Below are positions 1 to 64,000 of a DNA stretch of 64,000 nt, piece after piece (position 1 is the stretch's first letter; every line of letters begins with the position of its first letter). This DNA is from Hydrogenothermaceae bacterium (GTDB lineage Bacteria; Aquificota; Aquificia; Aquificales; Hydrogenothermaceae): assembly GCA_026418455.1 (NCBI GenBank), contig JAOABH010000003.1:248001-312000 (forward strand), given 5' to 3'. The notes beneath the pieces were generated by a model that made no database searches, had not been told where the DNA came from, and saw only the letters and a program-made list of their open reading frames with translations. Both the position numbers and the translations under genes were made by a program.

Positions 1-338
1 AGATGCTCCAAGAAAATCCAGAGTTATTAAAAAAGGGTGTCAGACCACTTGAAGAGGAAGATAAAAATTTAGCTAAAGAAGCTTTGAAATTTGCCAAAGA
101 TAATCTGAGAAATTTTGATCTGATAATATTAGATGAAATCTGTGTAGCGATATACTTTGAACTTTTAGAAATTGAAGAAGTTACAGATCTTCTGTCAAAT
201 GAAGGTAAACATTTTATTTTAACCGGAAGAAACTGCCCCGAAAAAATCGTAGATTTATCAGACTTAGTGACAGAGATGGTTGAAATTAAGCATCCTTATG
301 AAAAGGGAGTTAAAGCTGTTAAAGGTTTAGATTTTTAG
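1..338 (+). CDS. cobA: Corrinoid adenosyltransferase, C-terminal part (cut by window start)
   Basis: This is the C-terminal 111 residues of a cob(I)yrinic acid a,c-diamide adenosyltransferase of the CobA/CobO/BtuR family, which transfers the 5'-deoxyadenosyl group of ATP to cob(I)alamin or its precursors. Visible family signatures are the Walker B-like LIILDEIC, the LTGRNCPEKI block and the typical ending HPYEKGVKAVKGLDF. The P-loop end of the protein lies upstream of the window, so the ATG at position 3 is an internal Met and not the start. The call is good; the symbol depends on which naming is used (cobA, cobO or btuR). Confidence 0.88.
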   Translation, partial: MLQENPELLKKGVRPLEEEDKNLAKEALKFAKDNLRNFDLIILDEICVAIYFELLEIEEVTDLLSNEGKHFILTGRNCPEKIVDLSDLVTEMVEIKHPYEKGVKAVKGLDF

Positions 339-378
339 TGTTATAATTGTTTTATCTCTTGTGTAAAGGAGTAGGATA

Positions 379-786
379 ATGAAAAAGGTATTATTGACAG
401 CTTTAGTAGGAATGTTTCTCTTTGGGTGTGCATCTAATGAGATAGTTATACAACCTAATGCTCCTGTTAATTTTGTTGCTAAACAGGAGAGAAGGGGAGA
501 TTATAACTTTATAGTTCCTTCAAATTTTTACCTTGTTGAGTCTGAATCATTTATATATGAAAACGGTCCAGTTTATCGTGCTTATCTACTATACAAAGGG
601 GAAGGGTTTATACAGGATATTGTAAAGTTCTTTGATACTAATATGGAAAAGGCAGGCTGGAAAAAAGAATCTGCAACTATCGGAAGAGACGCTGTTCTTG
701 CTTACTCTAAAGAAGGGCAGAGAATTGTTATAAAAATAAGCTATGGAATAACAAACACTTACCTAAAGATGTTACTAACAAGATAA
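379..786 (+). CDS. Predicted lipoprotein, 135 aa
   Basis: A small exported lipoprotein of unknown function. The N-terminus is a lipoprotein signal peptide (MKKVLLTALVGMFLFGC) with a lipobox LFGC ending at Cys17, so it should be lipid-anchored. The mature domain of about 115 residues contains a segment with an aromatic/GW pattern (FFDTNMEKAGWKKES), which recalls small periplasmic beta-sandwich lipoproteins with a conserved 'M..aGW' stretch; I cannot name the family. The start is preceded by AAAGGAG. It stops 1 base before the next small gene. An A/T-rich TATAAT-like box lies at about 340-346 upstream. Confidence 0.75.
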   Translation: MKKVLLTALVGMFLFGCASNEIVIQPNAPVNFVAKQERRGDYNFIVPSNFYLVESESFIYENGPVYRAYLLYKGEGFIQDIVKFFDTNMEKAGWKKESATIGRDAVLAYSKEGQRIVIKISYGITNTYLKMLLTR

Positions 787-787
787 G

Positions 788-1099
788 ATGAAGCGTTTTA
801 TTGCTTATATCTTACTTTTTGGCTTTCTTTTTAATCTGTTTCATGATTATTTATTATCTATGTCAAAAGAAGCAGATAAAGTTGAGATTGTAGCTTTACA
901 AAAGTCAAATACAGACAAATCCGGAAAAAATCATATCTCAGAGATACACAGTAATTTACATGTGCCGTATATTGATTTTGTACCACTTTTAACTTTAAAA
1001 CAATGTCAAATTTCCAGTGAATTCTTTATTCCTTCTCCTACCAAAATTAAATCAGAATATCTCTACGATATATTTAAGCCTCCACGTATATCTTTATAG
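788..1099 (+). CDS. Small membrane-anchored protein with C-terminal KPP motif, first gene of RND locus 1
   Basis: A 103-residue protein with one N-terminal hydrophobic segment (about residues 4-24), a polar periplasmic-looking middle and a C-terminus ending in FKPPRISL. I do not recognise a named domain. A similar-sized protein (99 aa, one N-terminal hydrophobic segment, ending in the Lys-Pro-Pro motif KPPSTINLIL) heads the second RND locus at 50660-50959. The layout (small one-helix protein directly before a heavy-metal RND operon, Pro-Pro near the C-terminus) recalls CzcI-type and 'HYC_CC_PP'-type small proteins, but this is analogy only. It begins 1 base after the lipoprotein stop with no strong ribosome site, so translational coupling is likely. 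Confidence 0.6.
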   Translation: MKRFIAYILLFGFLFNLFHDYLLSMSKEADKVEIVALQKSNTDKSGKNHISEIHSNLHVPYIDFVPLLTLKQCQISSEFFIPSPTKIKSEYLYDIFKPPRISL

Positions 1100-1139
1100 A
1101 AATCCCAATAATCTTTAACTAAAATCCGGAGGTCAAACG

Positions 1140-2186
1140 ATGAAATTTGTAGTTTTATTTATATTGTTCCTATTTGCTAATATATACAGTCAAGAGATAA
1201 ATCTTACAAAAGATATAGAAAACAAACTTAATTTAAAAACATTAAAAGTTAAAAATATCCAAGAAGTTCAGACTAAGATATATCCAGCAAAAGTAGTTGA
1301 CAATCCAACTTTAAGTTTTGAAGTATCTTCACCTGTTGATGGAATAGTTGAAAAGGTGTTTGTAAAACAAGGGGATATAGTTAAGAAAGGTAGTATGCTG
1401 CTGAAAGTTTACTCACCTCAGATAGCAAATATCCAGTCAAATATTCAGATGACAAAAGTAAGATTAAAAACAGCTGAAGATGTTTTACAAAGGGAAGAAA
1501 TGCTATACAAAGAGGAAGTTATTCCTTATAGCAGATTTTACAGTGCAAAAATAGAGTATGAAAAAATAAAGGGAGAGTTAGATGCTTTAGTTAAAGCTTT
1601 AAAGTCTTACGGGGAGATTGAAGGAAACTCAATAATATTAAGAAGTAAAATAGATGGTTTTGTGGCAGAGTCCAAAGCTATAAATGGTATGCCTGTACCT
1701 GTTGGAGATAGTATTATGAAAATTCATTCTTACAGAGTTGTATGGGTTGAAGCTATGGTTCCTTTTGAAGACACAAAATTTATAAAGATAGGACAAAAAG
1801 CTAAAGTTATAAATCCTGAAGGTGAAAAAGTAGAAGGTAAAATAACTTTGATTAATCATGAGTTAGACCCTAAGACTTCAAGAAATTCAGTAAGAGTTGA
1901 AGTGTATGAACCAGGAGAAGTTGTCAAACCTAATATGTTTGTAAATGTAGAAATCCCCATTTATTCACAGAAAGGTCTATTTATACCTTATCAAGCAGTC
2001 GTAAATCATAATGGTAAAAACTTTGTATTTGTTAAACAATCTTCAAAAGCTGTTCTAAGGGAAGTTAAATTAGGTAAAAAAGTAGGTAGTAGTGTTGAGG
2101 TTATCTCTGGGCTTAAAGAAGGTGAAGAGATAGTTATAGACGGAGTAATATTCCTTAAGGCTCATCTGTTTGGTGGAGGAGAATAA
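1140..2186 (+). CDS. RND efflux membrane fusion protein (CusB/CzcB-like)
   Basis: A 348-residue periplasmic adaptor of a heavy-metal-type RND efflux system. It has a signal peptide (about 17 residues ending in YSQ), a split lipoyl/barrel-sandwich domain (SPVDGIVEKVFVKQGDIVKKG early; SKIDGFVAES after the hairpin), a coiled-coil hairpin of about 80 residues between them (residues ~95-170), then beta-barrel and membrane-proximal domains. The start follows GGAGG with good spacing. It ends one base before the pump gene. No His- or Met-rich N-terminal metal-binding extension is seen, so the substrate metal is not shown by this protein. It is paralogous to the gene at 48406-49458. Confidence 0.88.
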   Translation: MKFVVLFILFLFANIYSQEINLTKDIENKLNLKTLKVKNIQEVQTKIYPAKVVDNPTLSFEVSSPVDGIVEKVFVKQGDIVKKGSMLLKVYSPQIANIQSNIQMTKVRLKTAEDVLQREEMLYKEEVIPYSRFYSAKIEYEKIKGELDALVKALKSYGEIEGNSIILRSKIDGFVAESKAINGMPVPVGDSIMKIHSYRVVWVEAMVPFEDTKFIKIGQKAKVINPEGEKVEGKITLINHELDPKTSRNSVRVEVYEPGEVVKPNMFVNVEIPIYSQKGLFIPYQAVVNHNGKNFVFVKQSSKAVLREVKLGKKVGSSVEVISGLKEGEEIVIDGVIFLKAHLFGGGE

Positions 2187-2187
2187 A

Positions 2188-5100
2188 ATGTTTGTTATAG
2201 ATACTGTTTTAAGATACAGATTAATTGTCCTATTTTTACTTTTCTTAATAATATCCTATGGATTATATTCATATAAAACTTTACCTATAGATACATTTCC
2301 AGATCCAACGCCTATTCAGGTAAATATATATACAGAAGCTCCGGGACTTTCTTCAGAAGAAGTGGAAACATTGATAACAAAAAAGATAGAAACCTTTATG
2401 GGTGGTATTAAAGATGTTACTACTGTCAGAAGTGTATCTCTTCCGGGACTTTCATACATATCTGTATTTTTTAAAGATGGAACAGATGTATACTTTGCCA
2501 GAAGACTTGTTATGGAGAAGTTAGCAGATGTGAAAGGATCTATTCCAGCAGGATATAATCCTGTTATGGGACCAAACTCATCTGGTTTAGGAAATGTCCT
2601 GATATATGCTCTTACATCTTATAAAAGATCACTTACAGATCTCAAAACTATCCAAGAGTGGAAAATTAAACCTCTTATTAAATCTGTTGAAGGGATAGAA
2701 GATATAGTTCAATGGGGACCAGAAAGAGCTTTCGTAGTAAGACCAAATCCTGATAAGCTTATGTATTACAATATAGATTATACAGAAGTAGTAAATGCCA
2801 TAAAGAATTTTTCGGCAGTTACAGGGGGTGGATACTCAAAAACTCCAGAAGGGGATTTGGTAGTCAGAGCTGTTGGACACTATACAGATATAAACTCTAT
2901 ACTTGACACTCCAATAAAAGAAACCGATGGTTTCATTGTTAAAATAAGAGATGTTGCAACAGTAGAAGATGGAGAGCTCCCAAATAGAAGAGGAGCTTTT
3001 ACACTAAACGGTCAAGAAGTCCAAGGTAATATAGTTTTAAAGAGAGTCAACACAAACACAAAAGAAGTCGTAAAAAATTTAAAAGAGAAGATAGAAAATA
3101 TAAAGAAGATCCTTCCGGAAGATGTAAAACTAAATCTTCTATACGACCAATCTTATCTAACAGAAAAAGCTATCCATACAATCCAAAAAGCCCTCATAGA
3201 AGGTATAGTTTTGGTTGCTATAGCTATGTTTATCTATTTAGGTAATATAAGGACAGCTTTTGTTGTTATTTTGTCTATTCCTCTCACTTTACTTATGGCT
3301 TTTATCTTTATGAAAGAATCTGGATTAAGTGGTAATCTTATGTCTTTAGCAGGACTTGCCATAGGTATAGGACTTTTTGCAGATGCTACAGTCGTAGTTA
3401 TAGAGAACATATACAGAAATTTTTCACATTACTCTATGGAAAATAAAGTATCTATAATAGAGCAATCAGTTAAAGAGGTTTTTAAGCCAGTATTTTTCGC
3501 CATTTTGATAATAGTGATAGTCTTCTTACCTATATTCAGTTTTGAGTCTGTTGAAGGTAAATATTTTAAACCTTTAGCTCTAACTATAATTTTTGCCCTT
3601 TTATCTTCCCTATTTGTTGCTTTCATATTTATGCCGGTTTTGTCTTACTTTATACTTAAACCAGACAAGGAAGAAGAAACAAAACTTATTAAAATTGTGA
3701 ATACTTTCTACCATAAAATTTTAAACAGAGCCTTAACCCATGGAAAGTTAGTTATAATCTCTGTAATATCCCTATTTCTCTTTTCCCTGTTTTTATTATC
3801 AAAGATAGGAACAGAGTTTGCCCCCACATTAGATGAGGGAGGTATCCTTGTAAAGAGCTTCTTAGACCCTAATGTTAACTTGAATCAGGCAAAAGAGGTT
3901 GCTTTTTTTGTTGAAGAACAAGCCAAAAAATTTGATGAAGTAGAGTATGCATTTTCAAACATAGGAAGGTCAGAAAAAGGAGAGCCGGAAGATGTATACT
4001 ATATAGAAACTTTTATAATCCTAAAACCTTACAATGAATGGAAGAACATTAAAACAAGACAAGAATTGGAAGGCAAGATAAGAGAAAAAATAACAATTTT
4101 ACCGGGTGTATCTTTCAGTTTTACTCAACCTATTCAGATGAGGATAGATGAATTACTATCCGGAGTAAAATCTACCGTAGCTGTAAAGATCTTTGGAGAT
4201 GACTTATATAAGATAAATGAAATAGCTTATAAAGTTGAAAATTTAATCAGAAATACGCCAGGAGCTGTAGATGTTGAGACAGAAGCTCAAAGTGGAAAAC
4301 TTCAGTTAAAAATAGTCCCTAAAAAGGAGATACTTTCAAGATATAACCTGACAGTAGAAGACTTATTTTCTATAATAAAAAATTACTTTGCATCTGAGGA
4401 GATAAATGTTGTAAAAGATGGATTAATAACTTTTCCGATTGTTGTCAGATTACCGGAAGATGTTATAAACAATGTAGATATGATAAAAAATCTAACATTT
4501 AAAACAAAAGATGGATACATACTTACCCTCTGGCAGGTTGCAGATATCTCAATTTCAGAAGGTTTTGCCAAGATAAGACACGAAAATGGACAGAGATTTG
4601 CTTTGGTCCAATCTAACTTACAAGGGAGAGATTTAGGAAGCTTTGTAAATGATATAAAACAGAAGATTGATAGTCAGATAAAATTACCACAGGGTTACTA
4701 TATAGAGTTTGGAGGTCAGTTTGAAAACCAACAGAGAGCCATGAAAAAGTTATCTATAATAGTTCCGATAGTTATACTTCTTATATTTATATTACTATTC
4801 ATAAACTACAACTCAATAAAAGATGCTCTCATAGTCATACTTAACGTTCCATTTGCAACAATAGGAGGAATCCTTTCCCTGTATATATCAGGTTTTAACT
4901 TATCAGTCCCAGCATCAATAGGATTTATAGCAGTTTTCGGTATTGCAACCTTAAACGGCGTTGTTTTAATATCTTATATAAGACAACTCTTAGAGTCAGG
5001 ATTAAATATAGACGAAGCTATCCAAAAAGCTACAAAATTAAGATTAAGACCTATCCTTATAACAGCAACAGCCTCATCATTAGGACTTATTCCTATCTTA

Positions 5101-5253
5101 CTTACTACAGATATAGGTTCAGAAGTCCAAAAACCAATAGCAGTTGTAGTTGTAGGAGGTATATTCACATCAACATTGCTTACACTTATAGTTTTGCCTA
5201 TTGTTTACAGGCTCTTTAATAAAAATGTTGAATCCAGTAAGAGATTAAGTTAA
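2188..5253 (+). CDS. Heavy-metal RND efflux pump (CusA/CzcA family)
   Basis: A 1,021-residue inner-membrane proton-driven RND transporter. It has TM1 after about 10 residues, the FPDPTPIQVNI block following it, two large periplasmic loops and twelve predicted TM segments. The TM4 proton-relay region reads GLAIGIGLFADATVVVIEN: it keeps the second Asp and the Glu of HME-RND pumps but lacks the DFG-type first Asp of CzcA, so it is nearer the CusA-like/unclassified HME groups. The conserved FTQPIQMRIDELLSGVKS segment is present. I chose ATG 2188, which sits 7 bases after GGAGGAG, over a TTG 18 bases upstream. No outer-membrane channel gene is adjacent; the second locus (45242-50624) has one. Confidence 0.92.
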   Translation: MFVIDTVLRYRLIVLFLLFLIISYGLYSYKTLPIDTFPDPTPIQVNIYTEAPGLSSEEVETLITKKIETFMGGIKDVTTVRSVSLPGLSYISVFFKDGTDVYFARRLVMEKLADVKGSIPAGYNPVMGPNSSGLGNVLIYALTSYKRSLTDLKTIQEWKIKPLIKSVEGIEDIVQWGPERAFVVRPNPDKLMYYNIDYTEVVNAIKNFSAVTGGGYSKTPEGDLVVRAVGHYTDINSILDTPIKETDGFIVKIRDVATVEDGELPNRRGAFTLNGQEVQGNIVLKRVNTNTKEVVKNLKEKIENIKKILPEDVKLNLLYDQSYLTEKAIHTIQKALIEGIVLVAIAMFIYLGNIRTAFVVILSIPLTLLMAFIFMKESGLSGNLMSLAGLAIGIGLFADATVVVIENIYRNFSHYSMENKVSIIEQSVKEVFKPVFFAILIIVIVFLPIFSFESVEGKYFKPLALTIIFALLSSLFVAFIFMPVLSYFILKPDKEEETKLIKIVNTFYHKILNRALTHGKLVIISVISLFLFSLFLLSKIGTEFAPTLDEGGILVKSFLDPNVNLNQAKEVAFFVEEQAKKFDEVEYAFSNIGRSEKGEPEDVYYIETFIILKPYNEWKNIKTRQELEGKIREKITILPGVSFSFTQPIQMRIDELLSGVKSTVAVKIFGDDLYKINEIAYKVENLIRNTPGAVDVETEAQSGKLQLKIVPKKEILSRYNLTVEDLFSIIKNYFASEEINVVKDGLITFPIVVRLPEDVINNVDMIKNLTFKTKDGYILTLWQVADISISEGFAKIRHENGQRFALVQSNLQGRDLGSFVNDIKQKIDSQIKLPQGYYIEFGGQFENQQRAMKKLSIIVPIVILLIFILLFINYNSIKDALIVILNVPFATIGGILSLYISGFNLSVPASIGFIAVFGIATLNGVVLISYIRQLLESGLNIDEAIQKATKLRLRPILITATASSLGLIPILLTTDIGSEVQKPIAVVVVGGIFTSTLLTLIVLPIVYRLFNKNVESSKRLS

Positions 5254-5287
5254 ATTTAAAATTGATATCAATATACTGGGGAACAAG

Positions 5288-6241
5288 ATGAATAAATCCT
5301 TAGCTGAAAAATTTTATTACTATATGAAACTTGGGAGGGAGTTTGAACTTAGAGCAAAAGAAGAGTATATGAAAGGTAATATAGGAGGTTTTCTGCATCT
5401 TGCTATTGGTGAAGAGGGAACTCATGTAGGTGCTATCCTTGGATTTGGAAATGGAGAGTTTTTTGTCCATTACAGGGATCATGTGTATGCCATTGCGAGA
5501 GGCATATCTCCGAAACTTCTGATGGCTGAACTCTTCGGTAAGATAACCGGTGTTTCAAAAGGGAAAGGTGGATCTATGCATTTTTACAGTTCAAAGTTTA
5601 ATTTTTATGGTGGAAATGCTATAGTAGGAGCACATATACCCCATGCTGTTGGTCTTGCTTATGCAAAGAAATATCTCGGTAAATCCGATGGCGTTATGGT
5701 TGCCTTCGGGGACGGCTCTACAAACTCAGGAAATTTTTATGAATCTTTAAATCTTGCAGCTGTTTATCAAGTTCCTCTTCTGTTTTTTTGTGAGAACAAC
5801 TACTACGCAATAGGAACAAGGATAGATAGAGTTTCTGCTTTTAAAGATCTATATAAAAAAGCAAAAGATTATATGATTGCAATCCAAATTGACGGTATGG
5901 ATGTTTTTGAAGTATATAGAGCAGTTTCTCTAGCAAAAGAGTATATCCAGGAGGAAGGTAAACCTTACTTCATAGAAGCATTAACTTATAGATATGAATC
6001 TCATTCTATGAGTGATAGTGGAGATTATAGATCACCAAGAGAGTTAAAGATAGCTAAAGAGAAAGATCCAATTGATAATCTGTTAAAAAAAGCCTTTAAA
6101 GAAAGTTTATTGACGAAAGAGTTTGTGGAAGAGATTGACAGAAAGGTTGAGATAGAAATAGAGGAAGCTGTAGAATTTGCTCTAAACTCTAAAGAACCAG
6201 ATTTAGAGGAACTTTACAAAGATATATTCTGTGAGGATTAA
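5288..6241 (+). CDS. pdhA: 2-oxoacid dehydrogenase E1 component, alpha subunit (PDH/acetoin dehydrogenase type)
   Basis: A 317-residue thiamine-diphosphate-dependent E1 alpha subunit that would decarboxylate a 2-oxoacid (pyruvate or similar) or cleave acetoin and pass the acyl group to lipoyl-E2. The ThDP motif starts at G141-D142-G143 and ends about 30 residues later in the asparagines of FFCENN. The HIPHAVGLAYA segment before it and the phosphorylation-loop-like region YESHSMSDSGDYRS are typical of this family. It is followed after 2 bases by E1 beta, then by E2. The substrate (pyruvate, acetoin or branched-chain oxoacid) cannot be decided from sequence reading; no E3 gene is in the window. 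Confidence 0.9.
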   Translation: MNKSLAEKFYYYMKLGREFELRAKEEYMKGNIGGFLHLAIGEEGTHVGAILGFGNGEFFVHYRDHVYAIARGISPKLLMAELFGKITGVSKGKGGSMHFYSSKFNFYGGNAIVGAHIPHAVGLAYAKKYLGKSDGVMVAFGDGSTNSGNFYESLNLAAVYQVPLLFFCENNYYAIGTRIDRVSAFKDLYKKAKDYMIAIQIDGMDVFEVYRAVSLAKEYIQEEGKPYFIEALTYRYESHSMSDSGDYRSPRELKIAKEKDPIDNLLKKAFKESLLTKEFVEEIDRKVEIEIEEAVEFALNSKEPDLEELYKDIFCED

Positions 6242-6243
6242 AG

Positions 6244-7221
6244 ATGTTATACAGAGATGCTTTAAAAAAAGCCATAGATGAGTTGATGGAGATAGATGAC
6301 ACAATTGTTATCTTAGGTGAAGACGTAGGATTCTACGGAGGAAATTATAGAGTTACAGATGGATTGTTCTCAAAATACGGAGAAAAAAGGGTTATAGACA
6401 CACCAATAGCAGAGAATTCTATAGTTGGAAATGCCATTGGTATGGCTTTTGGAGGCCTTCGGCCGGTAGTAGAGATAATGACAGTTAATTTTTCTTTACT
6501 TGCATACGATCAGATTGTAAACCAACTTGCAAAGATAAGGTATATGAGTGGTGGAGATATTTGTATCCCTCTTACAATAAGGATGCCTCAAGGAGTGGCA
6601 AAACAACTTGCAGCACAGCATTCTCAATCTTTTGAGAGAATTTTTGCATCTATTCCGGGTTTAAAGGTTTTTACAGCTTCTGATAGTATCACAGCTTACT
6701 ACGGCTTAAAACAGGCAATACTTTCGGACGACCCTGTGATATTTCTGGAACATCTTCTACTTTACTCACAGGATTTTCTATTCTATGAGATTAATGACTT
6801 TGATATAACAAAACAGAGAATTGTAAAAAGCGGAGAAAATATAACATTAGTCTCGTGCTTAAAAATATTACACGATTCCTTAGAGGCAGTTAAAGAGGTT
6901 GAAAAAAAGTTAGGAATAACTGTTGAAGTTATTGAACTTACATCTCTTAGTCCTCTTAATCTTGATTTAGTTTATGAATCCGTTAAAAAGACAAAGAGAT
7001 TGGTTGTGGTTTCAGAGGAGCCAAAAACAGGTAGTTTTACTTCAGAGATAATTACAAAAGTTATGGAAAACTGTTTTTACTACCTTGATGCACCACCTCT
7101 TAGAATTACAGCAGAAGATACACCAACACCGTATAACAGAAAACTTGAACTTTTTTCTATACCTACTCCTGATAAAATAGCTACTAAAATAATAAACTGG
7201 GGAAGGGAACATGGATTATGA
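6244..7221 (+). CDS. pdhB: 2-oxoacid dehydrogenase E1 component, beta subunit
   Basis: A 325-residue E1 beta subunit, partner of the gene just upstream. The family features are clear: GEDVGFYGGNYRVTDGL near the N-terminus, the DTPIAENSIVGNAIGMAFGG segment and the EIMTVNF stretch that helps bind ThDP, then the transketolase C-terminal domain. The ending carries the conserved TAEDTPTPYNRKLE block. It overlaps the E2 gene by 11 bases, so the three subunits should be made together. Length is normal for the family. Confidence 0.92.
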   Translation: MLYRDALKKAIDELMEIDDTIVILGEDVGFYGGNYRVTDGLFSKYGEKRVIDTPIAENSIVGNAIGMAFGGLRPVVEIMTVNFSLLAYDQIVNQLAKIRYMSGGDICIPLTIRMPQGVAKQLAAQHSQSFERIFASIPGLKVFTASDSITAYYGLKQAILSDDPVIFLEHLLLYSQDFLFYEINDFDITKQRIVKSGENITLVSCLKILHDSLEAVKEVEKKLGITVEVIELTSLSPLNLDLVYESVKKTKRLVVVSEEPKTGSFTSEIITKVMENCFYYLDAPPLRITAEDTPTPYNRKLELFSIPTPDKIATKIINWGREHGL

Positions 7222-8461
7222 GATAACAATGCCAAGATTAACCGATACTATGGAAAGTGGAGTTATAGTTAGATGGCTTAAAAGTGAAGGAGATTATGTC
7301 AAGAAAAATGAACCAGTTGTTGAGATAGAGACAGAAAAGGCTATTCAAGAGGTTCCGGCTTTCAAAGATGGTATCTTAAAAAAGATTCTTGCAGAAGAGG
7401 GACAGGAAGTAGATGTTGGAAAACCTATAGCAATTTTAGAGATAACAAAGGAAGTACCCATTACATCTCCACCTAAAACACAGGAAGAAGAGATATCTGT
7501 AAAGGTTGAAGAAAAAATCACTCCGGAAATCGTAGAGGAAGCTTCAAAGATAGGGGAGCAGATTCAACAGCAAACCCAGGCAGTTAAGGAAGCCTTAGCA
7601 TCACCGTATGCAAAAAAACTTTCGGCAGATTTTGGATTTCCCCTGAAAGAACTCCAAGAAAAAGGAGAGATTCCATCTCCTGCCCATGAAAAAGACATAA
7701 GAGAATATCTTTACTCTCAATATATAGACAAAGATACCTTAAAAGATTTAAAACAGTATAGTATCAATATTGATAAACTAATAAAAGATCTTCAAGGTAA
7801 CTTATCAAAAGATAATATATACAGATATATAAAAGAGAACAATATTTACAAACTCTCTGATATACCCATCTTTCAGAAAAGACTTATAGAACACCTTTCA
7901 AAATCTGCCACTGTCCCAACTTTTCACATATATGAAGCAATTAATCTTAAAAATATCCTAGATAAGAAGGAATTTACCATAACAACATACATACTCAAAA
8001 TTTTTGCAGATGTTATGCAGAATCACTACCGGACAAGAATTTATTATGGCAACGGAAAATACAGAATTTATCCATCAAGTAATATCTCTGTGGCGATAGC
8101 AGTTGATGAAGAGCTTTTTTCTCCAGTTATAAAAAATATTGAAGATAAAAGTCTTAAGAATATTCAAGAACAGCTACAAATTCTCAGAGAAAAAGCACAA
8201 GATAGGAAGTTTGATCCTGAAGATTTTGAAGGTGGAACCTTCAGTATCTCAAATTTAGGAATGTTTGGTATTGATATGTTTGATGCTATCATACCTTATA
8301 ATTACAGTGGTATAGCTGCAATAGGCATAGAGAAAAACGGTTATGTAAATATTGTTTTTTCTTTTGACCATAGGATAATAAACGGTAAAGATGCTGCACT
8401 CTTTGTAAAAGAGTTAAAGGAAAAATTCGATGATGTAGAATATATAGAAAGTTTAAAGTAA
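7211..8461 (+). CDS. pdhC: Dihydrolipoamide acyltransferase E2
   Basis: A 416-residue E2 core protein. From the N-terminus it has a single lipoyl domain with lipoyl-lysine K43 (VEIETEKAIQEV), a linker rich in Glu, Pro and Thr, a peripheral subunit-binding domain (ASPYAKKLSADFG to about residue 170), a second linker and the CoA acyltransferase domain ending in FDHRIINGKDAA, whose H387 is the catalytic His. The binding domain needs an E3 dihydrolipoamide dehydrogenase, which is not encoded in this window. The acyltransferase domain is somewhat short (about 200 residues) but its active-site motif is intact. Confidence 0.9.
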   Translation: MDYEITMPRLTDTMESGVIVRWLKSEGDYVKKNEPVVEIETEKAIQEVPAFKDGILKKILAEEGQEVDVGKPIAILEITKEVPITSPPKTQEEEISVKVEEKITPEIVEEASKIGEQIQQQTQAVKEALASPYAKKLSADFGFPLKELQEKGEIPSPAHEKDIREYLYSQYIDKDTLKDLKQYSINIDKLIKDLQGNLSKDNIYRYIKENNIYKLSDIPIFQKRLIEHLSKSATVPTFHIYEAINLKNILDKKEFTITTYILKIFADVMQNHYRTRIYYGNGKYRIYPSSNISVAIAVDEELFSPVIKNIEDKSLKNIQEQLQILREKAQDRKFDPEDFEGGTFSISNLGMFGIDMFDAIIPYNYSGIAAIGIEKNGYVNIVFSFDHRIINGKDAALFVKELKEKFDDVEYIESLK

Positions 8462-8472
8462 AAGGGGGAATT

Positions 8473-10038
8473 ATGAAGGGATATTGGATGCTTGTTTTAC
8501 ACTCACACCTTCCTTTTGTAAAACATCCAGAGTATGAATTTTTTCTTGAAGAACATTGGCTATTTGAAGCCATAACAGAGACATATATACCACTTTTAAT
8601 GAGATTAAAAAAGCTTAAAGATGATGGTGTAAACTTTAAACTTACAACATCTATAACACCACCACTTGCCGATATGTTATCAGATGAGTATCTGATAAGT
8701 AAATACGAGAGACATCTAAATAAACTTATACAACTAACAGAGAAAGAGATAAATAGAACAAAATACAGTCCAACCTTTAATAAATTAGCCCACTTTTATA
8801 ACAACCTTCTAAACCAAATTAGAGAATTTTTTACAAATTGGTTAAACAGAGATATACTCAGTGGTTATAAATTTTTCCAAAGAGAAGGTAATTTAGAGAT
8901 AATCACTTGTAATGCTACACATGGATTTCTGCCGTTACTAAATCCAAATATATCAGCTGTAGAGAGACAGATAGAGATGGCTGTTAAAAGCTACAACTAT
9001 CATTTTGGACAAGACCCTAAGGGAATATGGCTTGCAGAATGTGCTTACTATGATGGAGTTGACTCGATACTTGCAAAGTACGGTATAGAGTACTTTTTCC
9101 TTGATTCTCATGGATTTACTTATGGAAAACCTTTCCCTAAGTACGGAGTTTTTGCTCCGATTTATACACCTTCAAAAGTAGCAGCTTTTGCCAGAGACCC
9201 TCAATCCTCAAAGCAGGTTTGGAGCTCAAAAGAGGGATACCCTGGAGACCCAGATTACAGAGATTTTTACAGAGATATAGGTTTTGACCTTGATTTTGAG
9301 TACATAAAAGATTATATAAGTCCAGATGGTGTTAGAGTTTATACAGGGATAAAGTATTATAGGATAACCGGAGATGTAGATTTGGCAGATAAAGAACCTT
9401 ACATTCCGGAGAATGCATATAACAAAACAAAGATACACGCCCAGCATTTTCACTTTTCACGGGAAAAACAAGCAGAATATATAAACCAGTTTATGGATAG
9501 ACCACCCCTTATGGTTTCTCCTTACGATGCAGAGCTGTTTGGACATTGGTGGTTTGAAGGTGTGGATTTTCTATATCATCTTTTTAAAGAGATAGACACC
9601 CATAAACAGATAACACCTATAACACCTTCTGAATATCTTGATATATATCCGGAAAATCAAGTTATAAAACCTTCTCCTTCTTCATGGGGAGACAGAGGTT
9701 ATTACGATGTTTGGTTAAACGGTGCAAACCAATGGGTTTATAAACATCTTCACCAGATGGAGATAACATTAAAAACATTAAAAAATTCTTTATACAACCT
9801 TACGGATAAAGAGTTAAGAGTTTTAAAACAGATGGAAAGGGAACTTTTCTTGGCAGAAAGTAGTGATTGGACTTTCCTAATAACAACAGGAACGGCGAAA
9901 GAGTATGCTACCAAAAGATTAAAGGAACATATATCTAACTTCTACACTTTACACGATATGCTGAAAAATGGAACCATAGATTTAGAATTCCTAAACACCA
10001 TTGAAGAGAAAGACAGTATTTTCAGAAATAATTTATAA
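8473..10038 (+). CDS. GH57-family 1,4-alpha-glucan branching enzyme
   Basis: A 521-residue glycoside hydrolase of family 57, expected to form alpha-1,6 branches in glycogen. The five conserved GH57 regions can be read: HSHLPF (H10, H12), ATHGFLPLL, GIWLAECAY with the nucleophile E189, SPYDAELFGHWWFEG with acid/base D352, and SSWGDRGYYDVWLNGANQW near the C-terminus. Those residues and the length match the archaeal/Thermus-type GH57 branching enzymes rather than GH57 amylases. It starts 11 bases after the E2 stop behind AAAGGGGG and continues the operon. Branching enzyme (EC 2.4.1.18) is the best call; other GH57 4-alpha-glucanotransferases are less likely. Confidence 0.87.
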   Translation: MKGYWMLVLHSHLPFVKHPEYEFFLEEHWLFEAITETYIPLLMRLKKLKDDGVNFKLTTSITPPLADMLSDEYLISKYERHLNKLIQLTEKEINRTKYSPTFNKLAHFYNNLLNQIREFFTNWLNRDILSGYKFFQREGNLEIITCNATHGFLPLLNPNISAVERQIEMAVKSYNYHFGQDPKGIWLAECAYYDGVDSILAKYGIEYFFLDSHGFTYGKPFPKYGVFAPIYTPSKVAAFARDPQSSKQVWSSKEGYPGDPDYRDFYRDIGFDLDFEYIKDYISPDGVRVYTGIKYYRITGDVDLADKEPYIPENAYNKTKIHAQHFHFSREKQAEYINQFMDRPPLMVSPYDAELFGHWWFEGVDFLYHLFKEIDTHKQITPITPSEYLDIYPENQVIKPSPSSWGDRGYYDVWLNGANQWVYKHLHQMEITLKTLKNSLYNLTDKELRVLKQMERELFLAESSDWTFLITTGTAKEYATKRLKEHISNFYTLHDMLKNGTIDLEFLNTIEEKDSIFRNNL

Positions 10039-10071
10039 TAATTAAGATTAAAACTTAAAAAAGGTGTTAGT

Positions 10072-10749
10072 TTGGAAGAAAAAATTAAAGAATGTTTAAA
10101 ACTTCAGGAAGAACTTAATTTAAAGATAAACCAAAATTGGAGATTAGACAGGAAGGAAGAAGATTTTTATAGAGCTATATGGCTTGAATGTGCCGAAAGT
10201 ATGGAGAGTCTTCCGTGGAAGTGGTGGAAAAAAATGGAGACAGATTTAGAAAATCTTGAAATAGAGGTTGCAGATATATTCCACTTTATACTATCAATAT
10301 CTTTACTAAAAAATGATGCAGACTTAAGATACTTTAAAAAAGCTATAAACTCTGATTTTTCAAATCTGGAAGGTATAGAGGGGGATTATCTTAATCACTA
10401 CTTAGCAGATGTATATATGAGAGATAAGGTTGATACTTATATCTTTCTGATAGAGAGAGTTGCTGAGAAATCCTTGAGAAGAGATTACAACGGGACTTTA
10501 TTTTTCTTCGGACTTCTTGTTAAAGAACTTTTCGACTTTAATAAACTCTATCTTCTTTATTTTGGTAAAAATATACTGAACCATATAAGACAAGAGATGG
10601 GTTATAAAACTGGAGATTACAAAAAAGTTATAAATGGTATGGAAGACAACAGATACCTTATAAAGCTCATCCAAGAGATAGAAGATAAAAATCAACTTGA
10701 AGCAAAAATAAGAGAACTTTTTGAAAGTTTAACCAAAGAGGTAAACTGA
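10072..10749 (+). CDS. Dimeric (all-alpha) dUTPase family protein
   Basis: A 225-residue all-alpha NTP pyrophosphatase related to dimeric dUTPase (dUTPase_2), which hydrolyses dUTP/dUDP to dUMP. The Mg-binding signature is readable: LECAESMESLPWKWWK, then ENLEIEVADIFHFILS, corresponding to the family's ECaE...KWWK...E..D..HF pattern. The start is a TTG at 10072 behind AAGGTG. Its stop overlaps the next ATG by one base. The second half is less conserved, and a related MazG-like specificity cannot be excluded. Confidence 0.8.
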   Translation: MEEKIKECLKLQEELNLKINQNWRLDRKEEDFYRAIWLECAESMESLPWKWWKKMETDLENLEIEVADIFHFILSISLLKNDADLRYFKKAINSDFSNLEGIEGDYLNHYLADVYMRDKVDTYIFLIERVAEKSLRRDYNGTLFFFGLLVKELFDFNKLYLLYFGKNILNHIRQEMGYKTGDYKKVINGMEDNRYLIKLIQEIEDKNQLEAKIRELFESLTKEVN

Positions 10750-11597
10750 TGGAACCATCTGGACTGTATTTTATAGGTCAGTTATTCTGGTTATTTTTTA
10801 TCTTTATGTTTATACTTCCTATAATCCAAACTCAGCTTTTAAATTACAGCAGGGAGAAACTACTTAAAGCAATAGAGGAGAAGAACAGCAGTAAAGTTAT
10901 AACTATGATTCACCGTCAAGAAACCCGTTCTCTATTTGGTTTTTTCATGATGAGGATGATAACGATAGAAGATTCTGAAGCTGTGCTAAGAGCCATAAGA
11001 ATGACGCCGAAAGAAAAACAGATAGATTTTATAATCCATACACCCGGTGGAATAGCCCTTGCAGCTACACAGATAGCAAGAGCATTGGCAGACCATAAGG
11101 GAAAAGTTAGAGTTATAGTGCCACACTTTGCAATGTCTGGAGGAACACTTATAGCCTTGGCTGCAGATGAGATAGTGATGGACCCTCATGCAGTTTTAGG
11201 ACCTGTTGACCCACAGCTTGGTACAGAACCGGCTGCTTCATTGGTAGCAATAGAAAAGTTAAAAGATCCTAAAGATATTGATGATGAAACTCTTGTAAAG
11301 ATAGATATGAGTAAGAAAGCATTAAAACAGATGTATGATACTGTTAAAAATATACTTATCAAAAAAGGTCATCCGGAGGAAAAGGCAGATAAAATAGCTT
11401 ATGAGTTATCCCAAGGTAAATATACTCACGATTTTCCTGTAACAGTGGAATTTTTAAGAGAGTTAGGAATAAATGTAAATACTGAAGTAGATGAAGAGGT
11501 GTATGCACTTATGGAGCTTTACCCACAACCTGCTGGAATACCTACAGTCCAGTATTTACCTGAACCATTTAAGAAACCAGAAGCAGTTAAGAAGTAA
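10749..11597 (+). CDS. Membrane-anchored ClpP-class serine protease (SDH_sah family)
   Basis: A 282-residue protein of the serine-dehydrogenase-proteinase (SDH_sah) group of the ClpP/crotonase fold. One N-terminal TM helix (about residues 8-28) is followed by a ClpP-fold domain. The oxyanion region IIHTPGGIALAATQIA and the nucleophile motif PHFAMSGGT, with S130, are clear, as is the conserved DEIVMDPHAVLGPVDPQLG stretch after them. It overlaps the upstream dUTPase gene and the downstream DUF502 gene by single bases, so the last two are a tightly coupled membrane pair. The substrate is unknown; a membrane-protein quality-control role is an inference from the SppA/ClpP relationship. Confidence 0.85.
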   Translation: MEPSGLYFIGQLFWLFFIFMFILPIIQTQLLNYSREKLLKAIEEKNSSKVITMIHRQETRSLFGFFMMRMITIEDSEAVLRAIRMTPKEKQIDFIIHTPGGIALAATQIARALADHKGKVRVIVPHFAMSGGTLIALAADEIVMDPHAVLGPVDPQLGTEPAASLVAIEKLKDPKDIDDETLVKIDMSKKALKQMYDTVKNILIKKGHPEEKADKIAYELSQGKYTHDFPVTVEFLRELGINVNTEVDEEVYALMELYPQPAGIPTVQYLPEPFKKPEAVKK

Positions 11598-12214
11598 TGG
11601 GTAGACTAAAGAATTACTTTATCACAGGACTTTTTGTTTTAATACCGGTTGCAATTACATTTTGGGTTGTTAAGGCAGTACTAACCACAATAAATGACTT
11701 GATTCTTCCATATCTCAGACTTATGGGTATTCCAATTCCGGATATACCCGGTATAGGTATAGTTATCACTTTATCCATAATACTTATACTAGGTCTGATG
11801 ACCCAAAATTACTTTGGTAAAAAGATACTTGGATACTGGGAACTTTTGATATCAAAAATTCCGATAGTTAGGTCTATATACAATGCCACAAAACAGACAG
11901 TTGAAACTCTGTTTTTAAATAAAGAGAGCTTTTCAAAAGTAGTTTTGGTTAAGTATCCACATCCAGATTCATTAGCAATAGGTTTTCTATCAAACCAAGT
12001 TAAGATATGTGAAAATGAAAAACTTATGGTATTTGTCCCAGCTGCATTAAACCCAACTTCCGGATTTTTACTTTTTGTAGATAAAAAAGATGTAATATTT
12101 ACAGATTTAACTGTTGAAGAAGCTATGAGAACAGTCCTCTCTGGTGGATTAGTGATAAAGAAGAAAATAAAACTAATAAAAGATAGAGAGATAACAGAAG
12201 CCCAAGCAGAATGA
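11597..12214 (+). CDS. DUF502 family membrane protein
   Basis: A 205-residue inner-membrane protein of the DUF502 family. It has two TM helices (about residues 7-29 and 49-67), the conserved GLFVLIPVAITFWVV start, the IPIVRSIYNATKQ segment and the VFVPAALNPTSGFLLFV motif typical of the family. Function is not established. The start codon overlaps the stop of the membrane protease upstream, which suggests that the two act together or are needed in fixed ratio. It appears to be the last gene of the run that starts at 379; I see no convincing hairpin after it. Confidence 0.85.
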   Translation: MGRLKNYFITGLFVLIPVAITFWVVKAVLTTINDLILPYLRLMGIPIPDIPGIGIVITLSIILILGLMTQNYFGKKILGYWELLISKIPIVRSIYNATKQTVETLFLNKESFSKVVLVKYPHPDSLAIGFLSNQVKICENEKLMVFVPAALNPTSGFLLFVDKKDVIFTDLTVEEAMRTVLSGGLVIKKKIKLIKDREITEAQAE

Positions 12215-12358
12215 AACTGTTTTTAAAATGTTGCTTTTTTGAGCTATGCTAAAATTTTTATAGTAAGATTTGAGAGATTAAAAGACTTTTGGTTTTGTCT
12301 GAACCGTGTGGGGGTAGTATATTTTCTTATATTCATTATCAAATTTAGGACTGATAAA

Positions 12359-12628
12359 TTGGATAAAAAATTAAAAGAAAGCTTAGATTTTGCTTTAAGA
12401 ATTTGGGATGCAGAGGTTAAATATTACTATCCTGACAATGAATATGGTGATTGGGACATGACAAATACAGCTTTAGCAAGAGAGGAATTGGAAGAATACA
12501 AACACTTACTCACAGAAGAACAAAAGAAGAAATTAGAAGAAATAGACAGAAGGGCTTTAGAACTTTATTATAAGTATTTGGATAAAAAAAGAAAACACTT
12601 ACCCAAGGTATATTTGAACAAATTGTAG
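12359..12628 (+). CDS. Hypothetical protein, about 89 aa, next to phage remnant
   Basis: An unrecognised small, highly charged and probably helical protein (LREELEEYKHLL-like Glu/Lys/Leu-rich stretches). The open frame extends upstream to 12239, but the first 40 codons look like translated non-coding DNA (Phe/Ile/Val-rich, no ribosome site). I favour a TTG at 12359 with AGGA 8 bases before it. It ends directly before GAGGAG, the ribosome site of the decayed phage gene that follows, so the two may once have been one phage-derived transcript. No domain is recognised; start and reality are uncertain. Confidence 0.5.
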   Translation: MDKKLKESLDFALRIWDAEVKYYYPDNEYGDWDMTNTALAREELEEYKHLLTEEQKKKLEEIDRRALELYYKYLDKKRKHLPKVYLNKL

Positions 12629-12640
12629 AGGAGTTTATTC

Positions 12641-12918
12641 TTGGTAAAAATAGAGATTAATGATAGAGAACTGAAAAATCTTTTGAATAAGATACAACAA
12701 AAGCAGATAATATGAAACCTGTAATGATTGCAATTGCAAATAGTATGCTTGAAGAAGTAGAAGAAAATTTTGAAAAAGAAGGAAGACCGAGTAAGTGGTA
12801 GGAACTATCAGAAAAAACAATAAATCAAAGAATAAAAAAAGAAAAGATGTTGGAGAATTCTGCAACAAACAGTTTAAAAAAATTAAGCAGCCTCAAAAAA
12901 TTGTTGCAAAAAGTTTGA
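12641..12918 (+). pseudogene. Decayed phage Mu gpG-like virion morphogenesis gene
   Basis: Read across one frameshift and one stop, this stretch encodes a protein like the N-terminal half of the phage virion morphogenesis family (Mu gpG / Phage_tail_S). TTG 12641 sits 7 bases after GAGGAG and gives VKIEINDRELKNLLNKIQQ. The frame then hits TGA at 12713, but reading on in the frame that starts at 12703 gives ADNMKPVMIAIANSMLEEV, then EENFEKEGRPSKW, a TAG at 12799 where the family has a residue before E-L-S, and ELSEKTINQRIKKEKML. This matches the family's 'M..I...m.eeveerF..EGRP.. W..LS..T...R' pattern. The C-terminal half is absent. It is clearly a non-functional relic. Confidence 0.75.
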
Positions 12919-12932
12919 TTTGGATATATAAT
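12904..12932 (+). promoter_or_regulatory. Sigma70-type promoter for tRNA-Phe
   Basis: TTGCAA at 12904-12909 and a perfect TATAAT at 12927-12932 are separated by 17 bases and end 13 bases before the tRNA 5' end. The -35 box lies inside the tail of the phage relic. Confidence 0.7.
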
Positions 12933-12945
12933 ATTTAACTCAGTT

Positions 12946-13018
12946 GGCCAGGTAGCTCAGTCGGTAGAGCATGCGGCTGAAAACCGCAGTGTCGGCGGTT
13001 CGATTCCGCCCTTGGCCA
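12946..13018 (+). tRNA. tRNA-Phe (anticodon GAA)
   Basis: A full 73-base cloverleaf: acceptor GGCCAGG pairs with CTTGGCC (one G-U), the anticodon stem TGCGG/CCGCA encloses the loop CTGAAAA with anticodon GAA at 12979-12981, and the T arm GGCGG-TTCGATT-CCGCC is perfect. Discriminator A is 13018; the CCA is not encoded (the next bases are CT). It ends 4 bases before the convergent folK stop. A phage relic lies directly upstream. Confidence 0.97.
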
Positions 13019-13022
13019 CTCT

Positions 13023-13493
13023 TTATAAAACATACCTATCCTTAAGCTCTTCTAAAAGTTCTCTTATACTTTTCTTTAAAACTGGATGTATTAAATCTGG
13101 ATTGATATCCATAAGAGGGATAAGGACAAAATCTCTCTCGTGTAGCCTTGGATGTGGAACTACCAAATCATCAAAGCTATAAACTTCATCATTGAAAAAC
13201 AAAATATCAATATCTATTTCCCTGGGACCCCACCTAAATCTTTCTACTCTTCCAACCTTTTTCTCAACTTCTTTAACAAAATTAAACAGAGACTTTATAT
13301 CCATATCTGCTTGACAGTATAAAACCATATTTAAAAATATATCTTGCTCTGTGTAACCTACAGGCTTTGAACTGTATATTCTTGAAGTTTTAAGAATATT
13401 TAATCTTTCACCTAACAGATGGATTGCTTCCATTAAAAATTTTGTTTTATCTCCTACATTACTTCCAAGTCCAAGATAAATATCGTTTTTCAA
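13023..13493 (-). CDS. folK: HPPK, folate biosynthesis pyrophosphokinase
   Basis: A 156-residue 2-amino-4-hydroxy-6-hydroxymethyldihydropteridine pyrophosphokinase, which transfers pyrophosphate from ATP to the pterin in folate synthesis. The start LGLGSNVGDK, the RIYSSKPVGYTEQDIFLNMV block and the signature RWGPREIDIDILFF are all present, followed by VPHPRLHERDFVLIPL. Length is normal. It is on the minus strand alone, converging on tRNA-Phe, and divergent from the gene at 13555 with TATAAT-like boxes in the short shared gap. Confidence 0.95.
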   Translation of the reverse strand: MKNDIYLGLGSNVGDKTKFLMEAIHLLGERLNILKTSRIYSSKPVGYTEQDIFLNMVLYCQADMDIKSLFNFVKEVEKKVGRVERFRWGPREIDIDILFFNDEVYSFDDLVVPHPRLHERDFVLIPLMDINPDLIHPVLKKSIRELLEELKDRYVL

Positions 13494-13554
13494 TATAATC
13501 TCCTGTTATAATATTTTAGGTGTAACGATTATACTATCTGTAAAGGTGTAGAGT

Positions 13555-14061
13555 ATGATTAACTCTCTAAGTTTGTTTATAATTTACACAATATTTGCAT
13601 CTATTCTCACTATATTTATTCTATACAGAAACTTTAGATTTTTCTTGTGGAAAAAAACTGAAGGTGTCATATTGGAGTCTCTTCCTAAAAGAGTTGAGAA
13701 TATAACACGTTACCAAACTTATGAGCCTTTTATTGAGTATGTATACTATGTGAATAATAAGGAGTTTAAATCTTCAAGAGTGTTTATTACAGATTTTCAG
13801 TCCGATATTAATACAGTTCAGAAAATCCTATCAGAGTTTCCAAAAGGTAAAAAAGTTGAGATTTATTACAATCCTTTTAACCCTTCAGAGTCTATTCTGA
13901 AAAAAAATTTACATGCCGGAATGGTGGTTCAACTGATAGCTTTAGTAGGGATAATGTTGCCATTTCTTTTTCAGATATTTATTGAAATTTTAGGTCTGGG
14001 TGTTAGTAAAGAAGATTTATCAGAAATGATTAGGGATGTATTGCACCATATTTTTGATTAA
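13555..14061 (+). CDS. DUF3592 membrane protein
   Basis: A 168-residue protein of the DUF3592 type: an N-terminal TM helix (about residues 5-24), an extracytoplasmic-type beta domain with the pattern EPFIEYVYYVNNKEFKSSRVF and KGKKVEIYYNPFNPSESIL, and a C-terminal TM helix (about 122-146). The VEIYYNPFNPSES stretch is the family hallmark ('V.VyYnP.nP..svL'). Function is unknown. Its start follows AAAGGTG. It is not obviously linked to rpsB, which has its own promoter-like region and leader. Confidence 0.8.
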   Translation: MINSLSLFIIYTIFASILTIFILYRNFRFFLWKKTEGVILESLPKRVENITRYQTYEPFIEYVYYVNNKEFKSSRVFITDFQSDINTVQKILSEFPKGKKVEIYYNPFNPSESILKKNLHAGMVVQLIALVGIMLPFLFQIFIEILGLGVSKEDLSEMIRDVLHHIFD

Positions 14062-14072
14062 AAATTTATGAT

Positions 14073-14142
14073 ATAATAATTAACTTAATTAAGCACACTT
14101 CCTATAAGAGGGTTGCCCTTATGGGTTTCTTTTTGGGAAGTG
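14073..14142 (+). promoter_or_regulatory. Promoter -10 box and structured 5' leader of rpsB
   Basis: A TATAAT at 14073-14078 in very AT-rich DNA is followed by a nested hairpin. The outer stem CACTTCC (14096-14102) pairs exactly with GGAAGTG (14136-14142). Inside it ATAAG (14104-14108) pairs with CTTAT (14118-14122) and, past a bulged A, GG pairs with CC around a GTTG loop. The hairpin ends about 20 bases before the ribosome site AAAGGAGG of rpsB. S2 is known to autoregulate rpsB-tsf through the leader in several bacteria, so a regulatory element is plausible, but the function here is inference. Confidence 0.5.
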
Positions 14143-14172
14143 GAAGAAAAAACCCTTAAAGGAGGATTGTTT

Positions 14173-15024
14173 ATGGCAGTAGAAGTTAGCATGAGAGAAC
14201 TCTTAGAAGCTGGAGTTCATTTTGGTCATCAGGTTAGAAGATGGAATCCTAAAATGAAGGAGTACATCTACACCAAGAGAAACGGTATTCACATTATCGA
14301 CCTTTCAAAGACTGTTCCTCTTTTCAAACAGGCTCTCGATTTTGTTACTGAGCAAGTTGCTAACGGTGCAGAGATACTTTTTCTCGGAACAAAGAAGCAA
14401 GCTCAGTCTATCATCGAGGAAGAAGCTAAAAGATGTGGAGCTCACTATGTTAACTACAGATGGCTTGGTGGAATGCTCACAAACTTCTATACAGTTAAGA
14501 AAAGTATAGATAAGTTAAGAAAGCTTCAAAGAATGGAAGCAGAAGGAGCTTTTGAGATACTTCCTAAGAAAGAAGTTATGAGACTCAGAAAGCAGAAAGA
14601 AAAACTCGAAAAAACATTAGCTGGAATAGTGAATATGGACAGAATTCCAGATATTCTCTTTGTAGTTGATACAGTTAGGGAAGATTTAGCTGTTACAGAA
14701 GCAAATAAACTCGGTGTTACAGTAGTTGCTATAGCTGATACAAACTGTGATCCTGACAAAATAGATTATCCAATACCTGGAAATGATGATGCTATAAAAG
14801 CTATTCAACTTATCACATCAAAGATAGCTGATGCAGTTTTAGAGGGTAAAAAGTTAAGAGAATCTGTTGGAGCCGTTGTTGAGACAAAGAGTATAGAAGA
14901 GGAACTTTTGGCAAAAGGTGAAGTTTTTGAATCTGGATACATGGGAGCTAAAAACCACTCAAAAGAAGAAAGATTGGCTGAAATAGTAGAGAAAGAAATA
15001 GAAGAAGCTAAGGAGGAACTGTAA
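14173..15024 (+). CDS. rpsB: 30S ribosomal protein S2
   Basis: A 283-residue ribosomal protein S2. [20 protein letters not shown] is the standard start, followed by [22 protein letters not shown] and the coiled-coil insertion [28 protein letters not shown]. The ATG at 14173 lies behind GGAGG; the open frame runs 60 bases upstream through the leader hairpin but that part is not S2-like. The C-terminal extension is Glu/Lys-rich and slightly longer than average. tsf starts one base after its stop. Confidence 0.97.
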
Positions 15025-15025
15025 T

Positions 15026-15619
15026 ATGGCAGTGGATGCAAAGCTTGTTAAAACTTTAAGAGAAATGACAGGAGCCGGAATGCTTGAGTGTAAAGCGGCT
15101 CTTGAAGAGGCAAATGGTGATTTAGAGCAAGCTGTTGAAATATTAAGAAAAAAAGGTGTTGCAAAAGCCGCTAAAAAAGCAGGAAGAGAAACAAAAGAAG
15201 GATTAATCCATTCTTATATACATGCAGGTGGAAGGATAGGAGTTTTACTTGAGTTAAACTGTGAAACAGACTTTGTTGCTAGAAATGAACTTTTCAAAGA
15301 ACTTGCAAATGAGATAGCCCTTCAGATAGCTGCTATGAAACCTCAGTATGTTAAGAGAGAAGATATCCCAAGAGAAGTTGTTGAAAAAGAAGGTGAGATA
15401 GCAAGAGAAGCAGCTATAGCTGAAGGAAAACCAGCACACATAGCAGAGAAAATAGCAGAAGGAAAACTTGAAAAATTTTACAAAGAAGTCTGTCTATATG
15501 AACAACCCTTTATAAAAGATGATAAGAAAACAGTAGAAGAGTTGATAAAGGAATATATAGCAAAAATTGGAGAAAATATACAGGTAAGAAGATTCTGTAG
15601 GTATGAATTAGGAGAGTAA
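15026..15619 (+). CDS. tsf: Translation elongation factor Ts
   Basis: A 197-residue EF-Ts, the guanine-nucleotide exchange factor for EF-Tu. It has the UBA-like N-terminal domain ([21 protein letters not shown]), the [23 protein letters not shown] segment that contacts EF-Tu, and the C-terminal module. It has a single core subdomain, as in Thermus-type short EF-Ts, not the 280-residue E. coli form. It lies in the rpsB-tsf-pyrH-frr order. Confidence 0.96.
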
Positions 15620-15621
15620 AA

Positions 15622-16332
15622 TTGCCTATAGTCTATAAAAGAATACTTTTAAAACTTTCAGGTGAAGCTCTTATGGGGGACGGGGAGTACGGTATAGACC
15701 CGTCCTTTGTAAATGAGCTGTGTGATGAAATTAAAGATGTCTATGAGATAGGTGTCCAGATAGCAATAGTAGTTGGTGGTGGAAATATATTTAGAGGTAT
15801 CCAAGGGACTCAAATTGGTATGGATAGAGCAACGGCAGACTATATGGGTATGCTTGCTACTGTTATGAATGCTTTGGCACTTCAAGATGTCCTTGAGAAG
15901 AAAGATGTTCCGACAAGAGTTATGTCAGCTATAGAGATGAGACAGATAGCAGAACCTTACATAAGAAGGAGAGCTATAAGACATTTAGAGAAAGGTAGAA
16001 TTGTTATATTTGCTGCTGGAACTGGTAGTCCATTTTTTACAACTGATACAACCGGAGCGTTGAGAGCTGCAGAGATAAAAGCAGATTTACTCCTCAAGGC
16101 TACAAAGGTAGACGGTATATACGATAAAGATCCTGCCAAACATCCTGATGCTCAACTCTTAAAGAGGATATCTTATCTTGATGCAATAAATAAAAATTTA
16201 AAGGTGATGGATCACACTGCCCTAACATTGTGTATGGAAAATAAACTTCCAATAGCGGTATTTAATATAAAACAGAAAGGTAATTTAAGGAAAATTGTCT
16301 TTGGTGAAGATGTAGGCTCATTAGTTATGTAA
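15622..16332 (+). CDS. pyrH: UMP kinase
   Basis: A 236-residue bacterial hexameric UMP kinase of the amino-acid kinase fold, converting UMP to UDP with ATP. Motifs: [14 protein letters not shown] near the start, [28 protein letters not shown] and the ATP-binding [19 protein letters not shown]. The start is TTG at 15622, two bases after the tsf stop. Usual neighbours tsf and frr flank it. Confidence 0.96.
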
Positions 16333-16345
16333 GGAGGGTTTTTAA

Positions 16346-16900
16346 ATGATAGAGCAGTATCTCAACGAAGCAGAAAAAAGGATGAAAGGAGCTGTTGCAA
16401 AGTTAAAAGAAGAATTTGCCGGAATTAGAACGGGAAGAGCTTCTACCGGTTTAGTTGAAAATATAAAAGTCGATTATTATGGAAGTGAGATACCTTTGAA
16501 ACAGCTTGCTACAATATCAACTCCTGAACCTTCGGTTATAATGATACAAACATGGGATAAAGGTGCAGTCAAATCTATTGAGAAAGCTTTACAAGAAGCT
16601 AACATAGGAGCAAATCCTCAAACTGAAGGAAATACAATAAGACTTAACCTTCCTCCTATGACAGAAGAGAGAAGAAAAGAGGTAGTTAAGCTTATACATA
16701 AATTTGCAGAAGAAGCAAGGATAGCCATAAGAAATATAAGAAGAGATGAAAAAGAAAATATAGAAAAACTCAAAAAAGAAGGTTATTCAGAAGATGATGT
16801 TAAAAAAGCTTTGGATAAGCTCCAAAAACTTACAGATAAATATATAGATGAAGTAAATTCACTTTCAGAGGCAAAAGAGAAAGAGATACTATCTATATAG
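16346..16900 (+). CDS. frr: Ribosome recycling factor
   Basis: A 184-residue RRF, which with EF-G splits the post-termination ribosome. The sequence shows the two-domain tRNA-like protein: the long helical bundle with LKEEFAGIRTGRAS at the N-terminus, the small domain VDYYGSEIPLKQLATISTPEP, and the C-terminal helix RRDEKENIEKLKK. It starts behind AAGGAGG. It is the last gene of the rpsB group, with an 87-base gap to rimP. Confidence 0.96.
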   Translation: MIEQYLNEAEKRMKGAVAKLKEEFAGIRTGRASTGLVENIKVDYYGSEIPLKQLATISTPEPSVIMIQTWDKGAVKSIEKALQEANIGANPQTEGNTIRLNLPPMTEERRKEVVKLIHKFAEEARIAIRNIRRDEKENIEKLKKEGYSEDDVKKALDKLQKLTDKYIDEVNSLSEAKEKEILSI

Positions 16901-16987
16901 AGGGGATATCACCAACCATCTTTTCCTTTTCCATCTCTTTTATGATAAAATTTATAATTCACAGTAATTATATTTTTAGAGGTATTT

Positions 16988-17431
16988 ATGAAGGTAACAG
17001 ACAGAGTTAAAGAACTTTTAGAACCTATACTTGAAGAGAGAGGTTTAAAACTTGTTGATATAGAGCTTACTTCTGGAAAAAGACCTGTTTTAAGAATATA
17101 CATATATAATCCAGAGGGAACTTCCATAGATGACTGTGAATGGGTAAGTAAAAGAATAGGGTCTTTACTTGATGTTGAGGATCTTATACCTACATCTTAT
17201 ACCCTTGAAGTATCTTCTCCTGGTTTGGATAGAAAGATAAAAAATCCTCATGAGTATGAAATTTTTAAAGGAAGAGATATAAAAATAAAAACCTCAGAGA
17301 TGATAGATGAAAGAAATATATTTAAGGGAGTGTTAAGGGGGATTGAGGATAATAAAGTATGTGTTGATGAAGATGGAAAGATTATACTTATACCAATAGA
17401 TAAAATATCGTCAGCAAAATTAGAGTTTTAG
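16988..17431 (+). CDS. rimP: Ribosome maturation factor RimP
   Basis: A 147-residue RimP (YhbC/YlxS) protein, needed for 30S assembly. Visible features: LEERGLKLVDIELTSGKRPVLRIYI, the DDCEWVSKRIGSLLDVED segment, YTLEVSSPGLDRKI and the SH3-like C-terminal domain. It starts the rimP-nusA-ylxQ-infB group; the 87-base gap upstream has a TATGATAAAAT box at about 16940, a likely promoter. Start codon is an ATG behind AGAGG. Confidence 0.94.
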   Translation: MKVTDRVKELLEPILEERGLKLVDIELTSGKRPVLRIYIYNPEGTSIDDCEWVSKRIGSLLDVEDLIPTSYTLEVSSPGLDRKIKNPHEYEIFKGRDIKIKTSEMIDERNIFKGVLRGIEDNKVCVDEDGKIILIPIDKISSAKLEF

Positions 17432-17440
17432 GAGAAACTT

Positions 17441-18550
17441 ATGCCTGTAAAGTTGAAAAATGTTATAGAAACAGTAGCAAAAGAGAAAAATATTCCAGAA
17501 GAAGTTGTAGAAAAGGCTTTAAAAGATGGAATTTTAGTTGCAGTTAAAAAAGAGTTAAAGCTAAAAGAAGGTGTAAAAGTAATATTTGATAAAGAAAAAG
17601 ATGAGTTAAAAGTCTTAGTTAGAAAAAAGGTTACTCCTTTTGTATCTGACCCGAATAAAGAGATATCATTACAGGAAGCAAAACAGTATGATGAAAATGT
17701 AGATTACGGTAAATTTGTAGATGTGCCACTTAGTCTTGAGGATTTAAGTAGGATTGCTTTAAAAGTAGTGAGAGACGTAGTCCAATCGAAGATAGCTAAA
17801 GTAGAAAGAGATATTTTATACAGAGAATTTAAAGAGTTAGAAGGCAGAATAGTTACAGGAACTGTAAGAAGATTTGAAGGAAGCGATATAATTGTAGATT
17901 TAGGTAGGATAGAGGCTATTTTACCAGCTGAGGAACAGATACCAAAGGAAAAATACAGTATAGGAGATAGGATTAGAGCCTTAATTTTAAAGGTTGTGAA
18001 GGAAAATAGTTACCCTGTCAAAGAAAAAGGTAAGATAAAGAGATTTATAAAGATATCAGAAGGACCTTTAGTTATCCTTTCAAGGACTCACCCAAATATG
18101 TTAAGAAAACTGCTTGAGATAGAAGTTCCTGAGATTCAGGAAGGTGAGATAGAGATAAAGGATGTAGCAAGAGAGCCTGGAGAAAGAGCTAAGGTTTCAG
18201 TATACTCAAAGGATAAAAATATAGACCCTGTAGGTGTAGTTGTTGGATTTAAAGGAAGTAGAATTCAGACTATATCTAACGAACTTTCAGGAGAAAAAAT
18301 AGATGTAATTGAGTGGAGTGAAGATCCAGCCAGATATGTGATAAGGGCAATTTCTCCGGCAAGAGCAAAGAAATACAGATTACTTCCCAGAGAAAAGAGG
18401 ATAGAAATAGCAGTTCCAAAAGATGAGTTATCATTAGCTATAGGGAAAAACGGTATAAATGCCAAATTAGCTCACAAACTTACAGGTTGGCATATAGACA
18501 TTTTAAGTGAAGAAGATTTTGAGAAGGTTCAAAAATTACCGACAAAATGA
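17441..18550 (+). CDS. nusA: Transcription termination/antitermination factor NusA
   Basis: A 369-residue NusA that binds RNA polymerase and nascent RNA. It has the N-terminal polymerase-binding domain (about 1-125), an S1 domain (EGRIVTGTVRRFEGSDIIVDLG, about 135-200) and two KH domains (GFKGSRIQTISNELSGEKI; AIGKNGINAKLAHKLTGW). It ends soon after KH2, so it lacks the acidic repeats of E. coli NusA; this short form is usual outside Proteobacteria. It overlaps the next gene by 4 bases. Confidence 0.96.
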   Translation: MPVKLKNVIETVAKEKNIPEEVVEKALKDGILVAVKKELKLKEGVKVIFDKEKDELKVLVRKKVTPFVSDPNKEISLQEAKQYDENVDYGKFVDVPLSLEDLSRIALKVVRDVVQSKIAKVERDILYREFKELEGRIVTGTVRRFEGSDIIVDLGRIEAILPAEEQIPKEKYSIGDRIRALILKVVKENSYPVKEKGKIKRFIKISEGPLVILSRTHPNMLRKLLEIEVPEIQEGEIEIKDVAREPGERAKVSVYSKDKNIDPVGVVVGFKGSRIQTISNELSGEKIDVIEWSEDPARYVIRAISPARAKKYRLLPREKRIEIAVPKDELSLAIGKNGINAKLAHKLTGWHIDILSEEDFEKVQKLPTK

Positions 18551-18864
18551 GAGAAGATTTAGAGTCTTTACTTAGGCTTGCATATAGAGCTGGTAGTGTA
18601 AAGTTTGGTTTTGAAACTTTGGAGAAGATGAAAGGAGATTACTTTATAATATTGGCAAAAGACCTTTCTGAAAAAACAAAAAGGAATATATTTTATAGAT
18701 TTGAAGTAGATGTATATCAAGTTTGGGATAAAAATAAATTGAGTAACTTATTTGGAAGGAACAATTTAGGTGTTGTTATAGTTAAAAAAGATGGTTTAGG
18801 TAAAAAAATTCAAGCCATCTTAGAAAGAAGTTTAAAGGAGGCAGTTCTTGAAGAAAAACGTTAA
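18547..18864 (+). CDS. YlxQ-like L7Ae-family RNA-binding protein
   Basis: A 105-residue protein of the L7Ae/L30e/S12e/Gadd45 fold. [37 protein letters not shown] and [16 protein letters not shown] fit the RNA-binding fold, and the location between nusA and infB is the classic ylxQ position. It probably binds kink-turn RNA or ribosomal RNA; the exact role is not established. It overlaps nusA by 4 bases and infB by 17 bases. Confidence 0.82.
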
Positions 18865-21613
18865 ACAAGTAGCAGAGGAGTTTGGCATATCTGTAGATGA
18901 GATTAAAAATATAATTCTTGAAGAAACCGGTAAAAAAATAAAGGCAAACGATAAACTTTCTGAAGATGAGATAGAGATAATAAGACTAAGGTTTCCTGTA
19001 AAGAAAGAGGAAGTTGAAGAGAGACCTAAGATTGAAGAGCAGAAGGGAATAAAGGCTTTTGATCTTTACCATAAATTAGGTATAACATTTGAGGAATTAT
19101 TATCACTTTTAAAAAATGTAGGCTATGAAGCTGAGGTAACAAACTTTACTATTATACCTCAAGAGTTTGTTGAGAAAGTTGAAAAGTTGATAGTTCAGAG
19201 GAAAGAAGAGGAATTAAGAAAAGAAATAAAGAAAAAAGAGGAAGTTATAGAACCTGTTAAAGAAGAAAAAGTTGAAGAGAAAAAAGTAGAAACTAAACCT
19301 GTTGAAGAGATAAAGGAAGAGGTCCAATCTGTAGTGAAGGGAGAACCTATAGTTATAGAAGGAGTAGTTACAGAAGAACCAAGACATGTGAGAAGAGAAA
19401 AATTTGAGAAAAAGCCTGAAGAAAAAAGAAGGTTTGAGGAGAGGAGAAAACCGGAGGAAAGAAGAGAAAGAGAGAGATTTGAAAAGAAATCTTATGAAAA
19501 AAAATCGTATGAAAGAAGAGAAGAGAAAGAAAAAGAACAAAGAAAAGAGTATAAAAAACCTTTTGAAAAAAGAGAAGAGAGAATAGTAAAAGAAGAAAAA
19601 ACTACGGAGGAAAGAAAGTCTCAGGAAAGACCTTCAAGAAAAGAGAGAGAGGAAAAGTTTGCTCCAGTTATTCCTCAATCTATAAAAGAAGAAAAAAAAC
19701 CAGAGAAAAAAGAAACTAAAGAGGAAAGAGAGAGAAGAATAAAAGAAGAAAAAGAAGAGATGGAAGCTCTCAGAAAACTTATGGAGAGCCATCCTAAAAA
19801 GAAAAAACAACAGAAAAAAGAAAGGGAAGAGGAAGAGATTGTAAAAGAAGAAGAGGTAAAGATAATATCTATTCCTGAAGTTATAACAGTAAGAGAACTT
19901 GCAGATATGTTAAACTTATCTGTTAACCAGATACTTATGGATCTTCTACAGAGAAAGATACTTGCTACTGTAAATCAGACCATAGATCCTAAGATAGCTT
20001 TAGAAATAGCAGAATCACACGGTTATCTTGCAGAGCTAAAAATAGAAGGGGAAGAGAAGGAAGAAGAGATTAAAGAGAAAATAGAAGAGGAAGCTATAGA
20101 AGAGGAAGGGAACCTTGTCCCAAGACCTCCAGTTGTTACGGTTATGGGACACGTTGACCACGGAAAAACAACCCTCTTAGACACAATCAGAAAAACAGAT
20201 GTAGCAGCAAGGGAGCACGGAGGTATAACTCAACATATAGGTGCATACAAAATCACATTACCTAATGGTAGAGAGATCACATTCCTTGATACACCAGGAC
20301 ACGAAGCATTTACAACTTTAAGAGCAAGAGGTTCAAAGGTAGCAGATATAGCGATTTTAGTGGTTGCAGCAGATGATGGTGTAAAACCTCAGACAGTTGA
20401 AGCTATAAATCACGCAAAAAATGCAAAAGTACCAATAATTGTTGCTGTTAACAAGATAGATAAGCCTGGTGCAGATCCTATGAGAGTAAGACAGGAGCTT
20501 ACTCAGTATGGATTGATTCCTGAGGAATGGGGTGGAGATACTATTTTCGTAGATATATCTGCAAAAACAGGTAAAAATGTTGATGAACTTTTAGAGATGG
20601 TTTTACTTGTTGCAGATATGCTTGAGTTGAAGGCAAATCCAGATAGATTAGCAGTGGGAACAGTTATAGAATCAAAACTTGACCCTAAAAAAGGTCCTGT
20701 TGCTACAGTTCTTATAGAAAATGGAACTTTGCATGTGGGAGATTACTTTGTTGCAGGATACAGTTGGGGTAAAGTAAAAGCCCTCTACAATGAGAGAGGT
20801 GAGAGATTAAAATCTGCAGGACCAGGAACTCCGGTTGAAGTTCTTGGTTTTGATGAGGTTCCTTCTGCAGGTGATAAATTTATAGCCAAAGCTACAGAAA
20901 AAGAAGCTAAGCAACTTGCAGAAATACGAAAACAGAGAAGAGAAGAAGAAATTCTTGCGAAAAGGACAAGAATACATCTTGAAAATTTAAGTGAGGTTAA
21001 AGAGATAAATCTTATTATAAAAGCTGATGTCCAAGGCTCACTGGAAGCTCTTAAAAAATCTATTGAAGACCTTGCTTCTAAATTTAGTGAAGTAACAATA
21101 AATATAATACATGCAGCGGTTGGACCTATAACGGAAAGTGATGTTATGTTGGCAGCTGCTTCAAATGCAATCATAATAGGATTTAATGTCAGACCAGATG
21201 CTGGAGCAAGGAAGGCAGCAGAAGAAGAAAATGTAGACATAAAACTGTATAACATAATTTACCAAGCCATTGAAGATATTGAAAAAGCGATGAAAGGAAT
21301 GCTTGCACCTACTCTTAGAGAAGTGTTATTGGGGGTTGCGGAAGTTAGACAGACATTCAAGGCAAAATCTATAGGAACTATAGCTGGATGTTATGTTACA
21401 GAAGGAGTTATAAGGAGAAATGCAAAAGCAAGATTGGTAAGGAATGGAGTTGTTATATATGATGGAGAAATTAACTCACTAAAGAGATTTAAAGAAGATG
21501 TGAAAGAAGTTCAGAAAGGTTATGAGTGTGGTCTTACTTTGAAAAACTTTAACGATATCAAAGTCGGAGACCAAATAGAAGCTTATGAAGTTGTTGAAGA
21601 ACGAGTTGTATAA
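18848..21613 (+). CDS. infB: Translation initiation factor IF-2
   Basis: A 921-residue IF-2. An N-terminal IF2N module ([18 protein letters not shown]) is followed by a long, extremely charged Lys/Glu/Arg linker (about residues 50-330), a second IF2N-type module ([19 protein letters not shown]), the GTPase domain with [12 protein letters not shown] (about residue 433), DTPGHEAF and [10 protein letters not shown], and the C-terminal beta-barrel and fMet-tRNA-binding domains. The start is TTG at 18848, 6 bases after AAAGGAGG and inside the ylxQ end. The linker is low complexity, which explains the spurious long frames opposite it. Confidence 0.96.
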
Positions 21614-22241
21614 ATTTAAAATTATAGAGATATTTAGAAGTATTGAAGGGGAAGGAAGATGGGTAGGTCTTCCAGTTGTTTTTGTTCGCCTTGAAGGTTG
21701 TAATTTGAGATGTAGTTGGTGTGATACAACTTACTCTTATGATGGGAAAAGTTTTATAGAGTTAGATTTAGAAAGTATTGTTGAAAAAGTTAAGTCTTAT
21801 GGTATAAAAAGGGTCTGTATAACTGGTGGAGAACCATTTTTCAATGAAAATTTACATATTCTCGTTAAAAAATTTATAGTTGAAGATTTAACTGTATTTA
21901 TAGAAACTAACGGTACATTATGGAATGAAAATTTAGAAAACCTTGATTGGTCAAAGATATACATAACCTGTTCCCCAAAACCACCTTTCTACTTTGTCCA
22001 CAAAAAATTACTTCCCCACATAAGTGAGCTTAAATTTGTTATAGATGAAAATATAAAATTATCTGATATATTTAAAGCTGATTATATCAATATTTTAAAG
22101 AATGATACTATTGTTTTACAGCCAGAAAGTAATAAAAGAGAGATGATTGAAAAAGCTCTAACTATTCAGAATGACCTTTTAAAAGTAGGTGTTGAAAGTA
22201 GAATAATACCACAATGTCACAAAGTCCTTAATCTTCCTTAA
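21585..22241 (+). CDS. queE: 7-carboxy-7-deazaguanine synthase (radical SAM)
   Basis: A 218-residue radical SAM enzyme that makes 7-carboxy-7-deazaguanine in the queuosine/preQ1 pathway. [23 protein letters not shown] is the QueE hallmark, and the cluster motif CNLRCSWC (C39, C43, C46) is CX3CX2C. TGGEPF follows, as expected. The first ATG (21585) overlaps infB by 29 bases; TTG codons at 21591, 21594 and 21606 are possible later starts. It converges on the PilZ gene, overlapping it by 4 bases. No other queuosine gene is in the window. Confidence 0.9.
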
Positions 22242-22888
22242 TCCATAAATGTGTTTAATATTTTTGCTATCTCCATCTGTCTATCAAACACATACTTAGC
22301 TATTGCATCTTCAAGTTTTACAGAAGGTTCTATAAATTTTGCACCTATTTTGTATAAATCTCCGTTAGCTTGGGTTTTATAAACAATTTTAATTTTAGCA
22401 TCATACTCTTTTCCATTTATATTAAGTTTAACTTTGTGAATGTTATTTTCCTTGATATCTATATTTTTATCTATCTTAAAGCCTATTCCACCTTCTGATA
22501 TATCTCTTATATGTAAACATAAGCCAATCTCAATATCTTCCATGGTTATAGGATTTTTATTGGAACACTTAACTCTCGGATAATTTCTATTTAGTTTAGG
22601 TTCTATTGCAAAAGATGGAAAAGATGTAATCAGAAATTCTCTATTCCATATTAGAGGTCTGAGGACAAATATATCATTTCCAAATTTTGTATAAACTTCT
22701 CTTGATTCATTAACAGCTGCATCAATTTTACCGTTTATCTTAAACTCTATCTGTTTTTTATTCTTATCTATATCGCTTATCTCTAAAATCTGTCTAATTG
22801 GAGCTTCGTGGTAAAAGAGATAAATTTCTAACTTCTTGTCTTTCTTTATCTTATCTATAAGACTTTTTACTGTCCCTTTTTCTTCCAT
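22238..22888 (-). CDS. PilZ-domain protein (c-di-GMP responsive)
   Basis: A 216-residue protein with an N-terminal YcgR-like flagellar-brake-type domain (about 1-105) and a C-terminal PilZ domain. The PilZ c-di-GMP-binding elements are readable: RNYPRVKC (R-x3-R) and DISEGGIGF (D-x-S-x-GG). I start it at the ATG at 22888, which has AAGGGAG just upstream, rather than at an in-frame ATG 57 bases earlier whose extension looks non-coding. It is likely to link c-di-GMP to motility or attachment; no flagellar or pilus gene is nearby. It is divergent from dprA, with TATAAT-like boxes in the short gap. Confidence 0.82.
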   Translation of the reverse strand: MEEKGTVKSLIDKIKKDKKLEIYLFYHEAPIRQILEISDIDKNKKQIEFKINGKIDAAVNESREVYTKFGNDIFVLRPLIWNREFLITSFPSFAIEPKLNRNYPRVKCSNKNPITMEDIEIGLCLHIRDISEGGIGFKIDKNIDIKENNIHKVKLNINGKEYDAKIKIVYKTQANGDLYKIGAKFIEPSVKLEDAIAKYVFDRQMEIAKILNTFMD

Positions 22889-22945
22889 CTTTCTCCCTTT
22901 ATTTTTAACTGTTATAATTTTAACACAAAAAATAAGGAGTGGCAT

Positions 22946-24013
22946 ATGTTAGAGAGGGAGATAGCTTATAGTTTGGCTCTTTCTAAGGTAAAGGGCATAG
23001 GATATAGAACGTTTAAAATTCTGATAGATAGATTTGGATCTGCTGTGGCTACTGTTGAGAATATACATAAGTTTGAAGATATAGGTAAAAATTTGATTCA
23101 AACTGTTGAATCTATTTGTGATAAAGATTTAGAAGATGGTTATAAACAGATAGAAAAAGCCAGTAAATTAGGTGTTAAGATAGTTCCTTTATCAAGCCCA
23201 GATTATCCTAAACTTCTTAAAGAGATTCCAGATCCACCACCTGTTTTATACGTAAAAGGTAATTTTCCTATTCCTGAAAATACTCTATCTGTTGTAGGGA
23301 CTAGAAATCCATCTGTATATGGTAAATTTTTAGTAGGGAAAATAGTTAGACCTCTTGCTAAGGAAGGAGTGAATATAGTTTCCGGACTTGCCTCTGGTAT
23401 AGATTCTATGGCTCATAGAGCGGCATTGGAAGAAGGAAGTTTTACTACTGCTGTTTTGGGACACGGTATAGATTTTGTTTTTCCTCCTCAAAATAAGGCT
23501 CTATATGAAAAGATAGTAAATAATGGCTGTTTGATATCAGAATTCCCATTGGGAACAAAACCATCTAAATATACCTTTCCACAGAGGAATAGAGTTATAG
23601 CTGGAATTTCTTATGGAACCATTGTTTTAGAAGCAGGATTAAATTCTGGAAGTTTAATAACTGCAAGGTATGCAGATGGTTATTCCCGTGTTGTATTTAC
23701 TCCTCCAGGGAATATAAATCAGGAATCTACCTTGGGAAATAATCTTCTTATAAAACAGAGTATTGCTATTCCTCTTTTGTCTGTGGAAGATATATTTAAC
23801 GAGATCTCTTTTTTATCCAAAGATTTCCAGAGAGAAGATATAGAGTTAACAGATATAGAGAAAAAGATACTCTCTTTGCTTACATCACCTAAACATATAG
23901 ATGAGATATTAGAGGAGTTTAATTTTGATGTTGAGATTGATAATATCCTATTTGAGATGACTTTAAAAGGTTTGATAAAAGAGGAAGGAGGATTTTATTA
24001 CAGGACAGGCTAA
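22946..24013 (+). CDS. dprA: DNA-processing protein DprA/Smf
   Basis: A 355-residue DprA, which loads RecA on incoming single-stranded DNA in natural transformation. An N-terminal helix-hairpin-helix region (LALSKVKGIGYRTFKIL), the Rossmann-fold DNA-processing domain (SVVGTRNPSVYGK, SGLASGIDSMAHRAALE, TTAVLGHGID, FPQRNRVIAG, GSLITARYA) and a C-terminal winged-helix (DML1-like) domain are visible. Length is normal. The last codons lie in a terminator hairpin shared with pnp. Confidence 0.95.
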   Translation: MLEREIAYSLALSKVKGIGYRTFKILIDRFGSAVATVENIHKFEDIGKNLIQTVESICDKDLEDGYKQIEKASKLGVKIVPLSSPDYPKLLKEIPDPPPVLYVKGNFPIPENTLSVVGTRNPSVYGKFLVGKIVRPLAKEGVNIVSGLASGIDSMAHRAALEEGSFTTAVLGHGIDFVFPPQNKALYEKIVNNGCLISEFPLGTKPSKYTFPQRNRVIAGISYGTIVLEAGLNSGSLITARYADGYSRVVFTPPGNINQESTLGNNLLIKQSIAIPLLSVEDIFNEISFLSKDFQREDIELTDIEKKILSLLTSPKHIDEILEEFNFDVEIDNILFEMTLKGLIKEEGGFYYRTG

Positions 24014-24025
24014 AAATAGCCTGTC
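24004..24025. terminator. Bidirectional hairpin between dprA and pnp
   Basis: GACAGGCTA (24004-24012) and TAGCCTGTC (24017-24025) form a perfect 9-bp stem with an AAAA loop, followed on the plus strand by AGCTTTT. The stem includes the dprA stop codon. The genes converge here, so it can serve both strands. Confidence 0.75.
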
Positions 24026-24030
24026 AGCTT

Positions 24031-26142
24031 TTACTCAAACATAAATTTATTTTTAGGTTCTATATTTTCAGGAGCATCTTTTAAAGATACTTTTACTCTT
24101 CCTTGATCGTCTATCTCTGTTACTTTTACTTTTAGAATATCTCCAACTTTTACAGTATCTTTTGCTGATTTTAATCTTTCTCCAGTAATCTGAGATACAT
24201 GTAGCAGAGATAATCTTCCCGGCATAAGTTCAACAAATGCTCCGTAATCTTCAACCCTTGTCACTTTTCCAAGATATACCTCTCCTACTTCTATATCCAT
24301 AATAAGCTCATTTATCATCGATATAGCTTTTTCTGCCGCTGTTTTATGGAGAGCGTATATCTTAACAAGACCGTCTGGTTCTATATCTATCTTAACACCG
24401 GTTTCCTCTATTATCTTCTTGATGTTCTTTCCAGCAGGTCCTATTATCAGACTTATCTTTTCAGGTAAAACTCTCAATTTTGTTACCGTTGGAGCATATG
24501 GGGATAGTTCTTTCCGGGGTTCAGGAATTGCTTGATACATAAGGTCAAGTATGTAATTTCTTCCCTCTCTTGCTTGTTTTAAAGCTTGCTGGAGTATCTC
24601 TTTTGTTAGTCCTTTTACCTTTATATCCATCTGGATAGATGTCACTCCATCCCTCGTTCCTGCTACTTTAAAGTCCATATCTCCAAGATGGTCTTCATCT
24701 CCAAGAATGTCAGAGAGGATAACGAATCTATCTTCTCCCTTTATAAGACCCATTGCTATACCGGCTACATGTTTCTTCATAGGAACTCCGGCATCAAACA
24801 AAGAAAGAGAACCACCACAAACTGTTGCCATGGAAGTTGATCCGTTTGATTCGAGAATATCAGAGACAACCCTTATAACATAAGGAAACTCTTCTTCAGA
24901 AGGAATTAATGGCTCTAATGCTCTTTCTGCTAAATTTCCGTGTCCTATCTCTCTTCTTGATGTAGCTCTTGGAGGTCTTGCTTCGCCTGTACTAAATGGT
25001 GGAAAGTTATAGTGAAGCATGAACCTTTTCATAATTTCACCGGCCTCTATGCTCTCTTCTATCTGCCCTTCTGATGGGGTTCCGAGAGTTGTTGTTACAA
25101 ATGCTTGGGTTTGGCCTCTTGTGAATATAGCAGATCCATGGTTTCTTGGGAAGACTCCCACTTTTATCCAGATAGGTCTTATCTCTTCTGGTTTTCTTCC
25201 GTCTATTCTCTTTCCTTCAAAAAGTATCTGGTCTCTCATTACGCCGCTGACAACATCTTTATAGAGAAAGGAAGCTTTTTTCTTCTTTTCTTCTGGAATC
25301 TCTAAAATAGTTACCGTTTCTTCAAAAATATTAGCTATGGTTTTATTTCTCTGTTTTTTATCCTCTATTGAGAAAGCCTGTTTTATCTTTTCGTATGTAT
25401 ACTCTTTTATCTTCTCTCTTAAAATTTCAGCCTCTTCATCTACAGGGACTTCTATTTTTGGTTTTGAATATTTTGTCCTAAGTTCTTCTTGAAGATCTAT
25501 TAATCTTTTTATCTCTTCTTGTCCAAACAGCATAGCCTCAAGGATAACTTCTTCAGGAACTTCTTTTGCACCACCTTCAACCATAACTATTGCATCTTTA
25601 GACCCAGCAACTACTATCTCAAGATCTGCTTGATTTTTTTGGTTGTATGTAGGATTTACGATAAATTCACCATTTACTCTACACACTCTTACACCAGCAA
25701 TAGGACCATCAAATGGTATATCGCTTATATGAAGTGCAGCAGAAGCTCCCACTATTCCAAGTACATCTGGATCAAACTGGTCATCTGCGGAAAGGGTGTA
25801 AGCTGTTATTATCACATCGTTATAAAATCCTTTTGGAAAAAGGGGTCTGATTGGTCTATCTATGTTCCTTGCTACCAAAACTTCTCTATCTGATGGTTTT
25901 CCTTCCCTCTTAACAAATCCACCGGGAATTTTACCATAAGCATAATACTTTTCCCTATATTCAACTGTAAGTGGTAAAAAATCAATGTCTGCCTGCGGCT
26001 CTTCAGACATAACAGCAGTAACTAAAACTGCTGTATCTCCCTGCCTTACTATTACAGCTCCATTTGCTTGACCAGCAAAGTAACCTGTTTCTATAGAAAA
26101 AGGAGCACCGTTTAAAACGGTTTGGACTTTAATCTCCTGCAT
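24031..26142 (-). CDS. pnp: Polyribonucleotide nucleotidyltransferase (PNPase)
   Basis: A 703-residue PNPase, the phosphorolytic 3'-5' exoribonuclease of the degradosome. Two RNase PH domains (GYFAGQANGAVIVRQGDTAVLVTAV; RPIWIKVGVFPRNHGSAIFTRGQTQ) with the catalytic block GTRDGVTSIQMDIK, an alpha-helical linker, a KH domain (IIGPAGKNIKKIIEETG) and a C-terminal S1 domain (GEVYLGKVTRVEDYGAFVEL) are in the standard order. It lies 18 bases after rpsO, a widespread pair. Confidence 0.97.
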   Translation of the reverse strand: MQEIKVQTVLNGAPFSIETGYFAGQANGAVIVRQGDTAVLVTAVMSEEPQADIDFLPLTVEYREKYYAYGKIPGGFVKREGKPSDREVLVARNIDRPIRPLFPKGFYNDVIITAYTLSADDQFDPDVLGIVGASAALHISDIPFDGPIAGVRVCRVNGEFIVNPTYNQKNQADLEIVVAGSKDAIVMVEGGAKEVPEEVILEAMLFGQEEIKRLIDLQEELRTKYSKPKIEVPVDEEAEILREKIKEYTYEKIKQAFSIEDKKQRNKTIANIFEETVTILEIPEEKKKKASFLYKDVVSGVMRDQILFEGKRIDGRKPEEIRPIWIKVGVFPRNHGSAIFTRGQTQAFVTTTLGTPSEGQIEESIEAGEIMKRFMLHYNFPPFSTGEARPPRATSRREIGHGNLAERALEPLIPSEEEFPYVIRVVSDILESNGSTSMATVCGGSLSLFDAGVPMKKHVAGIAMGLIKGEDRFVILSDILGDEDHLGDMDFKVAGTRDGVTSIQMDIKVKGLTKEILQQALKQAREGRNYILDLMYQAIPEPRKELSPYAPTVTKLRVLPEKISLIIGPAGKNIKKIIEETGVKIDIEPDGLVKIYALHKTAAEKAISMINELIMDIEVGEVYLGKVTRVEDYGAFVELMPGRLSLLHVSQITGERLKSAKDTVKVGDILKVKVTEIDDQGRVKVSLKDAPENIEPKNKFMFE

Positions 26143-26160
26143 CTTCTCTCCATATATTTA

Positions 26161-26445
26161 TTATTTTTCGCCGGCAGATTCTCTTAAACCTAAAGCTTCT
26201 ACTACTTTTCTGTATCTTTCTTCACTTTCTCTTCTTAGGTATTTTAGAAGCTTTCTTCTTTTGTTAACAAGCCCTATTAAACCTCTTCTTGAATGAAGAT
26301 CCTTTTTGTTTGCTTTTATGTGTTCTGTTAAATTTCTAATTCTCTCAGTTAGTATTGCAATTTGAACCTCTGGAGAACCAGTATCATTCTCATGAATAGC
26401 AAACTGTTTAATTAATTCTTGTTTTTTCTCAGCAGTTATAGACAT
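26161..26445 (-). CDS. rpsO: 30S ribosomal protein S15
   Basis: A 94-residue S15, a primary binder of the 16S rRNA central domain. [27 protein letters not shown] and the [20 protein letters not shown] block are standard. It sits upstream of pnp as in most bacteria and starts behind AGGAGG. A TATAAT lies on the minus strand at 26487-26482, about 37 bases before the start, with a poor -35 box. Confidence 0.97.
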
Positions 26446-26481
26446 CTAAACCTCCTACTAAAATTAAAATCTCAAGAAAAT

Positions 26482-26487
26482 ATTATA
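26482..26487 (-). promoter_or_regulatory. -10 box for rpsO-pnp
   Basis: A perfect TATAAT on the minus strand. No good -35 hexamer is seen 16-18 bases upstream (only CTTAAA-like sequence), so this is supported mainly by the -10 box and its position. Confidence 0.45.
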
Positions 26488-26569
26488 ACACAGTTGAAAC
26501 TTTTTTTAAGGAATAAAAATGTTAAAGAGAAAAAACGAAAACTTTAGTATTTACTGTTTGGATTTTAGA

Positions 26570-26656
26570 TGGTGGGAAAGGAGGGAATCGAACCCTCACG
26601 GGGTTGCCCCCAAGGGATTTTAAGTCCCTCGCGTCTGCCAGTTCCGCCACTTTCCC
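26570..26656 (-). tRNA. tRNA-Leu (anticodon UAA)
   Basis: Reading the minus strand, an 87-base class II tRNA: acceptor GGGAAAG pairs with CTTTCCC, anticodon loop CTTAAAA gives UAA, a long variable arm (TTGGGGGCAACCCCG) is present and the T arm GAGGG-TTCGATT-CCCTC is perfect. The terminal CCA is encoded, unlike in the tRNA-Phe at 12946. It has AT-rich promoter-like DNA upstream (26660-26680). Confidence 0.96.
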
Positions 26657-26751
26657 ATAAAAAGTAGAATATATTATATAAACTTTTTCGCTCAGATGCA
26701 AATTTTTCTTTTAGGTTAAAATATTTATCTAAAATCCGTAAGAGGTAAAGT

Positions 26752-28431
26752 ATGCCAAAAAGAACAGACATAGAAAAAATTATGTTGATAGGATCCGGAC
26801 CAATAATAATAGGACAAGCTGCTGAGTTTGATTATTCAGGAACACAGGGAGCAAAAGCTTTAAAAGAAGAAGGGTATAAAGTTATATTGGTTAATTCAAA
26901 TCCTGCTACCATTATGACAGATCCAGATATTGCAGACAGAACATATATAGAACCTATCATTACACCGGTGTTAGAGAAAATAATAGAGAAAGAAAGACCA
27001 GATGCAATACTTCCTACATTGGGAGGACAAACTGCTCTGAATTTAGCAATAGACCTCTATGAGAAGGGGATTTTGGATAAATACAGTGTGAAACTGATAG
27101 GTGCAAACTACGAAGCCATAAAAAAAGCAGAGGACAGAGATCTATTTAAAAAAGCTATGGAAAATATAGGCTTATCTATGCCAAAGAGTGCCGTTGTAAA
27201 ATCTCTGGCTGAAGCTGAGGAAGTTATCAGATGGATAGGATTTCCGGTTATAATCAGACCTTCCTTTACATTGGGAGGGACAGGTGGAAGTATTGCTTAC
27301 AACATAGATGAGTTTTTCCCAAAAGTAAAAGCCGGACTTGAAGCATCTCCTATTGGTGAAGTTTTACTGGAGGAATCGGTTATAGGTTGGAAAGAGTTTG
27401 AGATGGAAGTTATGAGAGACAAAAATGATAACTGTGTTATTGTATGCTCTATAGAAAACTTAGACCCTATGGGAGTTCATACTGGAGATAGTATAACAAT
27501 AGCTCCTGCCATGACTCTTTCTGATAGAGAGTATCAGATACTCAGAGATTACTCCATAGCAGTTATAAGAGAGATAGGAGTTGAAACTGGAGGATCTAAT
27601 GTCCAGTTTTCCCAGAATCCTAAAACAGGCGAGTTTTATGTAATAGAGATGAATCCGAGAGTTTCCCGTTCTTCTGCTTTGGCTTCTAAAGCTACTGGTT
27701 TTCCTATAGCTAAAATAGCTGCAAAACTTGCTATAGGTTATACCCTTGATGAACTTTCAAATGATATCACAAAGAAAACTCCAGCTTCTTTTGAACCTAC
27801 AATAGATTATGTGGTTGTCAAGATACCAAGATTTGATTTTGCTAAATTTCCAGAAGCAGATCCTACTTTAACTACTATGATGAAATCTGTTGGAGAGATA
27901 ATGGCTATAGGTAGGACATTTAAAGAATCTTTACAGAAGGCTTTGAGAAGCTTAGAGCTTGGAAGATATGGATTTTATATAGGTCTTGAAAATATAGATG
28001 ATACAACATTAAGGGAGAAAATAATAAAACCTAATCCAGATAGGTTATGGTATATAGCTGAAGGATTTAGAAGAGGATACTCTGTAGAAGAGATAAACAG
28101 GATGTCACATATAGATGTATGGTTTTTACATCAGATAAAAGAGATAATAGATTATGAACAGTATTTAGCTTCAAAAGATATCAACTCAGTTACAGATGAA
28201 GAGCTTGAAAAGGCAAAGCAGTGGGGATTCTCTGATAGAGAACTTGCAAGATTACTTAAAACTACAGAAGAAGAGATAAGAAAGAGAAGAATTCCAGTAA
28301 GTTATAAGGTAGTGGATACTTGTGGTGCAGAGTTTGAGGCATTTACACCTTACTACTACTCTTCTTATGAAAGTCTTATGGGTATTGTTAAAGAAGACGG
28401 GTCTGTTGAGTTATATAGGGAAAGCGAGTAA
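26752..28431 (+). CDS. carB1: Carbamoyl-phosphate synthase large subunit, N-terminal half (split gene)
   Basis: A 559-residue protein equal to the first half of CarB (normally about 1,070 aa). It carries the carboxyphosphate-forming ATP-grasp domain ([19 protein letters not shown] at the start, [32 protein letters not shown]) and the oligomerisation domain, and ends just where the second ATP-grasp half would begin (TPYYYSSYE). A clean stop, and an unrelated toxin-antitoxin operon next door, show it is a true split and not a frameshift. The C-terminal half must be elsewhere in the genome, as known for Aquifex. Ribosome site AAGAGG. Confidence 0.93.
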
Positions 28432-28432
28432 G

Positions 28433-28461
28433 TTGAATTTGTATGTTATTTAGCATATAAT
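28433..28461 (+). promoter_or_regulatory. Promoter and candidate operator of the toxin-antitoxin pair
   Basis: TTGAAT (28433-28438) and TATAAT (28456-28461) with 17-base spacing. ATAATTAA occurs twice as direct repeats, at 28457-28464 and 28472-28479, 15 bases apart, covering the -10 box and start region. Ribbon-helix-helix antitoxins commonly autorepress at such sites; binding here is inference. Confidence 0.6.
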
Positions 28462-28495
28462 TAAAACTCGGATAATTAATTTTAGAAGGTGTAAA

Positions 28496-28771
28496 ATGGG
28501 AAGCAAAATCCACACAACATTAAGAGTTGATGAAGAAAATTACAAAGAAGCAAAAGAAATTTTAGAAAAACTCGGATTAAATGTAAGTCAGGCTTTTAAT
28601 ATATTTATAGCGATGATTAAAGAGTATAAGGGGTTACCTTTTGAAATAAAGATTCCAAGTGAAGAGACATTAAAAGTGATCAAAGAGACTCAAGAAGGTA
28701 AAAATCTTATAGAAATTGGAGATATTGAAGATTTTAAAAAATTTTTGAGAAAAGAAAAGTGTATAGAATAG
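28496..28771 (+). CDS. RelB/DinJ-family antitoxin
   Basis: A 91-residue type II antitoxin. The N-terminal ribbon-helix-helix segment (THTTLRVDEE-like start IHTTLRVDEENYKEAKEILEKLG, then LNVSQAFNIFIAMI) is the DinJ signature, and the rest should wrap the toxin. It overlaps the toxin gene by 13 bases, giving coupled translation. Ribosome site AAGGTG. Confidence 0.87.
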   Translation: MGSKIHTTLRVDEENYKEAKEILEKLGLNVSQAFNIFIAMIKEYKGLPFEIKIPSEETLKVIKETQEGKNLIEIGDIEDFKKFLRKEKCIE

Positions 28772-29034
28772 TTGTCCATAAGCAGTTTGTAAAAGATCTG
28801 AAAAAGGTAGATCTAAATCATAATAGCTTTCAAAAACTTCTTTACTGTATTTCTCTTTTATCTAATGGTTTATCTTTACCTCCCGAGATGAGAGATCATC
28901 CATTAATTGGAAATTTTAAGGGATTTAGAGAGTTTCATATAGCAGGAGATCTTTTAGTTATTTACAGAATAGATGATTTAAAAAAAGAAGTTGAATTAGT
29001 AAGGATAGGAACCCATTCTCAGCTTTTTAAATAA
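28759..29034 (+). CDS. YafQ-family mRNA interferase toxin
   Basis: A 91-residue RelE-superfamily toxin of the YafQ group, which cleaves mRNA on the ribosome. It starts with GTG inside the antitoxin frame. The YafQ catalytic positions can be matched: His in RDHPLIGNF, His and Asp in FHIAGDLLVIYR, and His/Phe in GTHSQLF at the C-terminus, so the toxin looks active. It sits with its antitoxin between carB1 and leuS. Confidence 0.87.
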   Translation: MYRIVVHKQFVKDLKKVDLNHNSFQKLLYCISLLSNGLSLPPEMRDHPLIGNFKGFREFHIAGDLLVIYRIDDLKKEVELVRIGTHSQLFK

Positions 29035-29056
29035 AAAATAAGAAGGAGTAGATGAA

Positions 29057-31729
29057 ATGGAGTATAACTTTAAGGATATAGAGGAGCAACTATTAAAAGG
29101 GTGGGAAAAGAAAGATATCTTTAAAACCAAAGAAGAAGGACAGAAGTACTATGTTCTTGAGATGTTTCCATATCCTTCTGGGAAGATACATATGGGACAT
29201 GTTAGAAATTATGCAATTGGTGATGTTATAAACAGATATCTGAGAATGATCGGTAAAAACACACTTCATCCTATGGGATGGGATGCATTTGGTATGCCAG
29301 CTGAAAATGCTGCCATAAAAAGTGGTGTCCATCCAGCAAAATGGACTTATGAAAATATAGATTATATGAAAGCTCAACTTAAAAGACTTGGTTTTTCATA
29401 TGATTGGGACAGGGAGGTTACAACCTGTAATCCAGATTACTATAGATGGAATCAGTGGATATTTCTAAAAATGTTAGAAAAAGGTATAGCATATAGACAG
29501 ACAGCTACAGTTAACTGGTGTCCCCATGATCAAACTGTCCTTGCAAATGAGCAGGTTATAGAAGGAAGATGTTGGAGATGTTCTACACCTGTGGAGCAGA
29601 GAGAGATACCATCTTGGTATTTAAAGATAACTGCCTATGCAGAAGACTTGTTAAAAGATCTTGAAAAACTAAAAGGTAAATGGCCTACCCAAGTTATAGC
29701 TATGCAGGAAAATTGGATAGGAAAGTCAGTAGGTGCAACATTAAAGTTTAAAGTGAAAGATTTAGATAGATATATAGAAGTTTTCACAACCAGACCTGAT
29801 ACACTTTACGGTGTAACATTTATAGCCCTTGCACCAGAAAATCCTCTAACCTTAGAACTGTCTAAGGATACTCAATATAGAGAAGAAGTTGAGAGCTTTG
29901 TAAAAAAGATAAGATCTCTATCAACAAAAGAGAGAGGTTTAGTAGAAGAAAAAGAGGGTGTGTTTACAGGTAGATATGCTATAAATCCTCTTACCGGTGA
30001 AGAAATCCCTATTTATGCAGCAAACTACATACTTTGGGGATATGGAACAGGAGCTATAATGGCAGTTCCAGCCCACGATCAGAGAGATTTTGAGTTTGCC
30101 AAAAAGTATAATTTACCTATAAAGGTGGTTATAAAACCTCAAAAAGATTGGGATTTTAATAGAGAAGCATACGAAGATGAAGGAGTTTTAATTAATTCAG
30201 GAGATTTTTCTGGATTAACCTCAGATGAAGCAAAGGAAAAGATAACTTCCTATCTAGAAGAGAAAGGAATTGGTAAAAAAACTGTAAATTACAAATTAAG
30301 GGATTGGAATATATCAAGACAGAGATACTGGGGAACACCGATACCTATAGTGTATTGTGATAGTTGTGGAATCGTTCCAGTACCAGAAGATCAGCTTCCT
30401 GTTGTTTTACCTCAAAATGTAGAATTTACTGGAATAGGCGGATCTCCTCTTTCAAAGGTTGAAAGTTTCGTAAATACAACATGTCCAAAATGTGGTAAAC
30501 CTGCAAAAAGAGAGACAGATACTATGGATACATTCGTTGATAGCTCTTGGTATTTCTTAAGATACTGTGATCCACATAACGATAAGATGCCATTTGATCC
30601 ACAAAAAGCAAACTACTGGATGCCTGTTGATATATACATAGGTGGAATTGAACATGCAGTTTTACATCTACTATACTCAAGATTTTTTATTAAATTTTTA
30701 AGAGATATAGGATTGGTTAATATAGATGAGCCATTTGATAAACTTCTAACACAGGGAATGGTTCTTAAAAAGTGGATAAGTATAAAGAAACTTTTTGAGA
30801 TATTTAATTTAGATGAAAACTCAACTGTTGGAGAGTTAAAACAAAAGCTTGGTATAGAAGGTTCAGAGGATATAAAACTTAAAAATATCCTTGAAGAAAA
30901 CCATCTTAATGTAAATGACAATGCAAAACTTCTCTTTGAGAAGTTAGGTATAGATATATCTATTTTAACTAAGCTTGAAGAACAGTATGGTAAATCTGAC
31001 AAGATGTCAAAATCTAAACATAACACCATTGACCCAGATGAGATGATAAATAAATACGGAGCAGATACTGTAAGACTCTATGTGTTATTTGCAGCACCTC
31101 CGGAAAACAACTTTGACTGGACTGAAAGTGGCATAGAAGGTGCCCATAGATTCTTAAAGAGATTGTTCTATTATATTGTTGATAACTTAGATTTAGTTAA
31201 AGATGTTGAGTATAATTCTGATAGTTTTAAGGATTTATCAGAAGAAGATATAAAAATCAGAAAAAAACTCCACTGGGCTATAAAAAAAGTAAAAACAGAT
31301 ATAGAGAAGAACTTCCAATTTAACACAGCTATTGCAGCTCTGATGGAGCTTCTAAATGAGCTTCAAACATACAAAAACAAAAATCCTTATGTTTTAAAGG
31401 AAGTATTTGAAAAAATTGTGCTTCTTATCTCTATATTTACTCCGTTTTTAGCAGATTACCTCTGGCAACTACTTGGAAAAGATGGTTATACTATAAATCA
31501 ACCATTCCCTGAAGCAGACGAAACTTTACTTATAGAAAACGAAATAGAGATACCAGTTCAGATAAACGGTAAATTAAGGGCTACTGTAAAAATTCCAGTT
31601 TCAGCAACTGAAGATCAGATAAAGAAGATAGTTTTAGATGATGAATCAGTTAAAAAGTGGACAGAAGGTAAAGATGTTATTAAATTTATTGTAGTGAAGA
31701 ATAAAATTGTTAATATAGTGGTTAGGTAA
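29057..31729 (+). CDS. leuS: Leucyl-tRNA synthetase
   Basis: An 890-residue class I LeuRS in one chain. HIGH-type motif HMGH in [19 protein letters not shown], zinc-type cysteines ([21 protein letters not shown]-like region), the CP1 editing domain ([31 protein letters not shown]), KMSKS at 649-653, the anticodon-binding helical domain and the C-terminal domain are present. Between MVLK (571) and KMSKS lies a leucine-specific insert of 77 residues whose sequence is Lys/Glu/Leu-rich. Aquifex has a two-chain LeuRS, so the intact gene here is notable. It starts behind GAAGGAG. Confidence 0.96.
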
Positions 31730-31784
31730 GGTGTTTAATATGATTTTATAGTTATGAAGAAGCTATGAATAGGGAGGTATGAAA

Positions 31785-32216
31785 ATGTTTAAAAACATCG
31801 TCGTTGGATATGATGATTCAAAGTCCTCAGAGAAAGCTTTGGAGAGAGCTGTTGGGATTGCGAAAAGTTGTGGTGCAAAACTTCATATCGTAGGAGTGAT
31901 AAGACCTATTGATTTTGGATATATAGGTTATATCACCCCAGAGGAGATAGAAGAGTATGAAAAAGAAGAGATAACAAAAGAAGAGAGATTTTTAAAAAAA
32001 GCTATGGAAAAGGTGACCAAAGAAGGATTAGAAGCAACTTATAAGGTTCTTGAAGGTGACCCTGCTGAAGAGTTAATGAGTTATGCAGATGAGAATAACT
32101 GTGATCTGATTGTAGTAGGAAGGAGAGGATCCGGGGGATTAAAGAGACTTTTAATGGGAAGTACATCTTCCACAATAGTAAAATATGCCAATCAGGATGT
32201 ATTAGTGGTTGTTTGA
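31785..32216 (+). CDS. Universal stress protein (UspA family, ATP-binding type)
   Basis: A 143-residue UspA-family protein. The N-terminus FKNIVVGYDDSKSSEKAL and the ATP-binding motif GRRGSGGLKRLLMGSTSSTIV (G-x2-G-x9-GS/T) are clear, and YKVLEGDPAEELMSYA precedes it, so it belongs to the nucleotide-binding class. ATG 31785 is preferred, with GGGAGG 7 bases upstream; the ATG two codons earlier is too close to it. It converges on recG. Confidence 0.9.
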   Translation: MFKNIVVGYDDSKSSEKALERAVGIAKSCGAKLHIVGVIRPIDFGYIGYITPEEIEEYEKEEITKEERFLKKAMEKVTKEGLEATYKVLEGDPAEELMSYADENNCDLIVVGRRGSGGLKRLLMGSTSSTIVKYANQDVLVVV

Positions 32217-32258
32217 GTAAATCTCCACCCTTACTTTACTAATATCTTCTTTAACTCT

Positions 32259-34640
32259 TCAACTTATATTAACTAAATCAAATCTTTCTCCATATTTTTT
32301 ATAAACCATCTCTTTTAACTGTGGATGTTTTTCTAAAAATGGATCCTTAGATATTACATTCTCTGCTTCCTTTGATGCTAATTTTAGTATCTCTTCATCT
32401 CTCTGTAAATCTGCTATGTTAAAATCTGATTTTCCAGACTGTTTTGTTCCTGCCAGATCTCCAGCTTCTCTCATCTTAAGATCATACTCTGCTATCTCAA
32501 AACCATTATTTGTTTTTACCAAAATTCTTAATCTTTCCAGAGCTTTCTGCCTTCTTTTCTCTTTATCTGCTTCTTTTAGTGGTGTTCTTAGTTCTTTTGG
32601 TGCTATCAAGAAACAGAATCCCTCATACTCTCCTCTTCCTACTCTTCCTCTTAGTTGGTGTATCTGGGAAAGTCCAAATCTATGGGCTTCTTCTACAACC
32701 ATAACAGAAGCATTAGGAACATCGACACCTACCTCTATAACGGTTGTTGATACCAGTATATTTATTTTTCCTTCTTTAAACTGATTCATTACAGACTCTT
32801 TCTCTTCCTGTTTCATCTTACCATGTAGTAAGCCAACTTTATAATTTACAAACTTCTCCTGCCAATGTCTAAAGCCCTCCTCTGCGGATTTTAAATCTGT
32901 TTTTTCAGATTCCTCTATAAGAGGATAGACTACATAAGCCTGCCTTCCTTTTTTTAACTCTTCTTCTACTATAGAGTATAGCTTTTCCCTCTCATCTTCA
33001 TAAAATAGAACCGTCTTAACAGGTTTTCTATTTTTTGGAAGTTCATCTATTTTTGATATATCTAAATCTCCATAATTAGCGAGTGCAAGGGTTCTTGGTA
33101 TTGGTGTTGCTGTCATGACGAGTATGTGAGGCATTTTATCTGTTTTTTCTATAAGTGCTTTTCTCTGCTCTACTCCAAACCTATGCTGTTCATCAACTAT
33201 AGCCAAGGCAAGATTTTTAAACTGTATCTTTTCCTCTATAAGAGCATGGGTTCCTATAACTATCTGAATATCTCCAGATTGAAGTTTTTTATGTATATCT
33301 CCTTTCTCTTTTTGTTTTGTACTTCCTGTTAGAAGAGCTATTTTTTCTGGTAGTAAAAACTCTGCCAAAACCTTTTTTATGCTATTGTAATGTTGATTTG
33401 CAAGTATCTCTGTTGGTACCATTAAAGCCGATTGGTATCCGTTTTTTGCTACTGCAAGCATGGCAGCAGTTGCAACTAATGTTTTTCCACTTCCAACATC
33501 TCCCTGTAACATTCTGTTCATAGGTATATCTTTTGACATATCTGAAAGTATCTCATTTATGGATCTTTTCTGGGCATTTGTAAGTGGAAAAGGAAGATTT
33601 TTCTCAAACTCCTCTAAGAAACTGCTTTTAACCTCTATTTTATATGATTTATTTTTCTGTAGTAAAGACCGTCTATATTTTTGAGCTAACACCAATAAGA
33701 AAAGCTCATCAAATATCAATCTCTTTTGATGTATATTGAGAAAGTTGTTAAGTATGTCTATATCTGTGTCTTCGGATGGTCTATGTATAAATCTTAAAGA
33801 TTCTGACAGATCCGGAAAACTGTTTCTTTTTTTTATCTCTTCCGGTAAAAAATCTTCTACATTTGAAAACTTTTCTACCAGTTTAAACATGGCTCTTCTT
33901 AGATGATTTATAGTTTGAGATGTGGTTTTTATATTACTGTCTCCCCTGAGAGAGTAAACTGGCACTACTGTGTCTATCTGGTCTTCTATAGGTTCTAACA
34001 TATCCGGATGTATCAGAGATATCTCTTTTTTATAAATAGAAACTTTGCCAAAAAGTTTAACCTTTTTACCCTTTCTAAAATATACGAAAAGATAAGGTTG
34101 ATCATGCATAAAAAAAGCAGAGAATGTTGTTTTTCCCTGTCTTAAAGTTACCTCCGTTTTTAATCTTCCTCTGTTTATCTTCTTTATATCTTCTACTTCC
34201 GCAAAGAATGTCCCAGTTTCTCCTTCTCTTACAGTGGATATATTTTTTACTCTTCTATCTTCGTATCTGACAGGAAAGTAGTAAAGAGCATCATAAACGT
34301 TCTTTATCTGTATTTTTTTAAAAGCTTTTAACTGATTTTTATCTATTATGGTTAACTTCTCTATCTGAAGTTTTTCAAGGTCTTTTAATGTAAATGTTTT
34401 TTCTTTTGTTTTTTGTTGTAAAGGTATGTTTATATAACTATTGATAATCTTTAAAAAATCCCTCTTCTTAGCTGGCAACAGATCATCTATCTGGTCTATA
34501 TCTCTATACAGACCTTCCGGAAGTATATCTTTTAGGTTTGATTTTAAGAGGTTAGGAAGCCCTTTTACTCTTGAAAGATAGAGGTCATCACTGTTTATAA
34601 GTTTTTCAACTATTACTTTAATCTTGTTCAGATTTTCCAT
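32259..34640 (-). CDS. recG: ATP-dependent DNA helicase RecG
   Basis: A 793-residue RecG, which regresses stalled replication forks. An N-terminal extension (about 1-100) precedes the OB-fold wedge domain (KIQIKNVYDALYYFPVRYEDR onward), then the helicase motifs: LQGDVGSGKTLVA (Walker A), IVDEQHRFGVEQR (motif II), MTATPIPRTLAL, and STTVIEVGVDVPNASVMVVEEAHRFGL with QLRGRVGR. The catalytic motifs are intact, unlike in the PriA gene nearby. It overlaps the DUF1858-like gene by 23 bases. Confidence 0.95.
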   Translation of the reverse strand: MENLNKIKVIVEKLINSDDLYLSRVKGLPNLLKSNLKDILPEGLYRDIDQIDDLLPAKKRDFLKIINSYINIPLQQKTKEKTFTLKDLEKLQIEKLTIIDKNQLKAFKKIQIKNVYDALYYFPVRYEDRRVKNISTVREGETGTFFAEVEDIKKINRGRLKTEVTLRQGKTTFSAFFMHDQPYLFVYFRKGKKVKLFGKVSIYKKEISLIHPDMLEPIEDQIDTVVPVYSLRGDSNIKTTSQTINHLRRAMFKLVEKFSNVEDFLPEEIKKRNSFPDLSESLRFIHRPSEDTDIDILNNFLNIHQKRLIFDELFLLVLAQKYRRSLLQKNKSYKIEVKSSFLEEFEKNLPFPLTNAQKRSINEILSDMSKDIPMNRMLQGDVGSGKTLVATAAMLAVAKNGYQSALMVPTEILANQHYNSIKKVLAEFLLPEKIALLTGSTKQKEKGDIHKKLQSGDIQIVIGTHALIEEKIQFKNLALAIVDEQHRFGVEQRKALIEKTDKMPHILVMTATPIPRTLALANYGDLDISKIDELPKNRKPVKTVLFYEDEREKLYSIVEEELKKGRQAYVVYPLIEESEKTDLKSAEEGFRHWQEKFVNYKVGLLHGKMKQEEKESVMNQFKEGKINILVSTTVIEVGVDVPNASVMVVEEAHRFGLSQIHQLRGRVGRGEYEGFCFLIAPKELRTPLKEADKEKRRQKALERLRILVKTNNGFEIAEYDLKMREAGDLAGTKQSGKSDFNIADLQRDEEILKLASKEAENVISKDPFLEKHPQLKEMVYKKYGERFDLVNIS

Positions 34641-34839
34641 AATTTTTAATGAAATCTTTAAGCTCTTCTACAAACTGCTTCGGGTCATGACCGTAATTTA
34701 TTGCTGCTATCTCTAATCTCTCGTGAGTTTTACAGGCACATACATTACAATACATACTTTTAGATTCAAAAAATCTTCTACTAAAAGGATACTTCCTCAA
34801 AACCTGTTCAACAGTTGTGTTTAAATCTATATCTTTCAT
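34618..34839 (-). CDS. DUF1858-like small Cys-containing protein
   Basis: A 73-residue protein resembling the DUF1858/hybrid-cluster-associated redox disulfide domain: DLNTTVEQVLRKYPFSRRFFESKSMYC followed by NVCACKTHERLEIAA. Cysteines are at C-x2-C-x-C (YCNVCAC), a possible redox or metal site. The role is unknown. It is set in an operon nadK-ispF-this-recG and overlaps recG by 23 bases and nearly abuts ispF. Confidence 0.7.
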   Translation of the reverse strand: MKDIDLNTTVEQVLRKYPFSRRFFESKSMYCNVCACKTHERLEIAAINYGHDPKQFVEELKDFIKNYGKSEQD

Positions 34840-34842
34840 CTT

Positions 34843-35322
34843 TCACTCCTTATAAATACTTACTACAACATAACAACTTGCTCCTAAGCCTTCACCTGTA
34901 CTGTCTAACTTCTCATTTGTTTTAGCTTTCACAAACACTTTACTTTTTTCTACCTCTAAAACCCTTGCCGTATTTTCTCTTATTCTCTCTCTATAAGGTA
35001 AAAGCTTAGGTTTTTCAATTATTATAACAGAATCTATGTTTGATATTTTATAACCTTTCTCATCAATAATATCTTTTGCTTTTCTCAAAAAAACAGAACT
35101 ATCCATATCCTTAAACGAAGGGTCTGTATCCGGAAATAGCTCTCCTATATCTCCATATCCTATAGCTCCAAGTAGAGCATCTGTTAAAGCATGAAACAGT
35201 ATATCTCCATCAGAATGAGCTTTAAAGCCTTTTTCAAAAGGAATCTCTACACCACCTATTATCAGTCTCTTACCTTCCTCAAATCTGTGGATATCATATC
35301 CTATACCGACTCTTACTTCCAA
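34843..35322 (-). CDS. ispF: 2-C-methyl-D-erythritol 2,4-cyclodiphosphate synthase
   Basis: A 159-residue MECDP synthase of the non-mevalonate isoprenoid pathway. The metal ligands are in GYDIHRF (Asp and His) and the later His in the AHSDGDILFHALTDALLGAIG block; the C-terminal KTNEKLDSTGEGLGASC region is typical. It overlaps nadK by 10 bases. No other isoprenoid gene is in the window. Confidence 0.95.
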   Translation of the reverse strand: MEVRVGIGYDIHRFEEGKRLIIGGVEIPFEKGFKAHSDGDILFHALTDALLGAIGYGDIGELFPDTDPSFKDMDSSVFLRKAKDIIDEKGYKISNIDSVIIIEKPKLLPYRERIRENTARVLEVEKSKVFVKAKTNEKLDSTGEGLGASCYVVVSIYKE

Positions 35323-36161
35323 TTTAACTTCTCCCTGAGTATATCAAAGTAGTTTTTATAAGGTGTTCTGACAAGATGAGTATAGTAAGGAGATTGTTTA
35401 ACAACTATTTTATCTCCATAAAAAAGCTGTGTTCCTTCCTGACCATCTAACGTAAGCCAAGCATCTTTCTCTTTTGATACAATATTTATCGTTATAGGCT
35501 CCAATGTAGGTAAAATTATAGGTCTGTCTGTTAATGTATGGGGACAGATTGGAACAACTATAAACACCTCCATCATAGGATAGACGATAGGTCCTCCTGC
35601 CGATAATGCATATCCGGTTGATCCATTCGGTGTTGATATTATTATCCCGTCTCCATTATAAGTTGTTATATATCTGTCTCCTACGTAAACTGCAACATCA
35701 ACAATTCTTGCAAGAATAGCTTTATTTACAACAACATCATTTAACACATCTGCCACAAGTATCTCTTTGCCATCTCTATATAGTGATACTCTTAACATCA
35801 TTCTCCTGGAGATACAGAGAGGTTTTGACAGTATCACCTTAAATAGGTTAAATGCATTCTCTTTATTTATTTCGGTAAGAAAACCAAGTCTTCCAAGATT
35901 TACTCCTATAATAGGAACATTATACTTGGCTACTCTCCTTGCTGTTATTAACAATGACCCATCTCCGCCAACAACAACAAGCATATCCAGATCTTTTAGA
36001 TTTTCCTCTTTTTCCAAATCTGCCAAATTTTCTATAACTTCTGATTCTATACTATGTAGATTTAGCCATTCTCTTAATTTTAGAGAGAAATCCTTTGCCT
36101 CTTTGCTTGCCTTTGAGAAAATATTTATCTTTTTATAGAAAGGCAGTATTTCCATCTTCAA
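35313..36161 (-). CDS. nadK: NAD kinase
   Basis: A 282-residue ATP-NAD kinase making NADP. GGDGSLL (catalytic Asp), the NGDGIIISTPNGSTGYALSAGGPIVYP signature and LTDRPIILP are all present. The longest frame starts with TTG at 36161; an ATG two codons later (36155, MEILPFYKK) is an equally likely start, and neither has a strong ribosome site. It is the first gene of the minus-strand group down to recG. Confidence 0.94.
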   Translation of the reverse strand: MKMEILPFYKKINIFSKASKEAKDFSLKLREWLNLHSIESEVIENLADLEKEENLKDLDMLVVVGGDGSLLITARRVAKYNVPIIGVNLGRLGFLTEINKENAFNLFKVILSKPLCISRRMMLRVSLYRDGKEILVADVLNDVVVNKAILARIVDVAVYVGDRYITTYNGDGIIISTPNGSTGYALSAGGPIVYPMMEVFIVVPICPHTLTDRPIILPTLEPITINIVSKEKDAWLTLDGQEGTQLFYGDKIVVKQSPYYTHLVRTPYKNYFDILREKLNWK

Positions 36162-36204
36162 GCACCATCTTCAAATAAGGTTATTAGATATTTTATCAAA
36201 AAGG

Positions 36205-36233
36205 TTTACATGCCGAAAAATAATTGTTATAAT
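36205..36233 (+). promoter_or_regulatory. Promoter for the NlpC/P60-hslV-priA group
   Basis: TTTACA (36205-36210) and a perfect TATAAT (36228-36233) with 17-base spacing, ending 35 bases before the ATG at 36269. Confidence 0.7.
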
Positions 36234-36268
36234 TTTTGGCAGTTAGAAAAAGAATAGGGGGATAAAGT

Positions 36269-37027
36269 ATGAAGCTACTGGCAAAATTGGGAGCTGTTGT
36301 TATTTCTCTGTCGATTGTTTTTGCTCCTTCCATTGCAGAGGCTAAAAATAAAAATAGTTCGAAACATTCTGTTGTAGCTAAAAAAGTTAATAAAAAAGTG
36401 TCTAAAAGTTCTAAAAAGAAATATATATCAAAAAATTCTAAATACAATATAGAAAAAGTCTCATACTCCTATGGTCCTGTGGTTTATGCTAAAGATATAG
36501 AACCTAATATGGAGATATACAAGTATGCTGTTGGATTACTCGGGACAAGATACAAATTTGGTGGGGAGAGTATAAACGGTATAGACTGCTCTTCTTTTGT
36601 ACAGAATGTTTTTGAGCTTGCGGGATATAAGATGCCAAGGACTGCAAGAGAGCAAGCTAAATACGGCTATTTTGTTAAAAAAGAAGACCTAAAACCCGGA
36701 GATCTATTGTTTTTTGCAACTTACGCAAGGTTTCCTTCCCATGTGGGAATATACATCGGTGATGGTAAGATGATACACGCCTCTTCAAGAGGTAACAGAG
36801 TAGAGGTTACTTCTATAAACCAAGCTTACTATCAGAGAAGATTTCTGTTTGCGAAAAGAATACCTGCTAACTTACAGGATATAGAAGCTGTTAAGGATGT
36901 TGAAGAGTATATGGAAGATAACAATATTCAGCTCGATACTCAGCCTACTTCAAAGAGATCTCCTGCTAAATACGGTTCTGAAAATGACCCAATTGCAAAA
37001 CTTTTAAAGGAGAGAGATGAAAAGTAG
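36269..37027 (+). CDS. Secreted NlpC/P60 peptidoglycan hydrolase
   Basis: A 252-residue exported cell-wall peptidase. Signal peptide of about 25 residues ending AEA; a Lys/Ser-rich basic linker (about 26-60); then an NlpC/P60 domain with the catalytic triad readable as C107 ([10 protein letters not shown]), H158 (PSHVGIYIG) and H170 (IHASSRG). After the domain comes a hydrophilic tail of about 50 residues. It would cleave peptide stems of murein. It overlaps hslV by 11 bases, which is odd company for a secreted enzyme. The ribosome site AGGGGG precedes the start. Confidence 0.9.
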
Positions 37028-37553
37028 AAGCACTACCATACTTGTGGTTAGGAGAGATGGAAGAACTGTTATAGGGGGAGATGGTCAGGTAACACTTGGT
37101 TCTTCTGTTGTTAAACATACGGCTAAAAAGATAAGAAAATTAAATGATGGTAGGATTGTTGTAGGATTTGCCGGAAGTGCCGCAGATGGACTTTCTCTTT
37201 TAGAAAGGTTAGAGGAGAAGTTGAGTAAGCATAGAGGTAATCTTCTTAGGTCTGCTGTAGAGCTTGCGAAAGATTGGAGAATGGATAAATATTTAAGAAG
37301 ATTAGAGGCTATACTTGTTGCAGCAGATAAAGAATCTATGTTTTTAATATCAGGAAATGGGGATGTTATAGAGCCAGATGAACCGGTATTAGCTATTGGT
37401 TCCGGAGGAGATTACGCAAGATCAGCAGCTTTGGCTTTATACAGAAACACAGATTTAGATGCAAGGAAGATAGTTGAAGAATCTCTAAAAATAGCCGGAG
37501 AGATATGTATTTACACGAACCATCATTTCACGATAGAAGAGGTGACTGATTAA
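37017..37553 (+). CDS. hslV: ATP-dependent protease peptidase subunit HslV
   Basis: A 178-residue HslV (ClpQ), a proteasome-related threonine peptidase. The N-terminus is [28 protein letters not shown], so a five-residue propeptide (MKSRS) would be removed to expose the catalytic Thr. [36 protein letters not shown]-type and [14 protein letters not shown] segments follow. No hslU is adjacent; the next gene is priA. The start lies inside the NlpC/P60 gene. Confidence 0.95.
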
Positions 37554-37556
37554 ATA

Positions 37557-39539
37557 TTGTATCTTCAAGTTGCTCTACCTGTAAGCCTTTACCAGACTTT
37601 TACATACAAAATAAACTCTGATGCCGATCCTTCTTCTCTGATAGGAAGAAGGGTTTTGGTTCCTTTTAAAAATGTTAAATATTACGGTATAGTTGTTGAT
37701 GTTTCTCTGTCTAAACCTGATAACTTAGATGATGATTTAATAAAGACTGTTATAGATATAGATGATTTTCAGGTTTTTAGTGATGAAGATATAAAGATAA
37801 TTAAAGATATATCGGAGTACTACATATCACCTATAGGGTTAACAGCTTACTACTTTCTACCAAACAAACTTAAAGGTAAATCCATAGAAGATGATTTTGT
37901 AGGAAAAGTTTTCACTCTAAATTTGGAGAGTTTAACAACTGCTAAACTTACAGACACACAAAAAAGATTAATTGAACTTTTTAGTCAAAAATCAGAACTA
38001 TCTTACAGGGAGATTTTAGAGTCTTCTATCTCTAAACAGACTGTTTTATCCCTGATAAAAAAAGGTATTTTGTTGCCAATTAATACAGAGATAGAAGTAG
38101 TTAAAAGTCCAAAACAGAAAATAGAGACCTTTTCACCAGAGGTAGGAAAAATTCTGGATAGTGATATATACACTTTATCTAATTTATCATTTGAGTTAAG
38201 AGTCAGATACTATCTAAAACTTTTTTACGGATATATGAAAAATTTAAAAAGTGTATTGATAGTTTTTCCTTCGATAGAGGTCGGAGTTAAATTTTATAAC
38301 TATATATCAAAATATTTCAAAGATGTTTATCTTTACAATGATGGAATTTCTAAAAATAGACAGTTTGAGATTTGGAAAAACGTTAGAGAAAAACCTTCTA
38401 TAGTTATAGGTACTTTATCCTCTTTGCTGCTACCGATGAAAAACCTATCTCTTCTTATTATTGAGTATGAAAGTTCTGAAAGTTATAGGTCTTTACTAAC
38501 ACCAAAGTTTGATATAAAGAGAGCAGCTTATCTAATATGGAAACATAAAAATATCCCGGTAATTTTTTCTGACACACTCTATTCCTTAGAGAGTTTTATG
38601 TTGGTAGATTCCAAGAAAGCTAAAATACTTAAAAAAGTAGATTTTCCAAAACCTTCAATAGAGATTTATCCTTTCAAAGGTTTAAACAGAGCAATTCAAA
38701 ATATAGTAAGAATAGTAAAAAATTATGACAGTAGTCTGATAGTTGTAAATAAATCTTATTTAGCTTCTTTTGTTCACTGTGAGAGATGTGGTTTTGAATG
38801 GCTATGTGATAGATGTGAAGTCCCTCTTAAGGTTGTTGTAAAAAAAGGAAGAAAGGTATTAAAATGTCCTGAATGTAGTAAAACAGTTCCTTACTCAAAG
38901 ATATGTCCTAACTGTGATAACATCTTAAAAGAAGAGGGTTTTGGAAGTTATAGGATTTTGGAGGAGTTAAGAAAGAAATTGTCAGTTGATGTATCACTAT
39001 TGGAAGATGATACAGACAGTCCTGTAAAAGTTACATCTACTTTGGAATCAAAGTTTATACTAAAAAAATATGATGTGGTTATTAATCTTTATCCGGATTT
39101 TTTCAAAACAGTTGAAAATTATAGAGCAAATGAGAAATTTTACAGATCCGTTTTGATGCCTCTTTTTTATATAAAAGATAGATATATACTTTTTTCTAAT
39201 GTAGATACTAAAGAAACAGTGTTCCAAGTTTTACAAGGTAATCAGAAAATAGAAGATATATATATATCTGAATTGGAGTTTAGAAAAAGATACGGTTATC
39301 CTCCAGCTGTGAAACTTACAAAAGTAGAAATCTTTTTTAGAAAGAAGGATTACTCTCAGGATTTAAAGCAGTTTTTAGTTCAAAATTTTTCTGATAAAGA
39401 AATTATTTATCAATTCTCTTCTAACAGATATTTTAAAATTATACTTAACACCCAAAAAAGAGAGATATTAAAAAAACTTTACGAAACATTTAGCTCTAAG
39501 GCAAAAGTGTCAATAGAAGTAAACACTAAAGATGCTTAA
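37557..39539 (+). CDS. priA: PriA-like primosomal protein lacking helicase motifs
   Basis: A 660-residue protein of PriA (primosomal protein N') architecture. The N-terminal DNA-binding domain is clear (LQVALPVSLYQTFTYKI, GRRVLVPFKNVKYYGIVV), as are the zinc-binding cysteines from C408 (CERCGFEWLCDRC, CPECS, CPNCD) and the C-terminal RYGYPPAVKL. The ATPase sites are gone: no GxTGSGKT Walker A is found at residues about 205-235, DEEH is replaced by E303-Y-E-S, and the GTQMIAKGHDFP and QVAGRAGR-type motifs are missing. It probably acts in replication restart as a loader, not a helicase. Start is a TTG (37557) after GAGGTG with long spacing. Confidence 0.85.
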   Translation: MYLQVALPVSLYQTFTYKINSDADPSSLIGRRVLVPFKNVKYYGIVVDVSLSKPDNLDDDLIKTVIDIDDFQVFSDEDIKIIKDISEYYISPIGLTAYYFLPNKLKGKSIEDDFVGKVFTLNLESLTTAKLTDTQKRLIELFSQKSELSYREILESSISKQTVLSLIKKGILLPINTEIEVVKSPKQKIETFSPEVGKILDSDIYTLSNLSFELRVRYYLKLFYGYMKNLKSVLIVFPSIEVGVKFYNYISKYFKDVYLYNDGISKNRQFEIWKNVREKPSIVIGTLSSLLLPMKNLSLLIIEYESSESYRSLLTPKFDIKRAAYLIWKHKNIPVIFSDTLYSLESFMLVDSKKAKILKKVDFPKPSIEIYPFKGLNRAIQNIVRIVKNYDSSLIVVNKSYLASFVHCERCGFEWLCDRCEVPLKVVVKKGRKVLKCPECSKTVPYSKICPNCDNILKEEGFGSYRILEELRKKLSVDVSLLEDDTDSPVKVTSTLESKFILKKYDVVINLYPDFFKTVENYRANEKFYRSVLMPLFYIKDRYILFSNVDTKETVFQVLQGNQKIEDIYISELEFRKRYGYPPAVKLTKVEIFFRKKDYSQDLKQFLVQNFSDKEIIYQFSSNRYFKIILNTQKREILKKLYETFSSKAKVSIEVNTKDA

Positions 39540-40524
39540 CTACTAAATTTTTAAGTGTATCTATAAAGAGAGGATGAGTTTTCAAAGTAGGAATCCTTAT
39601 ATAACTCTCTACACCTAAATCTTTAGCCATATTACCGTAAAGATAATCAAGTTCATACAATGTCTCTGAATGTTCTGAAACAAAGGATATTGGTATTACA
39701 GCCAACTTTTTTATACCTTCTCTTACGAGTTTCTGTATAGTTTCATCTGTAAAAGGCTCTAACCATTTAACTGGTCCAACTTTACTCTGGTACGAAAGTG
39801 TATAATTTACACCAGGAAAATGTTCCATAATTAGTCTAACACTTTCTTCTGTCTGCTTTTTATAAGGGTCTCCACTTTCAATTATCTTCTGTGGTAGACT
39901 GTGGGCTGAAAATAGGAAAAAGTAGTCACTGTAATCAGGTAAATTCTCTTTTATATTGTTAACCATAGCTCTTATATAGTTTTCATCGTTGAAGTAGCAG
40001 TTTATCTTTAAGATAGGTATGTTTGAAGGATAATAGAAAGGCTTATCAGGACCATTTAAGGTAGATAAAACTGTGTATCTTCCAGGTTTTATATATCTTC
40101 TTACCTTCCTATCAAACTCATTAAAAGAGGATCCTGTAGTTGTCCTACTATATTGAGGATAGAGAGGCAGAACTATAATTTTTTCTAAATCTTCTTTAAA
40201 GAGATCCTCTAATGCTTCTTCTGTGAAAGGATGCCAGTATCTCATAGCTACGACAACTTTAACTTTATCACCTAAGGCTTTTTGTAGAGCATCAGCTTGG
40301 GCTAAAGTTTGCTCTTTCTGTGGAGATTTGCCACCCATAATCTCATAGTATTTTCTTGTTTTTTTAGACCTTATCTTTGAGATAAGATATGCAATAGGTT
40401 TTTGTATCGGTCTTGGTATCTGTATAATGTCGTGGTCTGAAAAAAGATTGTATAAAAAAGGTTGTATAGCATCTAAACTGTCAGGACCACCCATATTTAC
40501 CAGAACAACACCTATCTTTTTCAA
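39526..40524 (-). CDS. hemH: Ferrochelatase
   Basis: A 332-residue ferrochelatase inserting iron into a porphyrin in haem synthesis. VGVVLVNMGGPDSLDAI-type start (GVVLVNMGGPDSL), the YEIMGGKSPQKEQT block, LPLYPQYSRTTTGSSF and the metal-binding His of FSAHSLPQK are present, with SFVSEHSETLYELD near the end. It converges with priA, overlapping by 14 bases; no terminator is seen there. Confidence 0.94.
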   Translation of the reverse strand: MKKIGVVLVNMGGPDSLDAIQPFLYNLFSDHDIIQIPRPIQKPIAYLISKIRSKKTRKYYEIMGGKSPQKEQTLAQADALQKALGDKVKVVVAMRYWHPFTEEALEDLFKEDLEKIIVLPLYPQYSRTTTGSSFNEFDRKVRRYIKPGRYTVLSTLNGPDKPFYYPSNIPILKINCYFNDENYIRAMVNNIKENLPDYSDYFFLFSAHSLPQKIIESGDPYKKQTEESVRLIMEHFPGVNYTLSYQSKVGPVKWLEPFTDETIQKLVREGIKKLAVIPISFVSEHSETLYELDYLYGNMAKDLGVESYIRIPTLKTHPLFIDTLKNLVVKHL

Positions 40525-40663
40525 ATTTACACCTCTATCTATTGTATAAAAGATAAATATACCAAAAATTGCAAATTATTTATAGGTTTTTAAACATGTT
40601 TTTAATAAAATGTTTTTTAAATTTATAGTAAAATTTTAACAGCTATCTGAAAGGGGGTTTAAA

Positions 40664-41152
40664 ATGGAAAGACTATACTCTCCTTGGAGAAGCCAGTATA
40701 TAGATGGACTTGAAAAGTCTGAAGGATGCTTTTTATGTAAAGCTTTTGAAGAGAGAGATGATGAAAAAAATCTTGTTTTATACAGAGGAAAAAATGTTTT
40801 CGTTATATTAAATCTCTATCCATACAATGCTGGACATCTTATGGTATGTCCTAACCAACATATAGGAGATTTTACACAACTTGACGGTGAAACTCTGTGT
40901 GAGATATCACTTATTACCCAGAAAATGGTGAAACTTTTAAAGATAGTTTTAAAACCAGATGGATTTAATATAGGCTACAATCTTGGAAGGTCAGCTGGAG
41001 CGGGACTTGAAACCCATATCCACAATCATATAGTTCCAAGATGGAATGGGGATACTAACTTTATGCCGGTTTTGGGAGAGACAAGGGTGATATCTTACGA
41101 TCTTAAAGAGACATATCTAAAATTAAAGGAAGGGCTTAAATATGTTGAGTAA
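40664..41152 (+). CDS. HIT-family nucleotide hydrolase/phosphorylase
   Basis: A 162-residue histidine-triad protein. CFLCKAFEE near the N-terminus, the NLYPYNAGHLMVCPNQHIGDF block and the HIT motif HIHNHIVPRW are clear. This form resembles the bacterial/archaeal diadenosine tetraphosphate phosphorylase-like HIT proteins with two Cys near the start. The exact nucleotide substrate is not known. It overlaps the LapA-like gene by 11 bases. Ribosome site AAAGGGGG. Confidence 0.88.
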   Translation: MERLYSPWRSQYIDGLEKSEGCFLCKAFEERDDEKNLVLYRGKNVFVILNLYPYNAGHLMVCPNQHIGDFTQLDGETLCEISLITQKMVKLLKIVLKPDGFNIGYNLGRSAGAGLETHIHNHIVPRWNGDTNFMPVLGETRVISYDLKETYLKLKEGLKYVE

Positions 41153-41471
41153 AATTAGACTTATAGTTTGGCTTATTATACTTCTTGTAGTTGCCTATTT
41201 TGTAGCTATGAATAACACAACGGTGACTGTAAATTTATTTCCCGGATACCAAACAGTTCCTATGCCACTGTCCATAGTTATTATTTTCAGTGTTATTGTT
41301 GGTGCTATTTTAGCTATTATTTTAACTATCGGTGATTGGATAAAGTTTAAGGTAGAGAATAGTAAACTTTCAAAACAGCTTAAAGATTGTCAGCAACAGT
41401 TAAATAACTTACAACAGATAAGCAGCCAGCCTAAAAAAAGTGAGGAAGAAAACCGGGGAAGTAATATATAA
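41142..41471 (+). CDS. LapA-domain membrane protein
   Basis: A 109-residue inner-membrane protein with two TM helices (about 6-24 and 42-64) and a cytoplasmic coiled-coil tail. MLSKIRLIVWLIILLVVAYF and VAMNNTTVTVNLFPGYQTVPMPLSIVII fit the LapA/YciS (DUF1049) family, which in E. coli takes part in lipopolysaccharide regulation; that role is not shown here. It overlaps the HIT gene and is followed after 36 bases by the aldolase. Confidence 0.82.
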   Translation: MLSKIRLIVWLIILLVVAYFVAMNNTTVTVNLFPGYQTVPMPLSIVIIFSVIVGAILAIILTIGDWIKFKVENSKLSKQLKDCQQQLNNLQQISSQPKKSEEENRGSNI

Positions 41472-41507
41472 TAATAGTTTTAATAAATTTTTGGAGGGTA
41501 AAGAGTA

Positions 41508-42308
41508 ATGTCTATTGGAAAGAGAGTTAGATTGGAGAGACTTATAAACAGAGATACTGGGAAAACTGTTTTAGTTCCAATGGATCACGGTGTTTCTTCT
41601 GGACCTATGGAAGGTATAGTTAATCTGAAAGAAACTATACAAAAGATAGCAGAGGGTGGAGCAAATGCAATTATTTTACATAAAGGTATGGTAGAAGCCG
41701 GACATAGAGGTAAAGGTAAAGATTTGGGTCTTATAGTCCATATGTCTGCATCTACAGATTTATCTCTAAGAAAGAATGATAAAGTTTTGGTTTGCACCGT
41801 TGAAGAAGCGTTAAAACTTGGTGCAGATGGAGTTTCCATACACGTTAATATAGGTGCCGAAGATGAAAAACAGATGCTTAAAGATTTTGGAGATGTGTCT
41901 AAAAAATGTTTAGAGTGGCAGATGCCACTTCTTGCAATGATGTATTACAGAGGTCCAGAAGTTAAAAATCCTTATGACCCAAAAGCTATAGCCCATATAG
42001 CAAGAGTTGCTGCTGAGCTTGGAGCAGATATAGTTAAAGTTCCTTACACAGGAGACCCAGAAAGTTTTGCCAAGGTTGTTGAGGGTTGTCCTGTTCCTGT
42101 TGTTATAGCAGGTGGTCCAAAGGTGGATTCAGATGAAGCTCTATTAAAAATGGTTTATGATGCTACGGTTGTTGCTGGCTGTGCCGGACTTTCAATTGGA
42201 AGAAATATATTCCAACACAGAGATGTATCTCTCATAACTTCTGTTCTCTCAAAGATAGTCCATGAGAAAATAAAGGTTGAAGAAGCAGTAAAACTTCTGA
42301 AGGGATAG
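41508..42308 (+). CDS. Class I aldolase of the DhnA/archaeal FBPA-ADTH synthase family
   Basis: A 266-residue TIM-barrel aldolase using a Schiff-base lysine. Active residues match the family: D26 ([11 protein letters not shown]), Y146 (MMYYRGP) and K177 ([10 protein letters not shown]), all in the known positions. It may be fructose-bisphosphate aldolase for gluconeogenesis, or 2-amino-3,7-dideoxy-hept-6-ulosonate synthase, the first enzyme of the alternative aromatic pathway. Phosphate-loop residues GGPKVD and GLSIGRNIF are present. I cannot separate the two by eye. It is adjacent to a UDP-sugar decarboxylase. Ribosome site GGAGGG. Confidence 0.82.
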
Positions 42309-42309
42309 A

Positions 42310-43248
42310 TTGAAGGTTCTTATAACAGGTGTAGCTGGATTTATAGGTAGTCATTTAGCGGACAGATTTATAGAGGAAGGTTTTTATGTTATCGGTTTAG
42401 ATAACTTTCTAACAGGGAGTCCAGATAATATAGCTCATCTCTTTGGAAATAAAAACTTCAGATTTATACATTATAATGTTGTTAATTTTATTTATATAGC
42501 GGATGATGTAGATATAGTTTTACATTTTGCCTGTCCTGCCAGTCCCGTAGATTATATAAAGTATCCAATTCAAACAATGAAGGTAAACTCTCTTGGGACT
42601 CTTAATACTCTTGGTCTTGCAAAGGTAAAAAAAGCAAGGTATGTTTTTGCTTCAACTTCTGAGGTTTACGGAGACCCTCAGATTCACCCTCAGAAGGAAG
42701 ATTACTGGGGAAATGTAAATCCCATAGGTATAAGGTCTGTTTATGATGAAGCCAAAAGATTTTCAGAATCTATGACGATGGCTTACCATAGAGAACACGA
42801 TATAGATACGAGGATACTACGTATCTTTAACACTTACGGAGAGAGAATGCGTCTAAATGATGGTAGAGTTATTCCTAACTTTGTTTATCAAGCTTTGAAA
42901 GGAGAAGATATAACTGTTTATGGTGATGGAAATCAAACAAGAAGTTTTTGCTATATATCTGATTTAGTGGAAGGTATATTTAGAGCCTCTGTTATGGAAG
43001 GGTTAGATGGAGAGGTTATAAATCTTGGTAATCCAGAGGAAATTAAGATTTTAGATCTTGCTAAAAAGATTGTAGATAAAACTGGTAGTAAGGCTAATAT
43101 AAAGTTCTGTGAAAAACCGGAAGATGATCCTGTAAGAAGATGCCCTGATATATCAAAGGCAAAAGAGCTTTTAAATTGGGAACCTAAAATTTCACTTGAC
43201 AAAGGGTTAGAAAATACTATACATTATTTCAAGCAAAAGATATTTTAA
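42310..43248 (+). CDS. UDP-glucuronate decarboxylase-like SDR epimerase/dehydratase
   Basis: A 312-residue extended SDR enzyme. [13 protein letters not shown] is the NAD-binding motif and the YDEAK motif carries the catalytic Tyr and Lys. The block [23 protein letters not shown] followed by [11 protein letters not shown] is the signature of UDP-glucuronate decarboxylase (UXS), making UDP-xylose for surface polysaccharide. The start is a TTG directly after the aldolase stop. It is preceded by AAGGGA only, so translation is likely coupled. Confidence 0.85.
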
Positions 43249-43266
43249 TTTATGGAGGTGTGTGAT

Positions 43267-43365
43267 ATGGAAGCTTGGCTCCCGTTTATTATCATGACTG
43301 CTTTTACTATTTTAACAGGTGTTGTTGCATTCTTAGGTGGAGCACTAAAGAAAGGAGAAGAGTAA
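43267..43365 (+). CDS. 32-residue single-TM membrane protein
   Basis: A very small ORF, ATG 43267 to TAA 43365, with GGAGGTG at 43254-43260 and good spacing. The product has one TM helix (LPFIIMTAFTILTGVVAFLGG) and a charged C-terminus ALKKGEE. It sits in the 120-base gap between the UDP-sugar enzyme and the PerM-like gene. Its composition, strong ribosome site and position support a real gene; function is unknown. Confidence 0.6.
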   Translation: MEAWLPFIIMTAFTILTGVVAFLGGALKKGEE

Positions 43366-43371
43366 TAGATA

Positions 43372-44433
43372 TTGTTTAGTGATTATCAGAAGTTAGGAAA
43401 TGTCTTTTTCGTCATTTCCTTTCTTTTCTTTTTATTTTTAAGTTATAAAATATTTGAGCCGTTTTTAACTTTGATATCATCTTCTATTATTTTAGTCCTT
43501 ATATTTTACCCTCTCCATAGATCTTTCCTTAGAAAGATAAAAAAAACAGTTTTAACTTCTTTACTTAGCACTTTGATAATTATGGCAGTTATAATCATAC
43601 CTATAGGTATTATAGTGTCTTTCTTAACGAAAGAAGTTATAGAGTTCTATCCGGTTATTTCTGGATATATTTCAGACCCATCTAAGATTGTTGAAAAGAT
43701 ACGTGAGTATCCTTTACTGTATAACATTTATTTAAAATTTTATAATAAATTCTATACTAATTTAGATAGTCAAGCTTATGAATCTATCATTAATTATTTA
43801 AAAGGATTCTCCGGCTTTATTTTTGATAAAGCAAAAATATTTGCAACAAATACTTTGATTTTTATTGTTGCGATTTTTATTATGGCTATCACTATATTTT
43901 TCTTATTTAAAGATGGAGAGAGACTTTACAGATATATATACTCAATAATACCTCTTGATGATAGAGAAAAAGATTTTCTGTTTTCGACTTCTTACCTTGC
44001 CATTCAAGGAGTAATACTTGGTTCTGTATTTGTAGCTTTAGCTCAGTCATTTTTAGCTTTCATTGGATTTGTTGTTGCAGGAGTTGAGTATGCTCTTTTA
44101 CTTGGGTTTATAACTTTTCTTGCTGCTTTTATACCTTTTGGTGGAGCTTCTTTAGTTTGGGTTCCTGTTGCAATATACATACTAACTTCTAAAAGTTTGA
44201 TAGCAGGTATTATATTTTTTCTCTATGGCACATTTGTTATAAGTCTTGTTGACAACATAATAAGACCTATAGTGGTTGGAAGCAAGGTTGATATACATCC
44301 TATGATTCTTTTCTTTGCAATTATAGGTGGTATTAACTTCTTTGGATTTTTGGGTATTTTCTTTGCTCCTGTAATAATAGCTCTTTTAAATACATTTATC
44401 CAGCTTTATAAAGATAGGTATAATATCTCTTAG
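43372..44433 (+). CDS. AI-2E/PerM-family transporter
   Basis: A 353-residue membrane protein of the AI-2E transporter (PerM/YdiK) family, with about eight TM segments. Signatures are the ITIFFLFKDGERLYRYIYSIIPL region, the LGFITFLAAFIPFGGASLVWVP segment and DNIIRPIVVGSKVDIHPMILFFAIIGG. Substrate is unknown. Start is TTG at 43372, six bases after the stop of the 32-codon ORF, behind GGAGAAGAG. Converges with the SdhB-like gene, overlapping by 4 bases. Confidence 0.87.
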   Translation: MFSDYQKLGNVFFVISFLFFLFLSYKIFEPFLTLISSSIILVLIFYPLHRSFLRKIKKTVLTSLLSTLIIMAVIIIPIGIIVSFLTKEVIEFYPVISGYISDPSKIVEKIREYPLLYNIYLKFYNKFYTNLDSQAYESIINYLKGFSGFIFDKAKIFATNTLIFIVAIFIMAITIFFLFKDGERLYRYIYSIIPLDDREKDFLFSTSYLAIQGVILGSVFVALAQSFLAFIGFVVAGVEYALLLGFITFLAAFIPFGGASLVWVPVAIYILTSKSLIAGIIFFLYGTFVISLVDNIIRPIVVGSKVDIHPMILFFAIIGGINFFGFLGIFFAPVIIALLNTFIQLYKDRYNIS

Positions 44434-45140
44434 AAGCCAAATCCGAAAAAGTTATTAATATATTGATCCTGTTGTATTATTCCTTTCTGTTTTCCATAGA
44501 ACTCAAGCTGTAAAATGTCTGCTTCTACTTGAATCTGTTTAGGACAGGATAGTGTACAGTATTTACAGTGGATACAAGAGGTTATATTATTTAACTTTGC
44601 TATCTCTATTCTCTCATCACCTAAGGCATCATTTTTATCTTTCCAAAATCTGAAAATCTTCACAAAATTTATTGGACCACCAAAATTTTTATCATTTTGA
44701 AATACAGGACAAACACTATAACATATACCACAGAGAATACAGTCAGTTTCTTTATCGTATGTTTCTAACTCTTCTGGATAAACCTTTTCTAATGGTTCTT
44801 TTGGTATAAACCAACTTTTTGCCAGCTTTAATTTATCTAAAAAATTACCGTGATCTACAACTAAATCCTTTATAACAGGTAAATTTCCTATAGGTTCTAT
44901 TAATATCTCATCATTGTTAGCTATATCCAAAGCTTTTGTTTTACAGGCTAAAACTGTGTTTCCATTTACTTTTACAGCACAGGTTCCACATATAGAAGCT
45001 CTACATTGAGCCCTGTAAGATAGGGTAGGGTCAATATAGAATTTTACAACTTCTAAAACTTCAAGAATTGTTGTCCTCTTCTCAATATTATCTACATTAT
45101 AAGATTGAATATCTTCTCCTCTCTTAATCTTAACTATCAA
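44430..45140 (-). CDS. SdhB/FrdB-like iron-sulfur subunit with an extra Cys in the third cluster
   Basis: A 236-residue iron-sulfur subunit of the succinate dehydrogenase/fumarate reductase family. Counting from the longest frame (TTG 45149), the [2Fe-2S] ligands are C49, C54, C57 and C69; the [4Fe-4S] ligands are C137, C140, C143 and C147; and the third site is C192-x2-C195-x2-C198-x3-C202. Normal SdhB/FrdB have a non-Cys at the C195 position and hold a [3Fe-4S] cluster there, so this one is expected to hold [4Fe-4S]. No flavoprotein or membrane-anchor gene is adjacent. I prefer a TTG at 45140, 9 bases after AGGAG, over the one at 45149 that touches it. Confidence 0.85.
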   Translation of the reverse strand: MIVKIKRGEDIQSYNVDNIEKRTTILEVLEVVKFYIDPTLSYRAQCRASICGTCAVKVNGNTVLACKTKALDIANNDEILIEPIGNLPVIKDLVVDHGNFLDKLKLAKSWFIPKEPLEKVYPEELETYDKETDCILCGICYSVCPVFQNDKNFGGPINFVKIFRFWKDKNDALGDERIEIAKLNNITSCIHCKYCTLSCPKQIQVEADILQLEFYGKQKGIIQQDQYINNFFGFGF

Positions 45141-45179
45141 CCTTATCAACTCCTACAATATTTTTTAAAATCTATTTTT

Positions 45180-45203
45180 ATACAATTTAGTTTTATATTG
45201 TAT
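45180..45203. repeat. Inverted repeat upstream of the SdhB-like gene
   Basis: ATACAAT (45180-45186) and ATTGTAT (45197-45203) form a perfect 7-bp inverted repeat with a 10-base spacer, in the promoter region of the SdhB-like gene. It could be an operator or a chance A/T-rich palindrome. Confidence 0.4.
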
Positions 45204-45215
45204 GATTTTCCATAT

Positions 45216-45236
45216 TAAGCCGCCGTAAGCGGCTTA
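45216..45236 (-). terminator. Hairpin after the RND operon 2
   Basis: TAAGCCGC/GCGGCTTA: an 8-bp stem (45216-45223 with 45229-45236) around CGTAA, GC-rich in AT-rich DNA, 6 bases after the stop of the pump gene on the minus strand. No long U tract follows, so it may be a weak terminator or mRNA-stabilising hairpin. Confidence 0.6.
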
Positions 45237-45241
45237 TCCAT

Positions 45242-48200
45242 TTATCTTCTTCTAAACTTATCAACAGATCTGTTGTAAGCTTTTATCATCTTCTTTTTCT
45301 TATCATTTATAAATCTCTGGAATTTATTCGGCTTTTTAAAGGTAGGATAAGGAGAAGGTTCTCTGTAAAAAAGTTTATAAACTGTAGGAAGGATAAGTAA
45401 AGTAAGCATTGTTGATGTGAATATTCCACCTATGACAACGGTTGCTATCGGTTTTTGTGTTTCCGATCCTACATCTGTTGTAAGGAGTATAGGAACTAAT
45501 CCTAAGGAGGCTGCTGTTGCAGTTATAAGTATAGGTCTAAGCCTTAATTTAGTTGCTATCTGAATTGCTTTATCTATCGGTTTACCTTCTTCTATCATCT
45601 GTCTTATGTATGATATAAGAACTACTCCATTGAGGGTGGCTATACCGAAAACGGCTATAAACCCTATTGCAGCGGGAACAGATAGGTTAAATCCGGAAAT
45701 GTATAGGGCGACTATACCTCCTATCGTAGCAAAAGGAACATTTAATAAAACTATAAGGCTGTCTCTTGCTGAGTTGTAGTTAATGTATAGTACAACGAAT
45801 ATTAGTAGTATAACGATGGGTATGATTATAGAGAGTTTCTTCATAGCTCTCTCTTGGTTTTCAAACTGTCCAGCAAACTTTATGTAATAACCTTCTGGTA
45901 GTTTTATCTCTCTGTTTATTTTTTCTCTTAACTCATTTATAAAGCTTCCAAGGTCTCTATCTTTTAAGTTAGACTGGATAAGGGCGTATCTCTGTCCGTT
46001 TTCATGTCTTATCTTAAAGAATCCCTCCGATATCTCTATGTCTGCTACCTGAGATAATGTTACGAGCTGGTTTTCTGAGTTAAATATTGGAAGATTAAAA
46101 AATCTCTCAAGATTGTTTATATCTTTATCAGGTATTTTCAATATTATTGGGTAAGTGATCAGACCCTCTTTTAATACATTTACCTCTACACCTGCAATAG
46201 CTTCTTCTATAATTTGAAGTAGGTCATCTATAGTTAATCCGTATCTTGCCAAGGTTTCCTTTTTAGGTAGTATCTTCATCTGTAGTTTTCCTTTTTGAAC
46301 TTCCATCTCAACGTCTATAGACCCAGGTGTTGATCTAACTATTTTTTCAATGTCCTCTCCGATTTTGTTTAAAGTTTCTAAATCGTCTCCGAAAACTTTT
46401 ATTGCAACGGTAGATTTTACTCCAGATAAAAGTTCATCTATCCTCATCTGTATAGGTTGTGTAAAACTAAATTTTGCTCCTGGCAATGTTTCCAACTTCT
46501 CTCTGATGGCATTTTCAAGTTCCTGTTTCGTTTTAAAAGTTTTCCAATCTTTGTAAGGTTTTAAAGTTATAAAAGTTTCCATATAGTTAAAATCTTCAGG
46601 ATCTGCCTTCTCAGATCTTCCTGCCAACGTGAAAGCATTCTCTACTTCCGGAAAACTCTTGGCTGTTCTCTCCACAAAAGATGCAACTGCTTTTGACTCT
46701 TCCATCGTTACATTTGGGTTTAAATAAGTTTTAACAAGTAATGTTCCTTCGTCAAGGGTAGGAGCAAACTCTGTCCCTATACGGCTTAACAGAAATATTG
46801 AAAATATAAAAGTTGCTGTTACAAATGCTAATATCAATTTTGGATATTTCAGGGTTTTGTTAAGAATCTTTTGATAAAACTGAGTTATCTTTATCATATA
46901 TCTTGGTTCTTCTTCCTTCCCTGCTTTCAAGAAGTAGTAAGCTAAAACGGGCATAAATACAAATGCAACAAAGAGAGATGAAAACAGAGCAAATATTATT
47001 GTTGTTGCAAGAGGCTTGTAGTATTTACCTTCTACAGACTCAAAACTATAGATAGGTATAAAAACTAAGGCTATTACAAATATTGCAAATAGAACTGGTC
47101 TTAGAACCTCTGACACAGATAAAGATAGTATCTCAAGTTTACCTTCCTTTTTCTTTATAAATTCTGGAGTGTGATGGAAATGTCTGTATATATTTTCTAT
47201 TACAACTACAGATGCATCTGCAAACAGACCCATACCTATTGCAAGCCCAGCAAAAGACATAAGGTTTCCAGATACTCCGACAGATTTCATAAATATAAAG
47301 GACATAAGTAATGTTATAGGTATTGAGAGAACAGCTATTAGAGCTGCTCTAAAGTTTCCTAAGTAGAATAACATGGCAAGTGTAACAAGTATTATACCCT
47401 CTAAAAGAGCCTTTTCTACAGTATGTATAGCTTTGTCTATTAAATATGACTGATCGTATATAACCTTCATATTTACATCATCAGGGAGAACTTTTTTTAC
47501 CTCATTTAATTTGTTAAACACATTCTTTATAACTTCTTTTGTGTTTGTGAACATTCTTTTTACTACGATATTTCCCTGAGACTCCACACCATTAAGTGAG
47601 AATATACCTCTTCTTCCGGGAACTTCACCTATCTCTACCTGAGCTATCTCTGAAAGCCTTATGAAAAAACCTTCCTTTGTTTTTATAGGTATATTTTTTA
47701 TATCATCTAATGATTTTAATGCTCCAATTCCTCTCAATACTATATCTTTATTGTTTATAGATGCATAACCACCTCCTACTACACCACCACCTTCTCTTAG
47801 CTGTGAAATAAGATCATTTAGAGATATATTGTAAGCTATCATTTTCTCATAATCAGGTCTTATTAAAAAAGCTTTGTCTGGACCCCACTCATTTATATCT
47901 TCTACACCATCTACAGATTTAAGTAAAGGTCTAACTTTCCATCTCTCTATACTCTTCAACTCTTCTAAGCTGTAATTTTTGCCTTCAAGAATGTAGAACA
48001 TAACGAAACTTAATCCTGATGCGTTAGGACCCATTACAGGTTTAAATTGTGGGTCTAATATTGATTGAGCTTCTGTCAACTTTTCCATTACCAGTTTTCG
48101 TGCAAAGTATATATCTGTTCCATCTTTAAAAAATACAGTTATCTGAGATAGTCCGGCAATGGAAACACTTCTAACTCCTGTAACATCTTTAATTCCGGAA

Positions 48201-48406
48201 ACTACAGACTCTATCTTCTTTGTTACAAGACTTTCTACTTCCTCTGCAGAGAGTCCAGGAGCTTCGGTGTATATGTTAACTTGTATAGGTGTCGGATCTG
48301 GAAATGTATCAACTGGAAGTGTTTTATAAGAAAAAAGTCCTGCTGCTACAGTAACAAAAAGTAGGAATATAACTATTATTCTGTTGGCTAATATAAACTT
48401 TATCAT
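45242..48406 (-). CDS. Heavy-metal RND efflux pump, second paralogue
   Basis: A 1,054-residue HME-RND pump, close paralogue of the gene at 2188 (same FPDPTPIQVNIYTEAPGLS and TM4 GLAIGMGLFADASVVVIEN segments). It differs by a basic cytoplasmic C-terminal tail of about 35 residues (PTFKKPNKFQRFINDKKKK). ATG 48406 overlaps the stop of the fusion-protein gene (ATGA) and has GGAGG 6 bases upstream. With its fusion protein and outer-membrane channel it makes a complete tripartite pump. The divergent copper receptor suggests copper (or silver) as substrate; this is inference from context. Confidence 0.93.
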   Translation of the reverse strand: MIKFILANRIIVIFLLFVTVAAGLFSYKTLPVDTFPDPTPIQVNIYTEAPGLSAEEVESLVTKKIESVVSGIKDVTGVRSVSIAGLSQITVFFKDGTDIYFARKLVMEKLTEAQSILDPQFKPVMGPNASGLSFVMFYILEGKNYSLEELKSIERWKVRPLLKSVDGVEDINEWGPDKAFLIRPDYEKMIAYNISLNDLISQLREGGGVVGGGYASINNKDIVLRGIGALKSLDDIKNIPIKTKEGFFIRLSEIAQVEIGEVPGRRGIFSLNGVESQGNIVVKRMFTNTKEVIKNVFNKLNEVKKVLPDDVNMKVIYDQSYLIDKAIHTVEKALLEGIILVTLAMLFYLGNFRAALIAVLSIPITLLMSFIFMKSVGVSGNLMSFAGLAIGMGLFADASVVVIENIYRHFHHTPEFIKKKEGKLEILSLSVSEVLRPVLFAIFVIALVFIPIYSFESVEGKYYKPLATTIIFALFSSLFVAFVFMPVLAYYFLKAGKEEEPRYMIKITQFYQKILNKTLKYPKLILAFVTATFIFSIFLLSRIGTEFAPTLDEGTLLVKTYLNPNVTMEESKAVASFVERTAKSFPEVENAFTLAGRSEKADPEDFNYMETFITLKPYKDWKTFKTKQELENAIREKLETLPGAKFSFTQPIQMRIDELLSGVKSTVAIKVFGDDLETLNKIGEDIEKIVRSTPGSIDVEMEVQKGKLQMKILPKKETLARYGLTIDDLLQIIEEAIAGVEVNVLKEGLITYPIILKIPDKDINNLERFFNLPIFNSENQLVTLSQVADIEISEGFFKIRHENGQRYALIQSNLKDRDLGSFINELREKINREIKLPEGYYIKFAGQFENQERAMKKLSIIIPIVILLIFVVLYINYNSARDSLIVLLNVPFATIGGIVALYISGFNLSVPAAIGFIAVFGIATLNGVVLISYIRQMIEEGKPIDKAIQIATKLRLRPILITATAASLGLVPILLTTDVGSETQKPIATVVIGGIFTSTMLTLLILPTVYKLFYREPSPYPTFKKPNKFQRFINDKKKKMIKAYNRSVDKFRRR

Positions 48407-49458
48407 CACTTTCCTCCGAAAAACTCTCTTTCAAGTAGGTTTAACCCAGATATTACTATACTGTCTCTCTCTTTTAGTCCTTCGGATACGATATAATTTT
48501 CATCAATTTTTTTTGTTATAGTTATCTGTCTTAAAGTATATTTATTACCCTCTTTTAAAACTACGAAGTTTTTTCCATCTTTTGAGATTACCGTACTTCT
48601 TGGAATTACTATCCCAAACTCCTGATCTGTTATAAACCTTACATTTACAAACATATTTGGTTTAAGTATGAAGTTCTGATTTTTTGCAACTATATGTATT
48701 TGGTTTCTCCTTGTTGCAGGATCTAACTGATAATCTACTAAGGATACTTCTCCGGTAACTTCATAATTTGTGGAAGTTTTTATAAATGCTTTTGATCCTA
48801 CTTTAATTGATTCTACTTTTTCCGGGGGAACCTGAGCTTTTACCAATACCGTAGATATATTTGAAATTTTCGCTATCTCTTTACCTATACCTACTGGTGA
48901 TCCAGCTAACACAAACACATCAAGGACGACACCACTTTCTTTTGCTCTTAATATGAGTTTGTTATCTTGTATATCTCCATAGGATTTCAATGTTTTTTCC
49001 AAAGCTCTCAGGTTGGCAACAGCATTTTCATACTCTATCTTTGATGAGTAATATTTTGAAAAAGGAATTATTTCCTCTTTATAGAGCATTTCATTTCTTT
49101 TAAGTATATTTTTAGTAGTTTCAACTTTTACCTTAGCTATCTCTATCTGTGATTTCAGTTGATTTATTTCGGGAGATAATATTGTGGCAACTATCTGACC
49201 TTTTTTTACGAAACTTCCTTTCTTTATGTAGAGTCTATCTAAAACACCATCTACTATTGAGGATATCACGTATGTATTTTTTGGATCCTCTGATACAATG
49301 GCTGGAAATTCTTCTACGTCCGAAATAACCTGTTTTTTAACAGTCAAAACTTTTATGTTAAAGTTTTTCTCAAACTCCGGATTTACTTTTATATACTCTT
49401 TACCAAAAGATATTCCAAAACTTATAAGTATAGATAAAGTAAATACTAAGTTTTTCAT
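48406..49458 (-). CDS. RND membrane fusion protein, second paralogue
   Basis: A 350-residue periplasmic adaptor. Signal peptide ends about FGK (residue 20), then barrel-sandwich halves (SSIVDGVLDRLYIKKGSFVKKG; RAKESGVVLDVFVLAGSPVG) around a coiled-coil hairpin, beta barrel and membrane-proximal domain (PRSTVISKDGKNFVVLKEGNKYTLR). Like its paralogue at 1140, it has no obvious metal-binding N-terminus. It overlaps the channel gene (ATGA) and the pump gene (4-base overlap at each side). Confidence 0.9.
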   Translation of the reverse strand: MKNLVFTLSILISFGISFGKEYIKVNPEFEKNFNIKVLTVKKQVISDVEEFPAIVSEDPKNTYVISSIVDGVLDRLYIKKGSFVKKGQIVATILSPEINQLKSQIEIAKVKVETTKNILKRNEMLYKEEIIPFSKYYSSKIEYENAVANLRALEKTLKSYGDIQDNKLILRAKESGVVLDVFVLAGSPVGIGKEIAKISNISTVLVKAQVPPEKVESIKVGSKAFIKTSTNYEVTGEVSLVDYQLDPATRRNQIHIVAKNQNFILKPNMFVNVRFITDQEFGIVIPRSTVISKDGKNFVVLKEGNKYTLRQITITKKIDENYIVSEGLKERDSIVISGLNLLEREFFGGK

Positions 49459-50624
49459 AAGTTACCTCCTATCCTTAGATATTCTGAGAAGTTTTTATGA
49501 AGCTGATTTAAAATCTCCGCTCTGTACCTTATAGTTTGAAAGTAATCATTTTTGATGTTAGTAAGTTCAAAAAGTTTTATTACTTTAAGTTTATAGCTTT
49601 TGTTTGCAAGTTGTAACTGTTGGTTAAGTGTTGGAATGATATTTTCCTCAATGTCTTTAAGTTGTTGTCTTAATATTTGGTCTGTTTTTGTCAGAGAATC
49701 TACCTTTATTTTTAGACTGTCAGAGGTATATTTTGATAGATTTTCAAAATAAGCTTTTTTATTTCTTGCAGATATTATCTCTCCGGAATATCTGTAAAAA
49801 ATAGGAAGTTGAACTGATAAGAAAAATCCTGCTTCATAATTATTTTTAAATGGTTCTCTCGTTATAAATCCAACAGAAAATTGAGGTTTTGCCAAAGATC
49901 TGTAGTAATTTTCCTGATTTTCTAAGGCAGATATATTCTCCCTATATATTTTAATCTGGGGAAGTTCAGAGATAGTTATCTGTTTAATATGTTCTATCTT
50001 TTGAAAGTCTCCACTAACATCTTTTACAAGATAACCTATGGTTGCAGACAGCTTTTCTAAACTCTGTTTGTAAAGTAGTTGCTGTTTTTCAAAATTAATT
50101 TTTGCAAGATTGTAATCTTTCTCTGATCTTAAAAAATCTACCTTACTTATCTCTCCAAGCTGATATGTCTTTTTAACGAAGTTGTATATCTCTTCCGAAA
50201 AAGTTAGCTCTTTTGCTGCTATATCTAAAAGTTCTTTTTGGTATAGAGCTTCGTAAAATTGGTAATAAATATCAGCTATAAACTCTCTTTTAAATAAATC
50301 AAAGCCATATTTTGCAGAGTTGTATATATTTATAGCCTCTTGGGTTTTATACCTTCTAAGTCCGTATAAGTAAAGTGGTTGAGTTAGATATAGTTCTGTC
50401 AATGTAGCAGATGAGTTGCTTTTATTTATAACTCTTCCAAATTCTGTATAAATTTCTGGATTGGCAAAAGCTTTTGCCTTTATTATCTCTCCTTCAAATG
50501 ATTTTACTTCGTACTCTTTACCTTTTATAATATCACTTTCATAAGCTTTCTGTAAAATCTCTTCAAATGTTTCAGCTTTTGATATAGATGATATTAACAA
50601 AATAGCATATAAAAACTTTTTCAT
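49455..50624 (-). CDS. TolC-family outer-membrane channel (CusC-like)
   Basis: A 389-residue TolC-type outer-membrane efflux protein. It has a signal peptide (MKKFLYAILLISSISKAE), two outer-membrane efflux repeats and long coiled-coil helices (LDIAAKELTFSEEIYNFVKKTYQLGEISKVDFLRSEKDY; LQLANKSYKLKVIKLFELTNIKNDYF). ATG 50624 is preferred: GGAGG lies 8 bases upstream, while the longer frame begins with a TTG inside that site. It is the first of the three tripartite pump genes; the pump at locus 1 has no such partner nearby. Confidence 0.9.
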   Translation of the reverse strand: MKKFLYAILLISSISKAETFEEILQKAYESDIIKGKEYEVKSFEGEIIKAKAFANPEIYTEFGRVINKSNSSATLTELYLTQPLYLYGLRRYKTQEAINIYNSAKYGFDLFKREFIADIYYQFYEALYQKELLDIAAKELTFSEEIYNFVKKTYQLGEISKVDFLRSEKDYNLAKINFEKQQLLYKQSLEKLSATIGYLVKDVSGDFQKIEHIKQITISELPQIKIYRENISALENQENYYRSLAKPQFSVGFITREPFKNNYEAGFFLSVQLPIFYRYSGEIISARNKKAYFENLSKYTSDSLKIKVDSLTKTDQILRQQLKDIEENIIPTLNQQLQLANKSYKLKVIKLFELTNIKNDYFQTIRYRAEILNQLHKNFSEYLRIGGNL

Positions 50625-50659
50625 AAAATAGACCTCCAATTTAGATTTTGAGAATTATT

Positions 50660-50959
50660 TTACAGAATTAAATTAATGGTTGAGGGGGGTTTAAGAATCT
50701 TTGATGGTAAGATAGACAGTTTTAAATTTAACTTTTCTGACCTGTTTTCTATTTTAATATCTTCTTTGCAAGTATGTTTTAATGGTAGGATAACTTCTGT
50801 ATCCTCTATTTCATACTGATCTTTAACAGTTTCTTCATAGATAATGTCTTGCCTGTCATAATGTTCATTGTAATAGTAGGAAAAATTCACTAAAACTAAT
50901 AAACTTATAAATAAAATCCGTAAAAACTTTCTGTAAATCATAGGTATATTATACATCAA
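50660..50959 (-). CDS. Small one-helix protein with C-terminal KPP motif, first gene of RND locus 2
   Basis: A 99-residue protein with an N-terminal hydrophobic helix (about residues 12-27), a polar, charged middle with one Cys, and the ending ILKPPSTINLIL. It mirrors the 103-residue protein that heads the first RND locus (788-1099, FKPPRISL). It is 36 bases upstream of the channel gene. Start is uncertain: the first ATG has no ribosome site, and a TATAAT on the minus strand (50953-50948) overlaps the first codons, so the real start may be the ATG at 50941 or the mRNA may be nearly leaderless. I do not recognise the family; CzcI-like accessory role is a guess. Confidence 0.6.
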   Translation of the reverse strand: MMYNIPMIYRKFLRILFISLLVLVNFSYYYNEHYDRQDIIYEETVKDQYEIEDTEVILPLKHTCKEDIKIENRSEKLNLKLSILPSKILKPPSTINLIL

Positions 50960-51078
50960 AACATCAAAAATATTTATTTAGTTTTATGATTTTCATCAAA
51001 TTGTTAAAAAGTGGTTTGATTTTAACATTAAAGTATAATATTATATTAACATAAAATTTAACAAACGGAGGTTGAACT

Positions 51079-53163
51079 ATGAAGAAACTTGCCAGCTTTA
51101 CGATTCTTACTACAATTGCTGTTAATTTTGCCAATGCTCAAGATGTTATCAGGGTTGAAAAGTTAACTGTTGAAGAGAAACAGAAAAAAGAAGAAGTTAC
51201 AAAAAAAGAGACAACCCAAGAAGATGTGAAAATCACAAGACAGATAGATTTAGGAGAGATACTATCAGGAATATATCCAGAGATAAACTTTATGAGAAAA
51301 GCCTCAACTGCAAACGATATAAATATCAGAGGATTTATGAGGGACAATATCAATGTCCTAATAGATGGTTCAAAAATATACGGTGCTTGTCCAAATAGGA
51401 TGGATCCGGCTTCTTTTCATGTTTCATCACCTCAGATAGAGAGTATACAGATAAAAGAGGGACCTTTTGATGTGGAAAATGCTGGCTCACTTGCTGCTGT
51501 TGTTAATGTTAAAACTAAGGACCCTAAGGAAGGAGTTGGGGGAGAAATTGGTGGTACCTACGGAAGTTTTGATTACAGAACCGGATATATTCAAGGTAAT
51601 GTAGGAAATAAGTTTGTTAAAGTTTTGGTTGGTGCCTCTAACCAATACTCAAAACCTTACGAAAGTGGTGAAGGTAAAAAGGTAACAGAGTATGTTGTTT
51701 ATTCCACTCCTATGGGATTAGGTAGATACAAACCTCAATATATCAACGATAAAGCCTTTAATATAGACAGAATTTGGTCTAAAGTTTTGATAACTCCAAA
51801 TAATAATACCGAGTTAAAACTTTCCTATGCTTTTGAAAATGCAAGAAATGTCCTATATCCAGCTTTAAAAATGGATGCTCTCTATGATAGAACAAACAGA
51901 TTTAATGCAGATTTTTCCTTAAAAGACATAGGATTAAAACTCTCTGCTTACTACAATGAAGTAAAACATGATATGAGAGACACATTCAGAACTACTTCTG
52001 GAAATTTACCTTACAGTATGAAAACTTACGCTGAATCAAAAATGTATGGTGTTAAACTTTCAAAAGATATAAATATAGCATCTGTAGATACTACTTTTGG
52101 AGTTGATTACTACTTGAGAAATTGGAAAGCTGATAACGTACAGATGGGAGGTATGAACAAAAACTTTGGAATGATTCCTGATGTTGATATAAAGAATGTG
52201 GGATTTTTTGTTAAAGGTGTAAAAGATATACAAAGATGGACTCTATCTGCTGGGTTAAGATTTGATTACACAGATTCAGAGGCAGATAAAAATGCAATAT
52301 CAGGGAAAAATGAAGATTTTATCACAAACCGATTGTTGACAAACTTTTCTAAAACAGACAGTTATCCTTCTGGATATCTCTTGGCTAAGTATAACATAGA
52401 TAAGAAGAACAATCTTTACATAGGTTTTGGACACACTGTAAGAGTTCCAGATCCAATAGAAAGATGGATTGTTTTATATAGCTCCTCTTTTCCATGGTAT
52501 GGTAATCCTAACTTAAAACCTACAAAAAATAATGAAGTTGATTTAGGTGGAGAGTTTTATCCATTTAATAATCTTGGAATAAGAGCTAACATCTTTTACA
52601 GTGATCTGACAGATTTTATCTATCTTAGACAGTATCCGGCAGGAGCAAATTGTATCGGCACGGGAAACACCACATGTACAACTTATCAAAATATAGATGC
52701 CCACATTTACGGAGCAGATTTAAATCTTTTCTATGGATTTAATGAAAAGATATCATTGGAAGGTGGAGTGGCTTATCAGAGAGGTAAAAAAGACAGTGGT
52801 CAGTATAAAGATAGTGACCTTGCGGAGATACCACCTCTAAAAACAAGATTGGCAGTTAGATACGATGATGGTAAATTTTACGGATTAGTTGAAGGTATAT
52901 ATCAGGCAAAACAGTCAAATGTTGACACAGACTTAAAAGAATTTGAAACACCTTCCTACTTTATAATGAATGTTAAAGCTGGATATACTTATGGAAACAA
53001 ACTTTTTGTAGGTGTTGGAGTAGACAACCTCTTTGACAGACTTTACTACAACTATCTTTCCTATGTAAGAGATCCGTTTAGAGGTATATCTGTTTCAGGA
53101 AATCCTGTAAAAATTCCTGAACCGGGAAGATTTATATACGCAAATGTATCTTACAGATTCTAA
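51079..53163 (+). CDS. TonB-dependent copper receptor (OprC/NosA type)
   Basis: A 694-residue TonB-dependent outer-membrane receptor: signal peptide of about 20 residues ending ANA, plug domain, then a 22-strand barrel ending in FIYANVSYRF. The plug has IYGACPNRMDPASFHV, the OprC/NosA hallmark. The known OprC copper site is CxxxM-HxM: here C104-P-N-R-M108 in the plug and H297-D-M299 in the barrel match it in both motif and spacing. So it should take up copper. Transcribed divergently from the RND locus across a 120-base AT-rich gap that carries CATCAAA repeats and a TATAAT at 51034-51039. Ribosome site CGGAGG. Confidence 0.88.
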   Translation: MKKLASFTILTTIAVNFANAQDVIRVEKLTVEEKQKKEEVTKKETTQEDVKITRQIDLGEILSGIYPEINFMRKASTANDINIRGFMRDNINVLIDGSKIYGACPNRMDPASFHVSSPQIESIQIKEGPFDVENAGSLAAVVNVKTKDPKEGVGGEIGGTYGSFDYRTGYIQGNVGNKFVKVLVGASNQYSKPYESGEGKKVTEYVVYSTPMGLGRYKPQYINDKAFNIDRIWSKVLITPNNNTELKLSYAFENARNVLYPALKMDALYDRTNRFNADFSLKDIGLKLSAYYNEVKHDMRDTFRTTSGNLPYSMKTYAESKMYGVKLSKDINIASVDTTFGVDYYLRNWKADNVQMGGMNKNFGMIPDVDIKNVGFFVKGVKDIQRWTLSAGLRFDYTDSEADKNAISGKNEDFITNRLLTNFSKTDSYPSGYLLAKYNIDKKNNLYIGFGHTVRVPDPIERWIVLYSSSFPWYGNPNLKPTKNNEVDLGGEFYPFNNLGIRANIFYSDLTDFIYLRQYPAGANCIGTGNTTCTTYQNIDAHIYGADLNLFYGFNEKISLEGGVAYQRGKKDSGQYKDSDLAEIPPLKTRLAVRYDDGKFYGLVEGIYQAKQSNVDTDLKEFETPSYFIMNVKAGYTYGNKLFVGVGVDNLFDRLYYNYLSYVRDPFRGISVSGNPVKIPEPGRFIYANVSYRF

Positions 53164-53201
53164 GTCCTGCTGCTGCGAAACCTCCTGTTGTTAATATTAT
53201 C

Positions 53202-53231
53202 TGCCGGGTTTATCCCGGCTTTTTCTTTTTT
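53202..53231 (+). terminator. Rho-independent terminator after the copper receptor
   Basis: GCCGGG (53203-53208), loop TTTAT, CCCGGC (53214-53219), then TTTTTCTTTTTTT: a classic intrinsic terminator 40 bases after the receptor stop. Confidence 0.9.
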
Positions 53232-53262
53232 TATTCCCATTTCAAAATCAAACGCTGTTTTA

Positions 53263-53291
53263 TTGACAAATTTATAATATTGTTTTATCCT
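53263..53291 (+). promoter_or_regulatory. Promoter for the mdh-fum-suc operon
   Basis: A perfect TTGACA (53263-53268) and TATCCT (53286-53291) with 17-base spacing, about 30 bases before the mdh ATG, which follows AGGAGG. It lies just after the terminator of the receptor gene. Confidence 0.75.
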
Positions 53292-53322
53292 AATATCTAC
53301 ATTTTACAGTCAGGAGGCTTCA

Positions 53323-54321
53323 ATGGGTGAGTATAAAAGACCAACTGTATCTATTATAGGGGCAGGGAATGTCGGAGAACACGTTGCAAATCTTATAGCA
53401 ATTAGGGAACTTGCAAATGTTAACCTTTTTGATTTAGCAAAGAAGACAGAAGATAAGATTTTTGAAGTTGTAAAAGGAAAAGCCCTTGATATAAAACAGA
53501 TGACTGCTGCCATTGGTGTTGATGTAGATGTAAAAGGTTATACCGTTACTGCTGATGGTCAAGGATACGAGCCTTTAAAAGATTCTGATATAGTGGTTAT
53601 AACTGCCGGATTTCCAAGAAGACCTGGTATGAGTAGAGATGATCTCTTATCTGCAAATGTTAATATTATAAGAACAGTTTCAGAAAGGATAGCACTCTAT
53701 GCTCCAAACGCTGTTGTAATTGTTGTATCAAATCCAGTAGATGTTTTGACATATGCTACACTTAAAATAACCGGATTTCCAAAAAATAAAGTTATGGGTA
53801 TGGCAGGAGTCCTTGATACTGCAAGATTTAAAACATTCATATCTCAAGAACTAAAAGTTTCTATATCAAATATAAACTGCTTTGTTATCGGTGGACATGG
53901 AGATGAGATGGTTCCTCTGTTATCTGTCTCAAATGTAGGTGGGACACCTTTAAGAGAGCTTTTTACAAAAGAGAAGTTAGAAGAGCTTGTAAAAAGAACT
54001 AAATTCGGTGGTGGAGAGATAGTTAATCTTATGGGAACTTCTGCATACCACGCTCCAGGTGCTTCTGTAGTTGAGATGGTTGAATCTATCCTCAAAGATA
54101 AGAAAAAAGTTATGCCCTGCTCTGTTTATTTAGAAGGAGAAGATGCAAGATTTTATGAAGCTTACGATGTGTGTGTAGGACTCCCTGTTAAAGTCGGAGC
54201 TCACGGATGGGAAGAGCTTATAAAGATAAAACTTTCAGAAGAAGAGAAGGCTATGTGGGAAAAGTCTGTTAAATCAGTTAAAGAAGGTATAGAGAGAATA
54301 AAAGAGTTAAAATTAATATAA
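53323..54321 (+). CDS. mdh: Malate dehydrogenase (LDH-like)
   Basis: A 332-residue NAD(P)-dependent malate dehydrogenase of the LDH/MDH superfamily; in the reductive TCA cycle it reduces oxaloacetate. Features: GAGNVGEHVANLI, FDLAKKTEDKI, TAGFPRRPGMSRDDLL (the Arg pair that gives malate specificity), VSNPVDVLTY, and the catalytic GGHGDEMVPLLS. The N-terminus is a little longer than in LDH-like MDHs. First gene of the operon that continues with fumarase and succinyl-CoA synthetase. Confidence 0.94.
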   Translation: MGEYKRPTVSIIGAGNVGEHVANLIAIRELANVNLFDLAKKTEDKIFEVVKGKALDIKQMTAAIGVDVDVKGYTVTADGQGYEPLKDSDIVVITAGFPRRPGMSRDDLLSANVNIIRTVSERIALYAPNAVVIVVSNPVDVLTYATLKITGFPKNKVMGMAGVLDTARFKTFISQELKVSISNINCFVIGGHGDEMVPLLSVSNVGGTPLRELFTKEKLEELVKRTKFGGGEIVNLMGTSAYHAPGASVVEMVESILKDKKKVMPCSVYLEGEDARFYEAYDVCVGLPVKVGAHGWEELIKIKLSEEEKAMWEKSVKSVKEGIERIKELKLI

Positions 54322-54340
54322 AAAATTTGGAGTGAGAAAG

Positions 54341-55186
54341 TTGAGAGAGATTCATTATAACGATATAGTAAAAGCAGTTAAAGAGATGGTTATGGACGCA
54401 GAGTATAAACTGCCTGAAGATTTTATCCAAGCCATTAAACTTTCTGTAAATAGAGAAGAATCTCCATTAGGAAGGGAGATACTCCAGGAGATTATTCAAA
54501 ATGCAGAAGTTGCCGAGAAAGAGCAAGTGGCTTACTGTCAAGACACTGGTTATCCGGTTTTCTTTGTAGAGGTTGGACAGGATGTTAGAGTAGTAGGTGG
54601 AAGTTTGAGAGATGCTATAAATGAAGGAGTCAGACAGGCAACAAAAGAAGGTCATCTGAGAGCTTCTCTTGCTTATGATCCTTTATTTGATAGAAAGAAT
54701 ACAGGAGATAACACTCCGGCTTTAATATATTTTGATATAGTTCCTGGAGATAAGATAAAGATAATGTTTGCTGCTAAAGGTGGCGGATCTGAAAATCAAT
54801 CAAAACAGGCTATGTTAAAACCTGCTGATGGAATTGAAGGAGTGAAGAAATTTATCTTACAATCAATAGCAAATGCTGGTCCAAATGCCTGTCCTCCTTT
54901 TACAGTAGGAGTTGGTATAGGTGGGACTTTTGATTACTCGGCTGTTTTAGCGAAAAAAGCCCTATTTAGACATATAGGAGAGAGACATCCAGATCCAAGA
55001 ATTGCAAAATTGGAAGAAGAACTTTTAGAACTTGCAAATCAGCTTGGAGTTGGACCTCTCGGTTTTGGTGGAACTACGACGGCTATAGATATAAAGATAG
55101 AGATAGCACCTTGCCATATAGCATCACTTCCAGTTGCAGTAAATATACAGTGTCATGCAGCAAGACATAAAGAGATAGAAATTTAG
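54341..55186 (+). CDS. Fumarate hydratase class I, alpha subunit
   Basis: A 281-residue alpha subunit of the two-component, [4Fe-4S] class I fumarase; it interconverts malate and fumarate. The cluster-binding cysteines are in AYCQDTGYPVFF, NACPPFTVGVG and ITAPCHIASLPV-type context (APCHIASLPVAVNIQC). I start it at TTG 54341, 8 bases after GGAG; a GTG 9 bases earlier is too close to that site. It begins 19 bases after mdh and ends 9 bases before the beta subunit. Confidence 0.92.
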   Translation: MREIHYNDIVKAVKEMVMDAEYKLPEDFIQAIKLSVNREESPLGREILQEIIQNAEVAEKEQVAYCQDTGYPVFFVEVGQDVRVVGGSLRDAINEGVRQATKEGHLRASLAYDPLFDRKNTGDNTPALIYFDIVPGDKIKIMFAAKGGGSENQSKQAMLKPADGIEGVKKFILQSIANAGPNACPPFTVGVGIGGTFDYSAVLAKKALFRHIGERHPDPRIAKLEEELLELANQLGVGPLGFGGTTTAIDIKIEIAPCHIASLPVAVNIQCHAARHKEIEI

Positions 55187-55195
55187 GAGTAGGCT

Positions 55196-55759
55196 ATGGT
55201 AGAAGCAAAGAAGATAATAACACCTTTAACTGACGATGTTATAGAAACTCTAAGAGCAGGAGATAAAGTACTTATTTCCGGTTGGGTATATACTGCAAGA
55301 GATGCTGCTCATAAAAGGATGTTAGAAGAGTATGAAAAAACAGGACAACTACCTTTTGATGTAAAGGGTCAAGTTATATACTATGTTGGACCTACACCTG
55401 CAAAACCAGGACAGGTTATAGGTTCTGCAGGTCCGACAACTGCATACAGAATGGATAAATACACACCAAAACTTCTTGAACTTGGTTTAAAAGGAACCAT
55501 AGGTAAGGGATGGAGAGGTCCTGAAGTTAAAGAAGCTCTAAAAAAGTATAAAGCTGTTTATTTTGCTGCTTATGGTGGAACAGCAGCTCTTTTGTCAAAA
55601 CATATAACAAAAGTTGAGATGGTAGCTTATGAAGATTTAGGTCCGGAAGCAATAAGAAAACTCTATTTTGAGGACTTTCCGGTTATTGTTGCAAATGATA
55701 TATACGGTGGAGATGTTTTTGAAGAAGGCCAGAAAAAGTATAGAAAATTAGTAGTTTAA
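55196..55759 (+). CDS. Fumarate hydratase class I, beta subunit
   Basis: A 187-residue beta subunit of class I fumarase. The family features ISGWVYTARDAAHKRM, YYVGPTPAKPGQVIGSAGPTTAYRMD, KGTIGKGWRG and the AYGGTAALLSKHI block are present. It supplies catalytic-site residues for the alpha subunit. Ends 11 bases before sucC. Confidence 0.94.
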   Translation: MVEAKKIITPLTDDVIETLRAGDKVLISGWVYTARDAAHKRMLEEYEKTGQLPFDVKGQVIYYVGPTPAKPGQVIGSAGPTTAYRMDKYTPKLLELGLKGTIGKGWRGPEVKEALKKYKAVYFAAYGGTAALLSKHITKVEMVAYEDLGPEAIRKLYFEDFPVIVANDIYGGDVFEEGQKKYRKLVV

Positions 55760-55770
55760 GGAGGTTTTAG

Positions 55771-56937
55771 ATGAAAGTTCACGAACATCAGGCAAAAGAA
55801 ATTTTCAGAAAGTATGGTTTACCTGTTCCAAGAGGATATCCTGCCTTTGATGTAAAGGAAGCTGTGGAAGCAGCAGAACAACTCGGAACATGGCCAGTTG
55901 TAGTAAAAGCTCAGATACACTCCGGAGGAAGAGGAAAAGCCGGAGGAGTAAAACTTGCAAAATCTATAGAAGAAGTTCAGCAGATAGCATCTGATTTACT
56001 TGGTAAAAAACTTGCAACATTCCAAACAGGTCCAGAGGGACTACCTGTAAGTAGGCTTTACATAGAAGAGGGAACGCAGATAGATAAAGAGTATTACGTT
56101 GCAATAACCTTAGATAGAAGTAAGTCAAAACCAGTAATAATGGTTTCTGCAGCTGGAGGAATGGAGATAGAAGAAGTTGCTGCAACAAATCCAGAAGCTA
56201 TAATCACCCATGTAATAGAACCATTTATAGGACTTAGAAGTTATCACGCCAGAGAGTTGGCTCTAAAACTTGGACTCCCGAAGAATTTACTTAACAAAGC
56301 TGCTTCTATATTTACAACATTGTATAAACTCTACATAGAACTTGATGCTTCTATGGTTGAGATTAACCCGTTGGTTTTAACGAAAGATGGAAACCTTGTT
56401 GTCTTAGATGCAAAAGTTGATTTTGATGATAACGGCTTATTCAGACATCCGGAGATTATGGAGATGGATGATCCTACCCAGATATCTCCTCTTGAAGTTG
56501 AGGCTAAGAAATTTAATCTTAATTACATAAAACTTGATGGAAATATAGCTTGTATGGTTAACGGTGCCGGACTTGCCATGTCAACTATGGATACAATTAA
56601 ACTTGCAGGAGGAGAGCCAGCAAACTTCCTTGATGTTGGTGGTTCTGCAAATGCAACACAGATTGCAAACGCATTTAAAATCATACTCTCAGACCCTAAT
56701 GTAAAAGCTATATTTATAAACATATTCGGTGGAATACTCAGATGTGATAGGCTTGCTGAAGGTATCATAACAGCAGCAAAAGAGGTATCTATAAATGTAC
56801 CGGTTATTGTTAGAATGGAAGGAACAAACGTAGAACTCGGTAAAAAGATGCTTCAAGAATCCGGGCTTCCGCTCATTACAGCAGATACAATGTGGGAAGG
56901 AGCATTAAAAGCAGTAGAAGCTGCAAAAGGAGCTTAA
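55771..56937 (+). CDS. sucC: Succinyl-CoA synthetase beta subunit
   Basis: A 388-residue ATP-grasp subunit of succinyl-CoA synthetase. [57 protein letters not shown] and [18 protein letters not shown] are standard. In the reductive cycle it activates succinate. Its partner sucD is not next to it: a Uma2 gene lies between. Ribosome site AAGGAGG. Confidence 0.95.
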
Positions 56938-56940
56938 TTT

Positions 56941-57471
56941 ATGGGACTACCCATAGAGTATATACCCAACTATACGGTTAGAGATTGGGAAAACTGGCAA
57001 GGAGATTGGGAGCTTATAGAAGGAGTGGCCTTTGCTTTGGCTTCTCCGTCTATCTATCACCAACTTCTTGTATCTAACCTTATATACACTCTAAGAAACT
57101 CTATTGGTTGTGAAAATTGTAAAGTTATCCCGGAGATTGATTATTACATTTCGGAAAACACAGTTGTAAGACCAGATGTAGTTGTAAGTTGTAGAAATCT
57201 ATCAGCTAAACTTACAGTTACTCCGGAGATTATATTCGAAGTCATATCTGAATCTACTGTTAAGGTAGATGAGGAAATAAAAAAACAGATATATGAAAGA
57301 GAAGGTGTTAGTTATTACATTTTAGTTTATCCCTTTGAAAACAGAAAAAAAGTGAAGATTTTTCATTTAAAAGATGGTTTTTACAGAAAAGTTTTTGAAG
57401 ATTTTGAGGGTGAGTTTGAGTTTAGTTTAAATAGTTGTAGTTTTAAAGTTGATATATCAAAAATATGGTAA
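56941..57471 (+). CDS. Uma2-family (DUF820) PD-(D/E)xK nuclease-fold protein
   Basis: A 176-residue protein of the Uma2/DUF820 group, restriction-endonuclease-like. The fold signature is P78-D79 (VRPDVVV), E100 (IIFEVISEST) and D110..K114 (VDEEIKKQIYEREGVSYYILVYP). The family is of unclear role and is most abundant in cyanobacteria. It sits between sucC and sucD, 3 bases after one and 12 bases before the other, with no ribosome site of its own visible. Codon use looks like that of its neighbours, so it is not a recent foreign gene by eye. Confidence 0.85.
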   Translation: MGLPIEYIPNYTVRDWENWQGDWELIEGVAFALASPSIYHQLLVSNLIYTLRNSIGCENCKVIPEIDYYISENTVVRPDVVVSCRNLSAKLTVTPEIIFEVISESTVKVDEEIKKQIYEREGVSYYILVYPFENRKKVKIFHLKDGFYRKVFEDFEGEFEFSLNSCSFKVDISKIW

Positions 57472-57483
57472 TGGAGGCAAAAT

Positions 57484-58365
57484 ATGGCAGTATTAGTGAA
57501 CAAAGATACTAAAGTTGTAGTTCAAGGAATTACTGGAAGAGAAGGATCTTTTCATGCAACTCAATGTAAAGCATACGGAACACAGGTTGTTGCCGGAGTA
57601 ACTCCTGGAAAAAAGGGGGAGAATGTAGAGGGTATTCCTGTTTTTGATACAGTGAATGAAGCTGTTGAAGAAACTGGAGCAGACTGCTCTTTAATATTTG
57701 TTCCACCACCTTTTGCAGCAGATGCAATACTTGAAGCTGTAGATGCGGGAATAAAAACGGTTATCTGTATAACTGAAGGTATACCGGTGAATGATATGCT
57801 TCCGGTTAAACAATATATAAAGAAATATTATCCTGAAACAGTTTTAATAGGACCTAACTGTCCGGGTGTTATTACTCCAGAGGAAGCAAAGATAGGAATC
57901 ATGCCTGGACATATATTTAAGAAAGGTAAAGTTGGAATAGTATCAAGAAGTGGAACATTAACTTATGAGGCTGCTTATCAGTTAACTACAAGAGGAATAG
58001 GACAATCAACAGCAGTTGGAATAGGTGGAGACCCAATACCTGGAACTGTTTTTGCAGATGTTTTAAAATGGTTCCAAGATGATCCTGAAACAGAGGCAAT
58101 TGTTATGATAGGTGAGATAGGTGGAACTGCGGAAGAGGAAGCTGCAGAGTTTATAAAATCCTATGTAAAAAAGCCGGTAGTTGCATATATAGCTGGTGTT
58201 ACCGCACCTCCGGGAAAGAGAATGGGACATGCTGGAGCCATAATAGCTGGTGGAAAGGGAACAGCAGCCGAAAAATACAAAGCTCTTGAATCTGCTGGTG
58301 CCACTACAGTAAAAAATCCGTCTGTAATTGGTGAAACTGTTGAAAAGATACTAAAAGGAATGTGA
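57484..58365 (+). CDS. sucD: Succinyl-CoA synthetase alpha subunit
   Basis: A 293-residue alpha subunit carrying the phosphohistidine loop. Features: [69 protein letters not shown] and [12 protein letters not shown], whose His is phosphorylated. Separated from sucC by the Uma2 gene. It ends about 100 bases before the oxidoreductase operon, which has its own promoter. Confidence 0.95.
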
Positions 58366-58401
58366 TTTTATGAATATTGTCATCAATTTAGTAATTTAAG
58401 G

Positions 58402-58430
58402 TTGCTATAAAAATAAAACAGTGTTATATT
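58402..58430 (+). promoter_or_regulatory. Promoter for the ferredoxin oxidoreductase operon
   Basis: TTGCTA (58402-58407) and TATATT (58425-58430) with 17-base spacing, about 38 bases before the ATG at 58468, which follows AGGAGG. Confidence 0.6.
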
Positions 58431-58467
58431 ATTTTTACGGTTTAAATACTCAAATAGGAGGTCTATC

Positions 58468-59178
58468 ATGAAAGTCGTACCAGGTCCAGAAGGTTATATA
58501 CCGAAAGTCGCAGCAATGGAAGGGACAAATCTTCCATCATCTCCCGATAAAGGTCTTCTCTTCGGTGAGGAAGTTGACGAAGAAATCGCAATGAGAGAAG
58601 CTGCAAAAGCCCTACTTACGAAACCTAATCCTACAATATTCCCTGGTCCTAAAATCCTCTGGGGATGGAGTCCAACAGCTTTTGAAGAAGCTGATGCAAT
58701 ACTTGAGCTTGCAAAAGAGATTCCTAACTGTCGTATAATCCCAATGCCAGACTACAGACCAAAATATCCTAAGATAGATCCAGAAGCTGAGATTAACCCT
58801 AACCACCCTAACCTCACCATTTTACATAACAGAATAGAGGCTTGTATATTTGTCGGAGTTCACTGTCACTATGCTAACCTTTCTTTAAGAATGATTAGAG
58901 CAGGAACAAACTGCTTCACTATAGCTATATGTGGAGAGCTTGGACACGAAGATGCTATGGTTACACTTAGAGATGCCCATGGAGAGAAGATAAGAAAGTT
59001 CAAGGATATACTAATCCAGGTTAGAAATGAGCTTGGAATACAGTGGGAACCAAAATTACCACCACCAAATCCATCTCTACCAAAAGAGAACTGGGAAACG
59101 GTTTCTTTCCACGATTATGGAGAGTATGCATTCTTGCTTATGCCTAAAAAAGGTGAGATTGTTACAGATACAGAGTAG
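58468..59178 (+). CDS. ForD-like subunit of 2-oxoacid:ferredoxin oxidoreductase (CODH-beta-like)
   Basis: A 236-residue protein that heads the five-gene cluster, in the position of ForD of Hydrogenobacter's five-subunit 2-oxoglutarate:ferredoxin oxidoreductase. It is not a ferredoxin: it has few cysteines (NCRIIP; GVHCHYANLS; TNCFTIAICGELG). The segment from GPKILWGWSP to FVGVHCHY recalls the CO-dehydrogenase/acetyl-CoA synthase epsilon/beta family by pattern, an uncertain match. Its biochemical role is not known. Ribosome site AGGAGG. Confidence 0.65.
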   Translation: MKVVPGPEGYIPKVAAMEGTNLPSSPDKGLLFGEEVDEEIAMREAAKALLTKPNPTIFPGPKILWGWSPTAFEEADAILELAKEIPNCRIIPMPDYRPKYPKIDPEAEINPNHPNLTILHNRIEACIFVGVHCHYANLSLRMIRAGTNCFTIAICGELGHEDAMVTLRDAHGEKIRKFKDILIQVRNELGIQWEPKLPPPNPSLPKENWETVSFHDYGEYAFLLMPKKGEIVTDTE

Positions 59179-59206
59179 TATTTTAAATTAAATGGAGGTA
59201 TAAACC

Positions 59207-60376
59207 ATGCCAGAACAAAAAGTTGTAGATACTGATTATCTTTTATTAGAAGCTCCAAGGGAGCGTAAATTTATTACAGGTGCTCAAGCTATGGCTGAGG
59301 CTATAAAAAGAGCAAATGTTGATATGGCTATAGCTTATCCTATAACACCGCAGTCAGAAGTTATGCACCTTGTTGGAGACTTATGGGCTCAAGGGTACTT
59401 GAAAGATTATTATAGAGCTGAGGAAGAGTATGGAGCATTCTCGGCTATAGCAGGTGCTGCAAGGGGTGGCGTGAGAGTATTTACAGCTACATCAGGACCT
59501 GGATTGCTAAGAGGACTTGAGGCTATCGCATCTTGGCCAGGTCACAGAATACCGGCTGTTTTGGGAGTTCTTACCAGGGTTGTTAACGCACCGTTATCAA
59601 TCCAGCCAGACAACATTGAGATATCATATCTTTTAAACTGTGGAGCAGTCGTCTTACACGCAGAAAATCAACAGGACACTTTTGATTTTACATTGGCAGC
59701 TTTTGCAATAGCTGAGCAGGTTGATGTTTATGTACCTGTTGCAGTTGCCACAGAAGGATTCTTCGTGACTCACGCTAAGGGTTATGTAGATTTAACACCA
59801 GAAGATATGAAACTACCTCCAAGAAACCCATACAAAGCTCCTGTTCCTCCAACTGATAACGAAATCCCACCTGCAAGAATCCAGAGAGATGCCCCAGTTC
59901 AAAAATCTAACTTTATGAGTTACCTTATACACGCCGTATGGCAACAAGAGGTGTGGGCATCTACAACAAGAGCTATGAAATATATTTATAAATATCTTGG
60001 TGGTCCTATTGAAGTTATTAACCCTGATGCAGAAGTTTTTGTTGTTGCTTCCGGATGTGCTGCAGCTCAAGCAAGAGAAGCTGTTAGATACTCCCAATTG
60101 GAAGGTCTTAACGTAGGTTTAGTTAAAGTTAAGGCTATTAGACCATTCCCTGAGAAAGAGATAAGAGAAGTGTTGAAAAACGCAAAAGGTATAGTTATCC
60201 CTGAACACAATATAACAGGTTGGTTAGCTAAAGAAGTTAAAGCAGCTATACCAAACAACGATAGAGTTGTTGGCGGTCCAAGGGTTTATGGTGGTATGAC
60301 ATTACCAACAGAACTTATAATGGACGAGATTTATAAGATACTTGGTGTTAAGAAAGAGAGAAAAGTTTTAGTTTAA
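59207..60376 (+). CDS. 2-oxoacid:ferredoxin oxidoreductase alpha subunit (ForA-like)
   Basis: A 389-residue alpha subunit containing PFOR domains I and II. ITGAQAMAEAIKRANVDMAIAYPITPQSEV and EEEYGAFSAIAGAARGGVRVFTATSGPGL are typical, and SGCAAAQAREAVRYSQLEGLNVG starts domain II. It carries out the reductive carboxylation of succinyl-CoA to 2-oxoglutarate, or of acetyl-CoA to pyruvate; sequence alone does not decide. The neighbouring sucCD and D-A-B-G-E order favour 2-oxoglutarate. Confidence 0.88.
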   Translation: MPEQKVVDTDYLLLEAPRERKFITGAQAMAEAIKRANVDMAIAYPITPQSEVMHLVGDLWAQGYLKDYYRAEEEYGAFSAIAGAARGGVRVFTATSGPGLLRGLEAIASWPGHRIPAVLGVLTRVVNAPLSIQPDNIEISYLLNCGAVVLHAENQQDTFDFTLAAFAIAEQVDVYVPVAVATEGFFVTHAKGYVDLTPEDMKLPPRNPYKAPVPPTDNEIPPARIQRDAPVQKSNFMSYLIHAVWQQEVWASTTRAMKYIYKYLGGPIEVINPDAEVFVVASGCAAAQAREAVRYSQLEGLNVGLVKVKAIRPFPEKEIREVLKNAKGIVIPEHNITGWLAKEVKAAIPNNDRVVGGPRVYGGMTLPTELIMDEIYKILGVKKERKVLV

Positions 60377-60400
60377 TTTAATATATAGGAGGTAAATATT

Positions 60401-61273
60401 ATGGGTTTAGAATATGTCAGAATAACAACAGGTTTTGAAGATTATATGCCAAAGGACTATGTTGATTTAGTTAAATATGGTCAGTTTGGTAAAGATTATG
60501 ACATACAAGAGCTTGGAACATTTAAAGAGTTGGTCGAAGAGCACCCTATGTGTGCCGGATGTTTCATGGCTTACTTCATAAGGGTGTTTTATGCTTCCCT
60601 ACCTAAGCCAGAAGATACAATTGTTATCGGTACTGCAGGATGTGCGAGACTTCAACTTTCTCAGGCAGCTGTTCCGTTTATATACGGAAACTATGGAGAT
60701 ACAAACGCAGTAGCATCTGGACTAAAGAGAGCGTTAGAGATAAGATTCCCAGATAAAGTTAAAGATGTTGTTGTAGTTGCCGGTGATGGTGGACTTATGG
60801 ATATAGGCTTTGGAATGACAATGCACTCTTGGTTCAGAAGAGAGAGATTTACAACTATTATGGTTGATAATGAAGTTTATGGAAACACAGGTGGACAAGA
60901 AAGTGGTATGTCACCTAAGGGTGTTCAGTTAAAGATGGCACCGAAAGGTAAAAAGTTTGACAAAATAAACGCAGTTGAGCTTGCAAAAGCTGCAGGATGT
61001 GTGTATGTTGCAAGAATATCGCCTACAAATCCAAAGAGACTTGCGAAAACCATTAAAAGAGCTATAATAGCAGCAAGACATTTTGGTCCAACATTTATTC
61101 ATGCATACACATCTTGTAATATAGAGTACTCTATACCTACAGAGAAGGTTCTTGAAGACGCAAGAAATAGGGAGAAAAAAGACTTTACATTCTATGAATG
61201 GATGTCTGATGATGTGAAAAATTACTTTGAACAAATTGAGTCTAATAAAGAAGGACAAGAAGTTAAAGTTTAA
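60401..61273 (+). CDS. 2-oxoacid:ferredoxin oxidoreductase beta subunit (ForB-like)
   Basis: A 290-residue ThDP-binding beta subunit. ThDP motif from AGDGGLMDIGFGMTMHSWFR to DNEVYGNTGGQ; a Cys pair in HPMCAGC and others at TAGCAR and SCNIEYS are the likely [4Fe-4S] ligands. AGCARLQLSQ and YGNTGGQESG segments are standard for the OFOR family. It follows the alpha gene by 24 bases. Acts with alpha and gamma. Confidence 0.9.
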   Translation: MGLEYVRITTGFEDYMPKDYVDLVKYGQFGKDYDIQELGTFKELVEEHPMCAGCFMAYFIRVFYASLPKPEDTIVIGTAGCARLQLSQAAVPFIYGNYGDTNAVASGLKRALEIRFPDKVKDVVVVAGDGGLMDIGFGMTMHSWFRRERFTTIMVDNEVYGNTGGQESGMSPKGVQLKMAPKGKKFDKINAVELAKAAGCVYVARISPTNPKRLAKTIKRAIIAARHFGPTFIHAYTSCNIEYSIPTEKVLEDARNREKKDFTFYEWMSDDVKNYFEQIESNKEGQEVKV

Positions 61274-61342
61274 TAGTTTATTGAACCAGGGAATGAAAAG
61301 TTCACTGGTCTTTTCCTAAAAAGAAGACAGGAGGTCTTAAAA

Positions 61343-62029
61343 ATGAAAAGGTATAACATTAGACTTGCAGGTGTAGGTGGACAGGGTGTTGTTACCTCTG
61401 CCCACATAATAGGAAATGCTATGTCAAACTCTGGAAAGTATGCATCTTTAGTTCCTTTTTTTGGTTCTGAAAAAAGGATGGCTCCAGTAGAAGCTTACGT
61501 TAGAGCTTCCGATCAACCTATTTATGAAGTTGGAGAAGTTATCTTCCCAAACGTTATAATGATATACCATCCACAGGTTATAACTCACGGAAAATCTTAC
61601 ACGATGCCTTTCTATTCTGGTCTTAAAGAAAATGGGATGGTTATAATAAATACAGAAGCCGATATTCTTACAGATGAAGACTGGAAAGTTCTTGAAGACC
61701 TAAATACAAAAGTTATAGAGTTTCCTGCTACAAAGATAGCTTTAGATTTAGCGGGAACGGAGCTTGCAACAAATATGGCAATGATAGGTCTATTCTTTGG
61801 TATAACTAAACTTGTTTCTGAAGAGGATATAGAAAAAGCTGTTAGAGAGAGATTCTTAGGAAACACATTCGTAGCTTCCGGTGGAACAGCGTCACTTGAC
61901 TCTGCTATTGAGAAAAAATTCAAGAAGAAGGTTGAACTTTTAGAGAAGAATATGATGGTTATTAAAGAAGCCTTCAAGATGGCTGAAGAACAAGGATGGG
62001 TAGAAGAACAAGAAACTGCAATAGCATAA
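61343..62029 (+). CDS. 2-oxoacid:ferredoxin oxidoreductase gamma subunit (ForG-like)
   Basis: A 228-residue gamma subunit. GVGGQGVVTSAHIIGNAM is the family's GGQGV motif; the rest is the PFOR gamma domain. It binds CoA-containing intermediates. A 69-base gap with paired segments separates it from the beta gene. Ribosome site AGGAGG. Confidence 0.9.
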   Translation: MKRYNIRLAGVGGQGVVTSAHIIGNAMSNSGKYASLVPFFGSEKRMAPVEAYVRASDQPIYEVGEVIFPNVIMIYHPQVITHGKSYTMPFYSGLKENGMVIINTEADILTDEDWKVLEDLNTKVIEFPATKIALDLAGTELATNMAMIGLFFGITKLVSEEDIEKAVRERFLGNTFVASGGTASLDSAIEKKFKKKVELLEKNMMVIKEAFKMAEEQGWVEEQETAIA

Positions 62030-62041
62030 AGGAGGATAAGT

Positions 62042-62266
62042 ATGTATTATGTTGCTGAGACTAAAGTAGATAAATGTTCTACTTATAAATGTAACCAGTG
62101 TGTTTTATTCTGCCCTGAACCAAACACTCTTATGTTTTTAAAAGAGAAAAATTTTGCCTATGTGAATCAAGCAAGATGTAAAGGTTGTGCTATCTGTGTT
62201 TATGTTTGTGGTGATCTTTTAAAGAGAAACTGTGTAGAGATGGTTATGGCAACTGTATCTGAATAG
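62042..62266 (+). CDS. Small ferredoxin-like subunit (2 x [4Fe-4S], ForE-like)
   Basis: A 74-residue double-cluster ferredoxin-like protein: CSTYKCNQCVLFCPEP (C-x4-C-x2-C-x3-C-P) and CKGCAICVYVC (C-x2-C-x2-C-x3-C) followed by a late Cys in KRNCVEM. It is the last gene of the cluster and probably passes electrons between ferredoxin and the beta-subunit cluster. The name ForE is from position only. Ribosome site AAAGGAGG. Confidence 0.8.
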   Translation: MYYVAETKVDKCSTYKCNQCVLFCPEPNTLMFLKEKNFAYVNQARCKGCAICVYVCGDLLKRNCVEMVMATVSE

Positions 62267-62280
62267 TAATATACTTATAT

Positions 62281-62305
62281 TAAAGGAAGGGTTTCCCTTC
62301 CTTTA
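62281..62305 (+). terminator. Hairpin after the oxidoreductase operon
   Basis: A perfect 11-bp stem (TAAAGGAAGGG with CCCTTCCTTTA) around TTT, 14 bases after the ferredoxin stop. No long U run follows, so termination is likely but not certain. Confidence 0.7.
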
Positions 62306-62326
62306 TCAAATTTGGAGGGAATAGTC

Positions 62327-62614
62327 ATGGACAAAGTTGAATTTTTAAAACAATTGCAACAGAGAATTGAGAACTCATCCGTTTTACCTGATGTGGAACT
62401 TGAAGTTAACTTCTTTGATGAAAACGGGAATGTAGTAGAAAAACCGGCTATCTTGGTTAAGTATTTTCCAACAGAAAGTGATGTTAGAGAGAGAACTATA
62501 GTTATATCTCCATCTTTATATGAGAAAACTGTTGATGATGCTTATAACTTTATTACATTTCAGATAGAGCAGTTTGAAGAAGAGATAGATAGTGTAGAGT
62601 TTAGTGGTGAATAA
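62327..62614 (+). CDS. Hypothetical protein, 95 aa
   Basis: A small acidic protein of unknown function: helical N-terminus (MDKVEFLKQLQQRIE), then alternating beta-like segments (LEVNFFDENGNVVEKPAILVKYFP) and an acidic C-terminal helix (FQIEQFEEEIDSVEFSGE). ATG 62327 is preferred, 6 bases after GGAGGG; an in-frame TTG 15 bases earlier lies on that site. It overlaps the CobW-family gene by 11 bases, which suggests a shared job. I recognise no domain. Confidence 0.7.
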   Translation: MDKVEFLKQLQQRIENSSVLPDVELEVNFFDENGNVVEKPAILVKYFPTESDVRERTIVISPSLYEKTVDDAYNFITFQIEQFEEEIDSVEFSGE

Positions 62615-63533
62615 GAAAGCATACATCTTTACCGGGTATCTTGGAAGTGGTAAAACTACCTCTATGGTTAAATCCATAGAGGAATTTTTTAAAGATAAGA
62701 AAGTCTTAGTTATCGTTAATGAGTTTGGTGAAGTTGGTATTGATGGAAAAGTTCTATCAGCTGAATTACAAGGTCAGGGAGTAGTAGAGTTAAATGAGGG
62801 TTGTATCTGCTGTGTTTTATATGATGAGCTTAATAAGGTATTAAGTGATATACAATCTAAGTATGATTTTGATTACCTTTTTATAGAAACTTCTGGACTT
62901 TCTGAGCCATTTCCTATATACTCTGCCTTGGTATCCTTGGGTTACGATGTTGAAAGTGTTATCTGTCTAATAGATAGCTTAAATTATGAAAAGTATAAAG
63001 ATGATGATGTATTTAAATATCAGATAGGCTCTGCAAATATAATAGTTCTAAATAAAATTGATCTGGTGGAACAATCAAAAATAGAATCTATAAAAAATGA
63101 GATATTTTCTTTAAAAGAAAAATACAATCTAAAAAATTTTCTTACCGGAGAGTACCTTATTCCCAAGTATGAGCTTATAACTACAACCTATGGTTTTATT
63201 CCTGAGTATGTGTTTACGGAGATAGATCTTCCAATATCAAGAGATGTATCAGCTACGAAAGACGATCACTCCCATAAAGATTATGTTAAAAATGTAGATT
63301 ACTATCCCAATGATGCTTTGTCCTACGATCAATTTATAAAAATTATAAAGAAATTTCCAAAAAATTTGATAAGATCAAAGGGAATCTTGAAATTTAAAGA
63401 TGTAGATGTTCCTTTACTCTTTAACTACACTTATGGAAATTATACGTTTGAAGAGTTTCCTCAAGAAGTGGATAAAGGCATTCTCGTTTCAATATTTTTA
63501 AACGAGCTTAAAATGGTGAGTTGTAAATCATAG
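62604..63533 (+). CDS. CobW/COG0523-family GTPase (metal chaperone type)
   Basis: A 309-residue G3E P-loop GTPase. Walker A is G11-YLGSGKTT-19, the metal-binding motif GCICC (C67, C69, C70) follows VVNEFGEVGIDG-type switch regions, then FIETSGLSEPFP, and NKIDLV is the guanine-specificity motif. The C-terminal CobW domain is shorter than in most (about 100 residues) and has one HSHKDYVK patch. Such proteins deliver metals, often zinc or cobalt; substrate is unknown. The start is GTG 62604 (or 62607) inside the previous gene. Confidence 0.85.
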   Translation: MVNKKAYIFTGYLGSGKTTSMVKSIEEFFKDKKVLVIVNEFGEVGIDGKVLSAELQGQGVVELNEGCICCVLYDELNKVLSDIQSKYDFDYLFIETSGLSEPFPIYSALVSLGYDVESVICLIDSLNYEKYKDDDVFKYQIGSANIIVLNKIDLVEQSKIESIKNEIFSLKEKYNLKNFLTGEYLIPKYELITTTYGFIPEYVFTEIDLPISRDVSATKDDHSHKDYVKNVDYYPNDALSYDQFIKIIKKFPKNLIRSKGILKFKDVDVPLLFNYTYGNYTFEEFPQEVDKGILVSIFLNELKMVSCKS

Positions 63534-63591
63534 ATTTTTCTTAAGAAAGGTTATATTTTGTCTCTATATTAAAAATTTTTGAGGTGATGAG

Positions 63592-64000
63592 ATGGGTAAA
63601 CAATACTATCCTGATAGAGATACTATCAAATTACAAACAGAGATTTTGAAATCTAAAAGTTTGTTAGAAGAGGATAAGCTCCTTCCATCATTAGATGGTA
63701 AATTTACTCCTTATAGATACTTTAAACATAATGTTTCTATTGAACCTTTGGACAGTTTTTCTTATAAATCTGTTTTACTCTATCCGGAATTTGAGTCTAT
63801 AAAAGAAAAAGCAAGAGTTGTTCCTTATACTGTTCCAATAGAGAGAAATTTTGCTATAGTTGAGCTTCAGGATTTAACTAATGAGAAAAGAATAACAAAC
63901 TTACTTTATGATGCTATATATGAAGGTATACCTATTTCTGATTTAAAGATAGGTCTTGAAATAGTAACTTTAAGGATGTTAGAAGCTGTTAAAGAGGGAT
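63592..64000 (+). CDS. Hypothetical protein, 5' part (cut by window end)
   Basis: An open frame from ATG 63592 (behind GAGGTGATGAG) to the window end, at least 136 codons: MGKQYYPDRDTIKLQ..., TPYRYFKHNVSIEPL, PYTVPIERNFAIVELQDLTNEKR, LYDAIYEGIPISDLKIGLEIVTLRMLEAV. It contains no motif I recognise. Codon use matches the neighbours. It lies 58 bases after the CobW-family gene and may be its operon partner. Function unknown. Confidence 0.6.
   Translation, partial: MGKQYYPDRDTIKLQTEILKSKSLLEEDKLLPSLDGKFTPYRYFKHNVSIEPLDSFSYKSVLLYPEFESIKEKARVVPYTVPIERNFAIVELQDLTNEKRITNLLYDAIYEGIPISDLKIGLEIVTLRMLEAVKEG

Follow-up and report, generated by a model that had tools for sequence, protein, structure and literature searches.

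TonB-dependent receptors with a CxxxM-HxM copper site are typified by OprC of Pseudomonas aeruginosa and NosA of P. stutzeri (PMC8610252), the latter linked to nos genes. Export is exemplified by CusCFBA of E. coli, in which an RND permease, an adaptor and an outer membrane efflux protein (OEP) are joined in one operon and accompanied by CusF and CusRS. Further types of small protein associated with such systems are the leaders CutF (Rhodobacter capsulatus), CruR (Bordetella pertussis) and CopL, which have fewer than 150 residues, a hydrophobic export segment, two prolines within the last 15 residues and a close downstream gene on the same strand, often an OEP gene (PMC9973294, PMC9426467). 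An OEP gene is the commonest neighbour of CutF-like proteins (PMC9973294), and the RAPP motif of CruR matters in cis (PMC9426467). CzcI of Cupriavidus metallidurans, likewise small, exported and thought to be regulatory, is encoded immediately upstream of the OEP gene of an HME pump and lacks a C-terminal proline motif (PMC9973294).

Elements resembling all of these systems occur together in a stretch of 64,000 nt, here called the window, from Hydrogenothermaceae bacterium (GCA_026418455.1, contig JAOABH010000003.1, positions 248,001-312,000 of the forward strand), within which the part studied spans positions 45242-53163. The genome (G000; 8 contigs, 1.54 Mb) was compared across 41 genomes of the family, nine of which make up two close genera: the window's own (G000 and G014) and a sister Sulfurihydrogenibium group. 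As the named close relatives are Sulfurihydrogenibium records, the window's genus appears to lie next to Sulfurihydrogenibium within the Hydrogenothermaceae. The five genes of the original prediction (RND permease, MFP adaptor, OEP, small ORF and receptor) were confirmed in position, and the features of the window are as follows.

788-1099, plus strand: second leader (FKPP), heading the paralogous pump; assigned by motif and position
1140-5253, plus strand: paralogous pump (adaptor 1140-2186, RND 2170-5253); its RND is 63% identical to that at 45242-48409
45242-48409, minus strand: HME-family RND permease lacking the methionine triad of CusA (TIGR00914, 964 bits; Lys, Tyr and Glu at CusA Met573, Met623 and Met672)
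48406-49458, minus strand: periplasmic adaptor (MFP), CzcB/CusB-like (PF16576, E 1.5e-26; TIGR00999, 160 bits, below cut-off)
49455-50639, minus strand: outer membrane efflux protein, CusC/CzcC-like, likely starting at ATG 50624 (PF02321, E 5e-24)
50660-50959, minus strand: small predicted exported leader ORF, 99 aa (93 if the start is ATG 50941), with an N-terminal hydrophobic segment and a C-terminal LKPP
50684-50692, minus strand: KPP codons (AAA CCC CCC) close to the leader stop; motif kept, despite synonymous codon changes, in 18 leaders
50986-50999, no strand: uncertain FNR-like box ATGATTTTCATCAA (9/10); its score is equalled by about 8% of background upstream regions
51002-51027, no strand: 26-bp dyad TGTTAAA-N12-TTTAACA, candidate operator common to SCO1 (two perfect copies in the genome; 8/8 exact copies in two genera)
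51016-51044, plus strand: putative receptor promoter, -35 TTGATT, 17 nt, -10 TATTAT (9/12 matches; layout kept at most receptor and SCO1 promoters)
51079-53163, plus strand: OprC/NosA-type TonB-dependent copper receptor, 694 aa (OprC 6fok, E 1e-28, profile E 8e-51; TIGR01778, 221 bits; 39/41 family genomes)
51388-51402, plus strand: C104-M108 codons (GACPNRMD), first half of the copper site, aligned to OprC C143/M147 and invariant in 32/32
51967-51975, plus strand: H297-D-M299 codons, second half of the copper site, aligned to OprC H323/M325 and invariant in 34/34

These features are best read, with a probability of about 0.68, as two back-to-back units with different jobs, a copper-supply receptor that belongs with SCO1 and an HME pump without the Met triad that has its own cis-acting leader.

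The assignment of the receptor as an OprC-type copper importer is well supported, both by invariant ligands and by its SCO1, PCuAC and nos context in relatives. OprC is its only strong solved relative, and the proposal that it carries both halves of the OprC copper site, C104-x3-M108 and H297-x-M299, at similar spacing has been borne out: all four ligands align letter by letter with those of OprC, and the cysteine and histidine are separated by 193 residues as against 180 in OprC. Across 34 family homologues this conservation (32/32 for C104 and M108, 34/34 for H297 and M299) is far beyond chance. M265, M314 and M365 are likewise invariant in 34/34, and the methionine track of OprC (PMC8610252) is their natural comparison. 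With 39 of the 41 genomes encoding it, the receptor belongs to the core gene set of the family. It nevertheless differs from OprC in being only some 20-25% identical, a figure judged by eye and not computed exactly, and its score against the curated TonB-copper equivalog TIGR01778, still its best-scoring family, lies below the cut-off of 472 bits, so that it is termed OprC-type rather than a proven equivalog. An AlphaFold2 model built from only four sequences had a pLDDT of 29.6 and was discarded. Two relatives depart from the usual gene structure. In G040 (L058:9052-9348) the receptor is readable only as a C-terminal remnant, and in G036 (L008/L105, about 1000-1250) the receptor start and promoter appear inverted beside the receptor on a low-coverage contig, reflecting either a rearrangement or an assembly fault.

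Outside the window's genus, SdhB, nos genes, SCO1 or other genes lie upstream of the receptor. In 14 of the 31 family neighbourhoods SCO1, with PCuAC behind it, is transcribed divergently from the receptor, and in many relatives the receptor lies behind or near nosZ-nosL-nosD-nosF-nosY, a linkage shared with NosA. This context indicates a role in copper supply in the NosA sense. In the window's own genus the receptor, unlike OprC and NosA, adjoins neither nos nor SCO1 genes. The genome encodes two Cu-type P-ATPases, two SCO1-family genes and one cbb3-like oxidase (CcoN/CcoO), whose subunits score below equivalog cut-offs; neither NosZ nor COX2 was detected in it, so that the consumer of the copper here is probably the CuB centre of the cbb3-like oxidase.

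A regulatory site had been anticipated in the intergenic region at 50960-51078, and comparison of upstream regions did reveal one candidate there, the dyad TGTTAAA-N12/13-TTTAACA. The copy at 51002-51027 lies 51 nt before the receptor start and overlaps the receptor -35 box; the only other exact copy in the genome lies 46-47 nt before a SCO1 gene. Across the 41 genomes the exact pattern occurs at 12 distinct sites and a reversed control pattern at one. Within the two close genera (nine genomes) there are eight exact dyads, found before the receptor (five) or SCO1 (three) only, and those of other genera are inside or near unrelated genes. When up to two mismatches are allowed, every one of the seven SCO1 promoters examined in the two genera has the dyad at 42-57 nt, matching at 12-14 of 14 positions; at the receptor, G014 and G033 have a degenerate copy and G038 has none. 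At most receptor and SCO1 promoters of the two genera, the right arm comes after a -35 box of the form TTGAWT, and a -10 box lies about 17 nt beyond that -35 box. A sigma-70 scan of the intergenic region alone did not set the receptor promoter (9/12) above shuffled sequences. Together these patterns provide good evidence at the level of sequence that the receptor and SCO1 are co-regulated. As the same dyad lies over a TTGAWT -35 box at both promoters, a DNA-binding regulator probably switches the two genes together as one copper-supply regulon. Copper would be the signal, and repression under sufficient copper would be the simplest reading of the dyad. In the window the dyad is also close to the leader start, so that it may have an effect on the pump as well.

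The dyad could instead be a general promoter element or an FNR-type element and not a copper-specific operator, as its overlap with the -35 box, the lack of a regulator assigned to it and the FNR-type boxes at the receptor of relatives with nos genes might suggest. Such boxes precede the receptor in all 18 nos-bearing neighbourhoods examined (9-10/10 matches, mostly 94-135 nt upstream), a count drawn from related and so not independent genomes, and they occur in 29 of 363 background upstream regions (about 8%); the FNR-like box of the window, 50986-50999, does not rise above this background on its own. A general or FNR-type role is nonetheless unlikely, as the exact matches in the two genera are confined to two copper genes, the reversed control has its single match in 41 genomes, and the 7-bp arms and their spacing do not fit TTGAT-N4-ATCAA. 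The FNR-type receptor boxes are distributed over loci L037, L039-L049, L052 and L061-L064; in the examined genera without linked nos genes, the SCO1-shared dyad is found instead. To our knowledge, bacterial copper-uptake regulators are hardly known, and the candidate operator common to receptor and SCO1 is new and may serve as bait for isolating one.

On the other side of the intergenic region, the RND-MFP-OEP operon is intact and divergent to the receptor. Its earlier description as CusCBA-like holds for architecture and family: like CusCFBA it is an operon of RND, adaptor and OEP genes, and its permease belongs with CusA in TIGR00914 (cut-off 701 bits) and has equivalents of D405 and E412, the conserved Asp and Glu of TM4. 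The description does not extend to the copper site. CusA Met573, Met623 and Met672, the Cu(I)-binding methionines in CusA structures, are replaced here, and none of the triad residues is present; the system also differs from CusCFBA in being 33% identical and in having neither CusF nor CusRS. The same Lys, Tyr and Glu occur in every orthologue of the clade of this pump (the A clade), and the family-wide B clade has Lys or Glu, Tyr and Glu at these positions; in the permease tree, whose root is unresolved, the A clade and the B clade form separate groups. A CusA that does have the Met triad is encoded on contig C6 of the same genome (L092:7259-13282) with an OEP, an adaptor and a NosL-family protein. 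Because of the residues at the triad positions and the presence of this second system, the window's pump is not an obvious copper exporter: copper export by it is unsupported, as is the original claim that it exports the metal that the receptor imports, and it probably exports another metal ion. The missing Met ligands are no proof against copper as a substrate.

Several features of the related pump loci may also be recorded. In the Met-triad operon on C6, NosL occupies the usual place of CusF. The paralogous HME pump of the window (379-5253) consists of a lipoprotein-like 135-aa ORF, an FKPP leader, an adaptor and an RND permease, with no adjoining OEP gene. In G038 (L077:4048-4470; also L078) the leader of the A-clade pump has a hemerythrin-family gene directly before it.

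The small ORF ahead of the OEP gene had been taken for an accessory protein of a pump with no regulator gene beside it. The ORF is present, but the accessory role is doubtful and the absence of an adjoining regulator is probably illusory, as the ORF resembles the cis-acting leader peptides described above. Its counterparts, identified by position and motif, head 17 of 17 OEP-headed pump operons examined (16 found directly, that of G010 in the translated upstream region). They are 89-120 residues long, lie 20-66 nt before the OEP ORF, have a hydrophobic start and end in (I/L/P)(F/L)KPP plus 2-8 residues. In the window's leader, LKPP stands 7 residues before the stop (KPP being residues 90-92), the ORF itself lies 35 nt before the OEP ATG, and the N-terminal segment has a mean Kyte-Doolittle value of 2.4 over 15 residues. 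The motif is specific to these ORFs, since of the 198 unique pump-locus ORFs with 60-150 residues, 17 have KPP in their last 15 residues and every one of these is a leader, that at 788-1099 included. A Fisher value of 2e-21 calculated for this association is disregarded, as the 16/1 table behind it disagrees with the unique counts. The motif codons differ at their third positions (CCA, CCT, CCC, CCG; AAA, AAG; TTT, TTC, CTT), so that it is the peptide that is conserved.

An explanation of the motif at the level of RNA alone was considered and not adopted. CCU is the proline codon best suited to Shine-Dalgarno pairing. Several leaders can pair their KPP codons with the OEP Shine-Dalgarno sequence; the helices are mostly weak at 65 C, the proline codons are mostly CCA, and no such hairpin is predicted at 65 C for the window's own leader. 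A recurring UUCUGUCUUUU-like stretch lies some 20-30 nt before the OEP start, between the leader stop and that start (L080, L081, L085, L088, L089, L091), and is a possible pause or protein-binding site.

In length, terminal prolines and downstream OEP gene, these ORFs match CutF-like leaders, and their hydrophobic N-terminal segment may be an export signal. They differ in having FKPP or LKPP in place of RAPP, in an Aquificota host and in showing no DUF2946 match (for the window's leader, none to PF11162 at E 1). From CzcI the window's leader is set apart by the proline motif itself. As a protein query, the 98-aa leader retrieved only itself with confidence. A His/Cys pattern (FHD..., IHxxLH) is kept in the leaders of the B clade and missing from those of the A clade; the window's leader, with one Cys and two His, has no clear Cys/His metal motif of the kind known in CutF-like proteins, and that of G014 has neither residue. 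The position of the ORF, always directly before the OEP gene, its hydrophobic N-terminus and the His/Cys pattern of its B-clade relatives could also be explained by a periplasmic pump accessory, a CusF-like metallochaperone or an assembly factor whose KPP binds a part of the pump. This is improbable, because in A-clade leaders (89-99 aa) the mature part is almost unconserved and without a Pfam match and the stop-proximal motif alone is kept, which is the pattern of an arrest peptide, and because the same layout regulates in cis in CutF and CruR (PMC9973294, PMC9426467). By analogy with these proteins, the small ORF is probably a cis-regulator of the pump, with ribosome arrest presumably occurring at FKPP.

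The receptor and the pump are paired divergently in only 2 of about 32 neighbourhoods, those of G000 and G014. As this pairing is confined to the window's own genus, their intergenic region arose by recent juxtaposition and says little for a common function. The idea of import and export controlled as a unit from one region is not supported, as the pairing is limited to these two genomes, the dyad is shared with SCO1, and G033, G036 and G038 have their A-clade pump orthologues apart from the receptor and with no exact dyad before them. A single copper-homeostasis module, with the receptor importing, the divergent pump exporting and both under one copper-responsive control region, is quite improbable: it would suit the divergent gene order of G000 and G014, the place of the pump in the CusA/CzcA family and the dyad in the common intergenic region, but not the missing Met triad with a Met-triad CusA elsewhere, the absence of the pairing outside the genus or the lack of exact dyads before those three pump orthologues.

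In the preferred reading of two separate units, the receptor would bring copper into the periplasm for cuproenzyme assembly. The RND-MFP-OEP operon, one of two paralogous HME pumps, would work on another metal ion, with a leader ending in (I/L)(F/L)KPP shortly before its stop slowing the ribosome in cis and so tuning pump translation or transcription; the two units would have become neighbours only in the window's genus. The case illustrates that divergent neighbours may differ in both substrate and control. Extended to the Hydrogenothermaceae as a whole, the proposal is tentative, at slightly less than even odds: exported leaders outside DUF2946 would slow ribosomes at FKPP for HME pumps, and a separate repressor would coordinate OprC-type import with SCO1 through TGTTAAA-N12/13-TTTAACA. 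The FKPP leaders are new and, if they act as proposed, the sensing of metals by nascent chains, as described for copper with CutF and CruR, would reach a deep-branching thermophilic phylum and extend to pumps that do not look copper-specific.
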